This document shows, one piece after another, positions 1 through 64,000 of a DNA stretch of 64,000 bases. The DNA is from Roseovarius sp. M141 (lineage in GTDB: Bacteria; Pseudomonadota; Alphaproteobacteria; Rhodobacterales; Rhodobacteraceae). How positions within the stretch are numbered: the first letter of the stretch is position 1; the number at the start of each line of letters is the position of its first letter. Under the pieces are notes generated by a model. It was not told where the DNA came from and did not search any database. It saw only the letters and a program-made list of their open reading frames with translations. A program made the translations under genes and the position numbers. The stretch lies in contig NZ_VCNH01000008.1 of assembly GCF_024355225.1 (NCBI RefSeq), positions 1,736,001 to 1,800,000 of the forward strand, written 5' to 3'.

Positions 1-728
1 AGATCAGCGTGTCGGATGTCATCGTGCACAGCTCGAACCGGGGCACCGGGCGCCTTGCGCTTCAGATCGGCGCAGTGCGGCAGCAGGAGTTTCTGAAAAC
101 GCTCGGCTTTTTCAAGCCCGTCGATTTCGAGATGGTCGAGGCCAGCGGTGGCCAGCCGCTATTGCCCAAGCGCTGGACAGAACTGTCGACTGTCACCATT
201 TCCTATGGTCACGGCCTGTCCTCTACCCCGCTCCATCTGGCTGCGGGGTATGCTGCCATCGCCAACGGTGGCCGCTACGTCAAACCAACCTTGCTGAAGC
301 AGGACGGCCCCCCCCCGGGCACGCGCGTCATGTCCACCGCTGTTGCCCGCGAGGCGCGCACGATGCTGCGCCGCGTCGTCACCAGCGGCACCGCCAGCAT
401 GGGCGAGGTTCCCGGATACGCCGTTGGCGGCAAGACAGGCACAGCCGACAAGCCCAAAGAACGCGGCGGCGGCTATTACACCGACAAGGTGATCGCGACT
501 TTTGCGTCGATGTTCCCGGCGAACGATCCGAAATACGTGCTGATCGTTACCTTGGACGAACCGGTCGAGACGTCGGGCGTCAAACCGCGCCGCACCGCTG
601 GCTGGACCGCCGTGCCGATCGCGTCGGAAATCGTGGCGCGCGTCGCCCCTCTTTTGGGGATGCGCCCCGACATTGAACCTGCCGGGACGCCTGATATAAC
701 GCTGACATCTTTTAGCAGCGGCGATTGA
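1..728 (+). CDS. ftsI: Peptidoglycan transpeptidase FtsI (PBP3), C-terminal part
   Basis: This is the C-terminal half of a class B penicillin-binding protein; its N-terminus lies outside the window. The reading frame is open from the first bases. The KTGT box of the transpeptidase domain is clear (GGKTGTADKPKERGGGYYTDKVIATF), and an SSN-like motif (HSSNRGTG) near the start is the second active-site motif. FtsI cross-links septal peptidoglycan at the inner membrane during division. Its TGA overlaps the start region of murE, and the order ftsI-murE-murF-mraY-murD is that of the dcw cluster, which supports FtsI over another PBP. Confidence 0.93.
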   Translation, partial: ISVSDVIVHSSNRGTGRLALQIGAVRQQEFLKTLGFFKPVDFEMVEASGGQPLLPKRWTELSTVTISYGHGLSSTPLHLAAGYAAIANGGRYVKPTLLKQDGPPPGTRVMSTAVAREARTMLRRVVTSGTASMGEVPGYAVGGKTGTADKPKERGGGYYTDKVIATFASMFPANDPKYVLIVTLDEPVETSGVKPRRTAGWTAVPIASEIVARVAPLLGMRPDIEPAGTPDITLTSFSSGD

Positions 729-739
729 GCGGGGCGACC

Positions 740-2239
740 ATGGCGGCGGGGCAGGCAAGAACACTGGCGGATCTGGGCCTTGCGGCCAAGGGCGGCGCGC
801 AGGCGCGTATTACGGGCCTTGCCGTTGATAGCCGCAAGGTGGTGGAGGGCACGCTCTTTGCCGCGCTGCCCGGCAGCCGCGCGCATGGGGCGGACTTTAT
901 CCAATATGCGCTGCGTATGGGCGCGACCGCCATTCTGACGGATACTGAGGGCGCGCGCATTGCCGCCGACGTGCTGGCCGGATCAGACGCCGCGCTGGTC
1001 GTGACCGAAGATCCGCGCGCCGCGCTCGCCTTTGCTTCCGCGCTGTGGTTTGGTCAGCAGCCCGAGGTGATGGTTGCCGTGACCGGAACCAACGGCAAGA
1101 CGTCCGTTGCCAGTTTTACCCGCCAGATCTGGCAGGCGCTGGGGCTGGAGGCGATCAATGTCGGCACCACCGGCGTCGAAGGTAGCTATGCCGCGCCGCT
1201 GGCCCATACCACGCCTGACCCCATCACCCTGCACCGCGTCCTGGCCGAGGCGTCAGAGGCCGGTGTCACCCATGCGGCGATGGAGGCGTCCAGCCACGGG
1301 CTGGAGCAGCGCCGCCTTGACGGGGTGCAACTGATCGCGGCGGCGTTTACCAATTTCAGCCAGGACCATCTGGACTATCACCATACGTTCGAGGCGTATT
1401 TTGACGCCAAGGCGGGGCTGTTCACCCGCGTGCTGCCCGAGGGCGGCGTCGCTGTCATCAACATGGACGATCCGCGCGGCGCCGACATGGCCGATCTGGC
1501 CGAGGCACGCGGGCAGGACGTGCTGCGTGTGGGCCGGTCTGTCGGCGCGCATCTGCGCCTGCTGGGCCAGCGGTTCAATCCCATCGGGCAAAGCCTGCGT
1601 TTTGAATGGATGGGTGATCCACAGCAGGTTGATCTGCCGCTGATCGGCGGCTTTCAGGGCGAAAACCTACTGCTGGCGGCGGGGCTTGCCATTGGCGCCG
1701 GGGCGGATGCGGCGCGGGTTTTCCAGACCTTGCCGGAAATGCGCACTGTGCGCGGCCGGATGGAGCTGGCGGCAACGCGGCGCAGTGGCGCGGCGGTGTT
1801 CGTTGATTTCGCCCACACGCCGGACGCGGTCGCGACTGCCATTCAGGCGCTGCGCCCGCATGTCATGGGTCGCCTGATCGCCATCATCGGCGCGGGCGGC
1901 GACCGCGATCCGGGCAAGCGGCCCCTGATGGGGCAGGCTGCTGCCGAACATGCCGATCTGGTGATCGTGACCGACGATAACCCGCGCGGCGAAGACCCCG
2001 CCACCATCCGCGCCGCCGTCATGGGCGGCTGCCCGGATGCGGCGAACGTGGGCGACCGGGCCGAGGCCATATTGCGCGGCGTCGATGCGCTGGGGTCAGG
2101 CGATGCACTGCTGATCCTCGGCAAGGGGCACGAGACGGGGCAGACCGTCGGCACCGATGTGTTGCCCTTCGACGATGCCGAGCAGGCCAGCGTCACCGTG
2201 ATGGCGCTGGACTCTGCCGAGGCAGGGGAAGGCGCATGA
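740..2239 (+). CDS. murE: UDP-MurNAc-L-Ala-D-Glu:meso-diaminopimelate ligase MurE
   Basis: Cytoplasmic Mur ligase that adds the third residue of the peptidoglycan stem peptide. The ATP-binding loop TGTNGKTS is at about residues 115-122. A DNPR motif ([10 protein letters not shown], about residue 412) is the family signature for meso-diaminopimelate rather than lysine as substrate. Length (about 499 aa) is normal. I prefer the ATG at 740; an in-frame TTG at 725 that overlaps the ftsI stop would add five residues. The 3' end overlaps murF by 4 bases (ATGA), so translation is probably coupled. Confidence 0.96.
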
Positions 2240-3675
2240 GCCTGTGGACCGCCGCCGACGCCGCCGCCGCAACGGGTGGAACGGCGCAAGGCGCGTGGCA
2301 GGCCAATGGGGTGTCGATCGACACGCGCACGATCCAGCCGGGCGATCTGTTCGTCGCCCTTAAGGCCGAGCGGGACGGCCATGATTTTGTCGCCGGGGCG
2401 CTGGCCAAGGGCGCGGCGGCGGCGCTGGTCAGTCATGTACCCGATGGCGTGGCCGCGGATGCACCGCTGCTGATCGTGCCCGACGTTCTGGCCGCGCTGG
2501 AGACGTTGGGCCGTGCCGGGCGCGCCCGCACAAACGCGCGCGTGGTCGCCGTCACCGGCTCGGTGGGCAAGACATCGACCAAGGAAATGCTGCGCGAGGT
2601 TCTGGCGCGACAAGGCCGCACCCACGCCGCCGAGGCCAGCTATAACAACCATTGGGGCGTGCCGCTGACGCTGGCGCGCATGGCGCAAGACACTGAATTC
2701 GCTATCGTCGAAATTGGCATGAACCACCCCGGCGAAATCGCGCCACTCAGCCGCATGGCGCGCCCGCATGTGGCGATGATCACGACAGTGGCCGCCGCCC
2801 ATCTGGAGGCATTCGACGATCTGGCAGGCATCGCCCGCGAAAAAGCGGCGATCTTTGAAGGGCTTGAACCGGGCGGCGCCGCGATCGTCAACGCGGATCT
2901 GGACACGACCTTTATTCTGCTGGACGCGGCCCGCGCAGCGGGCGCGCGTATCGTTACCTTCGGCGCGGGCGGCGACGCCTACCGGCTGGACGGCGTGCAG
3001 CTGAATAACGATTGCACGGTGGTACGCGCCACGATTGCCGGAGATCCGGCGGTGTTCAAGATCCTCAGTGCGGGGCGTCATTTCGCGATGAACGGCCTTG
3101 CCGTGCTGGCCGCCGTCGATGCGCTGGGCGGCGATGCCGGGCTGGCCGCGCCGGACCTTGCCCGCTGGCGGCCGCCCGCCGGGCGCGGCACCCGCGAGGT
3201 GATCGATCTGGACAGCGCCGATGAGGATTGCACGCTGGACCTGATCGACGACGCATTCAACGCCAATCCCACCTCGATGGCCGCCGCGCTGGAGGTTCTG
3301 GCCGCCAGTACCCCGCGTGATGGTGTCGGGTGTATTGCCAAGGGGCGGCGCATCGCCATTCTGGGCGACATGCTGGAACTCGGCGCAGATGAGGTCGAAA
3401 TGCACCGCGCGCTGGCGGACCTGCCGCATATCGCGGCACTGACCAGCGTGCACTGCGTCGGCCCCCGCATGCGCGCCCTGTGGGAGGCGCTGCCGCGCGC
3501 ACAGCGCGGCCAGTGGTTCGAGGGCGCGGATGATCTGGTGCTTCGGGTGCATGGCGTGATAGACGCGGGCGATGTGCTTTTGGTCAAGGGATCGAAGGGC
3601 AGCAAAGTCAGCAAGATCGTCGACAGCTTGCGCAGGTCGGGGCGGAAAAGCCGCCCTCAGGAAAGGGATGATTGA
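2236..3675 (+). CDS. murF: UDP-MurNAc-tripeptide:D-Ala-D-Ala ligase MurF
   Basis: Third Mur ligase of the cluster; it adds D-Ala-D-Ala to complete the cytoplasmic UDP-MurNAc-pentapeptide. The ATP loop is [13 protein letters not shown], and the following [12 protein letters not shown] and [10 protein letters not shown] segments are typical of the MurF central domain. At 479 aa it is a normal length. It starts inside the murE stop (ATGA), and its own TGA is immediately followed by the mraY ATG with no spacer, so the three genes form one translational block. Confidence 0.96.
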
Positions 3676-4758
3676 ATGTTCTACTGGCTCACCGCCTTGT
3701 CCGATGGTGGCGATTTCTTCAACCTTTTCCGATATATCACTTTTCGTACCGGCGGTGCGTTCCTGACCGCGCTGATTTTTGGCTTCCTTTTTGGCCCGCC
3801 ACTGATCAACGTCCTGCGCAAACGGCAGGGCAAGGGGCAGCCCATTCGCACGGATGGCCCCGAGGGGCATTTCGTCAAGGCCGGCACGCCCACGATGGGC
3901 GGCCTTTTGATCGTTGGCGCGCTGCTGACGTCGACGTTGCTATGGGCGCGGCTGGACAATCCGTTCATCTGGATCGTGCTGTTTGTCACTATCGGGTTCG
4001 GCCTGATCGGATTTGCCGACGACTATGCCAAGGTGTCCAAACAGCACCATGACGGCGTGCCGGGCAAACTGCGTCTGGCGCTGGGTTTTTTGATCGCGCT
4101 CGTCGCCGCCTATTGGGCGTCCGCCTATCACCCGGAGGCGTTGCAATATCAACTGGCGCTGCCAGTGTTCAAGAACACGCTGATTAACCTGGGCTTTTTC
4201 TTCATCCCCTTCGCGATGATCGTGATCGTGGGCGCCGCGAATGCGGTGAACCTGACGGACGGTCTGGACGGGCTGGCGATCATGCCTGTGATGATTGCGG
4301 CTTCGGCGCTGGGCGTGATCGCCTATGTCGTCGGACGGGTAGACTTCACCACCTACCTGGATGTCCACTATGTCGACGGCACCGGCGAGATCCTGATTTT
4401 CGTCGCGGGCCTCGTTGGCGGCGGCCTTGGGTTTCTATGGTATAACGCGCCCCCTGCCGCCGTGTTCATGGGCGACACCGGATCGCTGGCCCTTGGCGGT
4501 GCGCTGGGCGCCATCGCCGTTGCGACCAAGCACGAGGTCGTGCTGGCCATCGTCGGCGGGCTGTTCGTGGTCGAGGCGCTGAGCGTCATCATTCAGGTGC
4601 TCTATTTCAAACGCACGGGCAAACGCGTGTTCCTGATGGCACCGATCCATCACCACTATGAGAAAAAGGGCTGGTCGGAGCCGCAGATCGTCATCCGCTT
4701 CTGGATCGTGGCACTGATTCTGGCGATGATCGGGCTGGCGACGCTGAAGGTGCGGTGA
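3676..4758 (+). CDS. mraY: Phospho-MurNAc-pentapeptide transferase MraY
   Basis: Polytopic inner-membrane enzyme that makes lipid I from UDP-MurNAc-pentapeptide and undecaprenyl phosphate. Family motifs are intact: the aspartate pair in GFADDYAKV, the NLTDGLDGL loop, and the [12 protein letters not shown] motif near the C-terminus. The 360 residues with about ten hydrophobic segments match the family. It abuts murF exactly. Its TGA shares one base with the ATG of the next small gene, which separates it from murD. Confidence 0.97.
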
Positions 4759-5060
4759 TGGATAAGATGAAGAAGCTGCTTTTCGCACCCTTTCCCGAAC
4801 GCGTTGAGGACGGGTTTCAGGGCTTGGTGGGTCTTGCCGGAATTATTCTGGCAGTCGGCGCGATGGCGAATGACGGGGTTGGAGCGTTGTCACTGTTGGG
4901 CGTTGCAATCAGTTCCGCGAGCCTTACTCCGTTGGCGTCGAAGTACTTCGGCCGTGGTCAGAATGCAGAAAAATCAAATGCCTATCTTATATCATTCGGC
5001 ATCGCCGTTGTGTTGATCTCTCTTCTTGCCTTGGCGATCAGCAGGTTTTTTGTGCAATGA
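4758..5060 (+). CDS. Small two-helix membrane protein inside the dcw cluster, function unknown
   Basis: A 100-residue protein I do not recognise. A basic N-terminus (MDKMKKLLF) is followed by a hydrophobic segment at about residues 20-36, a second weaker one at about 44-60, and a strong one at about 77-97 ([20 protein letters not shown]). The ATG overlaps the mraY stop, and its TGA overlaps the murD start (ATGA), so it is placed as a true operon member. A GTG three bases upstream is also possible. The DNA looks AT-richer than the flanking mur genes. No such gene is standard between mraY and murD, so it may be a later arrival. Confidence 0.75.
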
Positions 5061-6466
5061 TACCGGTGCGCGGATATGAAGGCGCGCGGGTCGCCATCCT
5101 GGGTCTTGGCCGCTCGGGGCTGTCGGCAGCGCGTGCGCTTGAGGCGGGCGGTGCGGAGCCGATCTGTTGGGACGATAATCCAGAGGCTCGCGCCAAGGCC
5201 GAGGCATATGGGTTCGAGACGCTCGACCTGACCCGCGAGGGCGCGTTTCACGGCATCGCCAGCCTGATCGTCAGTCCGGGTATCCCGCATCTATACCCTC
5301 AGCCCAACCGCATCGTTGCCGCCGCACAGGCGGCGGGTGTGCCGGTGGATAACGATATCGGGCTGTTCTTCCGCTCCTTCGCCGGGGCGGAGTGGGCCGA
5401 TTTCGATCAGCCGCCAAAGGTGATCGCGATCACCGGATCGAACGGCAAATCCACGACGTCGGCGTTGATTGATCACATTCTGACGGACGCAGGCCGCGAT
5501 GCGCAGCTGGCCGGTAATATCGGGCGCGGCGTGTTGGATATCGACCCGCCCGAAGACGGCGGCGCGGTGGTGCTGGAACTTAGCAGCTACCAAATAGAAC
5601 TGGCCCGCTCCCTGACGCCGGATATTGCCGTTTTCACGAATCTCAGCCCCGACCATCTGGACCGGCACGCCGGCCTTGGCGGGTATTTCGCGGCCAAGCG
5701 GCGCCTCTTTGCCGAAGGCGGCCCGGACCGCGCCATCATCGGCGTGGACGAGGCCGAGGGGCGGTTTCTGGCCGGGCAACTCAGCGAGGGGGCAGGGGAC
5801 GATCGCGTCATCCGCATTTCCGTCGCTGAAAAGCTGACTGGCCCTGGCTGGCAGGTGTTCGCGCGCAAGGGGTTCCTGTCCGAATACCGCAAGGGGCGGC
5901 AGGCCGGCAGTATCGATCTGCGCAGCATCAAGGGCTTGCCGGGCGCACACAACCACCAAAACGCCTGCGCGGCCTATGCGGTGTGCCGTACCATGGGCCT
6001 TGCGCCCCGCGTGATCGAGCAGGGGATGCACAGCTATCCGGGCCTGCCCCATCGCAGTCAGATCGTGGCCGAGGCGGGCGGCGTCACCTATGTCAACGAT
6101 AGCAAGGCCACGAATGTCGACAGCGCGCTGAAGGCGCTTCTGGCGTTCCCCAGAATCCGCTGGATCTGTGGCGGGCTACAAAAGGAAGGCGGGCTGGCCG
6201 CGCTGGCCCCCGCGCTGGGAAATGTCGCCAAGGCCTATGTCATCGGCCGCGAGGCCGCGCAGTTCGCGCTGGGGCTGGAGGGCGCCGGGGCCGAGATTTG
6301 CACCACCATGGCCGAGGCCGTGCGCCGCGCCCACGGCGATGCGCAGCCCGGCGACACGGTGCTGCTGGCCCCGGCTGCGGCCAGTTTCGATCAATATGAC
6401 AGTTTCGAGCAGCGCGGCGACGATTTTGCTGCATGCGTGGCTGCGGCACTCGGCTCTGGTCAATAG
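5057..6466 (+). CDS. murD: UDP-MurNAc-L-alanine:D-glutamate ligase MurD
   Basis: Cytoplasmic Mur ligase adding D-glutamate to UDP-MurNAc-L-Ala. The N-terminal Rossmann-like glycine motif ([17 protein letters not shown]) and the ATP loop TGSNGKSTT at about residues 128-136 are present. The tail [12 protein letters not shown] and [22 protein letters not shown] are typical MurD C-terminal elements. It is 469 aa, a normal length. Its start overlaps the stop of the small membrane gene. ftsW and murG, its usual followers in Rhodobacteraceae, are absent; a riboflavin gene begins 46 bases later. Confidence 0.96.
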
Positions 6467-6512
6467 CGGCGGCCCGGGTTATCTGGGCGGCAAAGGACGT
6501 CAAGGGGGGCCC

Positions 6513-7646
6513 ATGCCTGAAACGACAGCTTATCGCACGCCCGGACCGGTTGAATCGGACCTGAGCCGCGCCATCTCCCCGACCGAAGAGATCATCGCCG
6601 AGGCGCGCGCCGGGCGGATGTTCGTTCTGGTCGACCACGAGGACCGCGAGAACGAGGGCGATCTGGTGATCGCCGCCGAATTCGCCACACCTGAGGCAAT
6701 CAATTTCATGGCCGTGCATGGCCGCGGCCTGATCTGCCTGCCGATGACCGCCGAGCGGGTCGACCGGCTGGGTCTGCCGATGATGGCGGTCAATAACTCG
6801 TCGCGCCATGAGACGCCGTTTACCGTGTCGATCGAGGCGCGCGAGGGGGTTTCGACGGGTATTTCCGCCGCTGACCGGTCGCTGACTGTCGCCACCGCGA
6901 TCAATGAGCAGAACACGATGGCTGCGCTGGCGACGCCAGGCCACATCTTCCCCCTGCGCGCGCGCGCGGGCGGCGTGCTGGTGCGGGCGGGCCACACCGA
7001 GGCGGCTGTCGATATTTCGCGGCTGGCAGGGCTGAACCCCTCCGGCGTGATTTGCGAGATCATGAAACCCGACGGCACCATGGCGCGGCTGCCCGATCTG
7101 GTGGAATTTGCCCAAACCCACCGGCTGAAGATCGGCACGATCAGCGATCTGATCGCGTATCGCCACAAGCATGATAACCTCGTCCGCGAGGTCCGCCGCG
7201 AGGCAGTGACCGCCCATATCGGCGGCGATTGGGAAATGCGCATCTTTGCCGACCAGATGTCGGGCACCGAACATGTCGTGCTGATCAAGGGCGACATCAC
7301 TGATGGCGCGCCTGTTCTGGCCCGCACGCACGCGTTGAACGCGCTGGAGGATGTGCTGGGCATCGGCGGCGCCCCGGCGGGCAAGCTGCGCAGCGCGATG
7401 CAGATCATCGCGGATGAGGGGCGCGGCGCGATCTTCCTGTTCCGCCAGCCCCGACCCGAACTGGCCGGGGAACTGGACGAGGACGGCCCGCGCACGATCA
7501 AGCATACCGGCCTGGGCGCGCAGATCATGTCGACGATGGGCCTGCACGAGCTGATCCTTGTCACGGACAACCCCGAAACGCGGTATCTGGGCCTTGATGC
7601 CTATGGCATCAGCATCATCGGCACGCATCCCTTGAGCAAAGGTTAA
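6513..7646 (+). CDS. ribB: 3,4-dihydroxy-2-butanone-4-phosphate synthase with degenerate GTP cyclohydrolase II-like domain (RibBX type)
   Basis: The N-terminal ~210 residues are a complete RibB domain, which makes the four-carbon riboflavin precursor from ribulose 5-phosphate: VDHEDRENEGDLVIAA, TPGHIFPLRARAGGVLVRAGHTEAAVD and GVICEIM are visible. The C-terminal ~150 residues align with RibA in general layout but lack the zinc-binding cysteines of GTP cyclohydrolase II: the expected C-x10-C-x-C region reads THALNALEDVLGIGG, with no cysteine. The YLxQEGRGIGL-like segment is also changed (IADEGRGAIFLF). This fits the RibBX variant of proteobacteria, so GTP cyclohydrolase II must be encoded elsewhere. 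A G-rich ribosome site precedes the ATG; ribH follows by 4 bases. Confidence 0.9.
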   Translation: MPETTAYRTPGPVESDLSRAISPTEEIIAEARAGRMFVLVDHEDRENEGDLVIAAEFATPEAINFMAVHGRGLICLPMTAERVDRLGLPMMAVNNSSRHETPFTVSIEAREGVSTGISAADRSLTVATAINEQNTMAALATPGHIFPLRARAGGVLVRAGHTEAAVDISRLAGLNPSGVICEIMKPDGTMARLPDLVEFAQTHRLKIGTISDLIAYRHKHDNLVREVRREAVTAHIGGDWEMRIFADQMSGTEHVVLIKGDITDGAPVLARTHALNALEDVLGIGGAPAGKLRSAMQIIADEGRGAIFLFRQPRPELAGELDEDGPRTIKHTGLGAQIMSTMGLHELILVTDNPETRYLGLDAYGISIIGTHPLSKG

Positions 7647-7650
7647 TCCG

Positions 7651-8196
7651 ATGGCAGGCACTGAATACACCATGCCCCGCGCAGAGTTGGACAAGCCCGC
7701 CAAGCTGCTGATCGTCGTCGCGCCATTCTACCGCGACATTGCCGACAACATGATCGCCGGCGCAACAGCCGAGATCGAGGCGACAGGCGCCACCTATGAT
7801 CTGATCGAAGTGCCCGGTGCGCTGGAGCTGCCCACTGCCATCGGCATCGCCGAACGCCTCAGCAATTTTGACGGCTATGTCGCGCTTGGCTGTGTCATCC
7901 GGGGCGAAACGACCCATTACGAAACCGTGTGCAACGATTCCAGCCGGGGGATCACCCTGCTGGGTCTTCAGGGTGTTTGCATCGGCAACGGCATCCTGAC
8001 GGTCGAGAACCGCGATCAGGCCGAGGCGCGGGCCGATCCTGCGCGCATGAACAAGGGGGCAGGCGCCGCCGCCGCCGCCTTGCATCTGGTCGCGCTGACC
8101 CGTAAATGGGGCGCTCCGCGCAAGGGCGTGGGGTTCATTCCCGGCGCGGACGAGATGCGCATCGCGGGCACATCCAAGGACAAACCGACGGTATGA
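7651..8196 (+). CDS. ribH: 6,7-dimethyl-8-ribityllumazine synthase
   Basis: Penultimate enzyme of riboflavin synthesis; it condenses the RibB product with the pyrimidine intermediate. The core VVAPFYRDIADNMIAGA, EVPGALELPTAI, ALGCVIRGETTHYE and a C-terminal GxxAAxAALHLV helix are typical lumazine synthase elements, including the catalytic histidine of TTHYE. The 181 aa length fits the icosahedral or pentameric forms. It lies between ribBX and nusB, a usual arrangement in this group, and overlaps nusB by 4 bases (ATGA). Confidence 0.95.
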   Translation: MAGTEYTMPRAELDKPAKLLIVVAPFYRDIADNMIAGATAEIEATGATYDLIEVPGALELPTAIGIAERLSNFDGYVALGCVIRGETTHYETVCNDSSRGITLLGLQGVCIGNGILTVENRDQAEARADPARMNKGAGAAAAALHLVALTRKWGAPRKGVGFIPGADEMRIAGTSKDKPTV

Positions 8197-8678
8197 CAGG
8201 CCAAGCTGCACCCATTTCCGGCAACCAAAAACGCAAGATGCGCTCGGCCGCGCGGCTATATGCCGTTCAGGCGCTGTTCCAGATGGAGCATTCCAACCAG
8301 AGCGTGAATTCGGTCTATCTGGAATTCCTGGATCATCGTTTTGGTGCGCAGGTCGATGATGATTGCGATATGATCGAGGGGGACGAAGATCTGTTTCGCG
8401 GCGTTCTGGACAGCGCGGTCGACAATCAGCGCCGGATTGATCAGATGACCGACCGCGCGCTGGTGGCCAAATGGCCCATCGCGCGGATTGACCCGACGCT
8501 GCGGGCGCTATTTCGTGCCGCCGGGGCTGAACTGATCGGCAACGACACGCCGCCGCGCGTGATCATCACCGAATATGTCGATGTCGCGACCAGCTTTTTC
8601 CCGGATGGGCGCGAGCCGAAATTCGTCAACGCGGTTTTGGATCACATGGCGCGCGAGGCACGGCCAGAGGCGTTCTAG
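8193..8678 (+). CDS. nusB: Transcription antitermination factor NusB
   Basis: RNA-binding all-helical protein that works with NusE (S10) in rRNA antitermination. The start RSAARLYAVQALFQMEHSN and the central DRALVAKWPIARIDPTLRALFRAAGAEL segment are typical NusB; the C-terminal EYVDVATSFFPDGREPKFVNAVLDHMAREARPEAF block is the family end. The 161 aa product starts at an ATG overlapping the ribH stop. The ribH-nusB order is widely conserved in proteobacteria. No clear intrinsic terminator is visible after it. Confidence 0.95.
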   Translation: MTGQAAPISGNQKRKMRSAARLYAVQALFQMEHSNQSVNSVYLEFLDHRFGAQVDDDCDMIEGDEDLFRGVLDSAVDNQRRIDQMTDRALVAKWPIARIDPTLRALFRAAGAELIGNDTPPRVIITEYVDVATSFFPDGREPKFVNAVLDHMAREARPEAF

Positions 8679-8806
8679 AGCCGCAGGTGGGTCTGCTCTG
8701 ACAAGGCCATGTTGAACCGCCGTATGGGCCATTCCCCGCCGATCGCCCTTGTGGCGAGACATGTTCGCGTTACATTGATAGTATCCCATTCGCAGGAGAT
8801 GCCCCG

Positions 8807-9139
8807 ATGCCGAAACTGATCCGCCTCTATATCACGCATGTGGCTATAGGATTCGGGATTGCAGGCGCGTTTGTCGGGATGCTGCTGTGGTTCAATATCG
8901 CCAATCTGTGGCACCTTGTGTCCCACTCGGACAAGGGGTGGCTGGCCGTTCTGGTTCTGTGGCTCGCCAATGGAATCGTTTTTGCCGGGGTTCAGTTCGC
9001 GATTGCCGTCATGAACATGAAGGATGACGACGACGAACCGCGCGGTGGTCATCGCCAGCGTGTGAGCCGGAGTAACGGCCAGATGGCGCCGGTCCGCATC
9101 ACCGCCGAAGGGCGGCCCGACGCGCCCAAGCGCGGCTGA
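8807..9139 (+). CDS. Small membrane protein, function unknown
   Basis: A 110-residue protein with two predicted membrane helices (about residues 9-31, rich in ITHVAIGFGIAGAFVGMLLWF, and 42-68), then a charged cytoplasmic-type tail with a DDDDE run and scattered arginines. The start is supported by a good ribosome site (GCAGGAGAT) nine bases upstream. I know of no functional domain; similar small proteins occur next to nusB in this family, but that is recollection rather than proof. It has its own ~130-base upstream spacer, so it is probably transcribed separately. Confidence 0.75.
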   Translation: MPKLIRLYITHVAIGFGIAGAFVGMLLWFNIANLWHLVSHSDKGWLAVLVLWLANGIVFAGVQFAIAVMNMKDDDDEPRGGHRQRVSRSNGQMAPVRITAEGRPDAPKRG

Positions 9140-9176
9140 TCGCACCCTCAACGGGCGCTACCACATATTATCAACG

Positions 9177-9400
9177 CGCAATGGGTAAGTGGCGGGCCCG
9201 CACGCAGCCGTTTGGTTATCTCATTCCCGAGGACCTGTATTTACAGGTGGGCACCGGGTAACCTGACCAGGGTCAGGACAGAGCCAGCTCCCTCGGATTT
9301 GCTTAAGGCCACCGGAATGCAACCGTTCACGAGAAGGGCAGAACCCGCCACTGCCCTAGGTAGGGTGGTGCGGGCGGTTCGGCAAGGGGGTTGCGTGCGT
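9177..9400 (+). ncRNA. Candidate structured RNA upstream of mmcB
   Basis: The 285-base gap between the small membrane gene and mmcB has no convincing protein but many stems. A TATTAT -10-like box at 9165-9170 would start a transcript near 9177. CGCACGCA (about 9190) can pair with TGCGTGCG (about 9392), closing a ~210-base domain. Inside are ACCTGTA/TACAGGT (two-base loop, near 9233-9248), CCTGAC/GTCAGG (near 9262-9277) and a long imperfect stem, CCCGCCACTGCCCTA with TAGGGTGGTGCGGG, at 9345-9374. The size and layout would suit a 6S-like or other small RNA, but I cannot identify the family. Confidence 0.35.
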
Positions 9401-9413
9401 TCTCTTTTTGTTC
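9399..9413 (+). promoter_or_regulatory. LexA (SOS) box of mmcB
   Basis: The sequence GTTC-TCTTTTT-GTTC matches exactly the alphaproteobacterial LexA site GTTC-N7-GTTC. It ends 11 bases before the mmcB ATG, so LexA bound here would block transcription start or early elongation. In Caulobacter, mmcB is a known LexA target, which makes the site more believable than a chance match. Confidence 0.85.
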
Positions 9414-9424
9414 ACGATGGCGCC

Positions 9425-9883
9425 ATGCGAAACAATTTACCGACAGGCCAACCGCTGATACAGCTTCATCCTGGGCAGATACTGGCCCGCGGTGTCTGTC
9501 GGCATCTGGCCGAAATGAATTTTGCCGCGCTTGAGGAATACGTGCCCGAGCGGGGGCGCCGCGTCGATGTCATGGCACTGGGCCCCAAGGGCGAGCTGTG
9601 GGTCATCGAATGCAAGTCGAGCCGGGCCGATTTCATGTCAGACGGCAAATGGCAGGGCTATCTGGACTGGGCTGACCGGTTTTTCTGGGCCGTCGATACG
9701 GATTTCCCGGCTGATATCCTTCCAAAGGAGACGGGGCTGATTCTGGCCGATGGTTATGGCGCCGAAATCGTGCGCATGGGGCCAGAAACGCGCCTGCCCG
9801 GCGCAAGGTGCAGCGCCGTCACCCGCAAGTTCGCCCGCGATGCGGCACGGCGCCTGCTGGGGTGGCGTGATCCCGTATCATAA
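9425..9883 (+). CDS. mmcB: MmcB-type DNA repair protein (PD-(D/E)XK nuclease-like)
   Basis: A 152-residue protein matching the MmcB family, named for mitomycin C sensitivity in Caulobacter. The nuclease-like core is visible: D48 in GRRVDVMALGPKGELWVIECKSS, followed by E62-x-K64, which is the PD-(D/E)XK arrangement. The reading frame is open further upstream, but I chose the ATG at 9425 because it directly follows the LexA box and the upstream part has no family character. In Caulobacter MmcB is tied to error-prone translesion synthesis by ImuABC; none of those genes is in this window. Confidence 0.88.
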   Translation: MRNNLPTGQPLIQLHPGQILARGVCRHLAEMNFAALEEYVPERGRRVDVMALGPKGELWVIECKSSRADFMSDGKWQGYLDWADRFFWAVDTDFPADILPKETGLILADGYGAEIVRMGPETRLPGARCSAVTRKFARDAARRLLGWRDPVS

Positions 9884-9900
9884 CGCGGTCTCTCCGAAAA

Positions 9901-10086
9901 TCAGCTGATTTTCGCCGCGCTTTTGGCCGCTGCCACGATTTCGGCGGCGATCTCTTCGGCCTCTTCGGGCGAGAAATCCATCGGGATTTCGACCCCCTGC
10001 GATTCGATGAAGATACGTACCATGCCCTGATCGGTCGGCCCGATTTGCATGTTGGCCTCGACGTCGCGCTCGTTGTTGATGCCCAT
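9901..10086 (-). CDS. Small acidic protein, DUF6324 family
   Basis: A 61-residue protein (MGINNERDVEANMQIGPTDQ at the start, then a FSPEEAEEIAAEIVAAAKSAAKIS tail) that I recognise as the small DUF6324 family of Rhodobacteraceae; its function is unknown. The tail is a likely amphipathic helix. A purine-rich ribosome site (AGAAGGAGCGAT) lies just upstream. It is convergent with mmcB and precedes the tRNA-His gene on the opposite strand. Confidence 0.8.
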   Translation of the reverse strand: MGINNERDVEANMQIGPTDQGMVRIFIESQGVEIPMDFSPEEAEEIAAEIVAAAKSAAKIS

Positions 10087-10245
10087 GATATCGCTCCTTC
10101 TGGTCAGGGCGTTTGGATAGCCCGGCCCGGATGCGATGGCAAGACGGATCGCGCCGGTGCTTCTGCCGGGCGCCGATGCGAAGGCTGTGAAAATCGGCGG
10201 TTTTGGGTTGCAATCGCAGACACCCGACGCTAAATCGCACTCAGT

Positions 10246-10322
10246 GCCGCCTTAGCTCAGTTGGTTAGAGCGCTTGATTGTGGATCAAGAGGTCCCCCGT
10301 TCAAACCGGGGAGGTGGTACCA
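10246..10322 (+). tRNA. tRNA-His (anticodon GTG)
   Basis: A complete cloverleaf. The acceptor arm GCCGCCT pairs with AGGTGGT; the anticodon stem CTTGA/TCAAG carries loop TTGTGGA with GTG at 10280-10282; the T arm is CCCCG-TTCAAAC-CGGGG; CCA is encoded (10320-10322). The first pair is G1:U72 and the discriminator is A73. These are the unusual alphaproteobacterial tRNA-His identity features, in place of the G-1:C73 pair found in most bacteria. Confidence 0.96.
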
Positions 10323-10332
10323 CCCCTTCACA

Positions 10333-10638
10333 TCAGTTTTCGATGCGGATCGTCTGGCGCAACTGCCCCGTTGCGCGGTCGAAGATCAGGATGTCATCGC
10401 TTGCGGTCACAACCGCATACCAATTGCCGCCTTGGGTAAAGGCCGCAGGCACCGTGCCATCGGGCAATGTGACCGAGACCGGCAGCGTGACATCCGCCCC
10501 GCCTGCGAAGCGGGTGACAAACAGCGCAACGATGATTATGAACCCGATAATCATGGTCGCTGTCAGCGCCGTGACAAGCGCACGCAGATATTTAACCATC
10601 GCCGGATCGACCGGCTGCATCTGGGGATCATCATCCAT
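10333..10638 (-). CDS. Single-helix membrane protein, DUF6476 family
   Basis: A 101-residue protein with one strong membrane helix (about residues 21-43, ALVTALTATMIIGFIIIVAL) and a periplasm-type tail ending DDILIFDRATGQLRQTIRIEN, which resembles a single beta-propeller-like blade. I recognise it as DUF6476, a Rhodobacterales family of unknown function. Its ATG (10638-10636) overlaps the ATG of the pseudouridine synthase on the other strand (10637-10639), so the two genes diverge from the same CATG. Confidence 0.85.
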   Translation of the reverse strand: MDDDPQMQPVDPAMVKYLRALVTALTATMIIGFIIIVALFVTRFAGGADVTLPVSVTLPDGTVPAAFTQGGNWYAVVTASDDILIFDRATGQLRQTIRIEN

Positions 10639-11686
10639 GGGCTCGACCCTATTGACTGTGCGGCTCGGTATGGACCCGCCGCCACGGCTTGACAAGGCAT
10701 TGGCGCGGGATGTGCCCGAGGACGCGGCGCTGTCGCGCACCCGGCTGGCTCGTCTGATCGAGGCCGGGCAGGTGGCGGTCAACGGCGCTGTCGTCACCGA
10801 TTGCAAGGCGCGCGTGGACGAGGGCGACGAGGTGGCCATCACCGTGCCCGAGGCCGAAGAAAGCCATATTCTGCCTGAGGATATCGCGCTGGACATCGTC
10901 CACGAGGACGGCGATCTGATCGTGGTAAACAAGCCTGCGGGCATGGTCGTGCATCCTGCCCCCGGCACACCCACCGGCACGCTGGTCAACGCCTTGCTAC
11001 ATCATTTCGGCGGCGATCTGTCCGGCGTCGGCGGCGCCAAGCGGCCCGGCATCGTCCACCGGATCGACAAGGACACCAGCGGCCTGCTGGTGGTGGCCAA
11101 ATCCGACGCCGCGCATCATGGCCTTGCCGCGCAGTTTGAAAAACACAGCGCGCAGCGGCGGTATCTGGCGCTGTGCAACGGCGTGCCGGATGCGTCCGAC
11201 CCGCGCCTGCGCGGCTTGCGCGGTATAACGTTCGAGCCGGGCAATATCCTGCGGATTGCCACCCATCTGGGCCGCCACCGCACCGACCGGCAAAAGCAGG
11301 CTGTCGGCTGGTCGGGCGGGCGCCATGCCGTCACACGCGCCCGCGCGATTCAGCAGTTCGGCGCACCTGCCGTCTGCGCGCTGCTGGAGTGCTGGCTGGA
11401 GACGGGGCGCACCCATCAGATCCGTGTGCATATGGCCTATGCCGGGCACGGTCTGATCGGCGATCCGGTCTATGGCGGCAAGCGCAAGCTGCCGCACAAG
11501 GCGCTGCCGCCGGCCGGCCTTGCCATGGCGCAGCAATTCCCCCGCCAAGCGTTGCATGCGGCCAGCCTGGGCTTTGTGCATCCGGTCAGCGCACAGGAAA
11601 TGATGTTCGAGGCACCGTTGCCGGCAGACATGGCCGGGCTGATCGCCGCGCTCACGCCGGAGGCTGAAAATAGCACAGTCGCGTGA
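10637..11686 (+). CDS. RluA-family pseudouridine synthase (RluD-like)
   Basis: Isomerises uridine in RNA, probably 23S rRNA if RluD-like. An S4 RNA-binding domain comes first (RLDKALARDVPEDAALSRTRLARLIEAGQVAVNG), then the catalytic domain with GIVHRIDKDTSGLLVVAK; D144 of HRID is the catalytic aspartate. CWLETGRTHQIRVHMAYAGHGLIGDPVYGG is the conserved C-terminal core. About 349 aa, a normal size with a typical alphaproteobacterial insert (LGRHRTDRQKQAV). The ATG at 10637 gives an N-terminus leading straight into the S4 domain; longer in-frame starts run through the tRNA and are rejected. Confidence 0.92.
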   Translation: MGSTLLTVRLGMDPPPRLDKALARDVPEDAALSRTRLARLIEAGQVAVNGAVVTDCKARVDEGDEVAITVPEAEESHILPEDIALDIVHEDGDLIVVNKPAGMVVHPAPGTPTGTLVNALLHHFGGDLSGVGGAKRPGIVHRIDKDTSGLLVVAKSDAAHHGLAAQFEKHSAQRRYLALCNGVPDASDPRLRGLRGITFEPGNILRIATHLGRHRTDRQKQAVGWSGGRHAVTRARAIQQFGAPAVCALLECWLETGRTHQIRVHMAYAGHGLIGDPVYGGKRKLPHKALPPAGLAMAQQFPRQALHAASLGFVHPVSAQEMMFEAPLPADMAGLIAALTPEAENSTVA

Positions 11687-11766
11687 TCCTGCCGACACAT
11701 GGCTGGCAGATGGAACAGCGGAAGTTCATGATAGTTTAACAAGCATATGCAAGAAGCATTGAAAAA

Positions 11767-11782
11767 GGGCGCCCACGCGCCC
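11767..11782 (-). terminator. Terminator-like hairpin in the rpoH leader, minus-strand orientation
   Basis: GGGCGC-CCAC-GCGCCC forms a 6-bp GC stem. Read on the minus strand it is followed by TTTTTC, the layout of an intrinsic terminator; on the plus strand it is followed by AAATAG. No minus-strand gene ends here, so it may instead be a structured part of the rpoH 5' leader. Confidence 0.4.
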
Positions 11783-11831
11783 AAATAGATGTTAAGGCCG
11801 TAAACATTGCGGCATCCGAAGGGGCAATACC

Positions 11832-12728
11832 ATGGCAAACTATGCAAATCTGCCGGCACCGACGCCGGAAGGCGGGCTGAACCGCTACATGCAGGAAATC
11901 CGCAAATTCCCGCTGCTTGAGCCAGAAGAAGAGTACATGCTGGCCAAACGCTGGGTCGAGCAGGAAGATACCGAGGCGGCGCACCGCATGGTCACGTCGC
12001 ACCTGCGCCTCGCCGCCAAGATCGCGATGGGCTACCGCGGCTATGGACTACCGCAGGCCGAGGTGATTTCCGAGGCGAACGTGGGCCTGATGCAGGCTGT
12101 CAAACGCTTCGATCCCGAAAAGGGCTTTCGACTTGCGACCTACGCGATGTGGTGGATCCGCGCGAGTATTCAGGAATATATCCTGCGCAGCTGGTCACTG
12201 GTCAAAATGGGTACGACCTCTGCCCAGAAAAAGCTGTTCTTCAACCTGCGCAAGGCGAAAAACAAGATCGGCGCGTTGGAAGAGGGCGATCTGCGCCCCG
12301 AGAATGTCAAGATAATCGCTACCCAGCTGGGCGTTACAGAAAAGGAAGTCATCTCGATGAACCGGCGGATGTCGGGCGGGGATGCGTCCTTGAACGCCAC
12401 AGTCGGGTCCGAGGGCGAAGGCACGATGCAATGGCAGGACTGGCTGGAGGACACGGACGCCGATCAGGCCACCGATTACGAGGAACTGGACGAGCTGACC
12501 GCCCGCCGCGAGATGCTGGCCGAGGCAATGGATGTGCTGAATGACCGCGAAAAGGACATTCTGACGCAGCGCCGCCTGAGCGATCAGGCTATCACGCTGG
12601 AGGAGCTTAGCGGCCAGTATGACGTCAGCCGCGAGCGCATCCGCCAGATCGAAGTGCGCGCCTTTGAAAAGCTACAGACGCGCATGCGCAGTCTGGCGCA
12701 GGAAAAGGGCATGCTGGAGGACGCGTGA
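11832..12728 (+). CDS. rpoH: RNA polymerase heat-shock sigma factor RpoH (sigma-32)
   Basis: Directs RNA polymerase to heat-shock and stress promoters. The sequence contains sigma region 2 (HLRLAAKIAMGYRGYGLPQAEVISEANVGLMQAVKRFDPEKGFRLATYAMWWIRASIQEYIL), the RpoH box region (TTSAQKKLFFNLRKAKNKI) just after it, and region 4.2 (VSRERIRQIEVRAFEKLQ). At 298 aa it is a full-length RpoH. Many Rhodobacteraceae have two paralogues (RpoHI, RpoHII), and I cannot assign which this is. A 145-base leader with a GC hairpin precedes it, and a strong terminator follows. Confidence 0.95.
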   Translation: MANYANLPAPTPEGGLNRYMQEIRKFPLLEPEEEYMLAKRWVEQEDTEAAHRMVTSHLRLAAKIAMGYRGYGLPQAEVISEANVGLMQAVKRFDPEKGFRLATYAMWWIRASIQEYILRSWSLVKMGTTSAQKKLFFNLRKAKNKIGALEEGDLRPENVKIIATQLGVTEKEVISMNRRMSGGDASLNATVGSEGEGTMQWQDWLEDTDADQATDYEELDELTARREMLAEAMDVLNDREKDILTQRRLSDQAITLEELSGQYDVSRERIRQIEVRAFEKLQTRMRSLAQEKGMLEDA

Positions 12729-12753
12729 GATCTTCTAAGCATTCCAAGGTAGG

Positions 12754-12781
12754 ATCCGGCGGCGCGCCCGCCGGATTTTTT
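12754..12781 (+). terminator. Intrinsic terminator of rpoH
   Basis: A perfect 9-bp stem, ATCCGGCGG / CCGCCGGAT, with a 5-base loop, is followed by six T residues. It starts 25 bases after the rpoH stop and precedes the convergent pepF stop. Confidence 0.93.
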
Positions 12782-12816
12782 CGTCTTGTGCGCCGCGCCT
12801 CAACTAGGCAGCGGCG

Positions 12817-14637
12817 TCAGTCCTCCATCGCTTCCAATTCGTCGATCATGCCCGAGATCATGTTCAGCCCCTTGTCCCAGAATTTGGGATCGCTGGCATC
12901 AAGGCCGAAGGGTTTCAGCAGGTCTGAATGGTGCTTGGAGCCGCCCGCTTTCAGCATGTCGAAATACTTGTCCTGAAAGCCCTCGGGCTGTTCTTCGTAG
13001 ACGGCATAAAGCGCGTTCACCAGCCCGTCGCCGAAGGCGTAGGCATAGACGTAGAAGGGCGAGTGGACGAAATGCGGAATGTAGGCCCAGAACGTCTCGT
13101 ACCCGTCGGCAAAATCGAAAACCGGCCCCAGCGATTCGGCCTGCACCGACATCCACAGCGCGTTGATGTCATCGGGGGTCTGTTCGCCGCCGCGCCGGGC
13201 CTCGTGCAGCTTGCATTCGAAATCGTAGAACGCGATCTGGCGCACGACGGTGTTGATCATATCCTCGACCTTGCCGGCCAGCATCACCTTGCGCTCGGCT
13301 TTGTCCTTGGCGCCGTCCAGCATCCGGCGGAAGGTCAGCATTTCGCCAAAGACGGATGCGGTTTCAGCCAGCGTCAGCGGGGTCGATGACAGCAATTCGC
13401 CCTGATCTGCGGCCAGCACCTGATGCACGCCATGCCCCAGCTCGTGCGCCAGCGTCATCACGTCGCGCGGTTTGCCCAGGTAATTCAGCATCACGTAGGG
13501 GTGCACATTCGTCACCGTGGGGTGGGCAAAGGCGCCGGGCGCCTTGCCTTTTTTCACGCCCGCATCAATCCAGCCCTTATCGAAAAACGGCTGCGCAATC
13601 TCGCCCATGCGCGGATCGAACGCGGTGTAGGCGTTCATCACCGTGTCGCGCGCGTCGTCCCAGCCGACGATGCGGGTCTCCTCCATCGGCAGGGGCGCGT
13701 TGCGATCCCAGACCTGCATCCGCTCCAGCCCCAGCCATTTTGCTTTCAGCGCGTAGTAGCGGTGGCTCAGCTTGGGGTAGGCGGCGACGACGGCATTGCG
13801 CAGCGCCTCAACCACCTCGGGCTCGACATCATTGCTCAGATGTCGCCCGGTCTGCGCCGTGGGCATGCCGCGCCAGCGGTCGATGACCTCTTTTTCCTTG
13901 GCCGATGTGTTGTGAACGCGGGAGAAGATGCGGATATTTTCGCCAAAGACGCGGGCCAGTTCGCGGGTGGCGGCCTCGCGTTTGCTGCGGTCCTGCTCGG
14001 TCAGCAGGTTCAGTGTGCCCTCGATACCCAGATCTTCGCCGTCCACGGTAAAAGTGAGCCCGGCGATGGTTTCATCGAACAGCCGTTCCCACGCGTCGCC
14101 GACCACGCCCATATCGTGCAGGAACTTCTCCATCTCGTCGGAGAGTTGGTAGGGCTTCATCGCGCGGATACGGTCCAGAACCGATTTGTAGCGGGCCAGA
14201 TCGCTGGACTCGCTCAGCAGTTTGGACAGGTGGTCATCCTCCAGCCGGTTCAGTTCCAACGTGAAGAACACCAGCGGCGTTGTGAAGTTGGTAATCTTTT
14301 CCTGGCAGTCTGACAGGAACTTGGTGCGCGCGGGATCGGTCGTCAGCTGGTGGTAGCGCAGGCCCGCAAACGACATGATGCGCCCGGCGATGTTGCTGAT
14401 CGCCTCGTCACGATGGATGCAGTTCAGCAGACCGGCAGCGTCAAGGCTGTCCAGCTTGCCCTCGTAATCGGCGGCAAAGGCGGCGCATTCGGCCTCCAGC
14501 CAATCCATGTCGCGGGCCAGCTCCGGGGCATCGGGGGCGGTGTAGAGATCGCTTAGATCCCAGTCCGGCAGCTTGCCCAGATCGCCCCCCTTGGTAGTGG
14601 CGTTGGCATCGAAGGCAGGCTGGGGAAGGCGGATCAT
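12817..14637 (-). CDS. pepF: Oligoendopeptidase F (M3 family zinc peptidase)
   Basis: A 606-residue cytoplasmic M3 metallopeptidase that cleaves short peptides. The zinc motif HELGHGVHQ is at about residue 402, and the downstream ETASVFGEML supplies the glutamate ligand. The C-terminal FHSPFYVYAYAFGDGLVNALY is typical of PepF. It is convergent with rpoH. Its ATG overlaps the stop of the small cysteine-containing gene upstream (ATGA), so the two are probably co-translated. Confidence 0.93.
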   Translation of the reverse strand: MIRLPQPAFDANATTKGGDLGKLPDWDLSDLYTAPDAPELARDMDWLEAECAAFAADYEGKLDSLDAAGLLNCIHRDEAISNIAGRIMSFAGLRYHQLTTDPARTKFLSDCQEKITNFTTPLVFFTLELNRLEDDHLSKLLSESSDLARYKSVLDRIRAMKPYQLSDEMEKFLHDMGVVGDAWERLFDETIAGLTFTVDGEDLGIEGTLNLLTEQDRSKREAATRELARVFGENIRIFSRVHNTSAKEKEVIDRWRGMPTAQTGRHLSNDVEPEVVEALRNAVVAAYPKLSHRYYALKAKWLGLERMQVWDRNAPLPMEETRIVGWDDARDTVMNAYTAFDPRMGEIAQPFFDKGWIDAGVKKGKAPGAFAHPTVTNVHPYVMLNYLGKPRDVMTLAHELGHGVHQVLAADQGELLSSTPLTLAETASVFGEMLTFRRMLDGAKDKAERKVMLAGKVEDMINTVVRQIAFYDFECKLHEARRGGEQTPDDINALWMSVQAESLGPVFDFADGYETFWAYIPHFVHSPFYVYAYAFGDGLVNALYAVYEEQPEGFQDKYFDMLKAGGSKHHSDLLKPFGLDASDPKFWDKGLNMISGMIDELEAMED

Positions 14638-14849
14638 GGGCTGTTTCCTTTATGGCTTTGGGTGCAGACATAGGCGGCGCAGGGCGCGCGCTCAAGGGTG
14701 GCGGGCCGATCAGCCGTATTGGCGCCGTATTTGGTGCAGGTCGTCCAGGCTATTGGCCCCTTGCCGCGCGCGCGGGGGTGTACCCAAGTGATGGTCTTGC
14801 AGAATTCATCATCGGCCAGACCGGAAAACGACATGGTGAAGGGTTCCAT
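14634..14849 (-). CDS. Small cysteine-containing protein upstream of pepF, function unknown
   Basis: A 71-residue protein (start MEPFTMSFSGLADDEFC) with four cysteines (positions 17, 38, 57, 62) and a dense aromatic middle (TITWVHPRARGKGPIAWTTC). I do not recognise the family; the cysteines could bind a metal. The main reason to believe it is the 4-base ATGA overlap of its stop with the pepF start, together with coherent composition. The alternative start M6 (14834) is possible. The frame stays open further upstream, but composition there becomes AT-rich and non-protein-like. Confidence 0.55.
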   Translation of the reverse strand: MEPFTMSFSGLADDEFCKTITWVHPRARGKGPIAWTTCTKYGANTADRPATLERAPCAAYVCTQSHKGNSP

Positions 14850-15263
14850 ATCCTTGCCGTATTCTTCAACTATCGCGTAAAGATATCTATGTAACCATAT
14901 GTTTTTGAGAATTACTTCTCCCGTACTTCTGGTTTTCGTATCCCAGCCGGACCAGCCGCCATGGCCCGGATCTACAGATCTCTGACCAGCCTCGCGCCGC
15001 CTGCGTATCCCACACAGCCCGACCCGTATCTGGGCCGATCCGGCGATTTTCACCATATGTTATCGAATCAATGGCTATATCGCCCTGGGCGATGCTGGGC
15101 GTCACCGATCTATGTGGAAATCGCTTGCGGGGCCGTTGCTGCCCTAGGGTGTGAATTGGGGGAGTGATGAGTCAAGGATGGATCGCAAGCCGGACTTGGC
15201 CAGCCTCTTGCGCGGGCGCGCAATGCGGCTAGTCTGCACGCGGATTGCGAGAGGGAGAGTAGC
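14850..15263. other. Intergenic region with AT-rich core, no gene seen
   Basis: This 414-base stretch separates two divergent transcription units. The part from about 14870 to 14940 is clearly AT-richer than its surroundings (AAAGATATCTATGTAACCAT and following) and probably holds the promoter of the pepF operon. The rest reads as ordinary GC-rich spacer with no open frame I would support. The right end carries the ribosome site GAGGGAGAG of the next gene. Confidence 0.6.
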
Positions 15264-16094
15264 ATGAAATTTGTACGATATGGCGAGGCGGGCGCCGAGA
15301 AGCCCGGCGTTCTGGATGACGCAGGCCGTTTGCGCGATCTTTCGGGCGTGCTGCCTGACATTGCGGGGGACGCGCTGTCGACGCTTGCGCAGATCGACCT
15401 AAGCAGCCTGCCCGAGGTGACCGGCGCGCCGCGCTTGGGCCCTCCTGTGGGCCAAGTGGGCAAGCTGATCGGTATCGGGCTGAACTATTCGGATCACGCT
15501 GCCGAGGCGGGCCTGAAACCGCCGCCCGAGCCGATTGTTTTCATGAAGGCGACATCGTCGATCACCGGGCCGAACGATCCGGTCTATCTGCCCCGAGGAT
15601 CCGAGAAATCGGATTGGGAGGTGGAATTGGGCGTCGTCATCGGGCGCCATGCGAAATACGTGACCGAGGCCGAGGCGCTGGAGTATGTCGCTGGTTACAC
15701 CATCGTCAACGACGTGTCCGAGCGGCACTTCCAGACCGAGCGCAAGGGCCAGTGGACCAAGGGTAAAAGCTGTGACAGCTTCGGCCCGATCGGCCCTTGG
15801 CTGGTGACACCGGATGAGGCGGGCGATCCGCAATCGCTGGATCTGGAGTTGGATCTGAACGGTGCCAAGGCGCAGCGCGGCAACACCGCGTCGATGGTGT
15901 TCAGCGTCGCGCATATCGTGTCATATCTCAGCCAGATGATGTCACTGCATCCGGGCGACATCATCGCCACAGGCACCCCGCCGGGTGTGGGAATGGGGAT
16001 GAAGCCGCCCCGTTTCCTGCGCGAGGGGGATGTGATGGAACTGACAATCAGCGGCCTCGGCACGCAGCGGCAGGAGGTGCTGCGCGACGAATAG
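15264..16094 (+). CDS. Fumarylacetoacetate hydrolase (FAH) family protein
   Basis: A 276-residue enzyme of the FAH superfamily, which acts on beta-diketo or 2-oxo acids with Mg2+. The metal-binding set is visible: E119 and E121 in SDWEVELGVVIG and D150 in YTIVNDVSERHFQ. The C-terminal HPGDIIATGTPPGVGMGMKPPRFLREGDVMEL block is typical. Close relatives are annotated as ureidoglycolate lyase or 2,4-diketo-3-deoxy-L-fuconate hydrolase; I cannot choose the substrate. A strong ribosome site (GAGGGAGAG) supports the start. Confidence 0.88.
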   Translation: MKFVRYGEAGAEKPGVLDDAGRLRDLSGVLPDIAGDALSTLAQIDLSSLPEVTGAPRLGPPVGQVGKLIGIGLNYSDHAAEAGLKPPPEPIVFMKATSSITGPNDPVYLPRGSEKSDWEVELGVVIGRHAKYVTEAEALEYVAGYTIVNDVSERHFQTERKGQWTKGKSCDSFGPIGPWLVTPDEAGDPQSLDLELDLNGAKAQRGNTASMVFSVAHIVSYLSQMMSLHPGDIIATGTPPGVGMGMKPPRFLREGDVMELTISGLGTQRQEVLRDE

Positions 16095-16099
16095 GGCGG

Positions 16100-17032
16100 T
16101 CAGGCGCGGTCCCAGAAGGTGGCCAGCAGGCCGGTGAGATGGCGGCGTGTTTCAGGTGTGTCCATCAACAGCTCGTGTCGGCCTCCTTCGACCGCTTCCA
16201 GCCGCGCCCCGGGCCAGTGGGCCATGCGCGCATCAATCGGGGCGCGACTGACGATATCTTCGTCGGTGCCGACAAAGGTGAGGCATGGCAGATCTGGCGG
16301 CGCCATGCGCGCCAATGCCCTGCATTCGCGCAGCGCCGCAAACAGCCATGTCAGGCTGGGACCACCCAAGGCCAACTGCGGATAGGTACGCAGTTGGGAC
16401 ACCATACGCGCGTGCATTTCCCGGTCGCGCGTCAGGGCGTTTGCCTCGAACGGGGCCTGCAGAAGATAGCAGCCGCGCACCGTTCCGGGGGCGTAAACGC
16501 GGCCCAGCCCAAGGGGGCGGCTGGCCCAGCTGAGCGACCACGCCACCGGGCGCAGAGCGGGTTTCATGGCGATGCCCCACATCGGCGCGGAAAAGGCGCA
16601 GCTGGCGACCGGCATCCCCTCGATCGCCGCGCGCAGGCCGATGCAGCCGCCCATGGAGTGGGCCAGAAGATGCCAGGGCCGGGGCAGGTCCAGCGCCTCG
16701 GCGGCCTCCAGCATGGCGGCGACGTCTGCCTGGTATTCGCTGAAATGAGTCACGTGGCCGGACATGGCGTCGTTCAACGCACGGTCTGCAAGGCCTTGAC
16801 CGCGCCAGTCGATGACCAGCGTGCCGTAGCCCTGCGCCGCGAAATCGGCAGCAGAGATCCCATATTTCTCAATAAATTCAGTGCGCCCCGGAAATAGCAG
16901 CACGGTCCCCTTTGCGCCATCCGATGGCCAGTGACCGATGCGCAGGCGCACGCCGTCCCGCGTGGTCAGCCACATGGCGCGACCGCCGCGCGGGCCGTCG
17001 GCTATATCCCCGAAAAGCGGCGCGGCCTCCAT
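16100..17032 (-). CDS. Alpha/beta hydrolase, lysophospholipase/monoacylglycerol lipase-like
   Basis: A 310-residue alpha/beta hydrolase with the nucleophile elbow LLAHSMGGCIG (S126), preceded by the strand-turn LVIDWRGQGLADR typical of the PldB group. The acid and base are probably the aspartate of FVGTDEDIVSR and the histidine of EGGRHELLMDTPE near the C-terminus, so a full triad seems present. No signal peptide. Its ATG shares a base with the stop of the SCP2-domain gene upstream, so the two form an operon, suggesting lipid-related work. Confidence 0.85.
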   Translation of the reverse strand: MEAAPLFGDIADGPRGGRAMWLTTRDGVRLRIGHWPSDGAKGTVLLFPGRTEFIEKYGISAADFAAQGYGTLVIDWRGQGLADRALNDAMSGHVTHFSEYQADVAAMLEAAEALDLPRPWHLLAHSMGGCIGLRAAIEGMPVASCAFSAPMWGIAMKPALRPVAWSLSWASRPLGLGRVYAPGTVRGCYLLQAPFEANALTRDREMHARMVSQLRTYPQLALGGPSLTWLFAALRECRALARMAPPDLPCLTFVGTDEDIVSRAPIDARMAHWPGARLEAVEGGRHELLMDTPETRRHLTGLLATFWDRA

Positions 17033-17322
17033 CAGCCGAGGGCGCCGGCCAGTTTCAGCGCCAATCCCATGTCGCCGTCAATGCCCAGCTTGCCCGACAT
17101 GAAGGCCGTCGCCGGATCCAGATCACCTTGGATAATCGCCTCGAAGACCTCGCCATCCGCCGTCAGGGTGACATCCGCCGCGTCGTCGCCTGCGCGCGCA
17201 CCGCTGTTGTCGACCAAAATCGCGCCTTCGCCGGGCACGACGAATTTAGCGGTGCCATCCAATGCGGCGCCATTTAGCCGTGCGTTAAGGGCGATGATCG
17301 CCGCATCTATCCTGTCGCTCAT
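17032..17322 (-). CDS. SCP2 sterol-carrier-like lipid-binding protein
   Basis: A 96-residue protein that is essentially one SCP2 domain: FVVPGEGAILVDNSGAR is followed by ADVTLTADGEVFEAIIQGDLDPATAFMSGKLGIDGDMGLALKLAGAL, the conserved end of the fold. Such proteins bind acyl chains or other hydrophobic ligands. The start is MSDRIDAA; five more residues are possible upstream. It overlaps the lipase-like hydrolase gene by one base, so a shared role in lipid handling is likely. Confidence 0.88.
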   Translation of the reverse strand: MSDRIDAAIIALNARLNGAALDGTAKFVVPGEGAILVDNSGARAGDDAADVTLTADGEVFEAIIQGDLDPATAFMSGKLGIDGDMGLALKLAGALG

Positions 17323-17392
17323 GCGCGGGCCTTTCAAAATTGATCCGTCCGGGGGTTTGCTTTCCCGAAGTGGGCGCTAAACTTGGGCTGTT

Positions 17393-17953
17393 ATGGGCAT
17401 TCACCGATCCAATCTCAATCCTTTGCTTGCGGCCTGTGCTGCGGTGCTCTGCCTTGGCGGCGGCGCCCATGCGTCGGACGCGCGGCTGGACGAGATGTTC
17501 GAGGCGCTGCGCACCGCCCCGCCGGCCGAGGCGGCGCGCCTGGGCGAGGATATTCGCCTGCGCTTGTCCAACTCCGGCTCGCCCTCGATGAATCTACTGC
17601 TGAAGCGCGGGCGCGATGCGATGGCGTCGGGTGACGCGGATCTGGCGATCGAGCTTTTGGGGGCGCTGACCGACCACGCGCCGGAGTTCGCCGAGGGCTG
17701 GCATGCGCGGTCCGTTGCCTATGCGCGGGCTGGGCTGCTTGGCCCGGCGATGGACGATCTGACCCGTAGTCTGGCGCTGGATCCGCGCAATTTCGCCGCG
17801 ATCTACAGCCTCGGCGCCCTGCTTGAGGAGGTCGGGCTGCCGGACCTTGCCGCCGAGGCGTATGGCCGTGTTGTTGCCATTCATCCACATTTCGACGACG
17901 CAGGCCTTGCGCTGGACCGTCTGAAAGCCGAGGTCAGCGGCACCGACCTCTGA
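17393..17953 (+). CDS. Periplasmic tetratricopeptide-repeat protein
   Basis: A 186-residue protein with a signal peptide (hydrophobic LLAACAAVLCLGGGAHAS, likely cleaved near residue 27) and at least three TPR units (about residues 60-180): MNLLLKRGRDAMASGDADLAIELL, AEGWHARSVAYARAGLLGPAMDDLTRSLALDP and FAAIYSLGALLEEVGLPDLAAEAYGRVVAIHP. TPRs mediate protein contacts, and the partner is unknown. It begins divergently from the SCP2/hydrolase pair and lies just upstream of the Suv3-type helicase. Confidence 0.85.
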   Translation: MGIHRSNLNPLLAACAAVLCLGGGAHASDARLDEMFEALRTAPPAEAARLGEDIRLRLSNSGSPSMNLLLKRGRDAMASGDADLAIELLGALTDHAPEFAEGWHARSVAYARAGLLGPAMDDLTRSLALDPRNFAAIYSLGALLEEVGLPDLAAEAYGRVVAIHPHFDDAGLALDRLKAEVSGTDL

Positions 17954-17984
17954 CGCGCATCCTCACCGACAGGAGACATGGCCT

Positions 17985-20852
17985 ATGGCCGACCAGCCAC
18001 GGATCCTTGCGGTTCTGGGACCGACCAACACCGGCAAGACGCATTACGCGATCGAGCGGATGCTGGGCTATCGCACCGGAGTCATCGGCCTGCCGCTGCG
18101 CCTGCTGGCGCGCGAGGTCTATGACAAAATCGTGCGCGCGCGCGGCCCGTCCGTCGTGGCGCTGGTCACTGGCGAAGAACGCATCGTGCCGCCCCGCGTG
18201 AAATACTGGGTCTGCACAGTCGAGGCGATGCCCGAGGGCATGGGCGCCGATTTCGTCGCCATTGACGAGATCCAGCTCTGCGCCGATCCCGAACGGGGCC
18301 ATGTGTTCACCGACCGCCTGCTGCGGATGCGCGGGCTGCGCGAGACGCAGTTTCTGGGCGCCGCGACCATGCGCAATGCCATTGCCGCGCTGATCCCCGA
18401 GGTGGAATTCATCCCCCGCCAGCGCATGTCGCAGCTAACCTATTCAGGGTCGAAAAAAATAAACCGGATGCCGGAACGCAGCGCGATTGTCGGGTTTTCG
18501 GTTGATAACGTCTATGCCATCGCCGAAGTGCTGCGGCGCCAAAAGGGCGGCGCAGCCGTTGTCATGGGCGCGCTCAGCCCGCGCACGCGCAATGCGCAGG
18601 TGGATCTGTATCAAAATGGCGACGTCGATTATCTGGTGGCGACCGATGCCATCGGCATGGGTCTGAATCTGGATATCGACCACGTCGCGTTCTCGTCGCT
18701 CACCAAATTTGACGGCCGCCGCATGCGCGATCTGATGCCAAATGAACTGGCCCAGATCGCCGGGCGCGCGGGACGGGGAATGACCAACGGCACCTTCGGC
18801 GTCACCGGCGAGGCGCCGGATCTGTCGCCTGAAGTGGCCGAGGCCATCATGGAGCACCGCTTCGCCCCCATTCGCAAACTGGAGTGGCGCAACGCGGCGC
18901 TGCGGATGGGGACGGTGCCGTCGCTGATCGCGTCGCTTGAGCAAAAACCGCAGAATGATTTGCTGGCGCTGGCCCGCGATGCCGATGATCTGACCGCGCT
19001 ACGCAGCCTAGCCGAAGCGCCCGATATCAAGGCACGCGCGACCAATGGCAACGCCGTCAAACTGCTGTGGGATGTCTGCCGTGTTCCCGATTTTCGCGGC
19101 ATCAGCGGGGCCGAGCATGCCAGCCTTCTGGAGACCATATTTTGCGACCTGCACGAGCTGGGCCGCATCCCTGATGACTGGCTGGCCGGGCAAATCAAGC
19201 GTATTGATCGAACCGATGGCGACATTGATACGTTGTCTAAACGTCTGGCCTTTATTCGCACCTGGACCTATGTCGCCCAGCGAAAAGGCTGGGTGGATGA
19301 CGAAACGCATTGGCGCGGAGCGACTCGCGCTGTAGAAGACCGATTGTCGGACGCGCTGCATGGGGCGCTGACACAGAGATTTGTGGATCGGCGCACATCC
19401 GTGCTGTTGCGCCGGCTCAAGCAGAAGGAAGCCATTGTGGCAGAGGTTAACGATACTGGTGACGTAACGGTCGACGGCGAATTCGTCGGTCGTCTGGATG
19501 GGTTCCGCTTTGTTCAGGACAAGGCGGCGAGCGGGCAGGAGGCCAAGGCGCTGAGCCAGGCCAGCGTGTCGGCGCTTGCACCCCATTTCAATCTGCGCGC
19601 GGACCGCTTTTACAATGCGCCCGACACCGAGATCGACTTTACCGAACAGGGCGGCCTCATGTGGGGCAAGGACGCGGTGGGCAAGCTGACCCCCGGTACT
19701 GACCCGATGAAGCCCGGCATCAAGGTGTTCGTTGATGACGTGGCCGGTGCGGACGTGATCCAAAAGGTCGAGCGGCGCCTGCAACATTTCATCGACCGCA
19801 AGATCGCGACGCTGTTCGAGCCGCTGCTGAATATCGGTCGTGACGAGACCCTGACAGGCCTTGCGCGCGGCTTTGGCTTTCGCATGGTCGAGACGATGGG
19901 CGTCATCCCGCGCGGCGATGTCGCGGACGAGGTCAAATCGCTGGAGCAGGACGCGCGCGGCGCGCTGCGCAAGCATGGCGTGCGTTTCGGCCAGTTTACC
20001 GTGTTTATGCCGCTGCTGCTGAAGCCCGCGCCGACGCGCCTGCGTCTGGTTCTTTGGGCGCTTGCGAACGGCATGGACGACTTTCCCGAGGCACCGCCCC
20101 CCGGTCTGGTGACCGTTCCGGCCACGCGGATGCCACAGGGCTATTACACGATGGCGGGCTACCGCGCTGCCGGCGCCCGCGCGATTCGCATCGACATGCT
20201 GGAGCGTCTGGCCGACATGCTGCGCACCGAGGACAGCCGCGCCGGGTTCGAGGCCAAGGCCGACATGCTGTCGATCACCGGCATGACGCTGGAGCAGTTC
20301 GCAGATCTGATGGTCGGCCTTGGCTACAAGGCCGAGCGCGGTGAGCGGGCCAAGGTCAAGCCGGTCGACAAGATCATGGATGAGGTGCCGGGCATCGAGC
20401 CGGCCCCCGAGACCGTCGACGATGTGGTCGACCAGATCGAGGCGAACGGCGTCGCGCCAATCGCCGAGACGCCTGAAGGTGCCACCGAAGTGTCCGCCGC
20501 CATCCCCGAGACGGGCGAGACCGAGGTTGCCCCCGGCACGCCCGCTGACCCCATCGCGCCCGAGGTGGAGCCCGAAGTTTACTACACCTTCACCTGGGCC
20601 GGGCGCGCACGCCGCGCCGCTGCCTCCGAGGGGCGCGGCAAGGCGTCTGAAGCGCGCGAAAAGCCACGCGCCAAGGGCAAGCCGCAAGGCGGCAAGGAGG
20701 GGCGCGGCAAACCGCAAGGCGGCAAGCCGCGCGGCGGCCCCAAGGCGGACAACGCCAAAAGCCATAGCGCAGGGCCAGCCCCGAAGAAGGACCGTATCGA
20801 TCCGGACAATCCGTTTGCCGCAGCCCTCATGGGGCTCAAGAAGGGCAAGTGA
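17985..20852 (+). CDS. Suv3-like ATP-dependent RNA/DNA helicase
   Basis: A 955-residue helicase closely resembling mitochondrial Suv3. Walker A is GPTNTGKT (residues 12-19), the DExH-position box is DEIQ (94-97, the Suv3 form), and motif VI is QIAGRAGRG at about residue 260. The last ~120 residues are low complexity and very basic, made of repeated KPQGGK/GRGK units: a probable disordered nucleic-acid-binding tail. Mitochondrial Suv3 unwinds RNA for degradation; the bacterial role is inferred. It overlaps the S4-domain gene by 4 bases (GTGA), which hints at a joint RNA role. Confidence 0.9.
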   Translation: MADQPRILAVLGPTNTGKTHYAIERMLGYRTGVIGLPLRLLAREVYDKIVRARGPSVVALVTGEERIVPPRVKYWVCTVEAMPEGMGADFVAIDEIQLCADPERGHVFTDRLLRMRGLRETQFLGAATMRNAIAALIPEVEFIPRQRMSQLTYSGSKKINRMPERSAIVGFSVDNVYAIAEVLRRQKGGAAVVMGALSPRTRNAQVDLYQNGDVDYLVATDAIGMGLNLDIDHVAFSSLTKFDGRRMRDLMPNELAQIAGRAGRGMTNGTFGVTGEAPDLSPEVAEAIMEHRFAPIRKLEWRNAALRMGTVPSLIASLEQKPQNDLLALARDADDLTALRSLAEAPDIKARATNGNAVKLLWDVCRVPDFRGISGAEHASLLETIFCDLHELGRIPDDWLAGQIKRIDRTDGDIDTLSKRLAFIRTWTYVAQRKGWVDDETHWRGATRAVEDRLSDALHGALTQRFVDRRTSVLLRRLKQKEAIVAEVNDTGDVTVDGEFVGRLDGFRFVQDKAASGQEAKALSQASVSALAPHFNLRADRFYNAPDTEIDFTEQGGLMWGKDAVGKLTPGTDPMKPGIKVFVDDVAGADVIQKVERRLQHFIDRKIATLFEPLLNIGRDETLTGLARGFGFRMVETMGVIPRGDVADEVKSLEQDARGALRKHGVRFGQFTVFMPLLLKPAPTRLRLVLWALANGMDDFPEAPPPGLVTVPATRMPQGYYTMAGYRAAGARAIRIDMLERLADMLRTEDSRAGFEAKADMLSITGMTLEQFADLMVGLGYKAERGERAKVKPVDKIMDEVPGIEPAPETVDDVVDQIEANGVAPIAETPEGATEVSAAIPETGETEVAPGTPADPIAPEVEPEVYYTFTWAGRARRAAASEGRGKASEAREKPRAKGKPQGGKEGRGKPQGGKPRGGPKADNAKSHSAGPAPKKDRIDPDNPFAAALMGLKKGK

Positions 20853-21256
20853 AGACTGCGCCACAGGCTATTGACGAGGCGGGAAAAATCCGCCTCGACA
20901 AATGGCTCTGGCAGGCGCGGTTTTTCAAGACGCGCAGCCTTGCGGCGGCGGTGGTCAAGGGCGGGCACCTGCGCGTGAATGGGAACCGCGCGGGCAAGGC
21001 CGCGCAGTTTGTGCGCCCCGGAGATGTGCTGACCTTTTCGCAGGCCCAATCGGTACGCGTGGTGCGTATTGTCGCCATCGGCCTGCGGCGTGGCCCTGCG
21101 CCAGAGGCGCAGATGCTATACGATGATTTGGCGCCCCCGCCCGAGCCGGAGACCAAGACCTTTGTTTCGCCAAACCCCAGATACGAGGGAAAAGGGCGGC
21201 CCACGAAACGCGACAGGCGCAAACTGGACCTGAATGGCGGTCAGGCGCTTGAATGA
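20849..21256 (+). CDS. S4-domain RNA-binding protein (Hsp15-like)
   Basis: A 135-residue protein with an S4 domain at about residues 14-60 ([49 protein letters not shown]) and a basic tail ([15 protein letters not shown]). This is the Hsp15/HslR layout; Hsp15 binds stalled 50S subunits in E. coli. It starts with GTG inside the helicase stop. Coupled translation with the Suv3-like helicase suggests a shared RNA quality-control task. Confidence 0.9.
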
Positions 21257-21302
21257 TCGGTGGCTGTGGATTAAGTCACTCGCATCCATCCAAGAGGCCG
21301 AC

Positions 21303-21641
21303 ATGACCTATATCGTCACCGATAACTGCATCGCCTGTAAATACACCGACTGCGTCGAGGTATGCCCTGTCGATTGTTTTTACGAGGGCGAGAACATGCT
21401 GGTCATCCACCCGGACGAGTGCATCGATTGCGGCGTCTGCGAGCCTGAATGCCCAGCCGACGCCATCCGCCCAGACACCGAACCGGACATGGAATCCTGG
21501 GTCGAATTCAACCGCAAGTATTCCGAAATGTGGCCTGTTATCGTCACCAAGAAAGACGAGTTGCCCGAGGCACAGGAACGCGACGGCGAAACGGATAAGC
21601 TGGAGAAGTATTTTTCCGAAGCGCCGGGCGAAGGCGATTAA
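21303..21641 (+). CDS. fdxA: Ferredoxin FdxA (7Fe, [3Fe-4S][4Fe-4S])
   Basis: A 112-residue ferredoxin. The N-terminal cluster region [29 protein letters not shown] and the second [12 protein letters not shown] provide nine cysteines. The early C-x7-C spacing marks the seven-iron type, with the typical C-terminal extension ([21 protein letters not shown]). It is a soluble low-potential electron carrier. The ATG at 21303 is chosen because the protein begins exactly at the family start. It stands alone, 310 bases before carD. Confidence 0.95.
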
Positions 21642-21952
21642 GCGGACATAGCTGCTGCTGATTCGCGCAGATTAGGCGCCTTCATTCGGTGCTGTGCGCT
21701 GGAAAAAACCCATAAAACGTTGGCGATGCAGCACACATTGCTGCGGCTGCATAGTTGGCCTTCCTTAGAGGGTAAAATTATGGTATTGTATTCAAGAATG
21801 CAATGCCATGCCCGATATCCATTTTCCCTCGCTAGCGCCCGGGTATGGATTTTTCTGTGCCAAGACTTCGTGATCCGTTGCTACCGGCCTCATGCCGGGG
21901 CGCGGTCATGTTGTTCGCGGCGTTCGGGTCCGGCCGGGAAAGGAAAATCCAG
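21642..21952. other. Intergenic region with probable carD promoter
   Basis: No gene is seen in these 311 bases. The middle (about 21770-21830) is AT-rich and includes TAAAATTATGGTATTGTATT, the likeliest promoter zone for carD. Small stems occur (GCAGC/GCTGC near 21728; CCGGC/GCCGG near 21882). The right end carries a strong purine-rich ribosome site (GGGAAAGGAAAA) for carD. Confidence 0.55.
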
Positions 21953-22462
21953 ATGAGCAAGTCCAGAAAACCTGATTTCAGCCCTAATGATTTTGTCGTC
22001 TATCCCGCCCATGGCGTGGGCAAGATCGTTTCGATCGAAAAGCAGGAGATCGCCGGGATCGAGTTGGAGCTATTCGTCGTCTCCTTCGAAAAGGACAAGA
22101 TGACACTGCGCGTACCGACCAACAAGGCGACCGAAATCGGCATGCGCTCGCTCTCCAGCCCCGATATCGTGACCAAGGCGATGACGACGCTCAAGGGCAA
22201 GGCCAAGGCGAAAAAGGCCATGTGGTCGCGCCGCGCGCAGGAATACGAGCAAAAGATCAACTCGGGCGACCTGATCGCCATCGCCGAGGTGGTGCGCGAT
22301 CTGCACCGCACAGACGACCAGCGTGAGCAGAGCTATTCCGAGCGTCAGTTGTACGAGGCCGCGTTGGAGCGTCTGACACGCGAAGTTGCTGCCGTCAGCG
22401 GTGATGACGAAGTGCAGGCCGCAAAGCAGGTCGGAGATGTGCTGATCTCGCGCGCCGCCTGA
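21953..22462 (+). CDS. carD: CarD-family transcription regulator (CdnL-like)
   Basis: A 169-residue RNA polymerase-binding protein. The N-terminal RNAP-interaction domain begins DFSPNDFVVYPAHGVGKIVSIEKQEIAGIELELFVVSFEKDKMTLRVPTNK, and the C-terminal helical DNA-binding part follows (MWSRRAQEYEQKINSGDLIAIAEVVRDLH). In alphaproteobacteria CdnL stabilises open complexes at rRNA and biosynthetic promoters. The ATG follows GGGAAAGGAAAATCCAG. A strong hairpin terminator follows the gene. Confidence 0.94.
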   Translation: MSKSRKPDFSPNDFVVYPAHGVGKIVSIEKQEIAGIELELFVVSFEKDKMTLRVPTNKATEIGMRSLSSPDIVTKAMTTLKGKAKAKKAMWSRRAQEYEQKINSGDLIAIAEVVRDLHRTDDQREQSYSERQLYEAALERLTREVAAVSGDDEVQAAKQVGDVLISRAA

Positions 22463-22477
22463 AAGTATGACATGAAC

Positions 22478-22513
22478 AAAGGGCCGTATCCTGCGGGGAT
22501 ACGGCCCTTTTTT
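22478..22513 (+). terminator. Terminator between carD and cobS (possibly bidirectional)
   Basis: AAAGGGCCGTATCC pairs with GGATACGGCCCTTT around a 5-base loop, followed by six T on the plus strand and three on the minus strand. It lies between convergent genes and could serve both, strongest for carD. Confidence 0.93.
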
Positions 22514-22525
22514 ATGGAGTACCGC

Positions 22526-23281
22526 TTAGGCGATGATTGACAGCAGGACGGCGATCTCGGCGATCTGTTGCGCTGCGCCCAGAATGTCACCGGTTTGTCC
22601 GCCGATCTTGCTCTGAGCGATCCAGCCGACGGCCACCGTCGCGAGAAGCGCGCAGATCACCGCCCCGATGCCCGACCAGCCCAGCAGGACGATCGCAACA
22701 ATCGTCGCCAGCCCGGCCCCCCAGCTAACGATACGCCAGGTAGGTCGGCCAACGCCGCGCGAAAGCCCCGCGCCACGCGCATTGGGCAGGCCCCGCATCA
22801 GCGCAGGCATGACGGCCCGAGATAGCGCACCAGTGGCGACGAGTGCGGCCAGCGCCCAGGTTCCATCCACCTCGAACAGCAACCACAGCGCCGCCCAACG
22901 GGCTGATAGTGACAACATCAGGGCCAGAGTGCCGAAGGTGCCGATATGGCTGTCCTTCATGATTTCCAACCGCTGCGGGCGGGTCCAGCCGCCCCAAAGC
23001 CCGTCGACGGTATCGGCCAACCCGTCCTCGTGCATGGCGCCGGTCAGGATAATCTGCGTGGACAGCGCGGCCAGCGCCGCCAACGCGGCGGGCAGCCCGA
23101 ACCAATGTGCGAACAGCCCTGCGATACCGGCGATCAGCCCCACTGCCATCCCGGCCAGAGGATAGGCCCATCCCGCCTGCGCGCCGCGCGGCGCGGCGTC
23201 GGTGACCGGCAGCCGGGTCAACAGGCCAAAGGCGGCGCGGATATCGGCAAGCTGCGGGGGGGGGGCTTCGTTTTTGCGCAT
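22526..23281 (-). CDS. cobS: Adenosylcobinamide-GDP ribazoletransferase (cobalamin synthase)
   Basis: A 251-residue inner-membrane enzyme that joins adenosylcobinamide-GDP with alpha-ribazole, the last assembly step of cobalamin. The signature ILTGAMHEDGLADTVDGLWGG, followed by RLEIMKDSHIGTFG, is unmistakable, and several hydrophobic helices follow. The start MRKNEAPPPQ is chosen over a longer frame that lacks family character. It diverges from cobT, its pathway partner, with 81 bases between them. Confidence 0.93.
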   Translation of the reverse strand: MRKNEAPPPQLADIRAAFGLLTRLPVTDAAPRGAQAGWAYPLAGMAVGLIAGIAGLFAHWFGLPAALAALAALSTQIILTGAMHEDGLADTVDGLWGGWTRPQRLEIMKDSHIGTFGTLALMLSLSARWAALWLLFEVDGTWALAALVATGALSRAVMPALMRGLPNARGAGLSRGVGRPTWRIVSWGAGLATIVAIVLLGWSGIGAVICALLATVAVGWIAQSKIGGQTGDILGAAQQIAEIAVLLSIIA

Positions 23282-23362
23282 GGATAGGGCCTTTTGGGGA
23301 TGCAGACTGCATGAGTCCTTGCGATATACCGCCTGATAGATCATTTGCAAACGGGGTCCACC

Positions 23363-24379
23363 ATGGCGCAGACATTCCAGACATTGGCCGATATCATTGC
23401 CCTTTTGGATGGTACGCCCGCGCCCGATGCCGCCGCACTGACCGCTGCGCAGGAGCGCGACGGTACGCTGACCAAACCCCCCGGCGCGCTAGGCAGGCTA
23501 GAGCAGATTGCAGCTTGGTATTGCAGTTGGCGGGGGGATGCGCGCGCGCGCGTGGCTGCGCCGCGGATCATCGTCTTTGCCGGCAATCACGGCGTCGCGG
23601 CGCGGGGGGTGTCGGCCTTTCCGCCCGAGGTCACGGCGCAGATGGTGGCGAATTTTCGGGCCGGCGGCGCAGCGGTGAATCAGCTGGCCCGGCAATTCGG
23701 CGCGCGCATGGATGTGCATGCGCTGGATCTGGATCGCCCGACCGATGATTTCACCCAAGGCCCGGCGATGGATATGGCCGGATTCCTCGCTGCGCTGGAG
23801 GTGGGGTGGTACGCGGTGGATCCTGCGACCGATCTGCTGGTCGTGGGCGAAATGGGCATTGGCAACACCACCTCCGCGTCGGCCATCGCGCATGGCCTTT
23901 GGGGCGGGCAGGCGCAGGACTGGACCGGCAGGGGCACCGGCGTCGATGCGCACGGTCTGGAGATCAAGGCGCGTGTCGTGGCCGAAGGCGTGCGCCGCCA
24001 TGCGGATCGTCTGGGCCAGCCGCTTGAGATATTGCGGTGTCTGGGGGGGCGCGAATTGGCGGCGATGGCGGGCGCGATTCTGCGGGCGCGGCATTTGTCC
24101 GTGCCTGTCATCCTTGACGGGTTCATCTGCACGGCGGCGGCTGCCTGCCTTGAGGCGCAGCGGCCCGGCGCGCTGGATCATTGCATCGCCGGGCATGTCA
24201 GCGCCGAGCCGGGGCATAAATTGGCGTTGGCCCGTCTGGGCAAGGCGCCGCTGTTATCGCTGGGCATGCGTCTGGGCGAAGGGTCGGGCGCGGCGCTGGC
24301 ACTGCCTATCGTGCAGGGCGCGCTGGCCTGTCACAGTGGCATGGCCACCTTTGCAGAGGCGGGTGTGGTCGGGGGCTAA
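23363..24379 (+). CDS. cobT: Nicotinate-nucleotide--dimethylbenzimidazole phosphoribosyltransferase
   Basis: A 338-residue cytoplasmic enzyme that makes alpha-ribazole phosphate for the lower ligand of B12. Motifs include [54 protein letters not shown] and the C-terminal [24 protein letters not shown]. The ATG at 23363 is used; six extra residues upstream are less likely. The neighbour cobS encodes the enzyme that uses its product after dephosphorylation. The IS66 element has inserted 30 bases after the stop without harming the gene. Confidence 0.95.
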
Positions 24380-24408
24380 AGCGTTTCGCGAAAAACCTGA
24401 ATCACTGT

Positions 24409-24416
24409 GTTTCTCG
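24409..24416. repeat. IS66 target-site duplication, left copy
   Basis: GTTTCTCG directly precedes the left inverted repeat and is identical to the eight bases after the right inverted repeat (28217-28224). IS66 elements duplicate 8 bp. Confidence 0.93.
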
Positions 24417-24438
24417 GTAACCGCGCCATTGAGACCGC
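24417..24438. repeat. IS66 left inverted repeat
   Basis: Starts GTAACCGCGCCATTGAGACC. It matches the right-end repeat at 17 or more of its first 20 positions. Confidence 0.9.
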
Positions 24439-24441
24439 AGC

Positions 24442-26183
24442 TTATGCGGCTTGACTGTCGGTTGTGGATGCCAGCGGCGCCCAATTCCACGGTAATAATT
24501 CATCGAGCCTGTTGATCTTGTGATCGTGGATGCGGTCGAGGATGTCGGCGAGATAGGCCTGCGGGTCGAGACCGTTGAGCTTGGCGGTTTCGATGATGGT
24601 CATAGCGCGAGCGAGGGTTTCCGCACCGGTATCGGCCCCTGCAAATAGCCAATTTTCCTTCCAATGCCAATTGGACGCAAGGCGCGCTCGGCGGGATTGT
24701 TGTCGATAGCGACGCGGCCATCGGTCAGGAACAGGCTGAAGGCCTCCTGTCGACTGAGGCCATAGCGGAATGCCTTGGCCAGATCGCTTTTGCCCGGAAT
24801 GCGCAGGAGTTGTTGCTCTGACCAAGCAAAGAAGGCCGTGACCTTTGGTTGGCTCAACTGTTGACGCGCGGCATGGCGGACACCAGCGGGTTGACCGTTA
24901 ATGTCGCGCTCGATGTCGTAAAGCTTGCCGATCCGGTCGAGCGCCTCGCGGGCAATCTCGGATTTTGTCGAGGTCCAAAAATCATGGAAGTCACGCCGCA
25001 GATGTGCCCAACAGGCTGCCTCTCGCAAACGCCGCCCACTATTGGATTCAGGCTCGTAAAGCTTGGCATAGCCCTTGTAGCCGTCCGCCTGCAGGATGCC
25101 GCGGGCATTGGCCAGATGGCTGAGGACGTGCTCTTCCTTCCAGTTCGGTGCGAACCGATAGACCGCACCGGGTGGCGCGGCACCCGCCCATGGGCGCTGA
25201 TCGCGCACATAGGCCCAGATCCGGCCTTGCTTCACACCTTTGCCAAGCCCTTTGTCTTTCTTGGAGCGGTCCAACACCCGGATCGGCGTATCATCTGCGT
25301 GCAGCAAATCGCTGCCCATGATGTCAGCCTCAATGCGCTCGATCAGCGGCGACAGGGTCTTCATGGCGCGGCCACCCGGGGCTCCGCCCGTTCACACCTC
25401 AGACTGTCCACTGGACAGTCTGTCGCTTCGCGAACCGGTGTTCACCCAGCCGACCAGCGTGCTTTCGGGGATGTCTGCCCCCATGCGTTCGAAGATCTCG
25501 TGCTGGCGATATAACGGAAGGTGGTCGTCGAACTTCGAGACCAGCACATGCGCCAGCAGGTTCGGGCCTGCCATACTGCCCGGGATCGGACGGCTTGGCG
25601 CGGGTTCCTGCACGATCCGCTCGCAGCGGCGGCAGGACTTCTTGATCCGGGCGATCTGGATCACCTTCATCTGCGCGGCGATCATGTCGAGGAGTTCGCT
25701 GACATCCTCCCCCACCACGCGAAGATCGCCGCCACAGTCAGGGCAGCAGGTGCCGGGGTCCAGTTCACGCCGCTCGCGTGGGGTCGTATCCGAGACCCGT
25801 GGTCGGCGGCGCAAAGCGGGTGCATCGGCAGCTTCCGGTGACGGTTCATCCTGCCCTTCGTCGATGGGCGCGTCATCGTTTTCCGCTACGGCGACCAACA
25901 GGTCTTCGAGCGCCAGTTCCAGCTGCTCGATTTCGCGCTCGACCTTTTCCGAGGACTTGCCAAAGGCCAGTTTCTGCAACTTGGCGATCCGCAGGCGCAA
26001 CGCTTGAACCAGTTGATCATGGACACGCAATGTCGCCGACATCTTGGCGTTCTCTGCCTCGATCCGAGCATTTTCTACCTGCAAAGCCGCGATCATCGCC
26101 CTCAATTCAGCGGGATCATCCGCTGCCCGGCAGCGCATGCTTGCATGCGCGAGAGGGGGCAAATTTTCATCAGGTTTCGACAT
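24442..26183 (-). pseudogene. tnpC: IS66 transposase TnpC, interrupted
   Basis: The parts of a complete IS66 transposase are present but not in one frame. The N-terminal helical region and zinc-binding segment (CCPDCGGDLRVVGEDVSELLDMI, KSCRRCERIVQ) run to an in-frame TGA at 25392-25394, inside a short insertion that holds a perfect 10-bp inverted repeat. The same frame resumes with MKTLSPLIERIEAD through LHADDTPI and INNPAERALRPI, including catalytic-region motifs. Near 24650-24660 a one-base loss in an A run (T run on the plus strand) shifts the frame: GIGRK should continue as NWLFAGADTGAETLARAMTI but does not. The last part then ends at 24442. An upstream TTG would add five residues. Confidence 0.92.
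25400..25422. repeat. Perfect inverted repeat within the tnpC insertion
   Basis: CAGACTGTCC-ACT-GGACAGTCTG: 10-bp arms around a 3-base loop. It lies in a short in-frame addition that separates WVN from the expected ...MKTLSPL of the transposase and brings the in-frame stop with it. Confidence 0.85.
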
Positions 26184-26225
26184 GCGCCTGACTACCAAAA
26201 ATCAGGCTATGGCACCATATAAATA

Positions 26226-27376
26226 GGCTGTGTCTTGATATCGTGTTGGTCGGCGTTCGTTTTGCCAGAAATGGCCAATATTCCACTCTGGTCGCAATAA
26301 ACCGGAGGCCTCCGTGTCATTGAAGCAAGCCACGAATATCAGCCAGCACGCGTTCCGTCAGTTCCTCGATCGGATCATCCAGCTTACCCCGCGACAGATT
26401 GAGGATCTGCTTTCGCGGGCGCACGATGTCCGCCAGAGGCGGGCTGCATTGGCAGAAATAGAAACACGAACAGAACAAGAACGCAAGTGCCCACATTGCA
26501 ACGAAGAGAGGCGCCAGAAATGGGGACAAACGCGAACCGGTGTGCAGCGTTATCGCTGCGACTGCTGTCTGCGAACTTACTCTGGTCTCACCGGAACCGA
26601 GATTTGCGGACTGCACCGGCACGATCTTTTCTTGGAGGTTATCCGGAATATGCTGTCGGACACGCCTCTCTCGTGTCGCAAACTCGCCGCGCGTCTCGGA
26701 CTTACAAAAGATACGATATGGCGGTGGCGGATGATTATTCTGGAATCACTTGCAGAGGCTTGCGACAAGGATTTTAGCGGCGTTGTGGAGGTCGATGAGA
26801 CCTATCAGCGAGAAAGCCGGAAAGGCTCTCGTGAGTGGGCAAATCACGCGGCTAACTCCAACCAGTATCCCGCTCCACCTCGGCCGCAGTGGTATGTTTA
26901 TCGCAGCGGACGGATCAAGATGGCGCGCGGCCTCTCGCAGTGGCAGATCCCCTTGCTGACTGTGATGGATCGGGGCGGCAGGCGTCTCTTCGCACCGATC
27001 GCAAACCGCCGAAACCGGACAATCGAAATCGCCCTGGCACCGATCATTCCAGATGATGCGGTGCTATGTAGCGATGGCTTGAGACCATATCGCTCTTTCT
27101 GCAAAAAGCACAGCCTCACACACTACGAGGTCTCGAACAAACTTGGGAAACGGGTTGTCGCCGGCGCGTTCCACATCCAGAACGTCAATGCGTTGCACGC
27201 GCGATACGATGCTTTCATTCGACCGTTCTGCGGACCAGCGACGAAATATCTCTACCGCTATCTGCGCTGGTTCCTCCTTCGCGCCAAAATCAAGCCCGAA
27301 GCCGCCTTTCAGAGCATCCTCGCAGCAACCTGATCAGGAGATCTGAACATTCCCAACACGATATAGCGACACATCC
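26226..27376 (+). mobile_element. IS1595-family insertion sequence nested in IS66
   Basis: A 1.15-kb element lies between IS66 tnpC and tnpB. Its ends are 24-base imperfect inverted repeats sharing ATATCGTGTTGG at the inner side and GG(C/A)TGTGTC at the tip. The flanking octamers TATAAATA (left) and TTTAAATA (right) differ at one base, consistent with an 8-bp AT-rich duplication that has since mutated. It carries one transposase gene, which is intact. Confidence 0.9.
26314..27333 (+). CDS. IS1595-family transposase (zinc-ribbon plus ISXO2-like domain)
   Basis: A 339-residue, apparently intact transposase. An N-terminal zinc ribbon (CPHCNEERRQKWGQTRTGVQRYRCDCC, about residues 52-78) precedes a helix-turn-helix-like stretch (SCRKLAARLGLTKDTIWRWR) and the ISXO2-like catalytic domain. 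Likely catalytic aspartates are in VVEVDETY and LCSDGLRPY. The third catalytic position falls in FHIQNVNALHARYDAFIRPF, which has Asn rather than Glu, as in some IS1595 subgroups. The gene runs opposite to the IS66 genes around it. Confidence 0.9.
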   Translation: MSLKQATNISQHAFRQFLDRIIQLTPRQIEDLLSRAHDVRQRRAALAEIETRTEQERKCPHCNEERRQKWGQTRTGVQRYRCDCCLRTYSGLTGTEICGLHRHDLFLEVIRNMLSDTPLSCRKLAARLGLTKDTIWRWRMIILESLAEACDKDFSGVVEVDETYQRESRKGSREWANHAANSNQYPAPPRPQWYVYRSGRIKMARGLSQWQIPLLTVMDRGGRRLFAPIANRRNRTIEIALAPIIPDDAVLCSDGLRPYRSFCKKHSLTHYEVSNKLGKRVVAGAFHIQNVNALHARYDAFIRPFCGPATKYLYRYLRWFLLRAKIKPEAAFQSILAAT

Positions 27377-27404
27377 TTTAAATAAAGCAAATCAGGTCGC
27401 AAAA

Positions 27405-27752
27405 TCACCCGACCCGCGCAGGCGGAGCGCCCCAATCGGGACGCCGCCAGTCGATGCCTTCCCAGAGCATCGCGAGCTGTGCAGAGGTCAGCCGCACCGC
27501 CCCATCCTTGGCGCTCGGCCAAGGGAAACGTCCCCGCTCAAGCACCTTGTAATAGAGGCAAAACCCCTGACCGTCCCAGTAGAGCAGCCTCAGCCGGTCA
27601 CCACGCCGTCCCCGGAACGCAAACACCGCCCCACTGGCGGGTTTCTGATGCAGCACATCTTGGGCAAGTGCCGCCAGCCCGGCGATCCCCTTTCGCATAT
27701 CCGTCACACCGCAGGCCAGATACACGCGAACGCCGGTGCCAGGGCCGATCAT
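27405..27752 (-). CDS. tnpB: IS66 accessory protein TnpB
   Basis: A 115-residue IS66 OrfB protein: VYLACGVTDMRKGIAGLAALAQDVLHQ, FAFRGRRGDRLRLLYWDGQGFCLYYKVLERGRFPWP and the C-terminal LTSAQLAMLWEGIDWRRP are the family core. It is needed for transposition in IS66, but its exact role is unclear. It overlaps tnpA by 4 bases. The nested element begins 28 bases after its stop, so its link to tnpC is broken. Confidence 0.94.
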   Translation of the reverse strand: MIGPGTGVRVYLACGVTDMRKGIAGLAALAQDVLHQKPASGAVFAFRGRRGDRLRLLYWDGQGFCLYYKVLERGRFPWPSAKDGAVRLTSAQLAMLWEGIDWRRPDWGAPPARVG

Positions 27753-28117
27753 GCGGCTTCCACGGCACGGATCAAGGACGTCAGCGCGGCCGGGTCTATC
27801 GTGCTATCAAAATGAAGGCGATGGCCGCACCGTAAGCGCAATTCGACTGCAACTGGTGGCGACGTATCAGCTGCCGTAGGCTGCGCCGCCGGCACTGGCA
27901 TATCCAAAGGGTAGAAAAGCGCCCCGGCATTGGGCGTCCACAGGCCCTTCTTCTTGAGGTCATGCCGCCAGGCGTAAATCTGTTGCCGCGTAACCTCATG
28001 GCGTTGCGCCACCTGCGTCACCGTCGCCCCGTCTATCCCGACCGACATGACAATCTCGAGCTTGTCCTCGTCACGCCAGAAACGCCGTCGCTCGACCCCA
28101 AGAATTTCACCACGCAT
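27749..28117 (-). CDS. tnpA: IS66 accessory protein TnpA (helix-turn-helix)
   Basis: About 122 residues with a transposase-8-type helix-turn-helix: RRRFWRDEDKLEIVMSVGIDGATVTQVAQRHEVTRQQIYAWRHDLKKKGLW. I use the ATG at 28117 (MRGEILGVERRRFW), the usual start of this protein; another ATG at 28162 would place a palindromic control region inside the gene and is less likely. It overlaps tnpB. Confidence 0.9.
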   Translation of the reverse strand: MRGEILGVERRRFWRDEDKLEIVMSVGIDGATVTQVAQRHEVTRQQIYAWRHDLKKKGLWTPNAGALFYPLDMPVPAAQPTAADTSPPVAVELRLRCGHRLHFDSTIDPAALTSLIRAVEAA

Positions 28118-28130
28118 CGATGACCCCGCA

Positions 28131-28170
28131 TAAGACACGTCGTTAACGACGTCGTTAAACACGTATCTTA
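28131..28170. promoter_or_regulatory. Nested palindrome upstream of IS66 tnpA
   Basis: TAAGACACGT at the left and ACGTATCTTA at the right are near-perfect inverted copies at the ends of a 40-base dyad; inside is the perfect palindrome GTCGTTAACGAC with a partial second copy. The position just before tnpA suggests an operator or promoter element of the IS66 operon. Confidence 0.5.
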
Positions 28171-28194
28171 GATCATCGCCCCAGCGTCAGGCAG

Positions 28195-28216
28195 GCGGTG
28201 CCAATGGTGCGGTTAC
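28195..28216. repeat. IS66 right inverted repeat
   Basis: Ends GGTGCGGTTAC; read inward it begins GTAACCGCACCATTGGCACC, matching the left end. Confidence 0.9.
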
Positions 28217-28224
28217 GTTTCTCG
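28217..28224. repeat. IS66 target-site duplication, right copy
   Basis: GTTTCTCG, identical to 24409-24416. Confidence 0.93.
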
Positions 28225-28250
28225 AAATGCCCGCGACATATCAGCGTTAC

Positions 28251-28297
28251 ACGCGTTTCGCCTTAAATGAGTGCCTCAAGTTTAAGGCGAAACGCGT
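28251..28297. repeat. Large palindrome in the cobT/antiporter spacer
   Basis: ACGCGTTTCGCCTTAAA and its exact reverse complement TTTAAGGCGAAACGCGT (17 bp arms) enclose 13 bases, of which TGAG/CTCA can extend the stem. AAAGCGTTTCGCG right after cobT (about 24378) shares the same core. It may be a REP-like repeat or a terminator for the converging genes; U-tracts are weak. Confidence 0.75.
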
Positions 28298-28309
28298 TAA
28301 AGGCGCCGC

Positions 28310-30217
28310 TCAGGCGCTTTTGCGGTCGCTATCGCTATCGCTGGAGTCTTCGAGCTGCGACAGCAACATGGTCTCCAGCTCTGCCTCCAATTCGCGGGCG
28401 CGGGCGATATATTCCTGATTTTCGACCGTGGGCATATCTGGATCCCATAGCGCAGCCAATTCGCGCACGGAGTGGCGATCGTGCTGATAGAAGGTCCGCT
28501 GCAATTCAGAGGCTTCGAATTCAGTCAGACCCATGTTTTCCACAACGTAGCGACCTGCACGCAGGGACGAATCGAACATCTCGCGCACGATGTCGTTGGC
28601 TCCGGCCTGATACAGGCGGAAAACCTGAGTGCGATCGCGCGCGCGCGCGATGATGTGCAGATCCGGTCGCTCGCGCCGCGCGAAGGTGACAAGGCGCACC
28701 GCCGCGTCGGGATCATCCAGTGCCGCGACCAGCACGCGCGCATCCTTCAGCCCGGCGGCGTGCAGCATTTCAGGACGGGTTGGATCGCCAAAGAACCCTT
28801 TGACACCGAATTGGCGCATGCGCTGGATCGCCGCCAGATTGTGATCCAACACGACCGTCTCGTAACCCGATGAACGCACGAACCGGTTGATGATCTGCCC
28901 GAAACGTCCGATGCCGACGATGATGATGCGCGCCTGTTCGTCGACGTCGTCGGGTTCCAACGCTTCGTCCGCGTCTTTGATCCGGCGGGACAGAAAGTCG
29001 TAAAGAATGAACAGCAGCGGCGTGATCATCATCGACATGGCAACGATCAGCAGCAGTATTTCCGTCATGTCGCCGGGCACCACATTCTGTTGCCTTGAAA
29101 ACGAGATCAGAACGAAGCCGAATTCACCCGCCTGCGCCAGCGAGAGGGTAAACAGCCACAGATTGCGCCCGCGCAGCTGGAAAACAAGGCCCAGCACATA
29201 CAGCACGGCACCCTTCATCACGATCACCGCCAGCGCCAGCCCCAGTATAAGAAACGGCTGACCAAACAGCAGGCCAAAGTTGATGCCCGCGCCCACTGTG
29301 ATGAAAAACAGGCCCAGCAGCAGGCCCTTGAACGGCTCGATATCGCTTTCCAGTTCGTGACGGAATTCGCTGTTGGCCAGAACCACACCGGCCAGGAACG
29401 CACCGAGGGCAGGCGACAGCCCCACCAGATACATCACAAAGCTGATGCCGCAGACGATCAGCAGGGCCAGCGCGGTATACATCTCGCGCAGGCGGGCGAC
29501 GTGGATATAGCGAAATACCGGCCGCGTCAGATAGATGCCGGTCAGGATGATCGCGCCCACCGCAGCCAGCGTGACCAGTGTCACGCCCCAACCGGGCAGA
29601 CCGTCGACCAGCGACATACCGGTATCGCCATGCGCGGCGGCGGTGTTGATCAGGCCGGGATCGCTGTGATCTGTCGCCTCGTTGACCCGCGAACTGAGGC
29701 CGCCGGGCATGGCCAGCAGCGGCAGCAGCGCCAGCATCGGGATCACCGCGATGTCCTGCGTCAGCAGCACCGAAAAGGCCGAGCGCCCTCCCTTGGTCTG
29801 CATCAGCCCCTTTTCCGACAGGGTTTGCAGCACGATGGCCGTCGAAGATAGCGCAAAGATCAGGCCGATGGCCAACCCCACGCTCCATTGATGACCCATG
29901 GCCATGACGCCGCCCATGATGACCAGCGTCGTCAGTGCCACCTGCATGCCGCCCAGCCCCAGCAGGCGGTGGCGCATATCCCACAGCGCGCGCGGCTCCA
30001 GCTCCAGCCCGATGAGGAACAGCATCATCACGACGCCGAATTCGGCAAAATGCTGTAGGTCGGCGGTCTCTTGGCCGACAAGACCGAAGGCCGGGCCGAT
30101 CAGGATGCCCGCCATCAGGTAGCCCAGCACCGACCCCAGCCCCAGCCGCGCCGCAATGGGCACCGCGATCACCGCGGCGGCAAGGTAGATCGAGGCTTGG
30201 TAGAGGAAGCCTTCCAT
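28310..30217 (-). CDS. CPA2-family cation:proton antiporter, KefB/KefC-like
   Basis: A 635-residue inner-membrane protein. Residues 1-390 hold about 12 hydrophobic helices of the Na/H exchanger fold, with GVVMMLFLIGLELEPRALWDMR and LTQDIAVIPMLALLPLLA typical of KefB/C. A TrkA-N (RCK) domain starts IIIVGIGRFGQIINRFVRSSGYETVVLDHN at about residue 410. Such systems exchange K+ for H+ and often answer to glutathione adducts or nucleotides. The C-terminus is acidic and low complexity (EDSSDSDSDRKSA). No ancillary kefF/G gene is adjacent. Confidence 0.92.
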   Translation of the reverse strand: MEGFLYQASIYLAAAVIAVPIAARLGLGSVLGYLMAGILIGPAFGLVGQETADLQHFAEFGVVMMLFLIGLELEPRALWDMRHRLLGLGGMQVALTTLVIMGGVMAMGHQWSVGLAIGLIFALSSTAIVLQTLSEKGLMQTKGGRSAFSVLLTQDIAVIPMLALLPLLAMPGGLSSRVNEATDHSDPGLINTAAAHGDTGMSLVDGLPGWGVTLVTLAAVGAIILTGIYLTRPVFRYIHVARLREMYTALALLIVCGISFVMYLVGLSPALGAFLAGVVLANSEFRHELESDIEPFKGLLLGLFFITVGAGINFGLLFGQPFLILGLALAVIVMKGAVLYVLGLVFQLRGRNLWLFTLSLAQAGEFGFVLISFSRQQNVVPGDMTEILLLIVAMSMMITPLLFILYDFLSRRIKDADEALEPDDVDEQARIIIVGIGRFGQIINRFVRSSGYETVVLDHNLAAIQRMRQFGVKGFFGDPTRPEMLHAAGLKDARVLVAALDDPDAAVRLVTFARRERPDLHIIARARDRTQVFRLYQAGANDIVREMFDSSLRAGRYVVENMGLTEFEASELQRTFYQHDRHSVRELAALWDPDMPTVENQEYIARARELEAELETMLLSQLEDSSDSDSDRKSA

Positions 30218-30404
30218 CGCGGCGGGGTCCTTCGTATCGGCAGGGGCAAGGCCGTTTCGGCAGCAGGAAACGACAACGAACGGGCAAATGGCCCGGATAA
30301 TCGAGGGTTAAGCATACTGGCAGTTCAGAATGTATCAACGTCTGATGGCATGAAAATGCACGATGGTCGCCCATGCGCAGGGTATTGCCGCACTATGCCG
30401 GACG

Positions 30405-33200
30405 TCAGCCTTGTGGAATGCGCAGCACGACGTTCTTGCCGCGCTTGATGTAGCGCAGTTCGCTGTCGCCGATGGCGGCGACCTGACCGCCATCCAGCCG
30501 GTCCCCGACGCGGACCTTCTGGTAGCGGCCATTGCCCAGACGCACCAGTGCACGGCGGCTGGAGGAACTGCCATAGACGCCGATCAGGTTGACCTTGCGC
30601 AGGTTTATCGCGTCCTTGGCCGTCGCTTGCCGCGAGACGGACGCGCTGGACGGAATGCTCGGCTTCAGCCGCTGCGCGGCGGGAACAGGCTGCGCGGCAG
30701 CCTTGGCGCGCGTGCGCGCGACGGTGCTTTTGAAGTCGCCGGGGCGGCGCAGGGGCGTCAGCGATGCGGTTACGGCCTGCGGGGTGGCGTTGTCAAAGCT
30801 GTCTTGATCGGCTTCTTCTTCGGGGTCGACAGCCACAGTGCCTGCGGCTGTGGCCTCGGCTATGGCGCGGGTCAGCGCGGCGCCTTCGACCAGCGGCGCG
30901 TTGGGGACGTCCTGCGCGGTTTGCAGGGTGGCGGCGGCGGTGGTCATCCGCGCGGGGCGCGTTTGCGGGCGCAGCATGGCCAGAGACGGGCTGACGACCG
31001 CATCATCTTCGGCGGTGCGGGTGTTCTCGTCCGTCCCGGTCACGGTATTCTCGCCGTCTTCGCGGGTTTCGGGCGGGGCCTCGTCCGGGGCGGCCTGCGG
31101 GCCGCTGCGTGCCAAAATGCTTTCGGGGCGCAGGCGCGGGCGGGTACCGGCCAGCGCGGGATCGCCGGTAAAGGTCGTGCCGGGCGCCAGATTAGGCTCG
31201 GCGGTTTCGGGAGTCGCGGTCACCGTGACGCTTTGCGCCATGTCCTTCGGCGGGGTCATCGGCGGGCTGCCGGCAAAAACACGAACGCCCTGCGGTGTCA
31301 TGGCGCCGTCCGGTGTTGCGCGGACCAAACCGCGTGCGTCGAAGTCAAAACGCGATCCGGCCGGGGGCGGATCCCCCGGCGTTTCGGGCCGGGTGTCGCG
31401 GGCGTCTGGCGTGCGCCGGGGCATGTTGGCTGGGTCGCCCAGCCCAAGGCCGGGATCGACCGAGACCTCATAGATGTCGGCCAGCGGTGCGCCGGCGACG
31501 GGAATGTCGGGGGATGTCGGCGCCATTTGCCAGATGCCGGTCGCGGCATAGCGCGCCAGCGCCTCGCTGGGGGCCAGCGGTGACGGCAGATCGGGCAGGG
31601 CGACCACCTCGGGCTGGTCCCTGCCGTCGGGAAGTGCGGCAATTTCGGGCAGCGGGGTGATCACGTTGTCCTCGCCAACGGTGTCGCCGGTGCCATCAAG
31701 GGCGTTGGTCGCTTCATCACCAGGCTCTGTTTCGTCGGTGGCGGGAACGTTCGCCAGTTTGATGTCATCGCCCCTGCCAAAGAAACGCGACAGTCCATCC
31801 TCAAGGAAAATCGATGCCCAAGCGGCGACGCCGACAAGGAAAAGCAGCAGGATCGCCGTCAGAATCAGCCCAAGGAAGCGCGGTTTGCCGCGAACCGCGC
31901 TCTGGCGGTCGCCAAAGACGGTCATGCGCTGTTTTTCATTCTCGCGCGTGGGGCGCGCGGCCCGGTCCGCTGCGGCCTCGGCCTTGCGGTCCTTGCTGCG
32001 GCCCGGATGGCCGGTTTTGCCCGTTGGCGCCGGATTTTCTGCGGCGTCGCGATCCAGCCGTACGGACGGGTCGGGTTGCAGGCTGGCGGCCAGTTCGGCC
32101 AGACGGGCCGGATCGGTCACGTCATCGCTGGCCGGGCTGGGCAGCGGTGGCGCCGTGGTGGGCGCCTTTGCGGCATCGTCGCTGCGCGTTGCCCGCATCG
32201 AACTGAAGGCTGCCATGGACCCAGATGCAGATTCGGCAACAGGCGCGGCAGCAGGGGTGTCAGGCTTTGGCACCGGCGGCTTGGCATCCTTGGGCGCGGC
32301 TGCCTCAGCGTGCGATTTGGGTTTTTCTGGTTTAGGGGTGCCGGGGCTGGCTGCGTCGGATTGGGCCGCGGCGCCCTTTGCGCTGTCAGGTGCGCTGTCA
32401 GGTTTTTCGGGCGATTGCGACTTCGTCGGTTCAGGGTCCAAGGTGGCGGCAGGTGCCGGGCTGTCCGCCTTCTTCTGCGGCGCCTCACTGGATATGGGGG
32501 ATTTGGCCGGGGCGACATCACCACTGTCCGGCGCGGCCCGCTTGGGGGCGGGGGGCGCGTCGGCGACAGCTTGGGCCGCGGCGCTGGCGACGGGGGCGCC
32601 CGCTGGTACGGTCTTGGGCTTCGGGGACTCAGGCGGCGGCGTGGGAGCGTCCGCAGCGGGGATCTGCGCGTCGCCGATGATGCGAATCGCGCTATCGTCA
32701 CGATCCACCACGGTGCCATTCGGCAGGGTCGTGGCGCCGTGGCGGGTGAGACCAAAGAACGGCTCTCCGCCAAAGGCGGCGCCATCGGGGATCGCGGCAA
32801 AGCTGATCGCGTCGAACCCATGCTCGGATGCAAACGCCTCGGCCTCGGCCAGCGTGTCCAGCGCGACGGCGGCGATCTGAATCACCCCGTCTACGGCGGT
32901 CCAGTCGTATTCCAGATCCTCCACCGGATAGGGCGTTGCCCCGTCCAGCGCGGCGCGCACGGCCGGTTCGGGGTCGCCTTCGGTTTCGATCGAAAGGTAT
33001 TTTATCTGATCATTCGGGATAACGATCTTGCAATTGAGATCACCAGACAGGCGTCCGGCGCGGTCCCGAAGCGCCGAAAACGCTGCGGGCATGTCATCAT
33101 CGTCCAGCGAGACGGTACCGACGCGGGTCCAGCCCTTGTCGGACCGGTGCAAAAGGCTGACGCCCTGCGCAGAGAAGGTGAGTGCGAAATTCGGTTTCAT
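30405..33200 (-). CDS. Large single-pass membrane protein with GspL/PilM-like start and GspC/PilP-like end
   Basis: A 931-residue protein of Rhodobacteraceae type with no assigned function. Residues 1-165 (LTFSAQGVSLLHR to FDAISFAAIPDG) resemble the actin-like cytoplasmic domain of GspL/PilM: NDQIKYLSIETEGDPEPAVRAALDGATPYPVEDLEYDWT is the tell-tale part. A long Pro/Ala/Lys-rich region follows, then one membrane helix at about 443-465 (GLILTAILLLFLVGVAAWAS), another Pro-rich segment, and a C-terminal ~65-residue domain (NLIGVYGSSSSRRALVRLGNGRYQKVRVGDRLDGGQVAAIGDSELRYIKRGKNVVLRIP) like the periplasmic HR/PilP domain of GspC and PilP. The topology fits an inner-to-periplasm scaffold. Similarities are by eye. 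Confidence 0.75.
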   Translation of the reverse strand: MKPNFALTFSAQGVSLLHRSDKGWTRVGTVSLDDDDMPAAFSALRDRAGRLSGDLNCKIVIPNDQIKYLSIETEGDPEPAVRAALDGATPYPVEDLEYDWTAVDGVIQIAAVALDTLAEAEAFASEHGFDAISFAAIPDGAAFGGEPFFGLTRHGATTLPNGTVVDRDDSAIRIIGDAQIPAADAPTPPPESPKPKTVPAGAPVASAAAQAVADAPPAPKRAAPDSGDVAPAKSPISSEAPQKKADSPAPAATLDPEPTKSQSPEKPDSAPDSAKGAAAQSDAASPGTPKPEKPKSHAEAAAPKDAKPPVPKPDTPAAAPVAESASGSMAAFSSMRATRSDDAAKAPTTAPPLPSPASDDVTDPARLAELAASLQPDPSVRLDRDAAENPAPTGKTGHPGRSKDRKAEAAADRAARPTRENEKQRMTVFGDRQSAVRGKPRFLGLILTAILLLFLVGVAAWASIFLEDGLSRFFGRGDDIKLANVPATDETEPGDEATNALDGTGDTVGEDNVITPLPEIAALPDGRDQPEVVALPDLPSPLAPSEALARYAATGIWQMAPTSPDIPVAGAPLADIYEVSVDPGLGLGDPANMPRRTPDARDTRPETPGDPPPAGSRFDFDARGLVRATPDGAMTPQGVRVFAGSPPMTPPKDMAQSVTVTATPETAEPNLAPGTTFTGDPALAGTRPRLRPESILARSGPQAAPDEAPPETREDGENTVTGTDENTRTAEDDAVVSPSLAMLRPQTRPARMTTAAATLQTAQDVPNAPLVEGAALTRAIAEATAAGTVAVDPEEEADQDSFDNATPQAVTASLTPLRRPGDFKSTVARTRAKAAAQPVPAAQRLKPSIPSSASVSRQATAKDAINLRKVNLIGVYGSSSSRRALVRLGNGRYQKVRVGDRLDGGQVAAIGDSELRYIKRGKNVVLRIPQG

Positions 33201-33339
33201 CAGATGTCTTTATCACCCAAATATCTACTGTGGGAGTCATCGCGATCCATCGCGCGATTTTATAGCAGGTTCACGCCGAGGAAAAGCGAAAGCCTGCGTG
33301 CCATCTCAGGGGCTTGACCCAGTTGAGGTGATACACAAA

Positions 33340-33362
33340 GGGCGGCGCGTGTTGCGCCGCCC
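33340..33362 (-). terminator. Terminator downstream of metY
   Basis: GGGCGGCGC and GCGCCGCCC form a 9-bp stem with a 5-base loop, followed on the minus strand by TTTGTGT. The U-tract is short but the stem is very stable; it lies about 33 bases after the metY stop. Confidence 0.7.
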
Positions 33363-33394
33363 CCAATCCTACTGGGTGATCCGCAAAGGGTGTT

Positions 33395-34672
33395 TTACCC
33401 GGCGGCCTTCAGTGCCTTGTCCAGATCGGCAATCAGATCCTCTGCCGCCTCAATCCCGATCGAGATACGCACCACTTCGGGGCCGGACCCGGCAGCTGTC
33501 TGCTGCTCGGGCGTCAGTTGCCGGTGCGTGGTGGAGGCCGGGTGAATGACCAGCGATCGCGTGTCGCCCAGATTGGCGACGTGGCTGAACAGTTCCAGAG
33601 CGTCGACAAACCTGACGCAGGCATCATAGCCGCCCTTGAGTGACAGGGTGAACAGCCCGCTGGCGCCCTTGGGGCAGACCTGCGCCATCCGCTTGTTATA
33701 GGGTGACGATGCAAGCCCGGCATAGGTGACGGCCGACACCGCGTCGTGCCCTTCCAGCCATTCGGCGATTTTCTGGGCGTTGGCGCAGTGGCGCTCCATC
33801 CGCAGGGACAGCGTTTCGATTCCCATCAGCGTGTAATGCGCCGCTTGGGGGTTCAGCGTCATGCCCAGATCGCGCAGACCGATGGCGATGCCGTGGAAGG
33901 TAAAGGCAAGCGGGCCGAACGTCTCGTGAAATTTCATGCCGTGATAGGCCGGTTCGGGCGCCGACAGCGACGGGAACTTGTCCGAGGCGGACCAGTCGAA
34001 TTTGCCCGAATCCACCACAACGCCGCCGGTGACGGTGCCGTTGCCGGTCAGGTATTTCGTCATCGAATGCACGACCAGCGTCGCGCCATGTTCGATTGGG
34101 CGGCACAGGTACGGCGTGGCGGTGGTGTTGTCGACGATCAGCGGGATGCCGGCCTTGTCTGCCACATCCGCAATGGCACGCAGATCGGCGATATGCCCGC
34201 CGGGATTGGCGATGGATTCGCAGAAAATCGCGCGGGTGTCATCATCGATCGCGTCCGCGATTGCGTCCATATCGTCGATATCGACAAACTTGGCGGACCA
34301 GCCAAAGCGCTTGATCGTCTGGCTGAACTGCGTGATCGACCCGCCGTAAAGACGCGTCGAGACAACCACGTTCAGGCCCGGACCCATCAGCGGAAACAGC
34401 GACATGATCTGCGCCGCGTGCCCGGACGAGCAGCACACGCCGCCCGCGCCCCCCTCAAGTGTCGCGACGCGTTCCTGCAACGCTGCAACGGTGGGGTTGG
34501 TCAGGCGCGAATAGATATAGCCGACCTCCTGAAGGTTAAACAGCTTGGCCGCGTGTTCCGCATCGCGAAAGCAGTAGGCGGTGGTCTGGTAGATCGGGAT
34601 CTGCCGCGCGCCGGTGGCCGGATCGGGCTTGGCGCCGGCGTGAACCTGCAACGTTTCAAAACCAAGAGTCAT
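33395..34672 (-). CDS. metY: O-acetylhomoserine sulfhydrylase / aminocarboxypropyltransferase
   Basis: A 425-residue PLP enzyme of the Cys/Met metabolism family. It makes homocysteine from O-acetyl-homoserine and sulfide. The PLP lysine lies in VVHSMTKYLTGNGTVTGG, and the N-terminal ETLQVHAGAKPDPATGARQIPIYQTTAYCFRDAEHAA is typical of MetY/Cys-D. The start MTLGFETL is chosen because AAAGGACAG sits at the right distance upstream. No SAM riboswitch could be seen in the leader. Confidence 0.92.
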   Translation of the reverse strand: MTLGFETLQVHAGAKPDPATGARQIPIYQTTAYCFRDAEHAAKLFNLQEVGYIYSRLTNPTVAALQERVATLEGGAGGVCCSSGHAAQIMSLFPLMGPGLNVVVSTRLYGGSITQFSQTIKRFGWSAKFVDIDDMDAIADAIDDDTRAIFCESIANPGGHIADLRAIADVADKAGIPLIVDNTTATPYLCRPIEHGATLVVHSMTKYLTGNGTVTGGVVVDSGKFDWSASDKFPSLSAPEPAYHGMKFHETFGPLAFTFHGIAIGLRDLGMTLNPQAAHYTLMGIETLSLRMERHCANAQKIAEWLEGHDAVSAVTYAGLASSPYNKRMAQVCPKGASGLFTLSLKGGYDACVRFVDALELFSHVANLGDTRSLVIHPASTTHRQLTPEQQTAAGSGPEVVRISIGIEAAEDLIADLDKALKAAG

Positions 34673-34781
34673 GGGCTGTCCTTTCGGGAAATGCGTTTGG
34701 GCGGATTTGTAGGGGATGGCGCGGCCCGGGGCAACGATCATGCGGTGCAGGATGATCATGAGCCGCGATGCGCGCGGGAGT

Positions 34782-35786
34782 TCAGCGCATCCAGAACCCG
34801 TTGCGCTTGATCGTGTTGCGGATCGCCTGTTCGCGGCGGGGCAGGTCGCCTTGATCGAACAGCGCACGTACCTTCATGCCGCGCCGCTGGTAGATCATCC
34901 GCTTGATCGGTTCGTATTCCTTCAGCACCTTTTTCACGCGGTTATGCGCGGTGACGTGGTGCAGCGCCTCGACCACGTGATCGCCCTCGCGCGCATAAAG
35001 CAGCGGCAGCAGGCGATAATGGCAGGTCACGGCGCCGTCCAGATACCCGCCCGGCAGGGTGTCGCGCCCGCCGCCCAGCGAATGGATCACCAGCGGCAGC
35101 GCAACCTGATCCAGCCACGGATCCATCTCCTGGCAGATCAGTTCGGGTGGGGGATCGTCGCGGATCGCCAGTGTATAATCTAGGAAACGCTGGCCAAAGA
35201 TCTGCGGGCATTCATAGTAGAAAAAGCCGGCGTTGAAATAAAGGTAGCGTTTCCAATACTCGTCGGGCTGCGACAGATCGAGTGAGCTGTCATAGTCCAG
35301 CCCGAACTTGTCATAGAGCGATTTCCAGATTGCGCCGTATCCCGGGCCATATAGCTCGGGTTTGGGCCAAGTTCCCTCGCGGCGCAGGGACGCGCTGGGC
35401 CGGGCGAAATCGAACGGCACGGCGGCCAGATCGCCGGTGACCAGCGTATCGGTGTCAAAGAAGACGAACGGTTCGCCCGGCGGCAGGGCGGCCAGCGCCT
35501 CGATCTTGTTGCCATAGGGGTAGCTGTGCCCGAAATGCTGGTTGTCAAAAGGCAGGATTTCGGCGCCCAGTTCTGTCAGCAGGGTGCAGGTCTCAGTGCC
35601 GCGAATGCGCGGATCGCTCGGCCACAGGGGGCTGGGCTGGGGTTCGGCCACGAACAGGCGGCCAGTGAAATCAGGGCTGTAGCTGCGCAGGGACAGACAG
35701 AACAGCAACGCCTCGTATTGCAGGCGGCCCCCCTGTCCGACGATCATCACGTTGAAATCGGGGCTGCGGGTGGGCTGGTTGGCCAT
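34782..35786 (-). CDS. Glycosyltransferase-like protein, function unknown
   Basis: A 334-residue protein with features of a nucleotide-sugar-dependent transferase: a GT-A-like N-terminus (FNVMIVGQGGRLQYEALLFCLSLRSYSP) and a DxD motif at D111-D113 (FVFFDTDTLVTGDL). The rest (WKRYLYFNAGFFYYECPQIFGQRFLDYTLAIRDDPP) also looks like the acceptor-side region of such enzymes. I cannot name the sugar or acceptor. The start MANQPTRSPD is used; upstream residues in the frame lack character. It precedes metY on the same strand with 109 bases between, so a shared role is doubtful. Confidence 0.65.
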   Translation of the reverse strand: MANQPTRSPDFNVMIVGQGGRLQYEALLFCLSLRSYSPDFTGRLFVAEPQPSPLWPSDPRIRGTETCTLLTELGAEILPFDNQHFGHSYPYGNKIEALAALPPGEPFVFFDTDTLVTGDLAAVPFDFARPSASLRREGTWPKPELYGPGYGAIWKSLYDKFGLDYDSSLDLSQPDEYWKRYLYFNAGFFYYECPQIFGQRFLDYTLAIRDDPPPELICQEMDPWLDQVALPLVIHSLGGGRDTLPGGYLDGAVTCHYRLLPLLYAREGDHVVEALHHVTAHNRVKKVLKEYEPIKRMIYQRRGMKVRALFDQGDLPRREQAIRNTIKRNGFWMR

Positions 35787-36034
35787 GTCATTCCTGCTCT
35801 GGCGATCTTGTTTTGCGCTACTATAGGGCGCGCAATTCCGGGACAGAAGGGAAACATGCCATCGGCGTTGCCGCAAGGGATGACATAGCCCTCACCGGCG
35901 CTACCGCATGATTGGCTGATGCGATTGGCCGCATTGACGCCGACCCCCGCCCGTCCGATGGATTCCTGACCGGGGCGCGCGGCGTGAGCTGGTTCGGCAA
36001 AGCAGCGCCCCCCTGACAGAACACAGGAGCGGTC

Positions 36035-36541
36035 ATGAAAATTGCAAGCGTCACTTCGCCCAACAGGGGCGGAACCGATCAACTACTGTCCGACGTCGCT
36101 GGCCGGTTGCACGAACAGGGCGTGCCGCTCGCCGGTATCGTCAAGGATGTCGGCTATGCGAGTGGCTTTGAGAATGGCTGCGACATGAAGGTGCGCGTTC
36201 TGCCATGCGGGCCGGTAATCAAGATCACGCAAGAGCTTGGAGCCGGCTCCGACGCCTGTCGGCTTGACCCCGGCGCGATCGCGCAGGCAGTCGCCACCGT
36301 CGAGCAGGGCGCGTTCCACGATGCCGACTTGTTCATCCTTAACAAATTCGGCCCCGAAGAAGCGGTCGGGCGCGGGTTTTGCGCCGCTATCGGCACCGCG
36401 CTGGAGCGTGACATTCCGGTGCTGGTCGGTTTGAGTGAAGCAAACAAAGCAGCCTTCGATGCCTTCTCTGGCGGGCTTGCCACGGCGCTTGCGCCGCAGC
36501 CCGACGCGATCCTTGCGTGGTTTCGGGAGGCAGGGCGCTAA
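36035..36541 (+). CDS. DUF2478 family protein
   Basis: A 168-residue protein matching DUF2478 (KIASVTSPNRGGTDQLLSDVAGRLHEQGVPLAGIVKDV; DLFILNKFGPEEAVGRGFCAAIGTALERDIPVLVGLSEA). The fold looks like a NTPase of the nucleoside-kinase type, with an eroded P-loop: the expected GxGKT is SPNRGGTD. Family members often lie near molybdenum or nitrogen metabolism genes, but none is here. The start is well supported by ACAGGAGCGGTC. It stands alone. Confidence 0.8.
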   Translation: MKIASVTSPNRGGTDQLLSDVAGRLHEQGVPLAGIVKDVGYASGFENGCDMKVRVLPCGPVIKITQELGAGSDACRLDPGAIAQAVATVEQGAFHDADLFILNKFGPEEAVGRGFCAAIGTALERDIPVLVGLSEANKAAFDAFSGGLATALAPQPDAILAWFREAGR

Positions 36542-36728
36542 AGCATTTCGCGCCGGGGCGGCTGACGATATGCTCAAAGCGTAGACGATCTTGCCCGTCC
36601 CGGACGGTTCATTCGCGGACTGCACAGCAAAATTGCGCCGCGACGCTACCGGCCCCCGCCTTTGATGTAAAGCGTGGGCCGATAGGTATTCCGTCGCAAT
36701 AATGGGCCGTCAGAACGTTTGCGCAGGC

Positions 36729-37970
36729 TCAGGCCTTATGCCATTCCCGGTCGCCTTGCGCGTCCTTTACGCGTGTGGGCAGGCCGATTTGGTCAAGCAG
36801 TGAAAACAACGGCTTGGGGTCAAGTTCTTCGACGTTTACCATCGCCCCGGTGTCATATGTGCCATCGGCGATCAGCATGGCCATAGCCACCGGAGGCACA
36901 CCGGCTGTATACGAGATGCCCTGGCTTCCGACCTCGGTATATGCGTCCTTGTGGTCGGCCACGTTGTAGACAAAAACCTCCACGTCCTGACCGTTCTTTG
37001 TGCCCTTGACCAGATCACCGATGCACGTCTTGCCGGTGTAGTTGGGGGCAAGGGTGGACGGATCCGGCAACACGGCCTTGACCACTTTGAGCGGCACGAC
37101 TTCCAACCCTTCGGCAGTCACCACCGGTTGTTCCGACAACAGCCCCAGATTTTGGAGAACCGTGAACACGTTGATATAGTGGTCTCCGAACCCCATCCAG
37201 AACCGGACATCGGCCTGCGGATAATTGGCCGCCAGCGAATGGACCTCGTCATGGCCGGACATATAGGCCTTTTGCTTGCCCACGACGGGCAAATCCCACT
37301 CGCGGCCCACCTCGAACATCTTGTTCTCCTGCCAGCCCCCCTGCTGCCAGCTGTAAACGGTGCCGGTGAATTCGCGGAAGTTGATCTCGGGGTCGAAGTT
37401 GGTCGAGAAGTATTTGCCATGGCTGCCGGCGTTGATGTCGACGATGTCGATCGACGTGACCTCGTCCATGAACTGATCCACGGCAAAGCGGGCGAATGCG
37501 TTGACCATGCCGGGATCGAATCCCGCACCAAGGATTGCGGTCACGCCAGCCTTGGCGCAGTCCTCGCGCCGTTTCCATTCGTAATTGGCGTACCAGGGCG
37601 GGGTTTCGCAGATCTTGGCCGGGTCTTCGTGGATCGCGGTGTCGATATAGGCGGCGCCGGTGCGGATGCAGGCCTCAAGCACGGTCATGTTCACGAAGGG
37701 AGAGCCGACGTTGATCACGATCTGCGCGCCGGTCTGTTGCAACAGCGCCTCGACCGCGTCGCTGTCCATGGCGTCGACGGCATGGGCCTTGAACACGCCG
37801 TCCTGTTTCATCGCCGATTTGTCATGCACGCTTTGAATGATCGCTTCGCATTTCGAAACCGTGCGGCTGGCGATATGCAACTCGCCCAGCACGTCATTGT
37901 TTTGCGCGCATTTATGCGCCACGACCTGCGCGACGCCGCCTGCACCGATGATAAGAACATTGCGTTTCAT
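36729..37970 (-). CDS. Carboxynorspermidine dehydrogenase (saccharopine dehydrogenase family)
   Basis: A 413-residue NAD(P)-dependent enzyme with an N-terminal Rossmann motif (KRNVLIIGAGGVAQVVAHKCAQ) and saccharopine-dehydrogenase core (ILGAGFDPGMVNAFARFAVDQF). It would condense aspartate semialdehyde with putrescine or diaminopropane to form carboxyspermidine/carboxynorspermidine. The assignment rests on the gene 30 bases upstream, nspC, whose product decarboxylates that compound. The pair is the alternative bacterial polyamine route that avoids S-adenosylmethionine decarboxylase. The strong family similarity alone would not separate it from lysine-pathway enzymes. Confidence 0.88.
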   Translation of the reverse strand: MKRNVLIIGAGGVAQVVAHKCAQNNDVLGELHIASRTVSKCEAIIQSVHDKSAMKQDGVFKAHAVDAMDSDAVEALLQQTGAQIVINVGSPFVNMTVLEACIRTGAAYIDTAIHEDPAKICETPPWYANYEWKRREDCAKAGVTAILGAGFDPGMVNAFARFAVDQFMDEVTSIDIVDINAGSHGKYFSTNFDPEINFREFTGTVYSWQQGGWQENKMFEVGREWDLPVVGKQKAYMSGHDEVHSLAANYPQADVRFWMGFGDHYINVFTVLQNLGLLSEQPVVTAEGLEVVPLKVVKAVLPDPSTLAPNYTGKTCIGDLVKGTKNGQDVEVFVYNVADHKDAYTEVGSQGISYTAGVPPVAMAMLIADGTYDTGAMVNVEELDPKPLFSLLDQIGLPTRVKDAQGDREWHKA

Positions 37971-38000
37971 GTATTCAAAAACCTCGTGTATTTGCCAGTG

Positions 38001-39095
38001 TCAGGACAGGGCGGATTTGAAATCCTCGTAGTTGAAATCGCGCACCTTTGTGATGCTGCCGTCCAGTTCGCGGATGGCGATGCCGGGCATCTTCACGCCG
38101 TTGAACCAGTTCTTCTTGACCATCGTATAGCCGGCGGCGTCCTGAAACGAAATCCGGTCGCCCGATTTCAGCGGCGCGTCGAACCGAAACTCGCCAAAGA
38201 TATCCCCCGCAAGGCAGGATTTGCCGCAGATCATCCAGTCATGCGCGCCCGTGTCGGGGGTGATTTTCGCGGGTTCACGATAGATCAGCAGATCCAGCAT
38301 ATGCGCTTCGATCGAACTGTCGACGATGGCCAGATTCTTGCCGTTGAAAAGCGTGTCCAGAACCGTGACCTCAAGCGTGGCGGCCCCGGTGATCGCCGCT
38401 TCGCCGGGTTCAAGGTAGACCTGCACATCGAAGGTCGCCGCAAAGCGCCGGAGCCGCTCTGCCAGACGGTCCAGCGGATAATCCGCACCGGTAAAGTGGA
38501 TACCGCCGCCCAGACTGACCCAGCCCATCCGGTGCAATGTTTCGCCAAACTTTTCTTCGATCAGCGTCAGCATCTGATCGAAACGGTCGAAATCATCGTT
38601 CTCGCAGTTATTGTGGAACATCAGCCCGCTGATGCGGTCCGCCACTGCGGCGATCTGCGCCGGATCATGTTCGCCCAGACGGCTGAAGGGACGCGCGGGG
38701 TCCGCCAGATCGAACTCGGAGGTGGACACGCCGGGATTTACCCGCAAGCCACGAATATGGCCTTGTGAGACGGCGTCGAACCTGTCCAACTGTCCGATGG
38801 AATTAAACAGGATCTTGTCGCAACTGGCCAGCACCTCGGCGATCTCGTGATCGGCATAGGCAACGGAATAGGCGTGGGTTTCGCCGCCGAATTTTTCGTA
38901 GCCCAACTTGACCTCATAGAGCGAAGAGGAGGTCGATCCGTCCATATATTGCGCCATGACATCAAACACTGACCACGTGGCAAAGCACTTCAGCGCCAGC
39001 AGCGATTTAGCCCCTGAGGCATCTCGCAGCCATGCGATCTTTTGCAGGTTCGTCAAAAGCCGTGACTTGTCGATCAGATAGAAGGGGGTTTGCAA
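38001..39095 (-). CDS. nspC: Carboxynorspermidine decarboxylase
   Basis: A 364-residue PLP decarboxylase of the alanine-racemase-like fold. LQTPFYLIDKSRLLTNLQKIAWLRDASGAKSLLALKCFATWSVF contains the PLP lysine (ALKCFA); the C-terminal MICGKSCLAGDIFGEF has the conserved cysteine-bearing segment. I place the start at TTG 39095, because GAGAGGA lies seven bases upstream and family members begin at LQTP/MQTP. The longer ATG-started frame adds 54 residues of poor character. It is co-transcribed with the dehydrogenase gene and makes spermidine or norspermidine. Confidence 0.88.
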   Translation of the reverse strand: MQTPFYLIDKSRLLTNLQKIAWLRDASGAKSLLALKCFATWSVFDVMAQYMDGSTSSSLYEVKLGYEKFGGETHAYSVAYADHEIAEVLASCDKILFNSIGQLDRFDAVSQGHIRGLRVNPGVSTSEFDLADPARPFSRLGEHDPAQIAAVADRISGLMFHNNCENDDFDRFDQMLTLIEEKFGETLHRMGWVSLGGGIHFTGADYPLDRLAERLRRFAATFDVQVYLEPGEAAITGAATLEVTVLDTLFNGKNLAIVDSSIEAHMLDLLIYREPAKITPDTGAHDWMICGKSCLAGDIFGEFRFDAPLKSGDRISFQDAAGYTMVKKNWFNGVKMPGIAIRELDGSITKVRDFNYEDFKSALS

Positions 39096-39417
39096 GGCAA
39101 TATCCTCTCGGTGGGCCCATGCTTCATAGCGGGGCGTTCCGATTAGAATATATCGCTGGGTAAGGCAAATCATCATGGACACCTGAAAAGCGACAGGCAT
39201 TGATGAAACGGTATTTTTCTCAGCGGTTTGATCACTGGCGTAGTGCGGATTATGCACCGATCCGGAGGCATTTTAGGGGCGCAGGTCAGTTTGAACCAAA
39301 GCGTGGATCATTTACTAGAATCGACGGCGCAGAGCGCATAGACTGTAGAGGATGACTTGGAAAACTGAGAGCCGATTGCCGACGTCCATTTTTCAAAAAC
39401 GGGAGGCCTGAAATAAA
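39096..39417. other. Divergent promoter region, no gene seen
   Basis: These 322 bases separate nspC (minus) and the ExeA-like gene (plus). AT content rises at about 39140-39250, where promoters for both units are likely. The right end has GGGAGG, a ribosome site for the GTG start at 39418. No other feature was found. Confidence 0.5.
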
Positions 39418-41154
39418 GTGCCTGACGTATTTGATCGCGATATCAGACCTTTTGCAGTCGCGCCGGACGCCAACTCCATGGTCCCGGTCAGACCGCATAA
39501 AACTGTTTGCGACGCGTTGATCAAGGCGATTGAAGGGCCGCGGATAAACGCCCTGGTGACGGGCGATTGGGGAAGCGGCAAGACGCTGATTGCCCAGTCG
39601 ATCCTGGATCGCTACGCGGATCGAGATCGAGTACAGATCGCATTTCCGATGAATTGCCCTGAGACCAAAGACGACGTCATCACCAATTTCGCGCGTCAGC
39701 TGCAAGACGCGCAAGTCAAGCCCTCCGCAGCATGGGACAGCGTCGCGAGCGCGCTTGGGCAAGCGAAATCAGCAGGCGTAAAAACCCTTTTGATGGTGGA
39801 TGAGGCGCAGGCCCTGTCGCCGTCTGCTGGCGAAGGTTTTGCCCGTCTGGCCCAATATTCACGCGCGAACGATCTCGACCTGCATCTTGTCCTTTTTGGT
39901 CAAACCGAATTTGGAGAAACCCTGAAGCGCGCCGAGTTTGCGAGGCTGAACAGCCTCATCACGCTCAGGCTTCATATTGACGGACTGGCTGACGGCGAAA
40001 CCAAGGACTACGTCACAGAACGGCTTCGTCTTGCCGGTGTCGCCGCCCCGGTTTTCAGCGATGAGGCCCTACAGCTGATCGAAGATGCATGCCACGGAAA
40101 CCCACGCCGCATAAGCAAGCTGTGCGAGATACTCCTTTTCCTCGCGAGGGGGGCAGACCTTTCCTATATCGATGGCAGATTTACACGACACGTTCTGATC
40201 AACAATGTGTCGCCGGAAAATATGAGCCTCACAAAGGCAGTCGTCGAATTGGACGATACTGAGCTTGCGGCGGACGTTCTGAAAGACCTCGACAAGGAAA
40301 AGCCCGCGAATATCGAACCGCCGGCGACACCCGCGATCAACACACCACATGAGACGGTCAGTGTCGTACCGCCGCGCGAAACGGGCGTGGTGAATGCCCC
40401 TGAGCGGATGGCCGAAGATGTCGCATCTCAGACCGCGCGAAACTGGATCAAACCTGCCTTCGGGGTCGCCGTTGCCGCAGGCTTGGCCGGTGTCTTGTTC
40501 GTCTCCATACCCACACTTCAGCCTGACACGTTGATACCGCTCAAAGGATCTGACGACCCGGCAACCGCGGGTGAACAGGTGATCACTGCCGCAGCTGAAA
40601 ATCTGTCCGATCTGCCATCACCTGATGTCCCCGCCCGATATCTTGGCCCGGATGTCCTGCCCGCTGACAGTGGCGCAGATCAGGACGGCGATGCGGATTT
40701 TTTACAAGCTATCGAGTCCGATAGTCTGCAACAGGCTGCGATCCTGTTCTCTTTGGCGGCGCTGCATGGGCATGGGGCGGCGGCTACATATCTGGGCCAA
40801 CTTTATGCCACCGGCGATGGCGTCGTATTTTCGCCGATAGTCGCCGCCCGATGGGACGCCGTCGCAAACGGCGAACGTGATCGCGGCGCCCTGTCCGCGA
40901 CTGATGATGCCCAAGTAAGCGCGCCATCAAGCGAACCCCTCTTTGCGCGGGTGTCCGGGGGCAAGCTGGATCTCGTTTGGGACGGAGCCGCCGATAGCTT
41001 TCGCGTCGAACTGGCTGACGCGGATGGTGGCATGATTGGTTACTTTGAAACGCCTTTGACGGCAGCCCGGATTGATCTGGCAGAAGGGGCGACCGCTTGG
41101 CGCGTCCGCGCCGACAGCCGTCCCTTCAGTGCCTGGCTCCCGATCGCAAATTAG
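39418..41154 (+). CDS. ExeA-like AAA+ ATPase with C-terminal Sel1-like and beta domain
   Basis: A 578-residue protein. Residues 1-275 are an ExeA/general-secretion-pathway-A type ATPase: Walker A GDWGSGKT (49-56), Walker B TLLMVDEAQAL (about 123-133), and a C-lobe with GNPRRISKLCEILLFLA. One membrane helix follows at about 345-365 (FGVAVAAGLAGVLFVSI). The periplasmic part has one Sel1-like repeat (LFSLAALHGHGAAATYLGQLYATGDGV) and a beta-sandwich-like end (FARVSGGKLDLVWDGAADSFRVELADADGGMIGYFETP). The GTG start has GGGAGG upstream. ExeA relatives in exopolysaccharide loci help export or wall remodelling, which suits the glycan genes downstream. Confidence 0.85.
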   Translation: MPDVFDRDIRPFAVAPDANSMVPVRPHKTVCDALIKAIEGPRINALVTGDWGSGKTLIAQSILDRYADRDRVQIAFPMNCPETKDDVITNFARQLQDAQVKPSAAWDSVASALGQAKSAGVKTLLMVDEAQALSPSAGEGFARLAQYSRANDLDLHLVLFGQTEFGETLKRAEFARLNSLITLRLHIDGLADGETKDYVTERLRLAGVAAPVFSDEALQLIEDACHGNPRRISKLCEILLFLARGADLSYIDGRFTRHVLINNVSPENMSLTKAVVELDDTELAADVLKDLDKEKPANIEPPATPAINTPHETVSVVPPRETGVVNAPERMAEDVASQTARNWIKPAFGVAVAAGLAGVLFVSIPTLQPDTLIPLKGSDDPATAGEQVITAAAENLSDLPSPDVPARYLGPDVLPADSGADQDGDADFLQAIESDSLQQAAILFSLAALHGHGAAATYLGQLYATGDGVVFSPIVAARWDAVANGERDRGALSATDDAQVSAPSSEPLFARVSGGKLDLVWDGAADSFRVELADADGGMIGYFETPLTAARIDLAEGATAWRVRADSRPFSAWLPIAN

Positions 41155-41168
41155 CGCAGCGGACTATT

Positions 41169-42212
41169 TCAGCAGCCAATGGTCGCGCAAATTCGGGATT
41201 TGTAAGCCTCGTTTGCGGCATTGTCGGGCGTGGTGGCCTGCGGTGCGGTGCAGGAAGATTGGTAGCTTCCCGTCAGGCCCGTATTCACGCAGTCACCGAT
41301 TTGCCAGCCGGGCGGGATGGCGTTCAGATCGACTTGCTGCCATTTCGGGTGCCCGTTTTCCTGCAAATCCGAGAACCGGGAAATGATCTGGTGCGATACC
41401 TCCGCGACAGCTTCACAGCTTTGCGCGTTATAGCTATTGCGTCTGGGGTTGTATTCGTAGGTCATAAGCACGGCTTTGACCGCGACCACACTCAGCGGTT
41501 CCGGCTGGAAGGCATAGGTCCCGGCGGGAATTTCGGCTGGCGTATAGACCGCCTGCAAGACAGGATCAGTGATGGGCAAAAGATGATAGGCGGCGGGGTC
41601 TATTTCTGTATTTGAGAATATGCTCGTCGGTGCGCCCGCGACATAGAAGAACGCGTCGATTTCGCCTGACTTGAGCTGCGCCATCGATTCGTCTGGCCCG
41701 ATAGTGACCGTCTCAGCCGGTTTGATGCCAAGCAGTTCCAATAGCAGAGACGCCGTCAGATAGGTGCCACTGTCTTCCACCCCGATGGCGACCCGCCGTC
41801 CGTTCAGACCTTGCGGATCTGCGATGTCACTTTTTGCAAGAATGTGAACTTCTTCATTGTAGAGCGGGAAAGCGATGCGCACCCCTGCAATCGCGCGCGC
41901 GATATCCTTGTCGCCAGCCGAGTAGGTTTGCAGGTATTCCAGAACATCGCTCTGGACGATCCCGAATTGCGTCGATCTTCTTTTGCGGACGCCCAGGAAG
42001 TTTTCAAGCGAACCGGCGCTCTCGACCACGTTCAAAGTCTGGCCGCAATCCTCCATCAGGCCGGAAATATCGCGTCCGATCTGGATGTAGGTTCCGGTTG
42101 GCCCACCTGTCAAAATATTCTGTTCCAGATCCTGCGCCTGGAGTCCATTCGTCGCACCAATCGTTGTGCATAGGATTACGGCTGACAGTCTGATCAATCG
42201 ATGTAGGTTCAA
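41169..42212 (-). CDS. TAXI-family TRAP transporter solute-binding protein
   Basis: A 347-residue periplasmic binding protein with an N-terminal signal peptide (hydrophobic IRLSAVILCTTIGATNGLQAQ). The TAXI core is ILTGGPTGTYIQIGRDISGL, then GVEDSGTYLTASLLLELLGI and AFFYVAGAPTSIFSN. TAXI proteins usually feed a fused TRAP permease, and none is encoded nearby. The TTG start has a strong GAAGGAAAG upstream. It follows the coiled-coil gene by 28 bases, so the pair form an operon. A C-terminal extension with several cysteines (SSCTAP..., ICATIGC) is unusual. Confidence 0.88.
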   Translation of the reverse strand: MNLHRLIRLSAVILCTTIGATNGLQAQDLEQNILTGGPTGTYIQIGRDISGLMEDCGQTLNVVESAGSLENFLGVRKRRSTQFGIVQSDVLEYLQTYSAGDKDIARAIAGVRIAFPLYNEEVHILAKSDIADPQGLNGRRVAIGVEDSGTYLTASLLLELLGIKPAETVTIGPDESMAQLKSGEIDAFFYVAGAPTSIFSNTEIDPAAYHLLPITDPVLQAVYTPAEIPAGTYAFQPEPLSVVAVKAVLMTYEYNPRRNSYNAQSCEAVAEVSHQIISRFSDLQENGHPKWQQVDLNAIPPGWQIGDCVNTGLTGSYQSSCTAPQATTPDNAANEAYKSRICATIGC

Positions 42213-42240
42213 TTCGATCTTTCCTTCACATTAGGGCTGT

Positions 42241-43791
42241 TCAGCACCGGCGCAAATTGCGCATGAGCGACACGAGCGTTTGGCGGTTGATGGTATTGAA
42301 TACAGACGCAAGCGCGTCGTGGGTGCAGGTTCCGTCGACTAGCAGACGTTCCAATTCGCTGCGCTGCTGGGCGGTCGCCCCCCCCAGACCCGGAGCAATC
42401 CTGAGGGCGTTTCGAACGGCATTTGGGGCACGCGGGTTCAGCGCCATCGCCGGGCTTGATGCGGCTGGCATTGCCTGTGTTTCAGCGGGTTTGGCCGGAT
42501 TTTGTACAGCAGGCTGCTGAGTGGCAAGCGCGGATAGCTCCGCCTGAGCCTGCGCGATCTGATCGCGTGTGTCAGCCAACGTCGCCTTGTCTTCCTCGAT
42601 CAGCGCCGAAAGCAGTTCGAGTTCCGTAAGCGCCGCATTTCGGGCCGTGTCATCCACCTCGGCCTCGGCCAACCGTGCCTGCAACGTCTTTAATTTCGCC
42701 TCCGCGTCTTCGTGTTCCTGAAGAAGCGCAGCAACTTCGGCCTCTGCCTCGGTTGTGGATTGCGCCGATTGCTGCTGCGCCGCGTCACGCTGCCCCTTGA
42801 GGTCGTCCAGCGCAGTCTGCATGCCTGCAACTTCGCCTGACAGCCCCCCTTTTGCCTCGCGTAACTGGTCCACGTCTGCGGCTAGAAGGCGCTGCTCGTT
42901 TTGCATCTTTTCAATTGCGGCTTTCAGTGCCTCACTTTCGGCTGTCATCGCCTTCATGTCTTGTGTCACCGCTTCAAGCGTCGACTGCGCTGCCTCCTTC
43001 TGGCCCGTCAGATCTGCGAGCTGTTGCGTGGCTTGCGACTTTGCGTCTGCAAGATCAGAAGCCTCGGCCTTCAATGATGTCAATTCTTCCTGGGCCGAAG
43101 CAAGGGAGTCATTGGCATTGGCAAGATCAGCCTCCCGCTTGGAAATTTCGGCTGTCAGATCGTCGCGTCTGGTTTCCATCGCCAGAAGATTGTCGGTCGC
43201 CGCAGATAAATCGGACTCCGCTGTCGCCAGTGCAGCCTTGGCATCGCGGGTGTCCTGCTGTGTCGCGTCAAGATCCGCACGTGCCTGTGCCAGCGCCTGC
43301 TCTGCTGCGCGCAGCTGCTCGGAGAGCTTCTGAAACTGGCCCTCGGCGGCCTCTTGCTGCTTCAATAGCTCGTCAATTTGTGGCTGGACGTTATCTTGTG
43401 CGGATTGGGCCTGCTCGGATGCACTCAGGGCAGCGGCAAGCGCGGCCTCGACTTCGGCAAGCTGACTGGTGCGATCTTCGAACGCGGCTTCAGCCTGCTT
43501 GACGCTTTCGGATGCACCCTGCTGTCGCTGGACGGCCTGCTCGGTATCCGCCTGTATCTTTTCCAGCTCCAGCTGTGCCTCTTCAAGAGCAGCGGTGACA
43601 CTTTCCAACTGCTCTTCGGCTGATGCGGATTTTGCTTCCAGATCAACGATGACGCGGCGATATGCACGCGCGCGCTCTGACAGCTGGCTTTCGCTTTCGA
43701 CCGCCGTCTCCTGCTGAGAAAATGCGAGTGTCGGTGAAAGCGACACGGCGAACATTATAACAGCACAGGTGAGCCGGAGGCCTTCGGCCAT
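42241..43791 (-). CDS. Exported long coiled-coil protein
   Basis: A 516-residue protein with a signal peptide (LTCAVIMFAVSLSPTLAFSQ) followed by ~380 residues of heptad-rich, Ala/Glu/Gln-dense coiled coil (about 30-410, for example RVIVDLEAKSASAEEQLESVTAALEEAQLELEKIQADTEQ). A Pro-rich linker and a C-terminal ~70-residue helical domain (NAVRNALRIAPGLGGATAQQRSELERLLVDGTCTHDALASVFNTINRQTLVSLMRNLRRC) end it. I know no function; it may be a periplasmic scaffold. It is the first gene of the operon with the TAXI protein. Confidence 0.82.
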   Translation of the reverse strand: MAEGLRLTCAVIMFAVSLSPTLAFSQQETAVESESQLSERARAYRRVIVDLEAKSASAEEQLESVTAALEEAQLELEKIQADTEQAVQRQQGASESVKQAEAAFEDRTSQLAEVEAALAAALSASEQAQSAQDNVQPQIDELLKQQEAAEGQFQKLSEQLRAAEQALAQARADLDATQQDTRDAKAALATAESDLSAATDNLLAMETRRDDLTAEISKREADLANANDSLASAQEELTSLKAEASDLADAKSQATQQLADLTGQKEAAQSTLEAVTQDMKAMTAESEALKAAIEKMQNEQRLLAADVDQLREAKGGLSGEVAGMQTALDDLKGQRDAAQQQSAQSTTEAEAEVAALLQEHEDAEAKLKTLQARLAEAEVDDTARNAALTELELLSALIEEDKATLADTRDQIAQAQAELSALATQQPAVQNPAKPAETQAMPAASSPAMALNPRAPNAVRNALRIAPGLGGATAQQRSELERLLVDGTCTHDALASVFNTINRQTLVSLMRNLRRC

Positions 43792-44483
43792 GCGTGAGTC
43801 TCCAAAAAAAGATGCTTCAATAGATTAAAAGATGATCGATTGTTAACTATTTTTCAACACTTAATATTTTTGCGCATCGCGCGGCGCGATATTATACAAT
43901 GCTGACAGGAACTGTTTTGTGACGACAATTTGACAGGCGGATGACATAGGACCGGTCCCGCGCCAGACCCCAAATGCGCCAGTCTATCCGTTCAGAGCGG
44001 CTTGCGGTCGCGTTCCGCGATCTTCGCTTCGTCAGGGCGGAAAGGACGTGGGCACAGCGATAAGGGGGCAGCGTCCAACCGGCGACGATCAGGCAGATGG
44101 ACTGCGGTGCGATACCGAAGGGTCAAGGATCTTCGATGCGGGTCGCATCTACGACCCAAACCAAACCCTTCTATAGGAAGCTACGAAAATATCCCGCGTC
44201 CATAGAAACGTAATTCAGGAAATCCCTGCGCTTGATCGGTTGCAGGGGGAGATCGAATTGATCAGCGATCAAAACTGCGGAACATATTGAAAGATTCAAT
44301 TGAAAGCCAAGCTCCGATGAGAAACAAGGATTCTGTTCCCAAAGTTACGAAAATGTTTCGGAAAGCGACTATTCACAACGCGTCCAAGCGAGTCTTGGAG
44401 CCGGCTTGACTGCGGGCATTGTGGCGTGCCTCTATTCTTTCGGCCAGTAGGATTCAATATTGCCGCAGGTTGCGTAAAATGCA
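43792..44483. other. AT-rich intergenic region before the peptide synthetase
   Basis: About 690 bases without a supported gene. Two AT-rich zones flank a GC-rich middle: 43805-43930 (with TTAACTATTTTTCAACACTT and the palindrome ATCGCGCGGCGCGAT) and 44260-44490. The first probably carries the promoter of the coiled-coil operon, the second that of the peptide synthetase. The middle (44000-44170) has a frame of no family character; it may be a decayed gene, but I cannot identify it. Confidence 0.5.
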
Positions 44484-47400
44484 ATGGACGTACATTGGGT
44501 GCGTAAATTTTTGAACGGGTTGAGTGGTGATGGTGATATGAAGCAGGATATTGGAGTTAAGAAAAATCCAGAATTTGCGTTAACTTCAATGCAAATCGGT
44601 CTGCTTTCCGAAAGTTTCGTCGCCACGCAGCCTTGGGTCAATCTGGAGCAGGTTGTTGTTCATTTTGGCAACACGCCGGTGCGCGAAGATCAGGTCAAGG
44701 CTGGCCTGAAGGCACTGGCCCAGCGACATGATGCACTGCAAATGATGATCCGGTGGGATGACACCGGTCGGCCAAACCAGATGTTGAAGCCTTCAGACCA
44801 CGTTCCGATCATCGTGTCAGAAAAGACCGCTGCCCCGGACGAGGCGCGCCTGGATCAGCTTGAAGCGTTCCTGGACGAAGACCGTCTGCGCGGGTTTGAT
44901 CTGGTGGATCATATCATGTGGCGCGCCAATCTGATCCGCTGGGGCGGAGCGCATGCCGTACTGGTTCTGACGATCCATCATGCCATTGCGGATGGGCGCA
45001 GCATGGCGCGATTGGCGCAGGATTTGATAGCGTTCCTGCAAACCGGTGCGTTGCCGCCTGCCAACCCCGATACAATGACCTTCGAAGGCTTTTGCCGAGA
45101 GATTTCCGAAACTGTCCCGAATTCGGACGAGGCAGAGGCGTATTTCAAGGCGTATCTGAAAGATACCGAGGACGCAGGCGCTTTGAATTTGCCCGAGGGG
45201 GGCGGCGTTGATCCCACGCAGAAACGAAAGCGCCAGATTACGCGGACGCTGACCATCGAAGACGGGGTGGCACTGCGGCAGGTGGCCGCGCAAAACGGGG
45301 CTACGCTGGCCAATCTGGTGCAGGCCGCGTGGGGAATCCTGCTATCCCGTTGGCAGGGGTGCGATGCCGTGACCTTTGGTGTTGTAAGGTCGGGCCGTCA
45401 TGCCATGCCCAATTGTCACGATACCGTTGGGTGCCTGATCAATACGCTGCCGACATGTGTGAAGCTTGACCCCGAACTGACGGTGTCTGATCTGCTGAGC
45501 GCATTGCGCCAACATATGTTGTCTTTGCACAGTCTTGAACAAACTCCAGCCGATCTGATCCGCCGCAGCATTGGGCTGCATGGGGCGAAGCCCTTGTTTG
45601 AAACTGCGGTCATGTTTGAGAACGCCGGAATCGAAAGCCTTGTCACTGACGATGTGCCGTCCGCATGGGTTGAAAAGATCGAACTGCGCGAAGAGGGGGG
45701 CATGCCCCTGATGCTCTCGGTTTATGCCGAGGATGCCATCAAAATCCTGCTTGAGTATGACCCATCCGTTGTTGGCGCTGGGATTGCAGAACGGATGTTT
45801 GGGCACCTGCTGCGGCTGATGGGCGCGATGTCCAAGGCGGATGACAGCACCAGAATCGCTGCGCTTGACATGCTGGATCCCGGCGTGCGCGAAACGCTGC
45901 TGGGCTGGTCGATGCCGGATAGTCCACTGGAAGAGCCGGGCACCTGTCTGGTTGAACGCTTCCGGGATGTGGTGCGGGATGCGCCGGACGCCGCGGCGCT
46001 GGAAGAGATCGGACAGGACGACGTGCTGAGCTTTGCGGGGCTGGACCGGCGATCTGACCGGCTGGCCAAGGTTCTTCAGGATCATGGCGCGGCCCCAGGC
46101 GGGATTGTGGCCGTCAATCTGAGCAGATCCGCCGATTTCGTGGTTGCGGTGCTTGCGGTGCTCAAAACCGGGGCGGCGTTCATGCCGGTGGACCCGATCC
46201 ATCCCGACGCGATGCGCGCGCATATGTTGTCGGACAGCAACGCGCAGATCACGATTCACGCCGGGGGCGTGACCAGCGGCGATAGGACAACGCCAATCCC
46301 GCAAGATTTGGACCCGGTTGCCGATCCCATTGCGTGCCCTGAGGAAAATACCGACCAACTGGCCTATGTGATTTACACTTCCGGCTCAACCGGCACGCCA
46401 AAGGGTGTCCGAGTCACGCGCGGCAATCTTCTGGCGCATGTGACGGCCCTGACACAGGCCTATGGAATGAGCAGCGAAGACCGTGTTCTGCAATTTGCGG
46501 GCCTGTCCTTTGATGTGGCCATTGAGGAGATATTCACCACGCTGATGTCCGGCGCGACACTAGTATTGCGAAGCGATGAGATGGCTGAATCGGCATCAAT
46601 GTTCCTCGATCAGGTTGAGGCACACAAACTCAGCGTGCTGAACATTCCGACAGCCTTCTGGACGGTTCTGACCAAGTATATGGGGACAAGCCAGAGAGGC
46701 GCGCCGCCATCCGTGCGCGTGGTTGTCGTCGGAGGCGAGACTGTTTCGCCGCAAACCTTGTCGGAATGGTTGGCCATCGCGCCAGAGCCGCGATGGCTGA
46801 ACGGCTACGGACCCACCGAAACCACGATCACCTGCACCCTGTTCGAGCCCGACAGCCACCAGCCCGACGAAGATGTCTCTATTGGCCGGCCGACAGCGCA
46901 TGCGCAGGCATATGTCATCGCGTCGGACGGCAGCCTTGCCCCGAAGGGGGCTGTCGGGGAGCTGGCCATCGGCGGCCCTGCGGTCACTCAGGGCTATATC
47001 GGGCGGCCTGGCGAAACGGCGCGGGCCTTCCGGCCCAACAAGTTCAGCGGGAAAGGTCGCATCTATTGCACCGGTGACAGGGCCCGATGGCTGGACTGTG
47101 GCAACCTGCAATTTCTCGGTCGTCAAGATCGGCAGATCAAGCTGCGCGGCCATCGCATTGAATTGGGGCAAGTCGAACGTGCCGTCGAGAAATGCCTTCC
47201 CGGCGTCGAAATGCTGTGTGATGTGTTGGACAAGAACACGCCGTCTGCCCGGCTGGTCGTCTGGATTGCATCGCCCGAAGCGCCGGACCTGACAGCGGTT
47301 TCCAATGACGTCGCGGCCTTGCTGCCCAGCTATATGAGGCCGGCACTGGTCCACCTGCCTCAGTTCCCGCGCACGCCCAGCGACAAGATCGACAGGCGCG

Positions 47401-48470
47401 CGCTGCCCCGGCCTGCGGCCACGCCGCCGCCGGACGCACAGGGCAAAACCAAGGCCACCCAACTGGAAACCCAGATTTGCCAGACCATGGCGGCGGTACT
47501 GAACCTGCCGCATGTCGATCCGGATCAAAGTTTCTTTGATCTGGGGGGGCATTCGTTACTGTCGATCGAGTTCATCGGCCGGATCGAAGTGGTCACCGGG
47601 AAAAAGCTGGGCATCGTTGATTTCCGCGACAACCCGTCCCCCCGCGCCCTGTCCAAGGTGCTGGAAATAGGCAGCCAGACGTCCAAGCATATCATTCCGA
47701 TACAACCGCAGGGGAGCAAGGCCCCGCTGCTGGGAATTCACATTCTTGGCGCGAATGAGGAGTATTTTCATCCAATGGCCAGATATCTCGGGCTGGATCA
47801 GCCGGTGATGGGGGTCTCGGTCGGCTCTTTGGATGAAAACACGCCGACAGGCGTTGAATTTACCGCCAGCCGGTACTGCGAGGAAATCAATCGCTACTAT
47901 CCGACTGGCCCGGTCCACCTTATGGCCGCATCTCTTGGCAGTTACGTTGCGTTCGAGCTGGCACAGCAATTGCACGCCAGCGGTCGCAATGTGGGGATGC
48001 TGGCGTTTTTCGATGCCGCCGGTCCCGACGGCAGAAAAAATGTGACAGGCTTTAGAAAAATCCGCGCGCACCTGCGCCGTGCGCGATATTTGGGCTGGGG
48101 ATATCCGGCGCAGATCATCCACAACCGCATCCACAATTTTCGCCATATGGTTGCCACACGCCAGATCAATCGCAAATCCAAATTCGAGGAAAACCTGCCC
48201 CCGAAGACGGTTTTCGAGTTCATCGCGTCAAATGAACTGGCCGTGCAGGATTATACGCCACAGCCGATCGATATTCCTCTGATCATCTTTCGTTCAGAGA
48301 GCAGTTTTTTCGACTCTGAAGAAACCAAGGCCAATGGTCTGGGATGGGCGTCGGTCGCAAGGGCCGGTTTCAAGGTGATCGATGTGCCCGGCGGCCATCT
48401 GTCAATGTTGCAGGAACCTAATATTCCGACCCTGGCAAGCGAGATGCAAACCGTTTTGAAGTCTTTGTGA
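44484..48470 (+). CDS. Single-module nonribosomal peptide synthetase (C-A-T-TE)
   Basis: A 1328-residue enzyme with four domains in order. Condensation (about 35-430): HHAIADG, H165-H166, the catalytic HHxxxDG motif. Adenylation (about 490-960): YTSGSTGTPKGV near 630, NGYGPTETTI, and TGDRARWLDCGNLQFLGRQDRQIKLRGHRIE; the SFDVAIEE motif keeps the Asp that binds an amino-acid alpha-amine. Thiolation (about 990-1065): LGGHS with S1024 as the phosphopantetheine site. Thioesterase (about 1085-1328): a nucleophile-like AASLGSYV (S1150) and terminal GGHLSML. It would load one amino acid, join it to a donor and release it. No phosphopantetheinyl transferase gene is nearby. The start could also be ATG 44538. 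Confidence 0.92.
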   Translation: MDVHWVRKFLNGLSGDGDMKQDIGVKKNPEFALTSMQIGLLSESFVATQPWVNLEQVVVHFGNTPVREDQVKAGLKALAQRHDALQMMIRWDDTGRPNQMLKPSDHVPIIVSEKTAAPDEARLDQLEAFLDEDRLRGFDLVDHIMWRANLIRWGGAHAVLVLTIHHAIADGRSMARLAQDLIAFLQTGALPPANPDTMTFEGFCREISETVPNSDEAEAYFKAYLKDTEDAGALNLPEGGGVDPTQKRKRQITRTLTIEDGVALRQVAAQNGATLANLVQAAWGILLSRWQGCDAVTFGVVRSGRHAMPNCHDTVGCLINTLPTCVKLDPELTVSDLLSALRQHMLSLHSLEQTPADLIRRSIGLHGAKPLFETAVMFENAGIESLVTDDVPSAWVEKIELREEGGMPLMLSVYAEDAIKILLEYDPSVVGAGIAERMFGHLLRLMGAMSKADDSTRIAALDMLDPGVRETLLGWSMPDSPLEEPGTCLVERFRDVVRDAPDAAALEEIGQDDVLSFAGLDRRSDRLAKVLQDHGAAPGGIVAVNLSRSADFVVAVLAVLKTGAAFMPVDPIHPDAMRAHMLSDSNAQITIHAGGVTSGDRTTPIPQDLDPVADPIACPEENTDQLAYVIYTSGSTGTPKGVRVTRGNLLAHVTALTQAYGMSSEDRVLQFAGLSFDVAIEEIFTTLMSGATLVLRSDEMAESASMFLDQVEAHKLSVLNIPTAFWTVLTKYMGTSQRGAPPSVRVVVVGGETVSPQTLSEWLAIAPEPRWLNGYGPTETTITCTLFEPDSHQPDEDVSIGRPTAHAQAYVIASDGSLAPKGAVGELAIGGPAVTQGYIGRPGETARAFRPNKFSGKGRIYCTGDRARWLDCGNLQFLGRQDRQIKLRGHRIELGQVERAVEKCLPGVEMLCDVLDKNTPSARLVVWIASPEAPDLTAVSNDVAALLPSYMRPALVHLPQFPRTPSDKIDRRALPRPAATPPPDAQGKTKATQLETQICQTMAAVLNLPHVDPDQSFFDLGGHSLLSIEFIGRIEVVTGKKLGIVDFRDNPSPRALSKVLEIGSQTSKHIIPIQPQGSKAPLLGIHILGANEEYFHPMARYLGLDQPVMGVSVGSLDENTPTGVEFTASRYCEEINRYYPTGPVHLMAASLGSYVAFELAQQLHASGRNVGMLAFFDAAGPDGRKNVTGFRKIRAHLRRARYLGWGYPAQIIHNRIHNFRHMVATRQINRKSKFEENLPPKTVFEFIASNELAVQDYTPQPIDIPLIIFRSESSFFDSEETKANGLGWASVARAGFKVIDVPGGHLSMLQEPNIPTLASEMQTVLKSL

Positions 48471-48474
48471 TTTT

Positions 48475-48525
48475 CGCGCGCCTGTGTTTCGGGTCCAAGC
48501 CTGTTGCGCATGGCTCAGGCGCGCG
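48475..48525. terminator. Inverted repeat between convergent peptide synthetase and acyltransferase genes
   Basis: CGCGCGCCTG (48475-48484) and CAGGCGCGCG (48516-48525) form a 10-bp stem with a 31-base loop, flanked by T-rich TTTTC on both sides. It lies between convergent stops and may be a bidirectional terminator. Confidence 0.5.
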
Positions 48526-48565
48526 CTTCGCGGTTTTCATTTAGGAAAAGACCCAAGCTGTTATT

Positions 48566-49513
48566 TCAGCTCAGATCCCACTCGTATTGATTGAACAAAA
48601 TACTGCGGGCGCCAAACATTTCTTTTTGTCTCGACAGGCCGGTGTTCAGCGTTCGACCGCCATCCGTGGTGGAAATGCCGAAATTGAACCATGTCCTGCC
48701 TGAATAGACGGAGTCCAGCAGGCGGGAAACGATCAGGTCAAGCGCGCCGTCGCGCCGACCGTCTTCGGTGGAGGCCATGTATTGCACGTGCACCACAGGG
48801 CCGCAGTCAAAAACCACGATCCCGCCCTGAAGCGATCCGCCAGCGCCCGCGACATAAAGGCGGATCTTATCGGGAAAGTGACCGCGCAGCTGCTCGATCT
48901 CCGCCAGGCTATGCGTGGGTGCTGCGCCGTGCGCATCGCCCAGTCGCGCCGTGAGGATGTGCCAGAACGCAGCAAAGTCATCGCTTTGCGTCACCTTCAA
49001 CCCCGCCTTTCCGGCACGGCTGACGCCTTGGCGCTTGGACTTGGAGAATTTCGGAGACCGGCCAATGGCGATGGCCGACGACAGATCACATCGGACCATT
49101 TGCGCGCCGCGCTGCACAAGTGCGTAGATGTCCTGCTCGGCCGGGTACTGGTGAAAAATATGAGGAATGGCCTTGTAAAGAAGCCTTTTGAAGCCCGAGG
49201 CGCGGAGCGTGTCATATAGCGCGGACACCGTTTCGATCATCAGCTCGGCAGACATCGCGGGCCCGGTAACCAGCCCGCCATAGGTTAGCCCGCCGTGGGA
49301 TTGCAGCGTGTCCCCGGCGCGGTTCGCGGGCAGCAGGGCGATGATCTTGCCGTCCGCTTCGGCGATCAGCGAGTGATCCTCGAACCGGTCCGAATGATAA
49401 TCCATGAAGCGGCGATCATGCAGGAAGGTGCCATTGCCGGAGGTGGGCACAAAGGCGTTCCAAGCGTCGGCGTCGCGCTGCGTGTAGCGCCGAATGTTCA
49501 GGGATTTGTTCAT
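48566..49513 (-). CDS. GNAT/FemAB-like acyltransferase
   Basis: A 315-residue protein with the FemAB-like fold, a duplicated GNAT: the first half is N-terminal RRYTQRDADAWNAFVPTSGNGTFLHDRRFMDYHSDRFEDHSLIAEADGKIIALLPAN, and the second has LYVAGAGGSLQGGIVVFDCGPVVHVQYMASTEDGRRDGALDLIVSRLLD. Such enzymes move acyl or aminoacyl groups onto amines, for example of sugars or peptides. It is divergent from fdtA, so in the glycan context it may acylate the amino sugar. Confidence 0.72.
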   Translation of the reverse strand: MNKSLNIRRYTQRDADAWNAFVPTSGNGTFLHDRRFMDYHSDRFEDHSLIAEADGKIIALLPANRAGDTLQSHGGLTYGGLVTGPAMSAELMIETVSALYDTLRASGFKRLLYKAIPHIFHQYPAEQDIYALVQRGAQMVRCDLSSAIAIGRSPKFSKSKRQGVSRAGKAGLKVTQSDDFAAFWHILTARLGDAHGAAPTHSLAEIEQLRGHFPDKIRLYVAGAGGSLQGGIVVFDCGPVVHVQYMASTEDGRRDGALDLIVSRLLDSVYSGRTWFNFGISTTDGGRTLNTGLSRQKEMFGARSILFNQYEWDLS

Positions 49514-49689
49514 TCTGTCATACCACTTTCACAGGTTCCGCACGATCATGGGTACATATCATCGTTTGGCGCCGTATGATCAACGCTTCTTGCGGGATGC
49601 GGCGCAGCATTAGCGCGACAGGCAAAAGCATTTGTCGAATATACTCTCGTCAGATAGTCAGGGTGCGGACAGAAGCGAGATGAAATTCC

Positions 49690-50100
49690 ATGCCCCTGAA
49701 AGATTGCCGTGTCATAGAGCTGCCCAAGATCGCGGATGCGCGCGGTAATCTGACCTTCGTGGAGGGCGGGAATCACATCCCGTTCGACATAAAGCGGGTC
49801 TACTATCTGTATGACGTGCCCGGCGGCGCGGATCGCGGTGAACATGCGCACAAGGCGCTGCATCAGTTCGTGATCTGCATGTCGGGCAGTTTCGACATGG
49901 TGCTGGACGATGGGTTCGAGAAGCGGCGATTTCATCTGAACCGGTCCTATTTCGGGGTCTATGTCTGCCCCATGATGTGGCGATACCTCGATAATTTCTC
50001 GTCGGGATCGGTCTGCATGGTCATGGCATCAGCCCCCTATGACGAGGCCGATTACATACGGGACAAGGCGGAATTTCTTAGCGCGGTAGGTGTGTCGTGA
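49690..50100 (+). CDS. fdtA: dTDP-sugar 3,4-ketoisomerase, FdtA/QdtA family
   Basis: A 136-residue cupin-fold enzyme: [51 protein letters not shown] is the FdtA signature, with the HAH histidines. It converts dTDP-4-keto-6-deoxyglucose to the 3-keto isomer. The product then goes to the aminotransferase encoded next, which overlaps it by 4 bases. The rmlA and rmlB genes that make the substrate are not in the window. WxcM-like acyltransferases share this domain, but here it stands alone. Confidence 0.87.
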
Positions 50101-51191
50101 AGGTTCCGTTTCTGGATCTGAAAGCGGCCCATGCCGAGGTGAAGGACCAGATCGAAGCCGAGCTGCTGCGCGTCGCGCGGTCGGGTTCCTATGTTCTGGG
50201 CCCTGAACTGGAGGCGTTCGAGGCCTCTTTTGCAGCCTACATCGGCAGTCCGCATTGCGCGGGGGTGGCCAACGGACTGGATGCGCTGCGCCTCGGGCTG
50301 AGCGCGATGGGCATCGGCCCCGGTGATGAGGTCATCGTGCCCAGCAACACCTACATCGCCACATGGCTGGCGGTCAGCCAGTGCGGCGCGACCCCGAGGC
50401 CCGTGGAGCCATTGGAGGACACCTATAACATCGACCCTGATGCCGTGCGCGCGGCGGTGACTGATCGCACAAGGGCCATCCTGCCGGTGCATCTATATGG
50501 CCAGCCTGCGGACATGGACGCCTTGGAGAGCATCGCACGGCAACATGATCTGTCGGTGCTGGAAGACGGCGCTCAGGCGCATGGCGCGCGCTACAAGTCA
50601 CGCCGGATCGGCAGTGCCGGCACCGTCGCCTGGAGCTTCTATCCGACAAAGAATCTGGGCGCATTGGGCGACGGAGGCGCGTTGACGACAGATGACGGCG
50701 ATATCGCCGCCAAAACCCGGTTGTTGCGAAATTACGGATCATCCGTCAAATACGAAAACGATATCAAGGGCGTGAATAGTCGCCTCGACCCCATTCAGGC
50801 CGCTGTGCTGAACGTCAAGCTAAGCGTCCTGGACGCGGCAACTGCCCGGCGTCAGGAAATTGCGCGGCGCTATTCAGAGGCATTTGCCGAAGCGGGCCTT
50901 GGCGTTCCATCCGTGCCGGACTGGGCTGATCCGGTCTGGCATCTGTACGTGCTGCGCCACCCGGACCGTGAAGCGTTCCAAAAGCGGCTGGACGAGGCCG
51001 GTATCGGGACCGTCATCCACTATCCGATCCCGCCGCATTTGCAGAACGCCTACGTAGATGCCGGATATGCGCGCGGCAGCTTTCCTCTGGCCGAACGTCT
51101 GGCCGACGAAGTGCTGAGCCTGCCGATGTGCCCTGCCCAGACGGACGAGCAGACGCAATATGTGATCGACAGCGTGCTAAGGTTGGCCTGA
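50097..51191 (+). CDS. fdtB: DegT/DnrJ/EryC1/StrS aminotransferase (FdtB-like)
   Basis: A 364-residue PLP sugar aminotransferase: [59 protein letters not shown] and [17 protein letters not shown] with the PLP lysine. It would make dTDP-3-amino-3,6-dideoxyhexose from the FdtA product. The GTG start overlaps the fdtA stop (GTGA). With FdtA it suggests a 3-amino sugar such as Fuc3N or Qui3N; which one depends on the isomerase and cannot be told here. Confidence 0.87.
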
Positions 51192-51337
51192 GCGCGCAGT
51201 TGTGAGACTTTGCGGCGTCGGCTACCCGCGCGCAGTTTTACATCGCTTGGGCCGCGAAGCTGGCACTTTGCTGGAATAGTTTCTAAGACTCTGCCAATTG
51301 CCGTTTGAGATTTGTCACCCCGTGGAGGGCCGCCGCG

Positions 51338-52075
51338 TTGAAGCCGGATTGTATGATCATCCACCTGGAGCGTGCCCATGCGCGCTTGCCGCAGGTCCAA
51401 GCCACGATAGACATGTTGCCCTTGCGCTCGCATATCGTGGCGGCAGTCGACGGCCAGCAGATGAGCGATCAGCATTCCCAAGCATACATGCGCAAAACTT
51501 TGCGCCCTCACTATCCGTTTGAGCTGCGGCCATCCGAGGTGGCCACGTTCCACAGCCATCGGGCCTGCTGGCAACGGATCATCGACGAGGGGCTTGATGC
51601 CGCGCTGATCCTCGAAGACGATCTGCAACTTGACCCCGAGGTTTTTCCGACCGCGTTGGACCTTGCAGTTTCCAACGCCCGACAGGGGGATTTCGTGCGG
51701 TTTCCGATCAAACTTCGCGAAGAGCCGCTGCGCGACATTGCGTCGACCGGATCAATCCATTTGAGATCTTATGACCGGATCGCACTTGGCATGGTCGCGC
51801 AATTGGTGACCCGTGACGCGGCAAGCGCGCTTCTGGCCGCTTCGGTGAAATTTGATCGCCCGGTGGATAATTTTCTGCAAATGCAGTGGGTTCATAACGT
51901 ACGGGTGCTGACCGTGTGGCCGTCGGGCGTGCGTGAAATTTCAAGCGAGCTGGGCGGTAGCCTGATCAGCCGCAAGGGCGGATTCGTCGAGAAAATGAGG
52001 CGGGAAATTCTACGTCCCTTGTATCGTCGCAAAATCAGGGCGCTTGCCAGGCGGAACCTCAATGCATCAGAGTAA
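51338..52075 (+). CDS. Glycosyltransferase family 25
   Basis: A ~245-residue GT25 enzyme: MIIHLERAHARLPQVQATIDML opens the domain, and HRACWQRIIDEGLDAALILEDDLQLDPEVF is the EDD-type donor motif region. These add galactose or similar sugars to lipooligosaccharide. I choose TTG 51338 because GGAGG lies nine bases upstream; an upstream TTG (51305) and ATG 51353 are alternatives. It overlaps the GT2 gene by 14 bases. Confidence 0.85.
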   Translation: MKPDCMIIHLERAHARLPQVQATIDMLPLRSHIVAAVDGQQMSDQHSQAYMRKTLRPHYPFELRPSEVATFHSHRACWQRIIDEGLDAALILEDDLQLDPEVFPTALDLAVSNARQGDFVRFPIKLREEPLRDIASTGSIHLRSYDRIALGMVAQLVTRDAASALLAASVKFDRPVDNFLQMQWVHNVRVLTVWPSGVREISSELGGSLISRKGGFVEKMRREILRPLYRRKIRALARRNLNASE

Positions 52076-52943
52076 TGCAGCCGAACGCGTCACGATTGTA
52101 ACCGTTGCCTATAACAGCTCAGCAGTTCTTGCTGATATGCTTGCATCGGTGCCCGCGCAGACGCCCGTGGTGATATTCGATAATGCCTCGCAGGATCGCC
52201 CCAAGCTGCGAGAGCTGGTCGCAGCCAGAGAGAACAAGACACAGCTCATCGAAAGCGACAGAAATCTGGGTTTCGGAACAGGCTGTAACAAGGGCGCCGA
52301 AGCGGCTGAAACCGAGTTTCTGCTGTTTCTAAACCCGGACACTGCGCTGTTTCCGGATACCTTGCAAAATCTGGTTCTCGCCGCGGACCGGCGCCCTGAT
52401 ATATCCGCCTTCAACCCCCGGATCCTCAACGACGACGGCACGTCCATCCTGAAGCGGCGCAGCGATCTGGTGCCGCGCGGGGCGTGGGTGCCACGGGGTG
52501 AGTTGACACAAGACACCATTCTGCCGGTTCTGTCCGGCGCTGCATTTTTCGTGCGCCGCGCCGATTTCAATGCGGTCGGTGGCTTTGACACCAAGATATT
52601 TCTGTTCTTCGAGGACGATGACCTGAGCGTTCGCCTGTCGGCGGCCAGAGGCAACCTGATGTATGTGCACGATGCCAAGGTCAGTCACATTGGTGGGGCA
52701 TCATCCGGGTGGTCTCCCAAGAGCGAGAAACTCAAAAACTGGCATTGGGGGTTTTCGCAGATCTACACGGCGCGCAAGCACGGTATGCGGCTGGCCTGCC
52801 TTGGTGCGGTCTTGAAAACGGGTATCAGAGCGTTGTCACCGGCCACGTTGCTGTCCTCAAAGCGCAGGCTGAAATACGCGGCGCGTCTGCGGGGAATGGC
52901 TGGCGCGCTCAGGTGGGGGGGGGCGCGGCGGATACGCACCTAG
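52062..52943 (+). CDS. Glycosyltransferase family 2 (rhamnosyltransferase-like)
   Basis: A 293-residue GT-A enzyme: VTIVTVAYNSSAVLADMLASVP, VVIFDNASQD and the acceptor-side FLLFLNPDTALFPDTL with the DxD-like NPDT motif, then FFEDDDLSVRLSAARGNLMYVHDAKVSHIGGASS. The pattern fits WbbL/RfbF-like rhamnosyl or related transferases. I use the ATG at 52062 (MHQSNAAERV). It ends close to the convergent AlgJ-like gene. The two transferases and FdtA/B form one transcription unit. Confidence 0.86.
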   Translation: MHQSNAAERVTIVTVAYNSSAVLADMLASVPAQTPVVIFDNASQDRPKLRELVAARENKTQLIESDRNLGFGTGCNKGAEAAETEFLLFLNPDTALFPDTLQNLVLAADRRPDISAFNPRILNDDGTSILKRRSDLVPRGAWVPRGELTQDTILPVLSGAAFFVRRADFNAVGGFDTKIFLFFEDDDLSVRLSAARGNLMYVHDAKVSHIGGASSGWSPKSEKLKNWHWGFSQIYTARKHGMRLACLGAVLKTGIRALSPATLLSSKRRLKYAARLRGMAGALRWGGARRIRT

Positions 52944-52977
52944 AAGGTTGCGATCCTGTTCCGCCAAATGTGCGGAG

Positions 52978-54078
52978 CTAATTTCCGCTTTCGGTGAAGG
53001 ATAGCATGTCACGCTCAACCATCTGGACAATGACGATATCGGGCGCGAACGCCTCCAGATATCGGCCGAGCGCGGCGCTATCAATAAACTTCCAATGTAC
53101 GCGATAGACGACCCTGAAGCTGGCGTCGAACAGGGCCGAGGAGGCGGTGCAGAAGGAGTCGCACAGCATTAAAACGGTCTGGTCATTGGGCGCATTGTCG
53201 GTCCGGGTCATCTTCATGGATCTGTCCATGACCGACACCTCACCATCACCCGAGGGGACACATGCGCTGGTGTCACCAGACAGCAGGCTGAGCGTCGCCA
53301 GGCATGTTTCGGGGGGCGGGGTCATCGTGATGCGGTAGTCGACCTCGTGATCCGGGCCAAACATCTCATGCATTTTAAGAAGGCGAACGAGGTCCCCGGC
53401 CGGGCGATTGACCGGGGTCAGCTGGTAGTCGACGGGCGATGCCGGAACCGCGTGCTGATCACTTAGGAATCGCATGACATTATCATAGCTGGCCGCTGCC
53501 CCGGCACGGGTCCAATGCGTATCGGTTTTCAAATAGGCTTGGCTGGTTTCCTTGAGCCGCCGCATCACCGGCCGCAGGTCCAGGATGGAAACACCCATCG
53601 CTTCGGCGCGATTTACGAATGCGTCGGTCACGGTTTGCTGCGCCGGGTTCAGATCCGGCGGCAGCATTTCGGGGTAAACCGAATGTTTGTTCGGCGCGAT
53701 CACAACAGCCAGAGCAGCGCCTGCATCTGCAACCCTTTGCTGAAGACGGGCCAGACCGGCGGCGCGATCTTCAATCAGCCCCGCTGGTGGTTGCCAGCTG
53801 CCAGTCGCCTTGCTGATGACCTGCCCATCATCGTCGCCAAGGAAAAAGTAACCGTTTCGCCCGATCCGCGTGCGTCCGGGATACATCGAGCGATTGCAGC
53901 ACGACATGAGCAGATAAGCGACATTGCCTTCGACGCGGTCCAGTGACCATAGATCACGCGTCTCGGACGGCCACAGCTTGCCTCCGATATAGGCGCGCAA
54001 TGCGAGATTGGCGATCGGAAGGCTTAGAATGATGGCGGTGGCGATCGCGGCAAAGATGGTCAGGCGGCGGCGGTACAT
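52978..54078 (-). CDS. AlgJ/AlgX-like SGNH O-acetyltransferase component
   Basis: A ~366-residue protein with an N-terminal membrane anchor (MYRRRLTIFAAIATAIILSLPIANLALRAYI) and a periplasmic SGNH-like domain. YLKTDTHWTRAGAAASYDNVM has the D-x-H pair, and LMLCDSFCTAS resembles the DSF serine block. ALAVVIAPNKHSVYPEMLP is typical of AlgJ. It takes acetyl groups from the MBOAT partner to modify polysaccharide. The start MYRRRL has GAAGGAA eight bases upstream. It follows the AlgI-like gene by 13 bases. Confidence 0.85.
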   Translation of the reverse strand: MYRRRLTIFAAIATAIILSLPIANLALRAYIGGKLWPSETRDLWSLDRVEGNVAYLLMSCCNRSMYPGRTRIGRNGYFFLGDDDGQVISKATGSWQPPAGLIEDRAAGLARLQQRVADAGAALAVVIAPNKHSVYPEMLPPDLNPAQQTVTDAFVNRAEAMGVSILDLRPVMRRLKETSQAYLKTDTHWTRAGAAASYDNVMRFLSDQHAVPASPVDYQLTPVNRPAGDLVRLLKMHEMFGPDHEVDYRITMTPPPETCLATLSLLSGDTSACVPSGDGEVSVMDRSMKMTRTDNAPNDQTVLMLCDSFCTASSALFDASFRVVYRVHWKFIDSAALGRYLEAFAPDIVIVQMVERDMLSFTESGN

Positions 54079-54091
54079 GAGGGCCGTTCCT

Positions 54092-55513
54092 TCAAAAGTT
54101 GAAGTAGAGGAAAACGTCACTGCGAGAAATCAGCATAAAGATGCAGGCAATTCCGAACAGGATTGAGGCCAGGACCGTCTTCCACATCGGCCTGATATCG
54201 CGGGAAAATTGATCCGTGTTGGGCAGAGCCAAGACGCCGATCAATGCCAGCAGCAGGTATTTGCCCGCCGCGCTGGCATCCGATATCACGACATGCTTCG
54301 GCCCTTCCATCGCATCGGGGTTCAGGCCAAACATCGTTTGCAGGATATCTACCGCCTGGGCGGCGCTTTCGGCGCGGAAAAACACCCACGCAAGATGTAC
54401 CATGAAAAAGGTCAGCGCCCATTTAAGGATCGTCGGCAGGCGCAAGCCGGTCATGGCGAACGCACGCTCTACGACCAGTCCGGCGCCATGAATGGCCCCC
54501 CAGATGATAAAAGTCCAACCCGCCCCGTGCCACAGCCCGCCCAGCAGGAAGGTCGTCATCAGATTGGCACTGACGCGCATTTCGCCACGTCGATTTCCGC
54601 CGAGCGGGATGTAGATATAATCACGCAGGAACCGGGACAGCGTGATGTGCCAGCGACGCCAGAAATCCTGAATCGACAGCGCCTTGTAAGGCGAGAAAAA
54701 GTTCAGCGGCAGGCGTATGCCAAACATGCGCGCCGCCCCGATCGCCATGTCACTATAGCCGCTGAAGTCGAAATACAGCTGGAACGTGTAGGAAAACGTC
54801 GTGATCCACGCATCCAGAATGGTCAGCTGGGTATGATCCGCATACCCCACATCGGCATAAATGGCGAAGGTGTCGGCGATGACGACCTTTTTGAACAATC
54901 CCAGAGAAAATATGATGCAGCCCGCCAACAGGTTTTTCCAGCGCAGCATGGACGTGGTGCGCCGCATGAACTGTGGCATCATCTCCTTGTGGTGAACGAT
55001 GGGACCGGCGATCAACTGAGGAAAGAAGGTCACGAAAACCGCGTAGTTCAGTGCCGAACTGCGCTCGGCTTTGCCCTTGTAGCTATCGACCAGATAGGTG
55101 ATCTGCTGAAAGGTGAAGAATGAAATCGCCAACGGCAAGAGAATGTCGGGCACGCTCAGATCACTCCTGACGAGGCCATTCACCGTCTCGATCAGGAACG
55201 CGAAATATTTGAAGTAAGCGAGCAGACCAAGGTTAAGGGCGATGCCCAGCATCAAAAGCGCAAAGCTTTTGCTTCGGGCGGGCACCGGGGGGGCGATGTA
55301 GTGTTGAATGCCCCTTGAGATTGCGAAATTGGCGGCGATCGACCCAACCAGCAGCGGCAGGTACTCAAATTTCCAATAGCCATAGAAAAACAGAGAGCAG
55401 ACGATCAGCCACCACAGGCTTGCCCGTTGGCCGAAGAGGCGCGCCGTGACAAAATAGCCCACAAGGCTGAGGGGGAGAAACAGGAATACGAACTGGGCGG
55501 AACTGAAAAGCAC
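54092..55513 (-). CDS. MBOAT O-acyltransferase, AlgI-like
   Basis: A 473-residue polytopic membrane protein: the N-terminal LFSSAQFVFLFLPLSLVGYFVTARLFGQRASLWWLIVCSLFFYGYWKFEYLPLL, then FPQLIAGPIVHHKEMMPQF, the FSGYSDMAIG and RRWHITLSRFLRDYIYIPLGG motifs and the catalytic-His region LLGGLWHGAGWTFIIWG. It moves acetyl groups across the inner membrane to the AlgJ-like partner, which follows. The start is a GTG. The pair would O-acetylate the surface glycan made by the upstream genes. Confidence 0.92.
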   Translation of the reverse strand: MLFSSAQFVFLFLPLSLVGYFVTARLFGQRASLWWLIVCSLFFYGYWKFEYLPLLVGSIAANFAISRGIQHYIAPPVPARSKSFALLMLGIALNLGLLAYFKYFAFLIETVNGLVRSDLSVPDILLPLAISFFTFQQITYLVDSYKGKAERSSALNYAVFVTFFPQLIAGPIVHHKEMMPQFMRRTTSMLRWKNLLAGCIIFSLGLFKKVVIADTFAIYADVGYADHTQLTILDAWITTFSYTFQLYFDFSGYSDMAIGAARMFGIRLPLNFFSPYKALSIQDFWRRWHITLSRFLRDYIYIPLGGNRRGEMRVSANLMTTFLLGGLWHGAGWTFIIWGAIHGAGLVVERAFAMTGLRLPTILKWALTFFMVHLAWVFFRAESAAQAVDILQTMFGLNPDAMEGPKHVVISDASAAGKYLLLALIGVLALPNTDQFSRDIRPMWKTVLASILFGIACIFMLISRSDVFLYFNF

Positions 55514-55697
55514 CTAGGCTTACCCCGATTGTCTCGCAGGGCTATTCCCCGTGCCGAATGGATGTCTCATGTCCCACGCCTTGGCGGTGACGATGAACCA
55601 GAACACTCCCTTATCAAATCACCCTGTTTGGGCCAATAGGCACTGACGTCAAACAGGTCTCCTTACGATCCTCGGCTATTCGTGCTGCGGTCATCGA

Positions 55698-57497
55698 CTA
55701 AACCGGCGTAGGCGGCAGGATCAGGGGGATGCGTGCATCCGCGTGGTAATGCCAATCACCCGGCGGGGCGTCCTCGTCGGCCATCAGTCGCCAGTGAAAC
55801 CCCGGGGTAAAGGGCGAGAGGGCGGAATAGGTCCAGTGCCGCTCGGCCTTGTCGTCGCGGAACAGGAGGGTATCGATCTGATCGCTCGTTTCCGCGCGCA
55901 GCTCGACCGCGAGGCGCGCGCCCGTGGGCAGGTCGCAACGTAGAGTGGCGCGCTGCGGGCCATATCCGGCAAACTGCCCCAGCTCGATCCTCGTGCTACG
56001 GGCGGCAAAGGGGGCAAGGGTGAGCACCGAGTCGCCGGTCTGGTCGTGGGCCGCGAGCGTCAGCGTCGCATCCGTGCCCAAGGGCAGGGCTAGCGTCTGT
56101 GCGGTGCTTGCTGTGTCCAGCGCAATGGGTTGTGAAAATGCACGCCCGTCCTGCGTATGGTCAAGCGTGCCAGTGATCCGGGCCAGCGCCAGCAGATCCG
56201 GCGCGCCGCTGATTCGTATCATCTCCAGTCCGAAATCGTTCGGGGTCAGCGTCAGGACGGCATCGGTGCAATCGCGCGTCGCACCCTCCAGCCGCCGGAC
56301 CCCCGCCGCATCCGCGAGGATGGCGAACCCCGATACCCGATAGGCCAACGGCTCGCCCGGCGACAGGGCAAGGGTTAATCCCATTGCATCGGTGGCCGCG
56401 TCCAGCATTGCCGAGACGATGGCCGGGCGCGGACGGTGCGGCGCCAGTGGCGGTGCCGTCAGGGTGACGCCTAGGGCGTGCAGCCCCGTGATTTGTTCCG
56501 CGCCGGTAGGCAGGTTGGCCAAAACGCTCAGCCGCCGCGCACCGGTGGGAATGGGAGCAAGCGTGCTGCGCTGGATCAATGGGTCCGGCCCGTGTTGGGC
56601 CAGAAAATCACGCAACAGCGTGAACGGGTCGGTGGCCAGGGTGATCCAGCGCAAGGTGGCGATTGGCTGGGACAGATCCCATTCGAACCGGCCATGGCCA
56701 GCATCGGCGCCGGTTGGCAGGGTGAAACGCGGTGTGCCGGTATCCGGGTCGTCGCTGGGCGCCGGGACCGCGAACCGCGCAATCAACCTGTCAGTGAGGG
56801 TCTGGGACAGCGCATCGCCCGCCTCGGGCCCCACCCGGTCCGACAGATCCAGGGGCAGGGCATCCAGTACGCCCTCGACCGTGCGGGTCAGCGCGTCGCG
56901 GCTGATCGGGTCCGGCCCGGCCCGCGCCCCAAGGACATCGAGCAAAGCGCCGGGGTCAAAGGTCGCGGTCATCGCCAGACGTGGGGACACGCCGCGATAG
57001 CCGATGGCGCCGGTGACGAACAGCGGCAGCGTTCCGTCCTGCAGCAGGGCTTCCATGATCGCGGCGCTATCGATGTGAAGGCGGCGCACAAACCGGGCGG
57101 TGCCGTCGCCGCGCATCACCAGCGTCGCGGTGCCGGTGACATCGCCCGGCAAGGCGATCGCGCCCGGCACGCTGCCCAGTTTGAGCTGCCCGGTGAGCGC
57201 CTCAAGCGGCGCCAATGTCGCGCCGGGGTGGCCCTCGCGCAACGCCTCCAGCAGGTCGGTTTGCGCCCGTGTCGCGGCGAGGCCGACATCCAGCACGCCA
57301 AACGGCGCAGGCGGCAGGAACGGGGTGGTGGGCCGTGTGATCGACAACCGAAACGAGGGCAGGCCGTCCGCGCTGGTGGCCAGCCCAAGCGTGGTATGGG
57401 GCGCGAGCCAGTTGTCCTGTCCAAAGGCCCGCCAGACGGGTCCGTCCTCCAGTACCAGCGTTTCGCCAAAATCCGGTAGCCCCTTGAGGATGATCAT
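55698..57497 (-). CDS. Large beta-rich protein of an unknown cluster (599 aa)
   Basis: I do not recognise this protein. No signal peptide or membrane helix is visible. It is rich in alternating strands (ATLRCDLPTGARLAVELRAETSDQIDTLLFRDDKAERHWTYSALSPF) and many Thr/Leu/Ala runs, with Pro at domain breaks. The C-terminal third has stretches (LEMIRISGAPDLLALARITGTLDHTQDGRAFSQPIALDT) like the repeat domain of the first protein of this cluster. It is the last gene of the six-gene minus-strand unit, 22 bases after the 829-residue protein. Composition matches the neighbours. Confidence 0.75.
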   Translation of the reverse strand: MIILKGLPDFGETLVLEDGPVWRAFGQDNWLAPHTTLGLATSADGLPSFRLSITRPTTPFLPPAPFGVLDVGLAATRAQTDLLEALREGHPGATLAPLEALTGQLKLGSVPGAIALPGDVTGTATLVMRGDGTARFVRRLHIDSAAIMEALLQDGTLPLFVTGAIGYRGVSPRLAMTATFDPGALLDVLGARAGPDPISRDALTRTVEGVLDALPLDLSDRVGPEAGDALSQTLTDRLIARFAVPAPSDDPDTGTPRFTLPTGADAGHGRFEWDLSQPIATLRWITLATDPFTLLRDFLAQHGPDPLIQRSTLAPIPTGARRLSVLANLPTGAEQITGLHALGVTLTAPPLAPHRPRPAIVSAMLDAATDAMGLTLALSPGEPLAYRVSGFAILADAAGVRRLEGATRDCTDAVLTLTPNDFGLEMIRISGAPDLLALARITGTLDHTQDGRAFSQPIALDTASTAQTLALPLGTDATLTLAAHDQTGDSVLTLAPFAARSTRIELGQFAGYGPQRATLRCDLPTGARLAVELRAETSDQIDTLLFRDDKAERHWTYSALSPFTPGFHWRLMADEDAPPGDWHYHADARIPLILPPTPV

Positions 57498-57519
57498 CTC
57501 GCACGCGCCCCCCCGCGGA

Positions 57520-60009
57520 TCACGGAAAGACGCTGAGGAACAGGATGTTGGAACTGCTGGTCAGCGGCTCGGGGTCGCGATCCTGTCGGCCGTTCACCCG
57601 GATCACGGTCTTGGTGTACCGGTACGTGCTGTCAGGCCGCACGCGCCGCAGGATCACCTCGTCAAAGGGGTAATCGACGCGGGCAATCACCTTTTGCGTT
57701 GCCTCATTCAGCGCCACCGTCGCGCCGCCCTCGAATTCGACCAGAATGGTGTGGATCTGATCATGGGGCCGGTCGGCAGGGACCGCAAACACCGCTGCGA
57801 TCGCATGAATTTCGACCTCGCGGTAATATTCCAGCGTCGAGCGGTCGAGGATTGAGTCCAGGATCGCGGCGTCGTCGAGCTCGATGCGGGGCGCGGTCGT
57901 TACTTGCAAAGTGGCGCGCACAAGGCTGAACACGACCGGTATGCTCGTTGTCAGGTCGAGCGTTTCCCCCGTTGCAAGCTGCATTCCATTTGTGATCTGG
58001 TCGGAAAGGTTGATCGGCACAGCTACCCCCGCGCGCGTTGCCGACAGGGCAAGATCGTCCAGCAACAGCGGGCTTTCGATGGCGTTCGTAACGCTCACCG
58101 CCAGCGTGGCGCCTCCCGAGCCGAGTGCCACATCCACGACGGGGCCGGCCAGTCTGCGAAAATCGGCGACGAAGGGCAGCGATTCCGTTTCCCAACCCTC
58201 GATCTCGATATCGACCTGCCCACCAAAAACGCTTGCGGTGCGTCCCAGCATCGCATCGAAGGCAATCTGGAAATCGGCGACCGGGATCGACAGCGTGTCA
58301 AATACGGTCGATTGCAGCATCAAGGCCCCCCCCAGCCTTTCCTCGGTCACGCGGCCTGCCTCGGTCGGGCGGTGGATCGTAAACCGCACCTCTGATGTAA
58401 CGAACGCCTGTAGCACGATGGCTTCTGCATCCTGCGAGGTCTGCGCCGCTAGGGCTGTGCGGGCGTCCGTCAGGCGGGCAGGGTCGGTGTAGGGTGCGAC
58501 TGCGTAATCCAGCGTCACATCGGTATTCGTCGTCGACCCGCCATTTGAACGGACACGCAGCGTCATGAAGGGCGAGCGTAGCGCGCCGCCGCGCCGACTG
58601 ATGCGGAAATCGTCAGGCAGGTAGAAGAACACGTTCCGCTCGGTGGCGTCCTGAAAATAGGAATGTACATTGCCCGCGAACTCCTGGCGTCGCCGCAAAA
58701 CTCCACTGGTCGGGGGCTGGCCCGGCGTGCCATTGCCGCCGCTGGACAGGCCATCAAATATATAGCCGTGCAGATCGGCGGAAAAGGCGAAGGGTTCGGG
58801 TGACACGGCCTGCTCCATCTCGGCTTCGATCAGGATGAACTGAGGCTCGGGCGGGGCAAGCTGCGTGATCTTCACCGGATCGGACAGGACCCGCTTGCGG
58901 GTCTGCCGGTCGGTCAGCGATATGCGCACAGAGCTGGGCGGCGCGGTGCCTGCGGGAATTGTCAGCGAGAAGTTGCGCAGATTTCCGGGGCTGGAAAATG
59001 CGCAGTAGCCATAAAGCCGGGCACCGGTTTTGCCGTCCAGAATATCGAGCCAGGTGCGCGACGCGTTCTTGTTCGCACCGCAGGGCGGCAGTTGCGGCGC
59101 GCCGGCGAACAGGCTGGGGTGAAAGGATTTCGAGTTCTTCACGCCCAGATTATAGCGATCAAACTTGCGCCCGCGAATATCGACACGTTCCGACCCATTG
59201 AAGACGACGATGGGTTTTACCAGTGCCGGCGTGGGCTGGGCAATGACCGGCCCAGTCGGGCGGACGATCGGCCCGGTCGGCCGGATAACCGGTCCCGTTG
59301 GCCGGACAGCTGGCTTCAGCGGCCGCACCGCGACGGCAATGCGCGGGTCGATGGCGCGGACACGCGCTGTCAGCACTTGCGGGTTCACGGCGCTTGCCTC
59401 GGTTCGCGCGGTTTCCTGTGCTTCGGGGATCATCAGCCTTGCCTTGCGGTTCACAATCAGCGTTGCGCCGCGTGCGGGATCCTGAAGTACCGCGAAAACC
59501 TCATCGCGTTGGGGCATGCCGGACAGAACAAGGGCTACATCCGCGCCGTCTTCGTCTCTGATAACCTCCTGAAACAGAAGCGATTTACGGGATGCGCGCG
59601 CGCCCTGCACCGTGTAGGACAAAATAACCTCGATGTCATGGGGCAGGGCGCTATGCTGGCTGGCGGTTGCGGCCAGCGCAGAGGCGGGCAATGTCTCAAG
59701 CCGCAGTGCCAGACGCCATGTGCCGTCGGTGTCGCTAAAGCCGATCCGATAGCGGGTCTGGCCCGAAACCAGTTCCTCGCCCAGATGATAGCGCGGCAGC
59801 CAGAACTTCAGCGAGGGGTTGGCAGCATCCTCGAACAGCTGGGTGTCCTGCGGCGTAGGGCTGGGCGCCACGGGCGCTGTGGCCTTGTTGCGCGGCACAG
59901 CACCGGACAGGGCCTTGATCCGTTCCGGCATTGCGCCGTGTGACAGTGTGGCAAGCGCTATCGGCGCCTGAAAATCGGCGCCCGGTGTCGCGGTCAGATT
60001 GGTCGGCAT
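57520..60009 (-). CDS. Large beta-rich protein of an unknown cluster (829 aa)
   Basis: An unrecognised 829-residue protein with no signal peptide. Residues ~60-240 form a beta-rich domain. At ~235-260 there is a short proline repeat, (V/I)xRPTGP three times. The middle holds FDRYNLGVKNSKSFHPSLFAGAPQLPPCGANKNASRTWLDILDGKTGARLYGYCAF. The last ~110 residues (IHTILVEFEGGATVALNEATQKVIARVDYPFDEVILRRVRPDSTYRYTKTVIRVNG) have the layout of the ~90-residue repeat in the first gene of the cluster. The start has AAAGGA six bases upstream. Confidence 0.75.
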   Translation of the reverse strand: MPTNLTATPGADFQAPIALATLSHGAMPERIKALSGAVPRNKATAPVAPSPTPQDTQLFEDAANPSLKFWLPRYHLGEELVSGQTRYRIGFSDTDGTWRLALRLETLPASALAATASQHSALPHDIEVILSYTVQGARASRKSLLFQEVIRDEDGADVALVLSGMPQRDEVFAVLQDPARGATLIVNRKARLMIPEAQETARTEASAVNPQVLTARVRAIDPRIAVAVRPLKPAVRPTGPVIRPTGPIVRPTGPVIAQPTPALVKPIVVFNGSERVDIRGRKFDRYNLGVKNSKSFHPSLFAGAPQLPPCGANKNASRTWLDILDGKTGARLYGYCAFSSPGNLRNFSLTIPAGTAPPSSVRISLTDRQTRKRVLSDPVKITQLAPPEPQFILIEAEMEQAVSPEPFAFSADLHGYIFDGLSSGGNGTPGQPPTSGVLRRRQEFAGNVHSYFQDATERNVFFYLPDDFRISRRGGALRSPFMTLRVRSNGGSTTNTDVTLDYAVAPYTDPARLTDARTALAAQTSQDAEAIVLQAFVTSEVRFTIHRPTEAGRVTEERLGGALMLQSTVFDTLSIPVADFQIAFDAMLGRTASVFGGQVDIEIEGWETESLPFVADFRRLAGPVVDVALGSGGATLAVSVTNAIESPLLLDDLALSATRAGVAVPINLSDQITNGMQLATGETLDLTTSIPVVFSLVRATLQVTTAPRIELDDAAILDSILDRSTLEYYREVEIHAIAAVFAVPADRPHDQIHTILVEFEGGATVALNEATQKVIARVDYPFDEVILRRVRPDSTYRYTKTVIRVNGRQDRDPEPLTSSSNILFLSVFP
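59243..59309 (-). repeat. Tandem repeat encoding RPTGP units
   Basis: About 67 bases with tandem ~21-base units in the 829-residue protein, read as RPTGPVI, RPTGPIV, RPTGPVI. It is a short proline-rich linker. Confidence 0.8.
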
Positions 60010-60057
60010 GCAGCGTCCTTTCTTGAAATCGGTATTAAATATCGGGTGTGCGCGCGG

Positions 60058-61038
60058 TCATGGCCGGGTTGCGGGGCGCAGCCCGACGCCCCAGAAGTGG
60101 CCGACGTCGGTTATGGTCAGCGCGATCATGCCGTGGCGCGTTTTCGCGCTTTTGCCATTGGCCAAAGCGCGGGAGGCGACGGTATAGGGTGTGATATCAG
60201 CCCCGGCGGCTTGCAACTGCGCCAGCATCTTGCCGCGGATCGCGCCGTCGCCGCCCCAAAGGCAGCGTGCGAAGAAAAAGAGGGTGAGCGTGGGCAACAG
60301 TCCTGATGAATCCACGCTGTAACTGAACCCCACGTCGCCGCCGGGCAACCGGTCGCGCAGCCTGTGTTCGTAGCTGTCTTCGATCACCCTGCGGATGTCG
60401 TCGGCGCGGTGCGCCAGCCCGACGGGGTGGAGGAGGTTGACCAGCGCCTCTGGTACGGGGGAGCCACGGTAATACACCTCGCGTCGCGGGCCGGGGCCAA
60501 GCGCCAGCATGCGGGTACTCAGCCCCCCGACATTTCCCGGCGGACGCGGAAGGGCGAGGTCGGCGATCATTTGCGCGGCCTTGTCGTCATCCGTCCATTC
60601 CAGATAGGCCTTGTAGTCATCGCCCGCAGCGCCATGACGCCCGCCAACCCAGGCGCCGAACCCGCCGGGCGGTACGTGGGGTAGCGCCACATCCAGCAGT
60701 CCGGTATCACCGTCCCAGCCCAGCCGCGCCAGACCATCCAGCACAAAGGGCAGGCGGCGGTCCGGGGGGAGGGCGGCGGCGGGATCGAACGTCCAGCGCA
60801 GCCTGGGATCGGCGGCGGCAAAGGACAGCTCGAACGGAAATCCATCTCCGGTCAAATCGCTGCCGGTCCACAGCTCGTCGCGCGACAGCCGCTCGCCAGC
60901 AAGCGTTCGCAGAGCCGTCTCAGCGCGCGCGCGCAAGCCTGCCGGATAGCCTGCCAGCCCCAGACGGGCCGCTTGGGGCAGCAGGTCAGGGGGGCGCCGA
61001 TCAGGGGTCGCATCGGGGATGGCGGTTGCATGGGTCAT
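60058..61038 (-). CDS. Protein with weak resemblance to ABBA/DMATS-type prenyltransferases
   Basis: A 326-residue protein I cannot place with confidence. LTGDGFPFELSFAAADPRLRWTFDP at about residues 62-86 looks like the start of the DMATS fold; KAYLEW, RREVYYRG and LTLFFFARCLWGG later resemble alternating strands with basic and tyrosine residues that line the prenyl diphosphate pocket. No signal peptide. Its ATG overlaps the stop of the small beta-domain gene (ATGA). This function is a guess by eye: it could equally be an unrelated beta-barrel. Confidence 0.6.
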   Translation of the reverse strand: MTHATAIPDATPDRRPPDLLPQAARLGLAGYPAGLRARAETALRTLAGERLSRDELWTGSDLTGDGFPFELSFAAADPRLRWTFDPAAALPPDRRLPFVLDGLARLGWDGDTGLLDVALPHVPPGGFGAWVGGRHGAAGDDYKAYLEWTDDDKAAQMIADLALPRPPGNVGGLSTRMLALGPGPRREVYYRGSPVPEALVNLLHPVGLAHRADDIRRVIEDSYEHRLRDRLPGGDVGFSYSVDSSGLLPTLTLFFFARCLWGGDGAIRGKMLAQLQAAGADITPYTVASRALANGKSAKTRHGMIALTITDVGHFWGVGLRPATRP

Positions 61039-61370
61039 TGCCGGTCCTCCTCCTGCACTGTGATGTCCAAAACGGCCTGGCTGCCCGGATTGACCGTGAC
61101 CTGTCCGGTTCCGCTACGCCCGTCTGCGGCGCGGGCCAGCAACGTATAGCGTCCCGGTATCAGCGCGCCGTATCGGTAGGTGCCATCCGGGCCCGTGACC
61201 TGACCGATGTCCTGATGGCGCGGGCTGTCGCCGGTGACCATGACCATCGCGCCGATCACCGGCGTACCGTCCGGCCCAAGGACCCGGCCAGTGATGACCG
61301 ACGGGGCAGCGCGTGTCCCGTCGGCATTTGCATCACCGGCATCCGATCCGGACCTGCCCGCCGCCGTCAT
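61035..61370 (-). CDS. Small carboxypeptidase-regulatory-like (beta-sandwich) protein
   Basis: A 111-residue protein consisting of one CarboxypepD_reg-like domain: TGRVLGPDGTPVIGAMVMVTGDSPRHQDIGQVTGPDGTYRYGALIPGRYTLLARAADGRSGTGQVTVNPGSQAVLDITVQEE. Such domains fold as seven-stranded sandwiches and usually bind or cap other proteins. No signal peptide. ACGAGG lies five bases before the ATG. Stop and start overlap with the next gene, so it is made with the prenyltransferase-like protein. Confidence 0.85.
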   Translation of the reverse strand: MTAAGRSGSDAGDANADGTRAAPSVITGRVLGPDGTPVIGAMVMVTGDSPRHQDIGQVTGPDGTYRYGALIPGRYTLLARAADGRSGTGQVTVNPGSQAVLDITVQEEDRQ

Positions 61371-61391
61371 GCCAACCTCGTCATGTCGCCA

Positions 61392-62447
61392 TCACGGGGC
61401 CTGACCGATCCAGCTGACGATGTTGTTGAACACGCCCGCCGTGATCCGTGTGGCCGAGTTGCCCGACAGGTGCCCGCTGGTGTGGATGCCAACACCGTAG
61501 CGCCCTCCGTCGGGCAGGTATTGCCAGACGGGCGCGCCGCTTTGGCCGCCGAACGTGTCGATCATGTATTTGATCTTGAACTCGGTGTGGCTGGCGATGG
61601 CCATCGAATGGAACCACTGCGTGCCCGATGGTTTGTCACCGGGATAGCCCGACAGGTTGACGACACCCGATTCCAGTTCGCTGTCGGACCGGTTCGTATA
61701 GCCTAACCAGCCCAGCCGGTCGCCGAACCGCGCGTCCTCGGGCAGCAGGATCGCACCATAATCCATGTCCGAATTCTGGCTTTCGGTCCATCCGCGCACG
61801 CTGCGCAATGCCCCGGTCGAGGCCGATCCGAACGGCTGGCTGCTGCCGCGACGGCCTGGGATCACCTCGATGCTGCTGGCCCAGCCACCGGCGCCGTGCA
61901 GGAACACGCAATGGCCTGCGGTCAGCACCACGCGCGGGCTGACCAGCCATCCGGTGCCGATAAAATTCGACCCATCCTGCGCGCGGATATTCAGCGAACA
62001 GATGCAGCGCCAAGGATACTGCTCATTGTTGGTCACTTCGATGCGTTCATCGGTTCCGATGACGACCTCTGGCATCATCGGGGCCATCTCGGACGCCGCG
62101 CGGCGTTCTTCGGGGGTGGCATAGGTGCCCCAATAGGCATCCAGCGCGGTCGCGGACGTGCTGGCCGCCCTGGGCATTGCCATGGCTTCGGGCTTGGGTT
62201 GGCTGATCGCCTCGACCGCACCTTCGGCGGCGGCGGCCTCGCCCTTGCCCATTTCGCCGTAGGACGGCTCGAACGCCATGGTCGCGGAGGCGGTCACGCG
62301 GCTGGACACCGGGCGCTGTGCCTCTTCGGCGCTTAGCGTCATATTCTCGCGTGCCTGCGCCTGCATGGTTTCTGCTTGGGCCTGCCCGCTTTCGATCAGC
62401 GCGCTCAGCTCCTTGGCGGTTTTTCCTTTGGTCTTTGCTGCGGACAT
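61392..62447 (-). CDS. Trypsin/V8-like serine protease without signal peptide
   Basis: A 351-residue protein with an S1 protease domain from about residue 125: H179 in VVLTAGHC, D229 in NSDMDYGAI, S303 in FGGQSGAPV. The order and spacing match glutamyl endopeptidase/V8-like enzymes. Residues 1-125 are charged and Ala/Glu/Met-rich with no hydrophobic leader (MSAAKTKGKTAKELSALIES), so it is not a Sec substrate by eye and may carry a pro-region. Ribosome site AAGGAG is eight bases before the ATG. It is second in the cluster. Confidence 0.9.
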   Translation of the reverse strand: MSAAKTKGKTAKELSALIESGQAQAETMQAQARENMTLSAEEAQRPVSSRVTASATMAFEPSYGEMGKGEAAAAEGAVEAISQPKPEAMAMPRAASTSATALDAYWGTYATPEERRAASEMAPMMPEVVIGTDERIEVTNNEQYPWRCICSLNIRAQDGSNFIGTGWLVSPRVVLTAGHCVFLHGAGGWASSIEVIPGRRGSSQPFGSASTGALRSVRGWTESQNSDMDYGAILLPEDARFGDRLGWLGYTNRSDSELESGVVNLSGYPGDKPSGTQWFHSMAIASHTEFKIKYMIDTFGGQSGAPVWQYLPDGGRYGVGIHTSGHLSGNSATRITAGVFNNIVSWIGQAP

Positions 62448-62462
62448 TTCAATATCTCCTTG

Positions 62463-64000
62463 TTAATTGGACAGATGCTCACCCAGGAAAATGATCGTCT
62501 CTTCCGAGGTGACGGGGGCAAAGCGCTTGACCGAATGGTCAGTGCCTAGGGTTGTGATCTGGAAGGAATATGCCTGCCGGGTCCGGTCGAACCGGGCGAT
62601 GCGCAGCCGTTGGGGCTGCAACAGCGCACCCTCAAAAGTCAGATCCTCTTCGCGCCGATAATCGTTTATCCGATCCTCGTAGATGACCTTGACGAACATC
62701 TTCTGCAGCGCCGCGCCGTCGAAATTCGGAAAGAACTCGACGATCAGGGCGTCATCGAAGGGATCGTTGACAGTGACGGAGGGCACCCGTGTCGCCGTGC
62801 TTTCCACCTCGCGCACCGATCCGTCGACCAGATGGTGGCGCAGCGTGTAGGAAAAGTCGCGCCGCTCGGGATCGTCCAGCCGCAGTTTCCAGCTCTGTTC
62901 GGGCGAGTCCGGGCGCACCACGATCGTCCTGTCGCGCTGCCAGTCGCCGCCATCATAGCGCAGCTGCACCTCGGTATGGCGGATCATGCCTCGGTCCAGC
63001 TCTCCGGGCAGGACCTTGATGTCGACAAAGCCGAAATGGTTGAACGGGTTGATCAGAAGTGTGCGGTCCAACGTCGTCTCGGGCGGCATCGTGTAACTGA
63101 GTGCGCGACCGTCCCAGCCCGACATCGGGTCGAAATGGTATTGCAGCGTGATCCGGTAATCGAGGTCGTGCGCATCGTTCATGAAAAACGTATGGCTGTC
63201 GGATGTCGGCCCGCTCCGCAGAAACGACATATCGCGGCGTTTCAGGGTCGCGGGATCGTTGCGCGATCCGTATTCGATCTCCACATCCGTGGCCATCAGG
63301 CCCAGCTGAGCGTAGTCGACAGGGTTGTCGACCTTGATCTCGATCTTGCGGAAGAACGGGCTGTCGAGGTCGACGGTGATGAAATGCGGCGGGCCGGACA
63401 GATCCTTGGCCATCATGGCGATGGCACCCTGCGGGGCATGTTTGCGCTGAACCGCCTGCTGTCGGTTGTAGTGCAGCGTCAGCTTCTTGTCCTCGATCTG
63501 CTCAATCTTTTGCAGCTTGAAGGCCAGCTTGATGCCCATGTCGGGGATGTCGGTGGGAAAGGTGATGGCTGGTCCACCACCACCGGGGGTCGGTGCAGGA
63601 CCGCCGGGCGTGGGTCCACCGGGTGTGGGTCCACCGGGCGTGGGACCGCCGGGTGCAGGTCCACCGGGCGTAGGGCCGCCGGGCGTGGGACCGCCGGGGG
63701 TAGGGCCGCCGGGTGTGGGACCACCGGGGGTAGGTCCGCCGGGTGTCGGTCCACCGGGGGTCGTGCCGCCGCTGCGGACTACGGTTCCGGTGATCGTCGT
63801 GGCGGGGGCGGTGTCGCCCTGGCGTGATATCTCGGCGACTCGATCGCTGGCGTCACGCACGCGTCCGGCATCGCGGGCGCGGGTGAAGCCGTGGGCAACT
63901 GTCGCGCCGATACTGACGCGTGATCCGATGATGCCCTGAGCCACATCGACCCGGCGTTGTGACAGTTCCCGGTCGGCGGTTTCGCGAGCCGAGTCCCCTT
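62463..64000 (-). CDS. TPGGP-linker protein with three tandem beta domains (N-terminus outside window)
   Basis: The frame is open to the window edge, with coding-like sequence (TADRELSQRRVDVAQGII) before the GTG at 63944, so the true start probably lies outside. After a ~60-residue helical start comes a linker of eleven T/APGGP units (about residues 61-122 from the GTG), then three successive ~90-residue domains: ITVDLDSPFFRKIEIKVDN.. (188-278), LLINPFNHFGFVDIKVLPGE.. (296-385) and VTVNDPFDDALIVEFFPN.. (389-475). Each has the same order of strands and a late YRI/YTL/FQI-x-H-like strand. Function unknown. It is the first gene seen of the six. Confidence 0.85.
   Translation of the reverse strand, partial: GDSARETADRELSQRRVDVAQGIIGSRVSIGATVAHGFTRARDAGRVRDASDRVAEISRQGDTAPATTITGTVVRSGGTTPGGPTPGGPTPGGPTPGGPTPGGPTPGGPTPGGPAPGGPTPGGPTPGGPTPGGPAPTPGGGGPAITFPTDIPDMGIKLAFKLQKIEQIEDKKLTLHYNRQQAVQRKHAPQGAIAMMAKDLSGPPHFITVDLDSPFFRKIEIKVDNPVDYAQLGLMATDVEIEYGSRNDPATLKRRDMSFLRSGPTSDSHTFFMNDAHDLDYRITLQYHFDPMSGWDGRALSYTMPPETTLDRTLLINPFNHFGFVDIKVLPGELDRGMIRHTEVQLRYDGGDWQRDRTIVVRPDSPEQSWKLRLDDPERRDFSYTLRHHLVDGSVREVESTATRVPSVTVNDPFDDALIVEFFPNFDGAALQKMFVKVIYEDRINDYRREEDLTFEGALLQPQRLRIARFDRTRQAYSFQITTLGTDHSVKRFAPVTSEETIIFLGEHLSN
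63572..63770 (-). repeat. Tandem 15-base repeat encoding TPGGP
   Basis: About twelve imperfect copies of a 15-base unit of the type GGTGTGGGTCCACCG give the T/APGGP linker of the first cluster protein. Copies differ mainly at third positions. Confidence 0.92.

Follow-up and report, generated by a model that had tools for sequence, protein, structure and literature searches.

Six open reading frames, all on the minus strand, occupy positions 55698..64000 of the window, the 64,000-nucleotide stretch of DNA from the marine bacterium Roseovarius sp. M141 analysed here (Table 1), as an earlier note on this DNA had described. The tight spacing that it reported was confirmed by measured within-window gaps of 15, 21, -4, 48 and 22 bases. 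The set is not restricted to the six genes claimed, however: since D is cut by the window end and C, B and A continue the operon, the number of genes is nine, those beyond the window encoding C (767 aa), B (732 aa) and A (521 aa), with gaps of 39, 30 and 3 bases. What had been taken for a first gene encoding a TPGGP protein is in fact the part of D that spans residues 555-1065 of its 1065. As anticipated, a Kyte-Doolittle scan found no signal-peptide-like N-terminus in the operon proteins; nor did it find any clear membrane span.

Table 1. Position of the operon genes, and of parts of D, in the window
Feature	Position	Strand	Extent or basis
D	62463..64000	-	window holds residues 555-1065 of 1065; genome place G000:C8:1798463-1801660
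Possible OmpA-like insertion of D, tail end	63827..63998	-	residues 555-612; whole insertion ~478-612
TPGGP repeat linker of D	63591..63761	-	residues 634-690; sequence
C-terminal beta repeats of D	62463..63518	-	about residues 715-1065
PROT, trypsin/V8-like serine protease, 351 aa	61392..62447	-	PF00089
CpD, carboxypeptidase-regulatory-like domain, 111 aa	61035..61370	-	PF13620
E, predicted PT-barrel protein of DMATS/CymD type, 326 aa	60058..61038	-	
F, beta-rich protein, 829 aa	57520..60009	-	BLAST relatives, gene order
G, beta-rich protein, 599 aa	55698..57497	-	hhalign to C and D; BLAST relatives

Gene D scores 1376 bits against the D family profile. Profile comparison of the N-terminal parts of A, B, C and D gave pairwise values of 96-100%, while the N-terminal part of G gave 94% against C by hhalign, in an alignment extending into the C repeats, and 86% against D. 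A, B, C and D have an N-terminal domain in common, which G probably shares; F, whose N-terminal part reaches 56% against A in profile comparison, perhaps carries a domain distantly related to it. The repeats of D are homologous to those of B and C (hhalign, 98.8% for B against D over D 761-1059). The final portions of F and G had been said to resemble the D repeats as well, a likeness that was not recovered by profile comparison, in which no value there exceeded 2% for D or 8% for B or C. An OmpA-like motif was seen by eye in all five long D proteins (5/5), and hhalign scored the D insertion at 33% with two OmpA domains encoded in the same genome, and at 0.1-0.2% with six other profiles. These values are suggestive of an OmpA-like insertion in the long D proteins, which was not detected with Pfam or against PDB sequences. 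The tail of B is formed by tandem Ig/FN3-like domains; a viral fold search of B returned weak rows only, scattered across the Ig-like part, and no phage or viral-contig relatives of B were found. No Pfam family above cut-off was matched by A-D, F or G, and no NCBIfam, PADLOC or PHROGs family above cut-off by F, G or the C-terminal half of D. BLAST relatives of F are present in 10 other loci and those of G, adjoining F, in 13.

PROT had been described as V8-like, in agreement with its match to PF00089 (E 4.1e-9, 37 bits against a cut-off of 20.6). The family match and the presence of a catalytic triad (H179, D229, S303; motifs TAGHC, DYGAI and GGQSGAP) identify it as a trypsin-like protease. 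It is 51% identical over 294 residues to the protease that occupies the same slot in a Caldilineaceae genome, and 39% identical over 237 residues to the product of the last gene of a Paracoccus operon. The protease itself is exchanged between loci: among 15, the slot holds an S1 protease in three and a C14 protease in six (C14 by Pfam, with protease motifs also checked), and none was found in the remaining six. The single carboxypeptidase-regulatory-like domain noted earlier corresponds to a match of CpD to PF13620 (E 7.7e-14), and a CpD-type gene also comes after the protease in two other loci, L011 and, in its upstream part, L013.

The earlier note had further singled out a possible prenyltransferase-like protein. 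The signal in E is faint, and the predicted fold agrees with it: E is predicted to adopt a PT-barrel fold of the DMATS/CymD type. The window protein has no Pfam match and scores 15 bits with TIGR03429 against a curated cut-off of 163.85, while Trp_DMAT matches 8 of 34 members of the E family (best E 0.002) and TIGR03429 matches 7 of 13 (best E 2.9e-5). In DMATS enzymes, catalysis involves a Glu, and the diphosphate is bound by Arg, Lys and Tyr residues that include the Lys of an R-x-K-x-Y motif. Residues E70, R81, K143, Y145 and Y189 are invariant in the 36 aligned E proteins, in all of which (36/36) a Glu, E187, replaces the second Lys, that of R-x-K-x-Y. Of 15 loci, 5 have no E. In seven loci E is immediately followed by X, a gene for a terpene-cyclase-like protein that was not found in the window's genome. 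All five aligned X sequences keep DxDDT, the DxDD motif being a hallmark of class II terpene cyclases. X has no Pfam match, and against PDB profiles, with E up to 10, it gave three weak matches, the best being drimenol synthase (E 0.098) and squalene-hopene cyclase (E 0.21). The third is a chain whose sole label is HAD protein 1.

Non-conservation of the gene set had been proposed as a ground for rejecting a new system. Gene order is on the contrary near-fixed, as F-G-A-B-C-D-[protease]-E-X, across six phyla, with hosts ranging from Bacteroidota and Bacillota to Cyanobacteriota and Chloroflexota; C comes next after B in 20 of 21 loci, and D next after C in all 18 loci that extend past C. Since this order is kept across six phyla, the association of these genes goes beyond chance. 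The set is missing from nearly all searched relatives, giving it a patchy spread, and a tree conflicts with the phyla. Such a patchy but order-conserved pattern may mark, as it often does, something costly that is useful in conflicts. A match to a known system had been named as the other ground for rejection, yet no injection-system, toxin-complex or tail family was matched when PHROGs was applied to the six window frames, Pfam to A-D and the viral fold search to B.

Immune-type modules adjoin the gene set in three hosts, namely Paracoccus, Caldilineaceae and the window's genome. On a Paracoccus plasmid, genes for an EAD1-trypsin protein, an EAD1-AAA-like protein (AAA match faint, E 0.035) and a STAND-type NTPase precede B, C/D, D, D, PLD and more, all on one strand; the set ends with a tyrosinase and the trypsin related to PROT. 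In this set, the STAND NTPase and a trypsin partner share an operon. In Caldilineaceae, two EAD1-trypsin proteins are encoded, the first 83 bases after G, with an EAD1-matrixin upstream of the operon; of the five EAD1 matches in this genome, three fall in a 28-kb stretch around the operon, and no NLR was identified. In the window's genome, a 708-aa trypsin protein, a 1066-aa NLR-like protein and a 943-aa subtilisin-trypsin are encoded just upstream, accompanied by M15 and amidase genes, with a divergent set of ~3 kb lying between this trio and the operon. A relative of the subtilisin part is found a few kb further in Caldilineaceae. In the 708-aa protein, a possible ATPase-like part was seen by eye and not by Pfam or BLAST. 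No EAD1 in the window's genome passed the cut-off; the lowest E, 0.0164, came from a stop-containing frame elsewhere. Of 12 other genomes searched, the Caldilineaceae genome is the one with EAD1 (at a cut-off of E 0.001), and also the one with a relative of the 708-aa protein. MBOAT and AlgX-like genes, and by eye glycosyltransferase-like genes, adjoin G; BLAST found no relative of the MBOAT gene in the other loci. In Azospirillum, a Bacillus_HBL-type protein adjoins B-E-X.

Since proteins of no recognized family are combined with a protease and a PT-barrel protein in a conserved order, and immune-type genes adjoin them in three hosts, the gene set may represent a cell-defence or cell-death machine that has not been described before. 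My tentative reading, which could well be correct, is that this horizontally spread operon encodes a cytoplasmic, hetero-oligomeric and protease-licensed machine of that kind. The six large beta-rich proteins A, B, C, D, F and G would form its body, and the exchangeable protease, trypsin here and caspase-type elsewhere, would license or execute. E, in some hosts together with X, would act on or with the body, perhaps by adding a prenyl group. The likely trigger would be the EAD1-trypsin module in some hosts, in Paracoccus with the EAD1-AAA-like protein and the STAND NTPase, and the NLR-like trio in the window's genome. Once activated, the protease would cleave one body protein or else a partner, with the complex damaging or killing the cell. 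Of the candidate new assembled system put forward in the earlier note, newness is favoured by gene order, shared domains and the lack of family matches above cut-off for the large proteins, while assembly of the six proteins into one complex, action of the protease on it, prenylation of any target by E and a role in conflict are what I infer. Against such a role, the immune-type link concerns only three hosts, 6 of 15 loci show no protease after D, and the window's operon yielded no recognizable nuclease or gasdermin, nor any other established death effector.

The available portions of the papers cited here allow comparison with known systems. LypABC/CARD-NLR systems associate a trypsin-ATPase protein, an NLR-like protein and a further peptidase (PMC13236601), a layout that, as described, is similar to that of the trio beside the operon, and echoed by the EAD1-trypsin, EAD1-AAA-like and STAND genes of Paracoccus. 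The effectors named are gasdermins, phospholipases or endonucleases, and the portion available mentions neither six beta-rich proteins nor E, X or CpD. In EAD-based conflict systems, trypsin is among the effectors to which EAD1 is fused, STAND NTPases occur, and trypsin or caspase, in some cases subtilisin, is the activating peptidase (Kaur et al. 2020, PMC7159879; 2021, PMC8195603). EAD1-trypsin, STAND and trypsin/caspase are common to these systems, including NucA-trypsin system 3, and, in some hosts, to the present set and its neighbourhood. By contrast, prenyl- or terpen- terms appear in neither of the two main texts, nor does tyrosinase in that of PMC8195603; no NucA was recognized here, and 11 of the 12 other genomes have no EAD1 at E 0.001. 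Bacterial gasdermin operons similarly pair a membrane-attacking protein with a protease, caspase-like or of another type, and in some cases amidases are close by (PMC9612521), but here there are six large proteins, B having an Ig/FN3-like tail, and no operon protein matched a gasdermin family in Pfam. Hachiman/AVAST and canu loci contain nuclease-protease pairs in which trypsin and caspase are exchanged between systems (PMC12799240); the immune use of these exchangeable proteases is similar, whereas no MBL nuclease partner was recognized in the operon. As to the DMATS/CymD prenyltransferases, as described in the part of PMC3227686 available, E differs by its score far below the curated cut-off, its Lys-to-Glu swap and its location outside any recognized secondary-metabolite cluster.

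The earlier note had thought of a particle, toxin or adhesion device. One possibility is indeed that the operon encodes a signal-less toxin, adhesin or particle that escapes from the producing cell, for instance through lysis, and targets other cells, the cargo being the protease, peptidoglycan hydrolases or a pore former. The large signal-less proteins, the adhesin-like tandem domains of B, weakly the OmpA-like insertion of the long D proteins, the adjoining M15 and amidase genes and the Bacillus_HBL-type protein of Azospirillum are consistent with this proposal. It is unlikely, however, given that no tail, sheath, baseplate or toxin-complex family was matched by the window frames in PHROGs or by A-D in Pfam, that B has weak viral fold matches and no phage or viral-contig relative, and that caspase and EAD1/STAND partners typify intracellular switches (PMC7159879/PMC8195603, PMC13236601). 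The gene neighbourhoods of the three hosts fit a protease-licensed conflict system better than such a device.

Alternatively, the products could be a biosynthetic or lipid-modifying complex in which E would prenylate an aromatic residue or a small molecule and X would close the prenyl chain into a ring, with the beta proteins as scaffold or substrate and the protease responsible for product maturation. The predicted PT-barrel of E, and X, with its position after E in seven loci, its DxDDT motif and its weak terpene-cyclase matches, would fit; this is rather improbable in view of the replacement of the DMATS Lys by Glu in all aligned E proteins, the loci without E and the failure to find X in the window's genome. 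Prenylation could also be combined with the protease-licensed conflict system: a six-subunit complex, downstream of NLR-like/EAD1 switches and cut by trypsin or caspase, would be anchored to the membrane that it attacks because it is prenylated, through E/X, by its own PT-barrel prenyltransferase. This combination is quite improbable, and no link between a PT-barrel prenyltransferase and such conflict systems was found in the literature searched. If the operon is an effector arm of NLR-like immunity, it would represent a new kind of executioner and connect prenylation and proteolysis with bacterial cell death in a way that can be tested; even otherwise, its protein families form a new set with a widely scattered distribution. 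Finally, it is very improbable that this is an ordinary surface or matrix cluster, acquired with the exopolysaccharide genes beside G (MBOAT, AlgX-like and, by eye, glycosyltransferase-like) and next to the peptidase and NLR genes by chance, since signal peptides are lacking by hydropathy, the protease and E recur in other loci where MBOAT has no BLAST relative, and EAD1 genes adjoin two of the sets.

The window spans G000:C8:1736001-1800000. In that genome one 16S gene shares 94.8% identity with a Sulfitobacter record, the top match among the plasmid collection, which makes a Roseobacter-type alphaproteobacterium the probable host. The six minus-strand frames that the earlier note placed at 55698-64000 are present, and its six-gene cluster describes the part inside the window; on reading past 64000 the operon has nine genes, the frame ending at 62463 being part of D, a 1065-aa protein, with three more genes, A (521 aa), B (732 aa) and C (767 aa), ahead of it. 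Transcription runs A-B-C-D-PROT-CpD-E-F-G, and the successive gaps are 3, 30, 39, 15, 21, -4, 48 and 22. A to D, F and G are large beta-rich proteins, and E is by its predicted fold a PT-barrel protein of the DMATS/CymD type. As had been proposed, PROT is a trypsin/V8-like protease, which keeps all three catalytic residues, and CpD a single carboxypeptidase-regulatory-like domain. The reported lack of signal peptides agrees with hydropathy, by which all nine proteins lack both a clear membrane span and an N-terminus resembling a signal peptide. The nearest case is C (2.19 across 9 residues near its start, 1.63 across 19 at residue 577); of the related proteins scanned, F of locus L013 reaches 2.11 in one stretch.

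A to D, F and G match no Pfam family above its cut-off. Profile comparison reveals an N-terminal domain of ~190 residues common to A, B, C and D (96-100%). G very probably has it too (94% to C, 86% to D), F possibly (56% to A), and B, C and D also contain beta domains that are repeated. In the predicted fold of B (81 sequences; pLDDT 84.7, pTM 0.46) the domains are good and their arrangement unsure; residues 349-723 form Ig/FN3-like sandwiches, for which fold comparison gave no specific relative. An insertion in long D proteins resembles OmpA by eye and weakly by profile, a likeness that databases do not confirm. One B relative, P0052, ends in an Emfourin domain (PF20242), a metalloprotease inhibitor, and this may be a further link with proteases.

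A search with B matched 197 proteins, its own copy among them, with E values no higher than 0.001. Scanning genome contigs revealed 19 loci, which belong to six phyla (Actinomycetota, Cyanobacteriota, Chloroflexota, Bacteroidota, Bacillota and Pseudomonadota); with the window's genome, G084 and G309 added, family profiles over open frames place B in 22 genome loci. The survey of gene order that the earlier note had called for finds the set kept: C follows B in 20 of the 21 loci extending past B, the exception being L067, where one protein scores for both B and D, and D comes after C in all 18 loci that extend beyond C. With L017 set aside, F and G are upstream of B in 15 of 21 loci; in the window they come after E. 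In the actinobacterial L011 with L083, an F-scoring frame whose first part scores for G comes after X, a terpene-cyclase-like protein of other hosts; the window's order is therefore common to another phylum. A Flavobacteriaceae bin that has locus L014 also holds a second, diverged set of D-, B-, F-, B-, C- and C-like genes (L066), and Cohnella faecalis has broken copies in inverted pairs (L020, L024), either decayed genes or an assembly artefact.

B was missing from all 59 other genomes, 35 of them of the same genus, and was matched in 3 of 384 further genomes of the class, once weakly; within the cyanobacterial phylum (292 genomes) and the Caldilineaceae phylum (301 genomes) it was found only in the starting genome. 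The B tree, with 5 of its 17 inner branches open, is discordant with phyla. The window sequence pairs with a Rhodobacteraceae bin (99/98; bin row partial), and this pair joins sequences of actinobacterial, cyanobacterial and chloroflexal origin (96/99). Nakamurella clusters with G084 and G309 (100/100); a Caulobacteraceae bin stands apart. The simple reading of this is horizontal spread.

The protease slot was counted in the 15 loci reaching at least 2 kb past D, two scrambled Cohnella loci being left out. The gene after D is a trypsin in three (window, L011, L013) and a caspase in six (L014, L015, L016, L018, L021, L022); neither was found there in the other six. E is present in ten, and the five loci without it carry two caspases each (the second in L021 in broken frames); since these are three Bacteroidota and two Micropruina, they represent at most a few independent events. 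X directly follows E in seven loci (L011, L013, L026, L062, L067 and, on plasmids, L032 and L033); a search of the window's genome did not find it. DxDDT is kept in five aligned members, and the PDB profile matches, all weak, are to drimenol synthase, to squalene-hopene cyclase and to one chain labelled just as a HAD protein; L029 has a squalene-hopene-cyclase-like gene in place of X (Pfam 2e-10). In Microbacterium, where D is split into two frames, the motif after E suggests a papain-like cysteine peptidase, and the L028 copy has no Pfam peptidase match.

Coordinates of features in and around the gene sets
Feature	Coordinates	Content
LypABC-like trio, window's genome	L070:4259-12421 (G000:C8:1811258-1819420)	beside operon
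Divergent set upstream of A	L070:1215-4204	between operon and trio; M15 peptidase, N-acetylmuramoyl-L-alanine amidase, metalloprotease-like protein
Paracoccus operon end	L069:11013-13479	tyrosinase, trypsin
Azospirillum plasmid set	L032:6139-13943	small set B-E-X behind Bacillus_HBL-type protein (E 2.2e-12)
G309 condensed set	L067:2369-4672	F-G-A-(B/D hybrid)-E-X, without separate C
Calothrix plasmid set	L033:9839-14734	B, E, X and B-like fragment; among smallest versions seen
Microbacterium gene after E	L028:18996-20099; L023:18700-20004	N..FCGPTS motif (by eye)
AlgX-like and MBOAT O-acyltransferase genes	window 52978-55513	adjoin G
tRNA gene	window 10246-10319	sole Rfam match of window at gathering score

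The exchange of trypsin and caspase beside the other proteins recalls bacterial gasdermin operons and protease-activated nucleases, as portrayed in portions of PMC9612521 and PMC12799240, respectively. Because of this resemblance I prefer the reading of a complex in the cytoplasm that proteolysis licenses, with a probability put a little under one half. A toxin or particle exported from the cell keeps support from the Ig/FN3-like domains of B, the peptidoglycan hydrolase genes adjoining the operon and the Bacillus_HBL-type neighbour in Azospirillum. That biosynthesis by E and X is the main purpose is less likely. The logic of a protease-licensed switch, if that is what the set embodies, is already known by analogy; the putative machine of beta-rich core proteins is new as far as searched. 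The core proteins have no family match in the databases searched, which for A, B, C and full D means Pfam alone; no description of the set was found in the literature searched, a scope outside which lie most subscription journals and preprints.

In three hosts immune-type modules also lie near the gene set. On a Paracoccus plasmid, three genes overlap mutually by 4 bases: they encode an EAD1-trypsin, another EAD1 protein that faintly matches AAA (E 0.035) and a STAND-type NTPase whose AAA_16 match exceeds the cut-off, EAD1 and STAND being found in bacterial conflict systems. At 129 bases from them, on the same strand, follow B-, C- and D-like genes and then a PLD-like gene. The trypsin ending this operon is 39% identical to PROT, and its pairing with a tyrosinase is reminiscent of prophenoloxidase cascades. 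In Caldilineaceae, G is followed by two EAD1-trypsin-type proteins, of which the first begins after 83 bases and is 33% identical to that of Paracoccus over 352 residues; a relative of the subtilisin part in the window's genome lies ~3 kb beyond, an EAD1-matrixin lies upstream, and three of the genome's five EAD1 matches are around the operon, where no NLR was identified.

The trio in the window's genome is alike in layout to LypABC, the NLR-trypsin-peptidase system of Caulobacter, going by part of its description (PMC13236601), not by sequence. The NLR-like protein (1066 aa) matches AAA_16 just below the cut-off (E 1.8e-6) and the NLR protein of Paracoccus, its STAND-type NTPase, at 30% identity over 384 residues; the 708-aa trypsin has a C-terminal part that looks ATPase-like by eye, and the 943-aa protein is a subtilisin-trypsin fusion. 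The metalloprotease-like protein of the divergent set is 31% identical to the Caldilineaceae EAD1-matrixin over 136 residues. Against a link to immune switches, EAD1 and relatives of the 708-aa protein were each matched in one of 12 other genomes searched, the same Caldilineaceae one, and no EAD1 match in the window's genome exceeds the cut-off.

On the Azospirillum plasmid the B-E-X set is also preceded by a weakly HBL-like protein (E 0.072) and by a gene whose coiled-coil-type matches are faint. The AlgX-like/MBOAT pair next to G perhaps serves exopolysaccharide acetylation.
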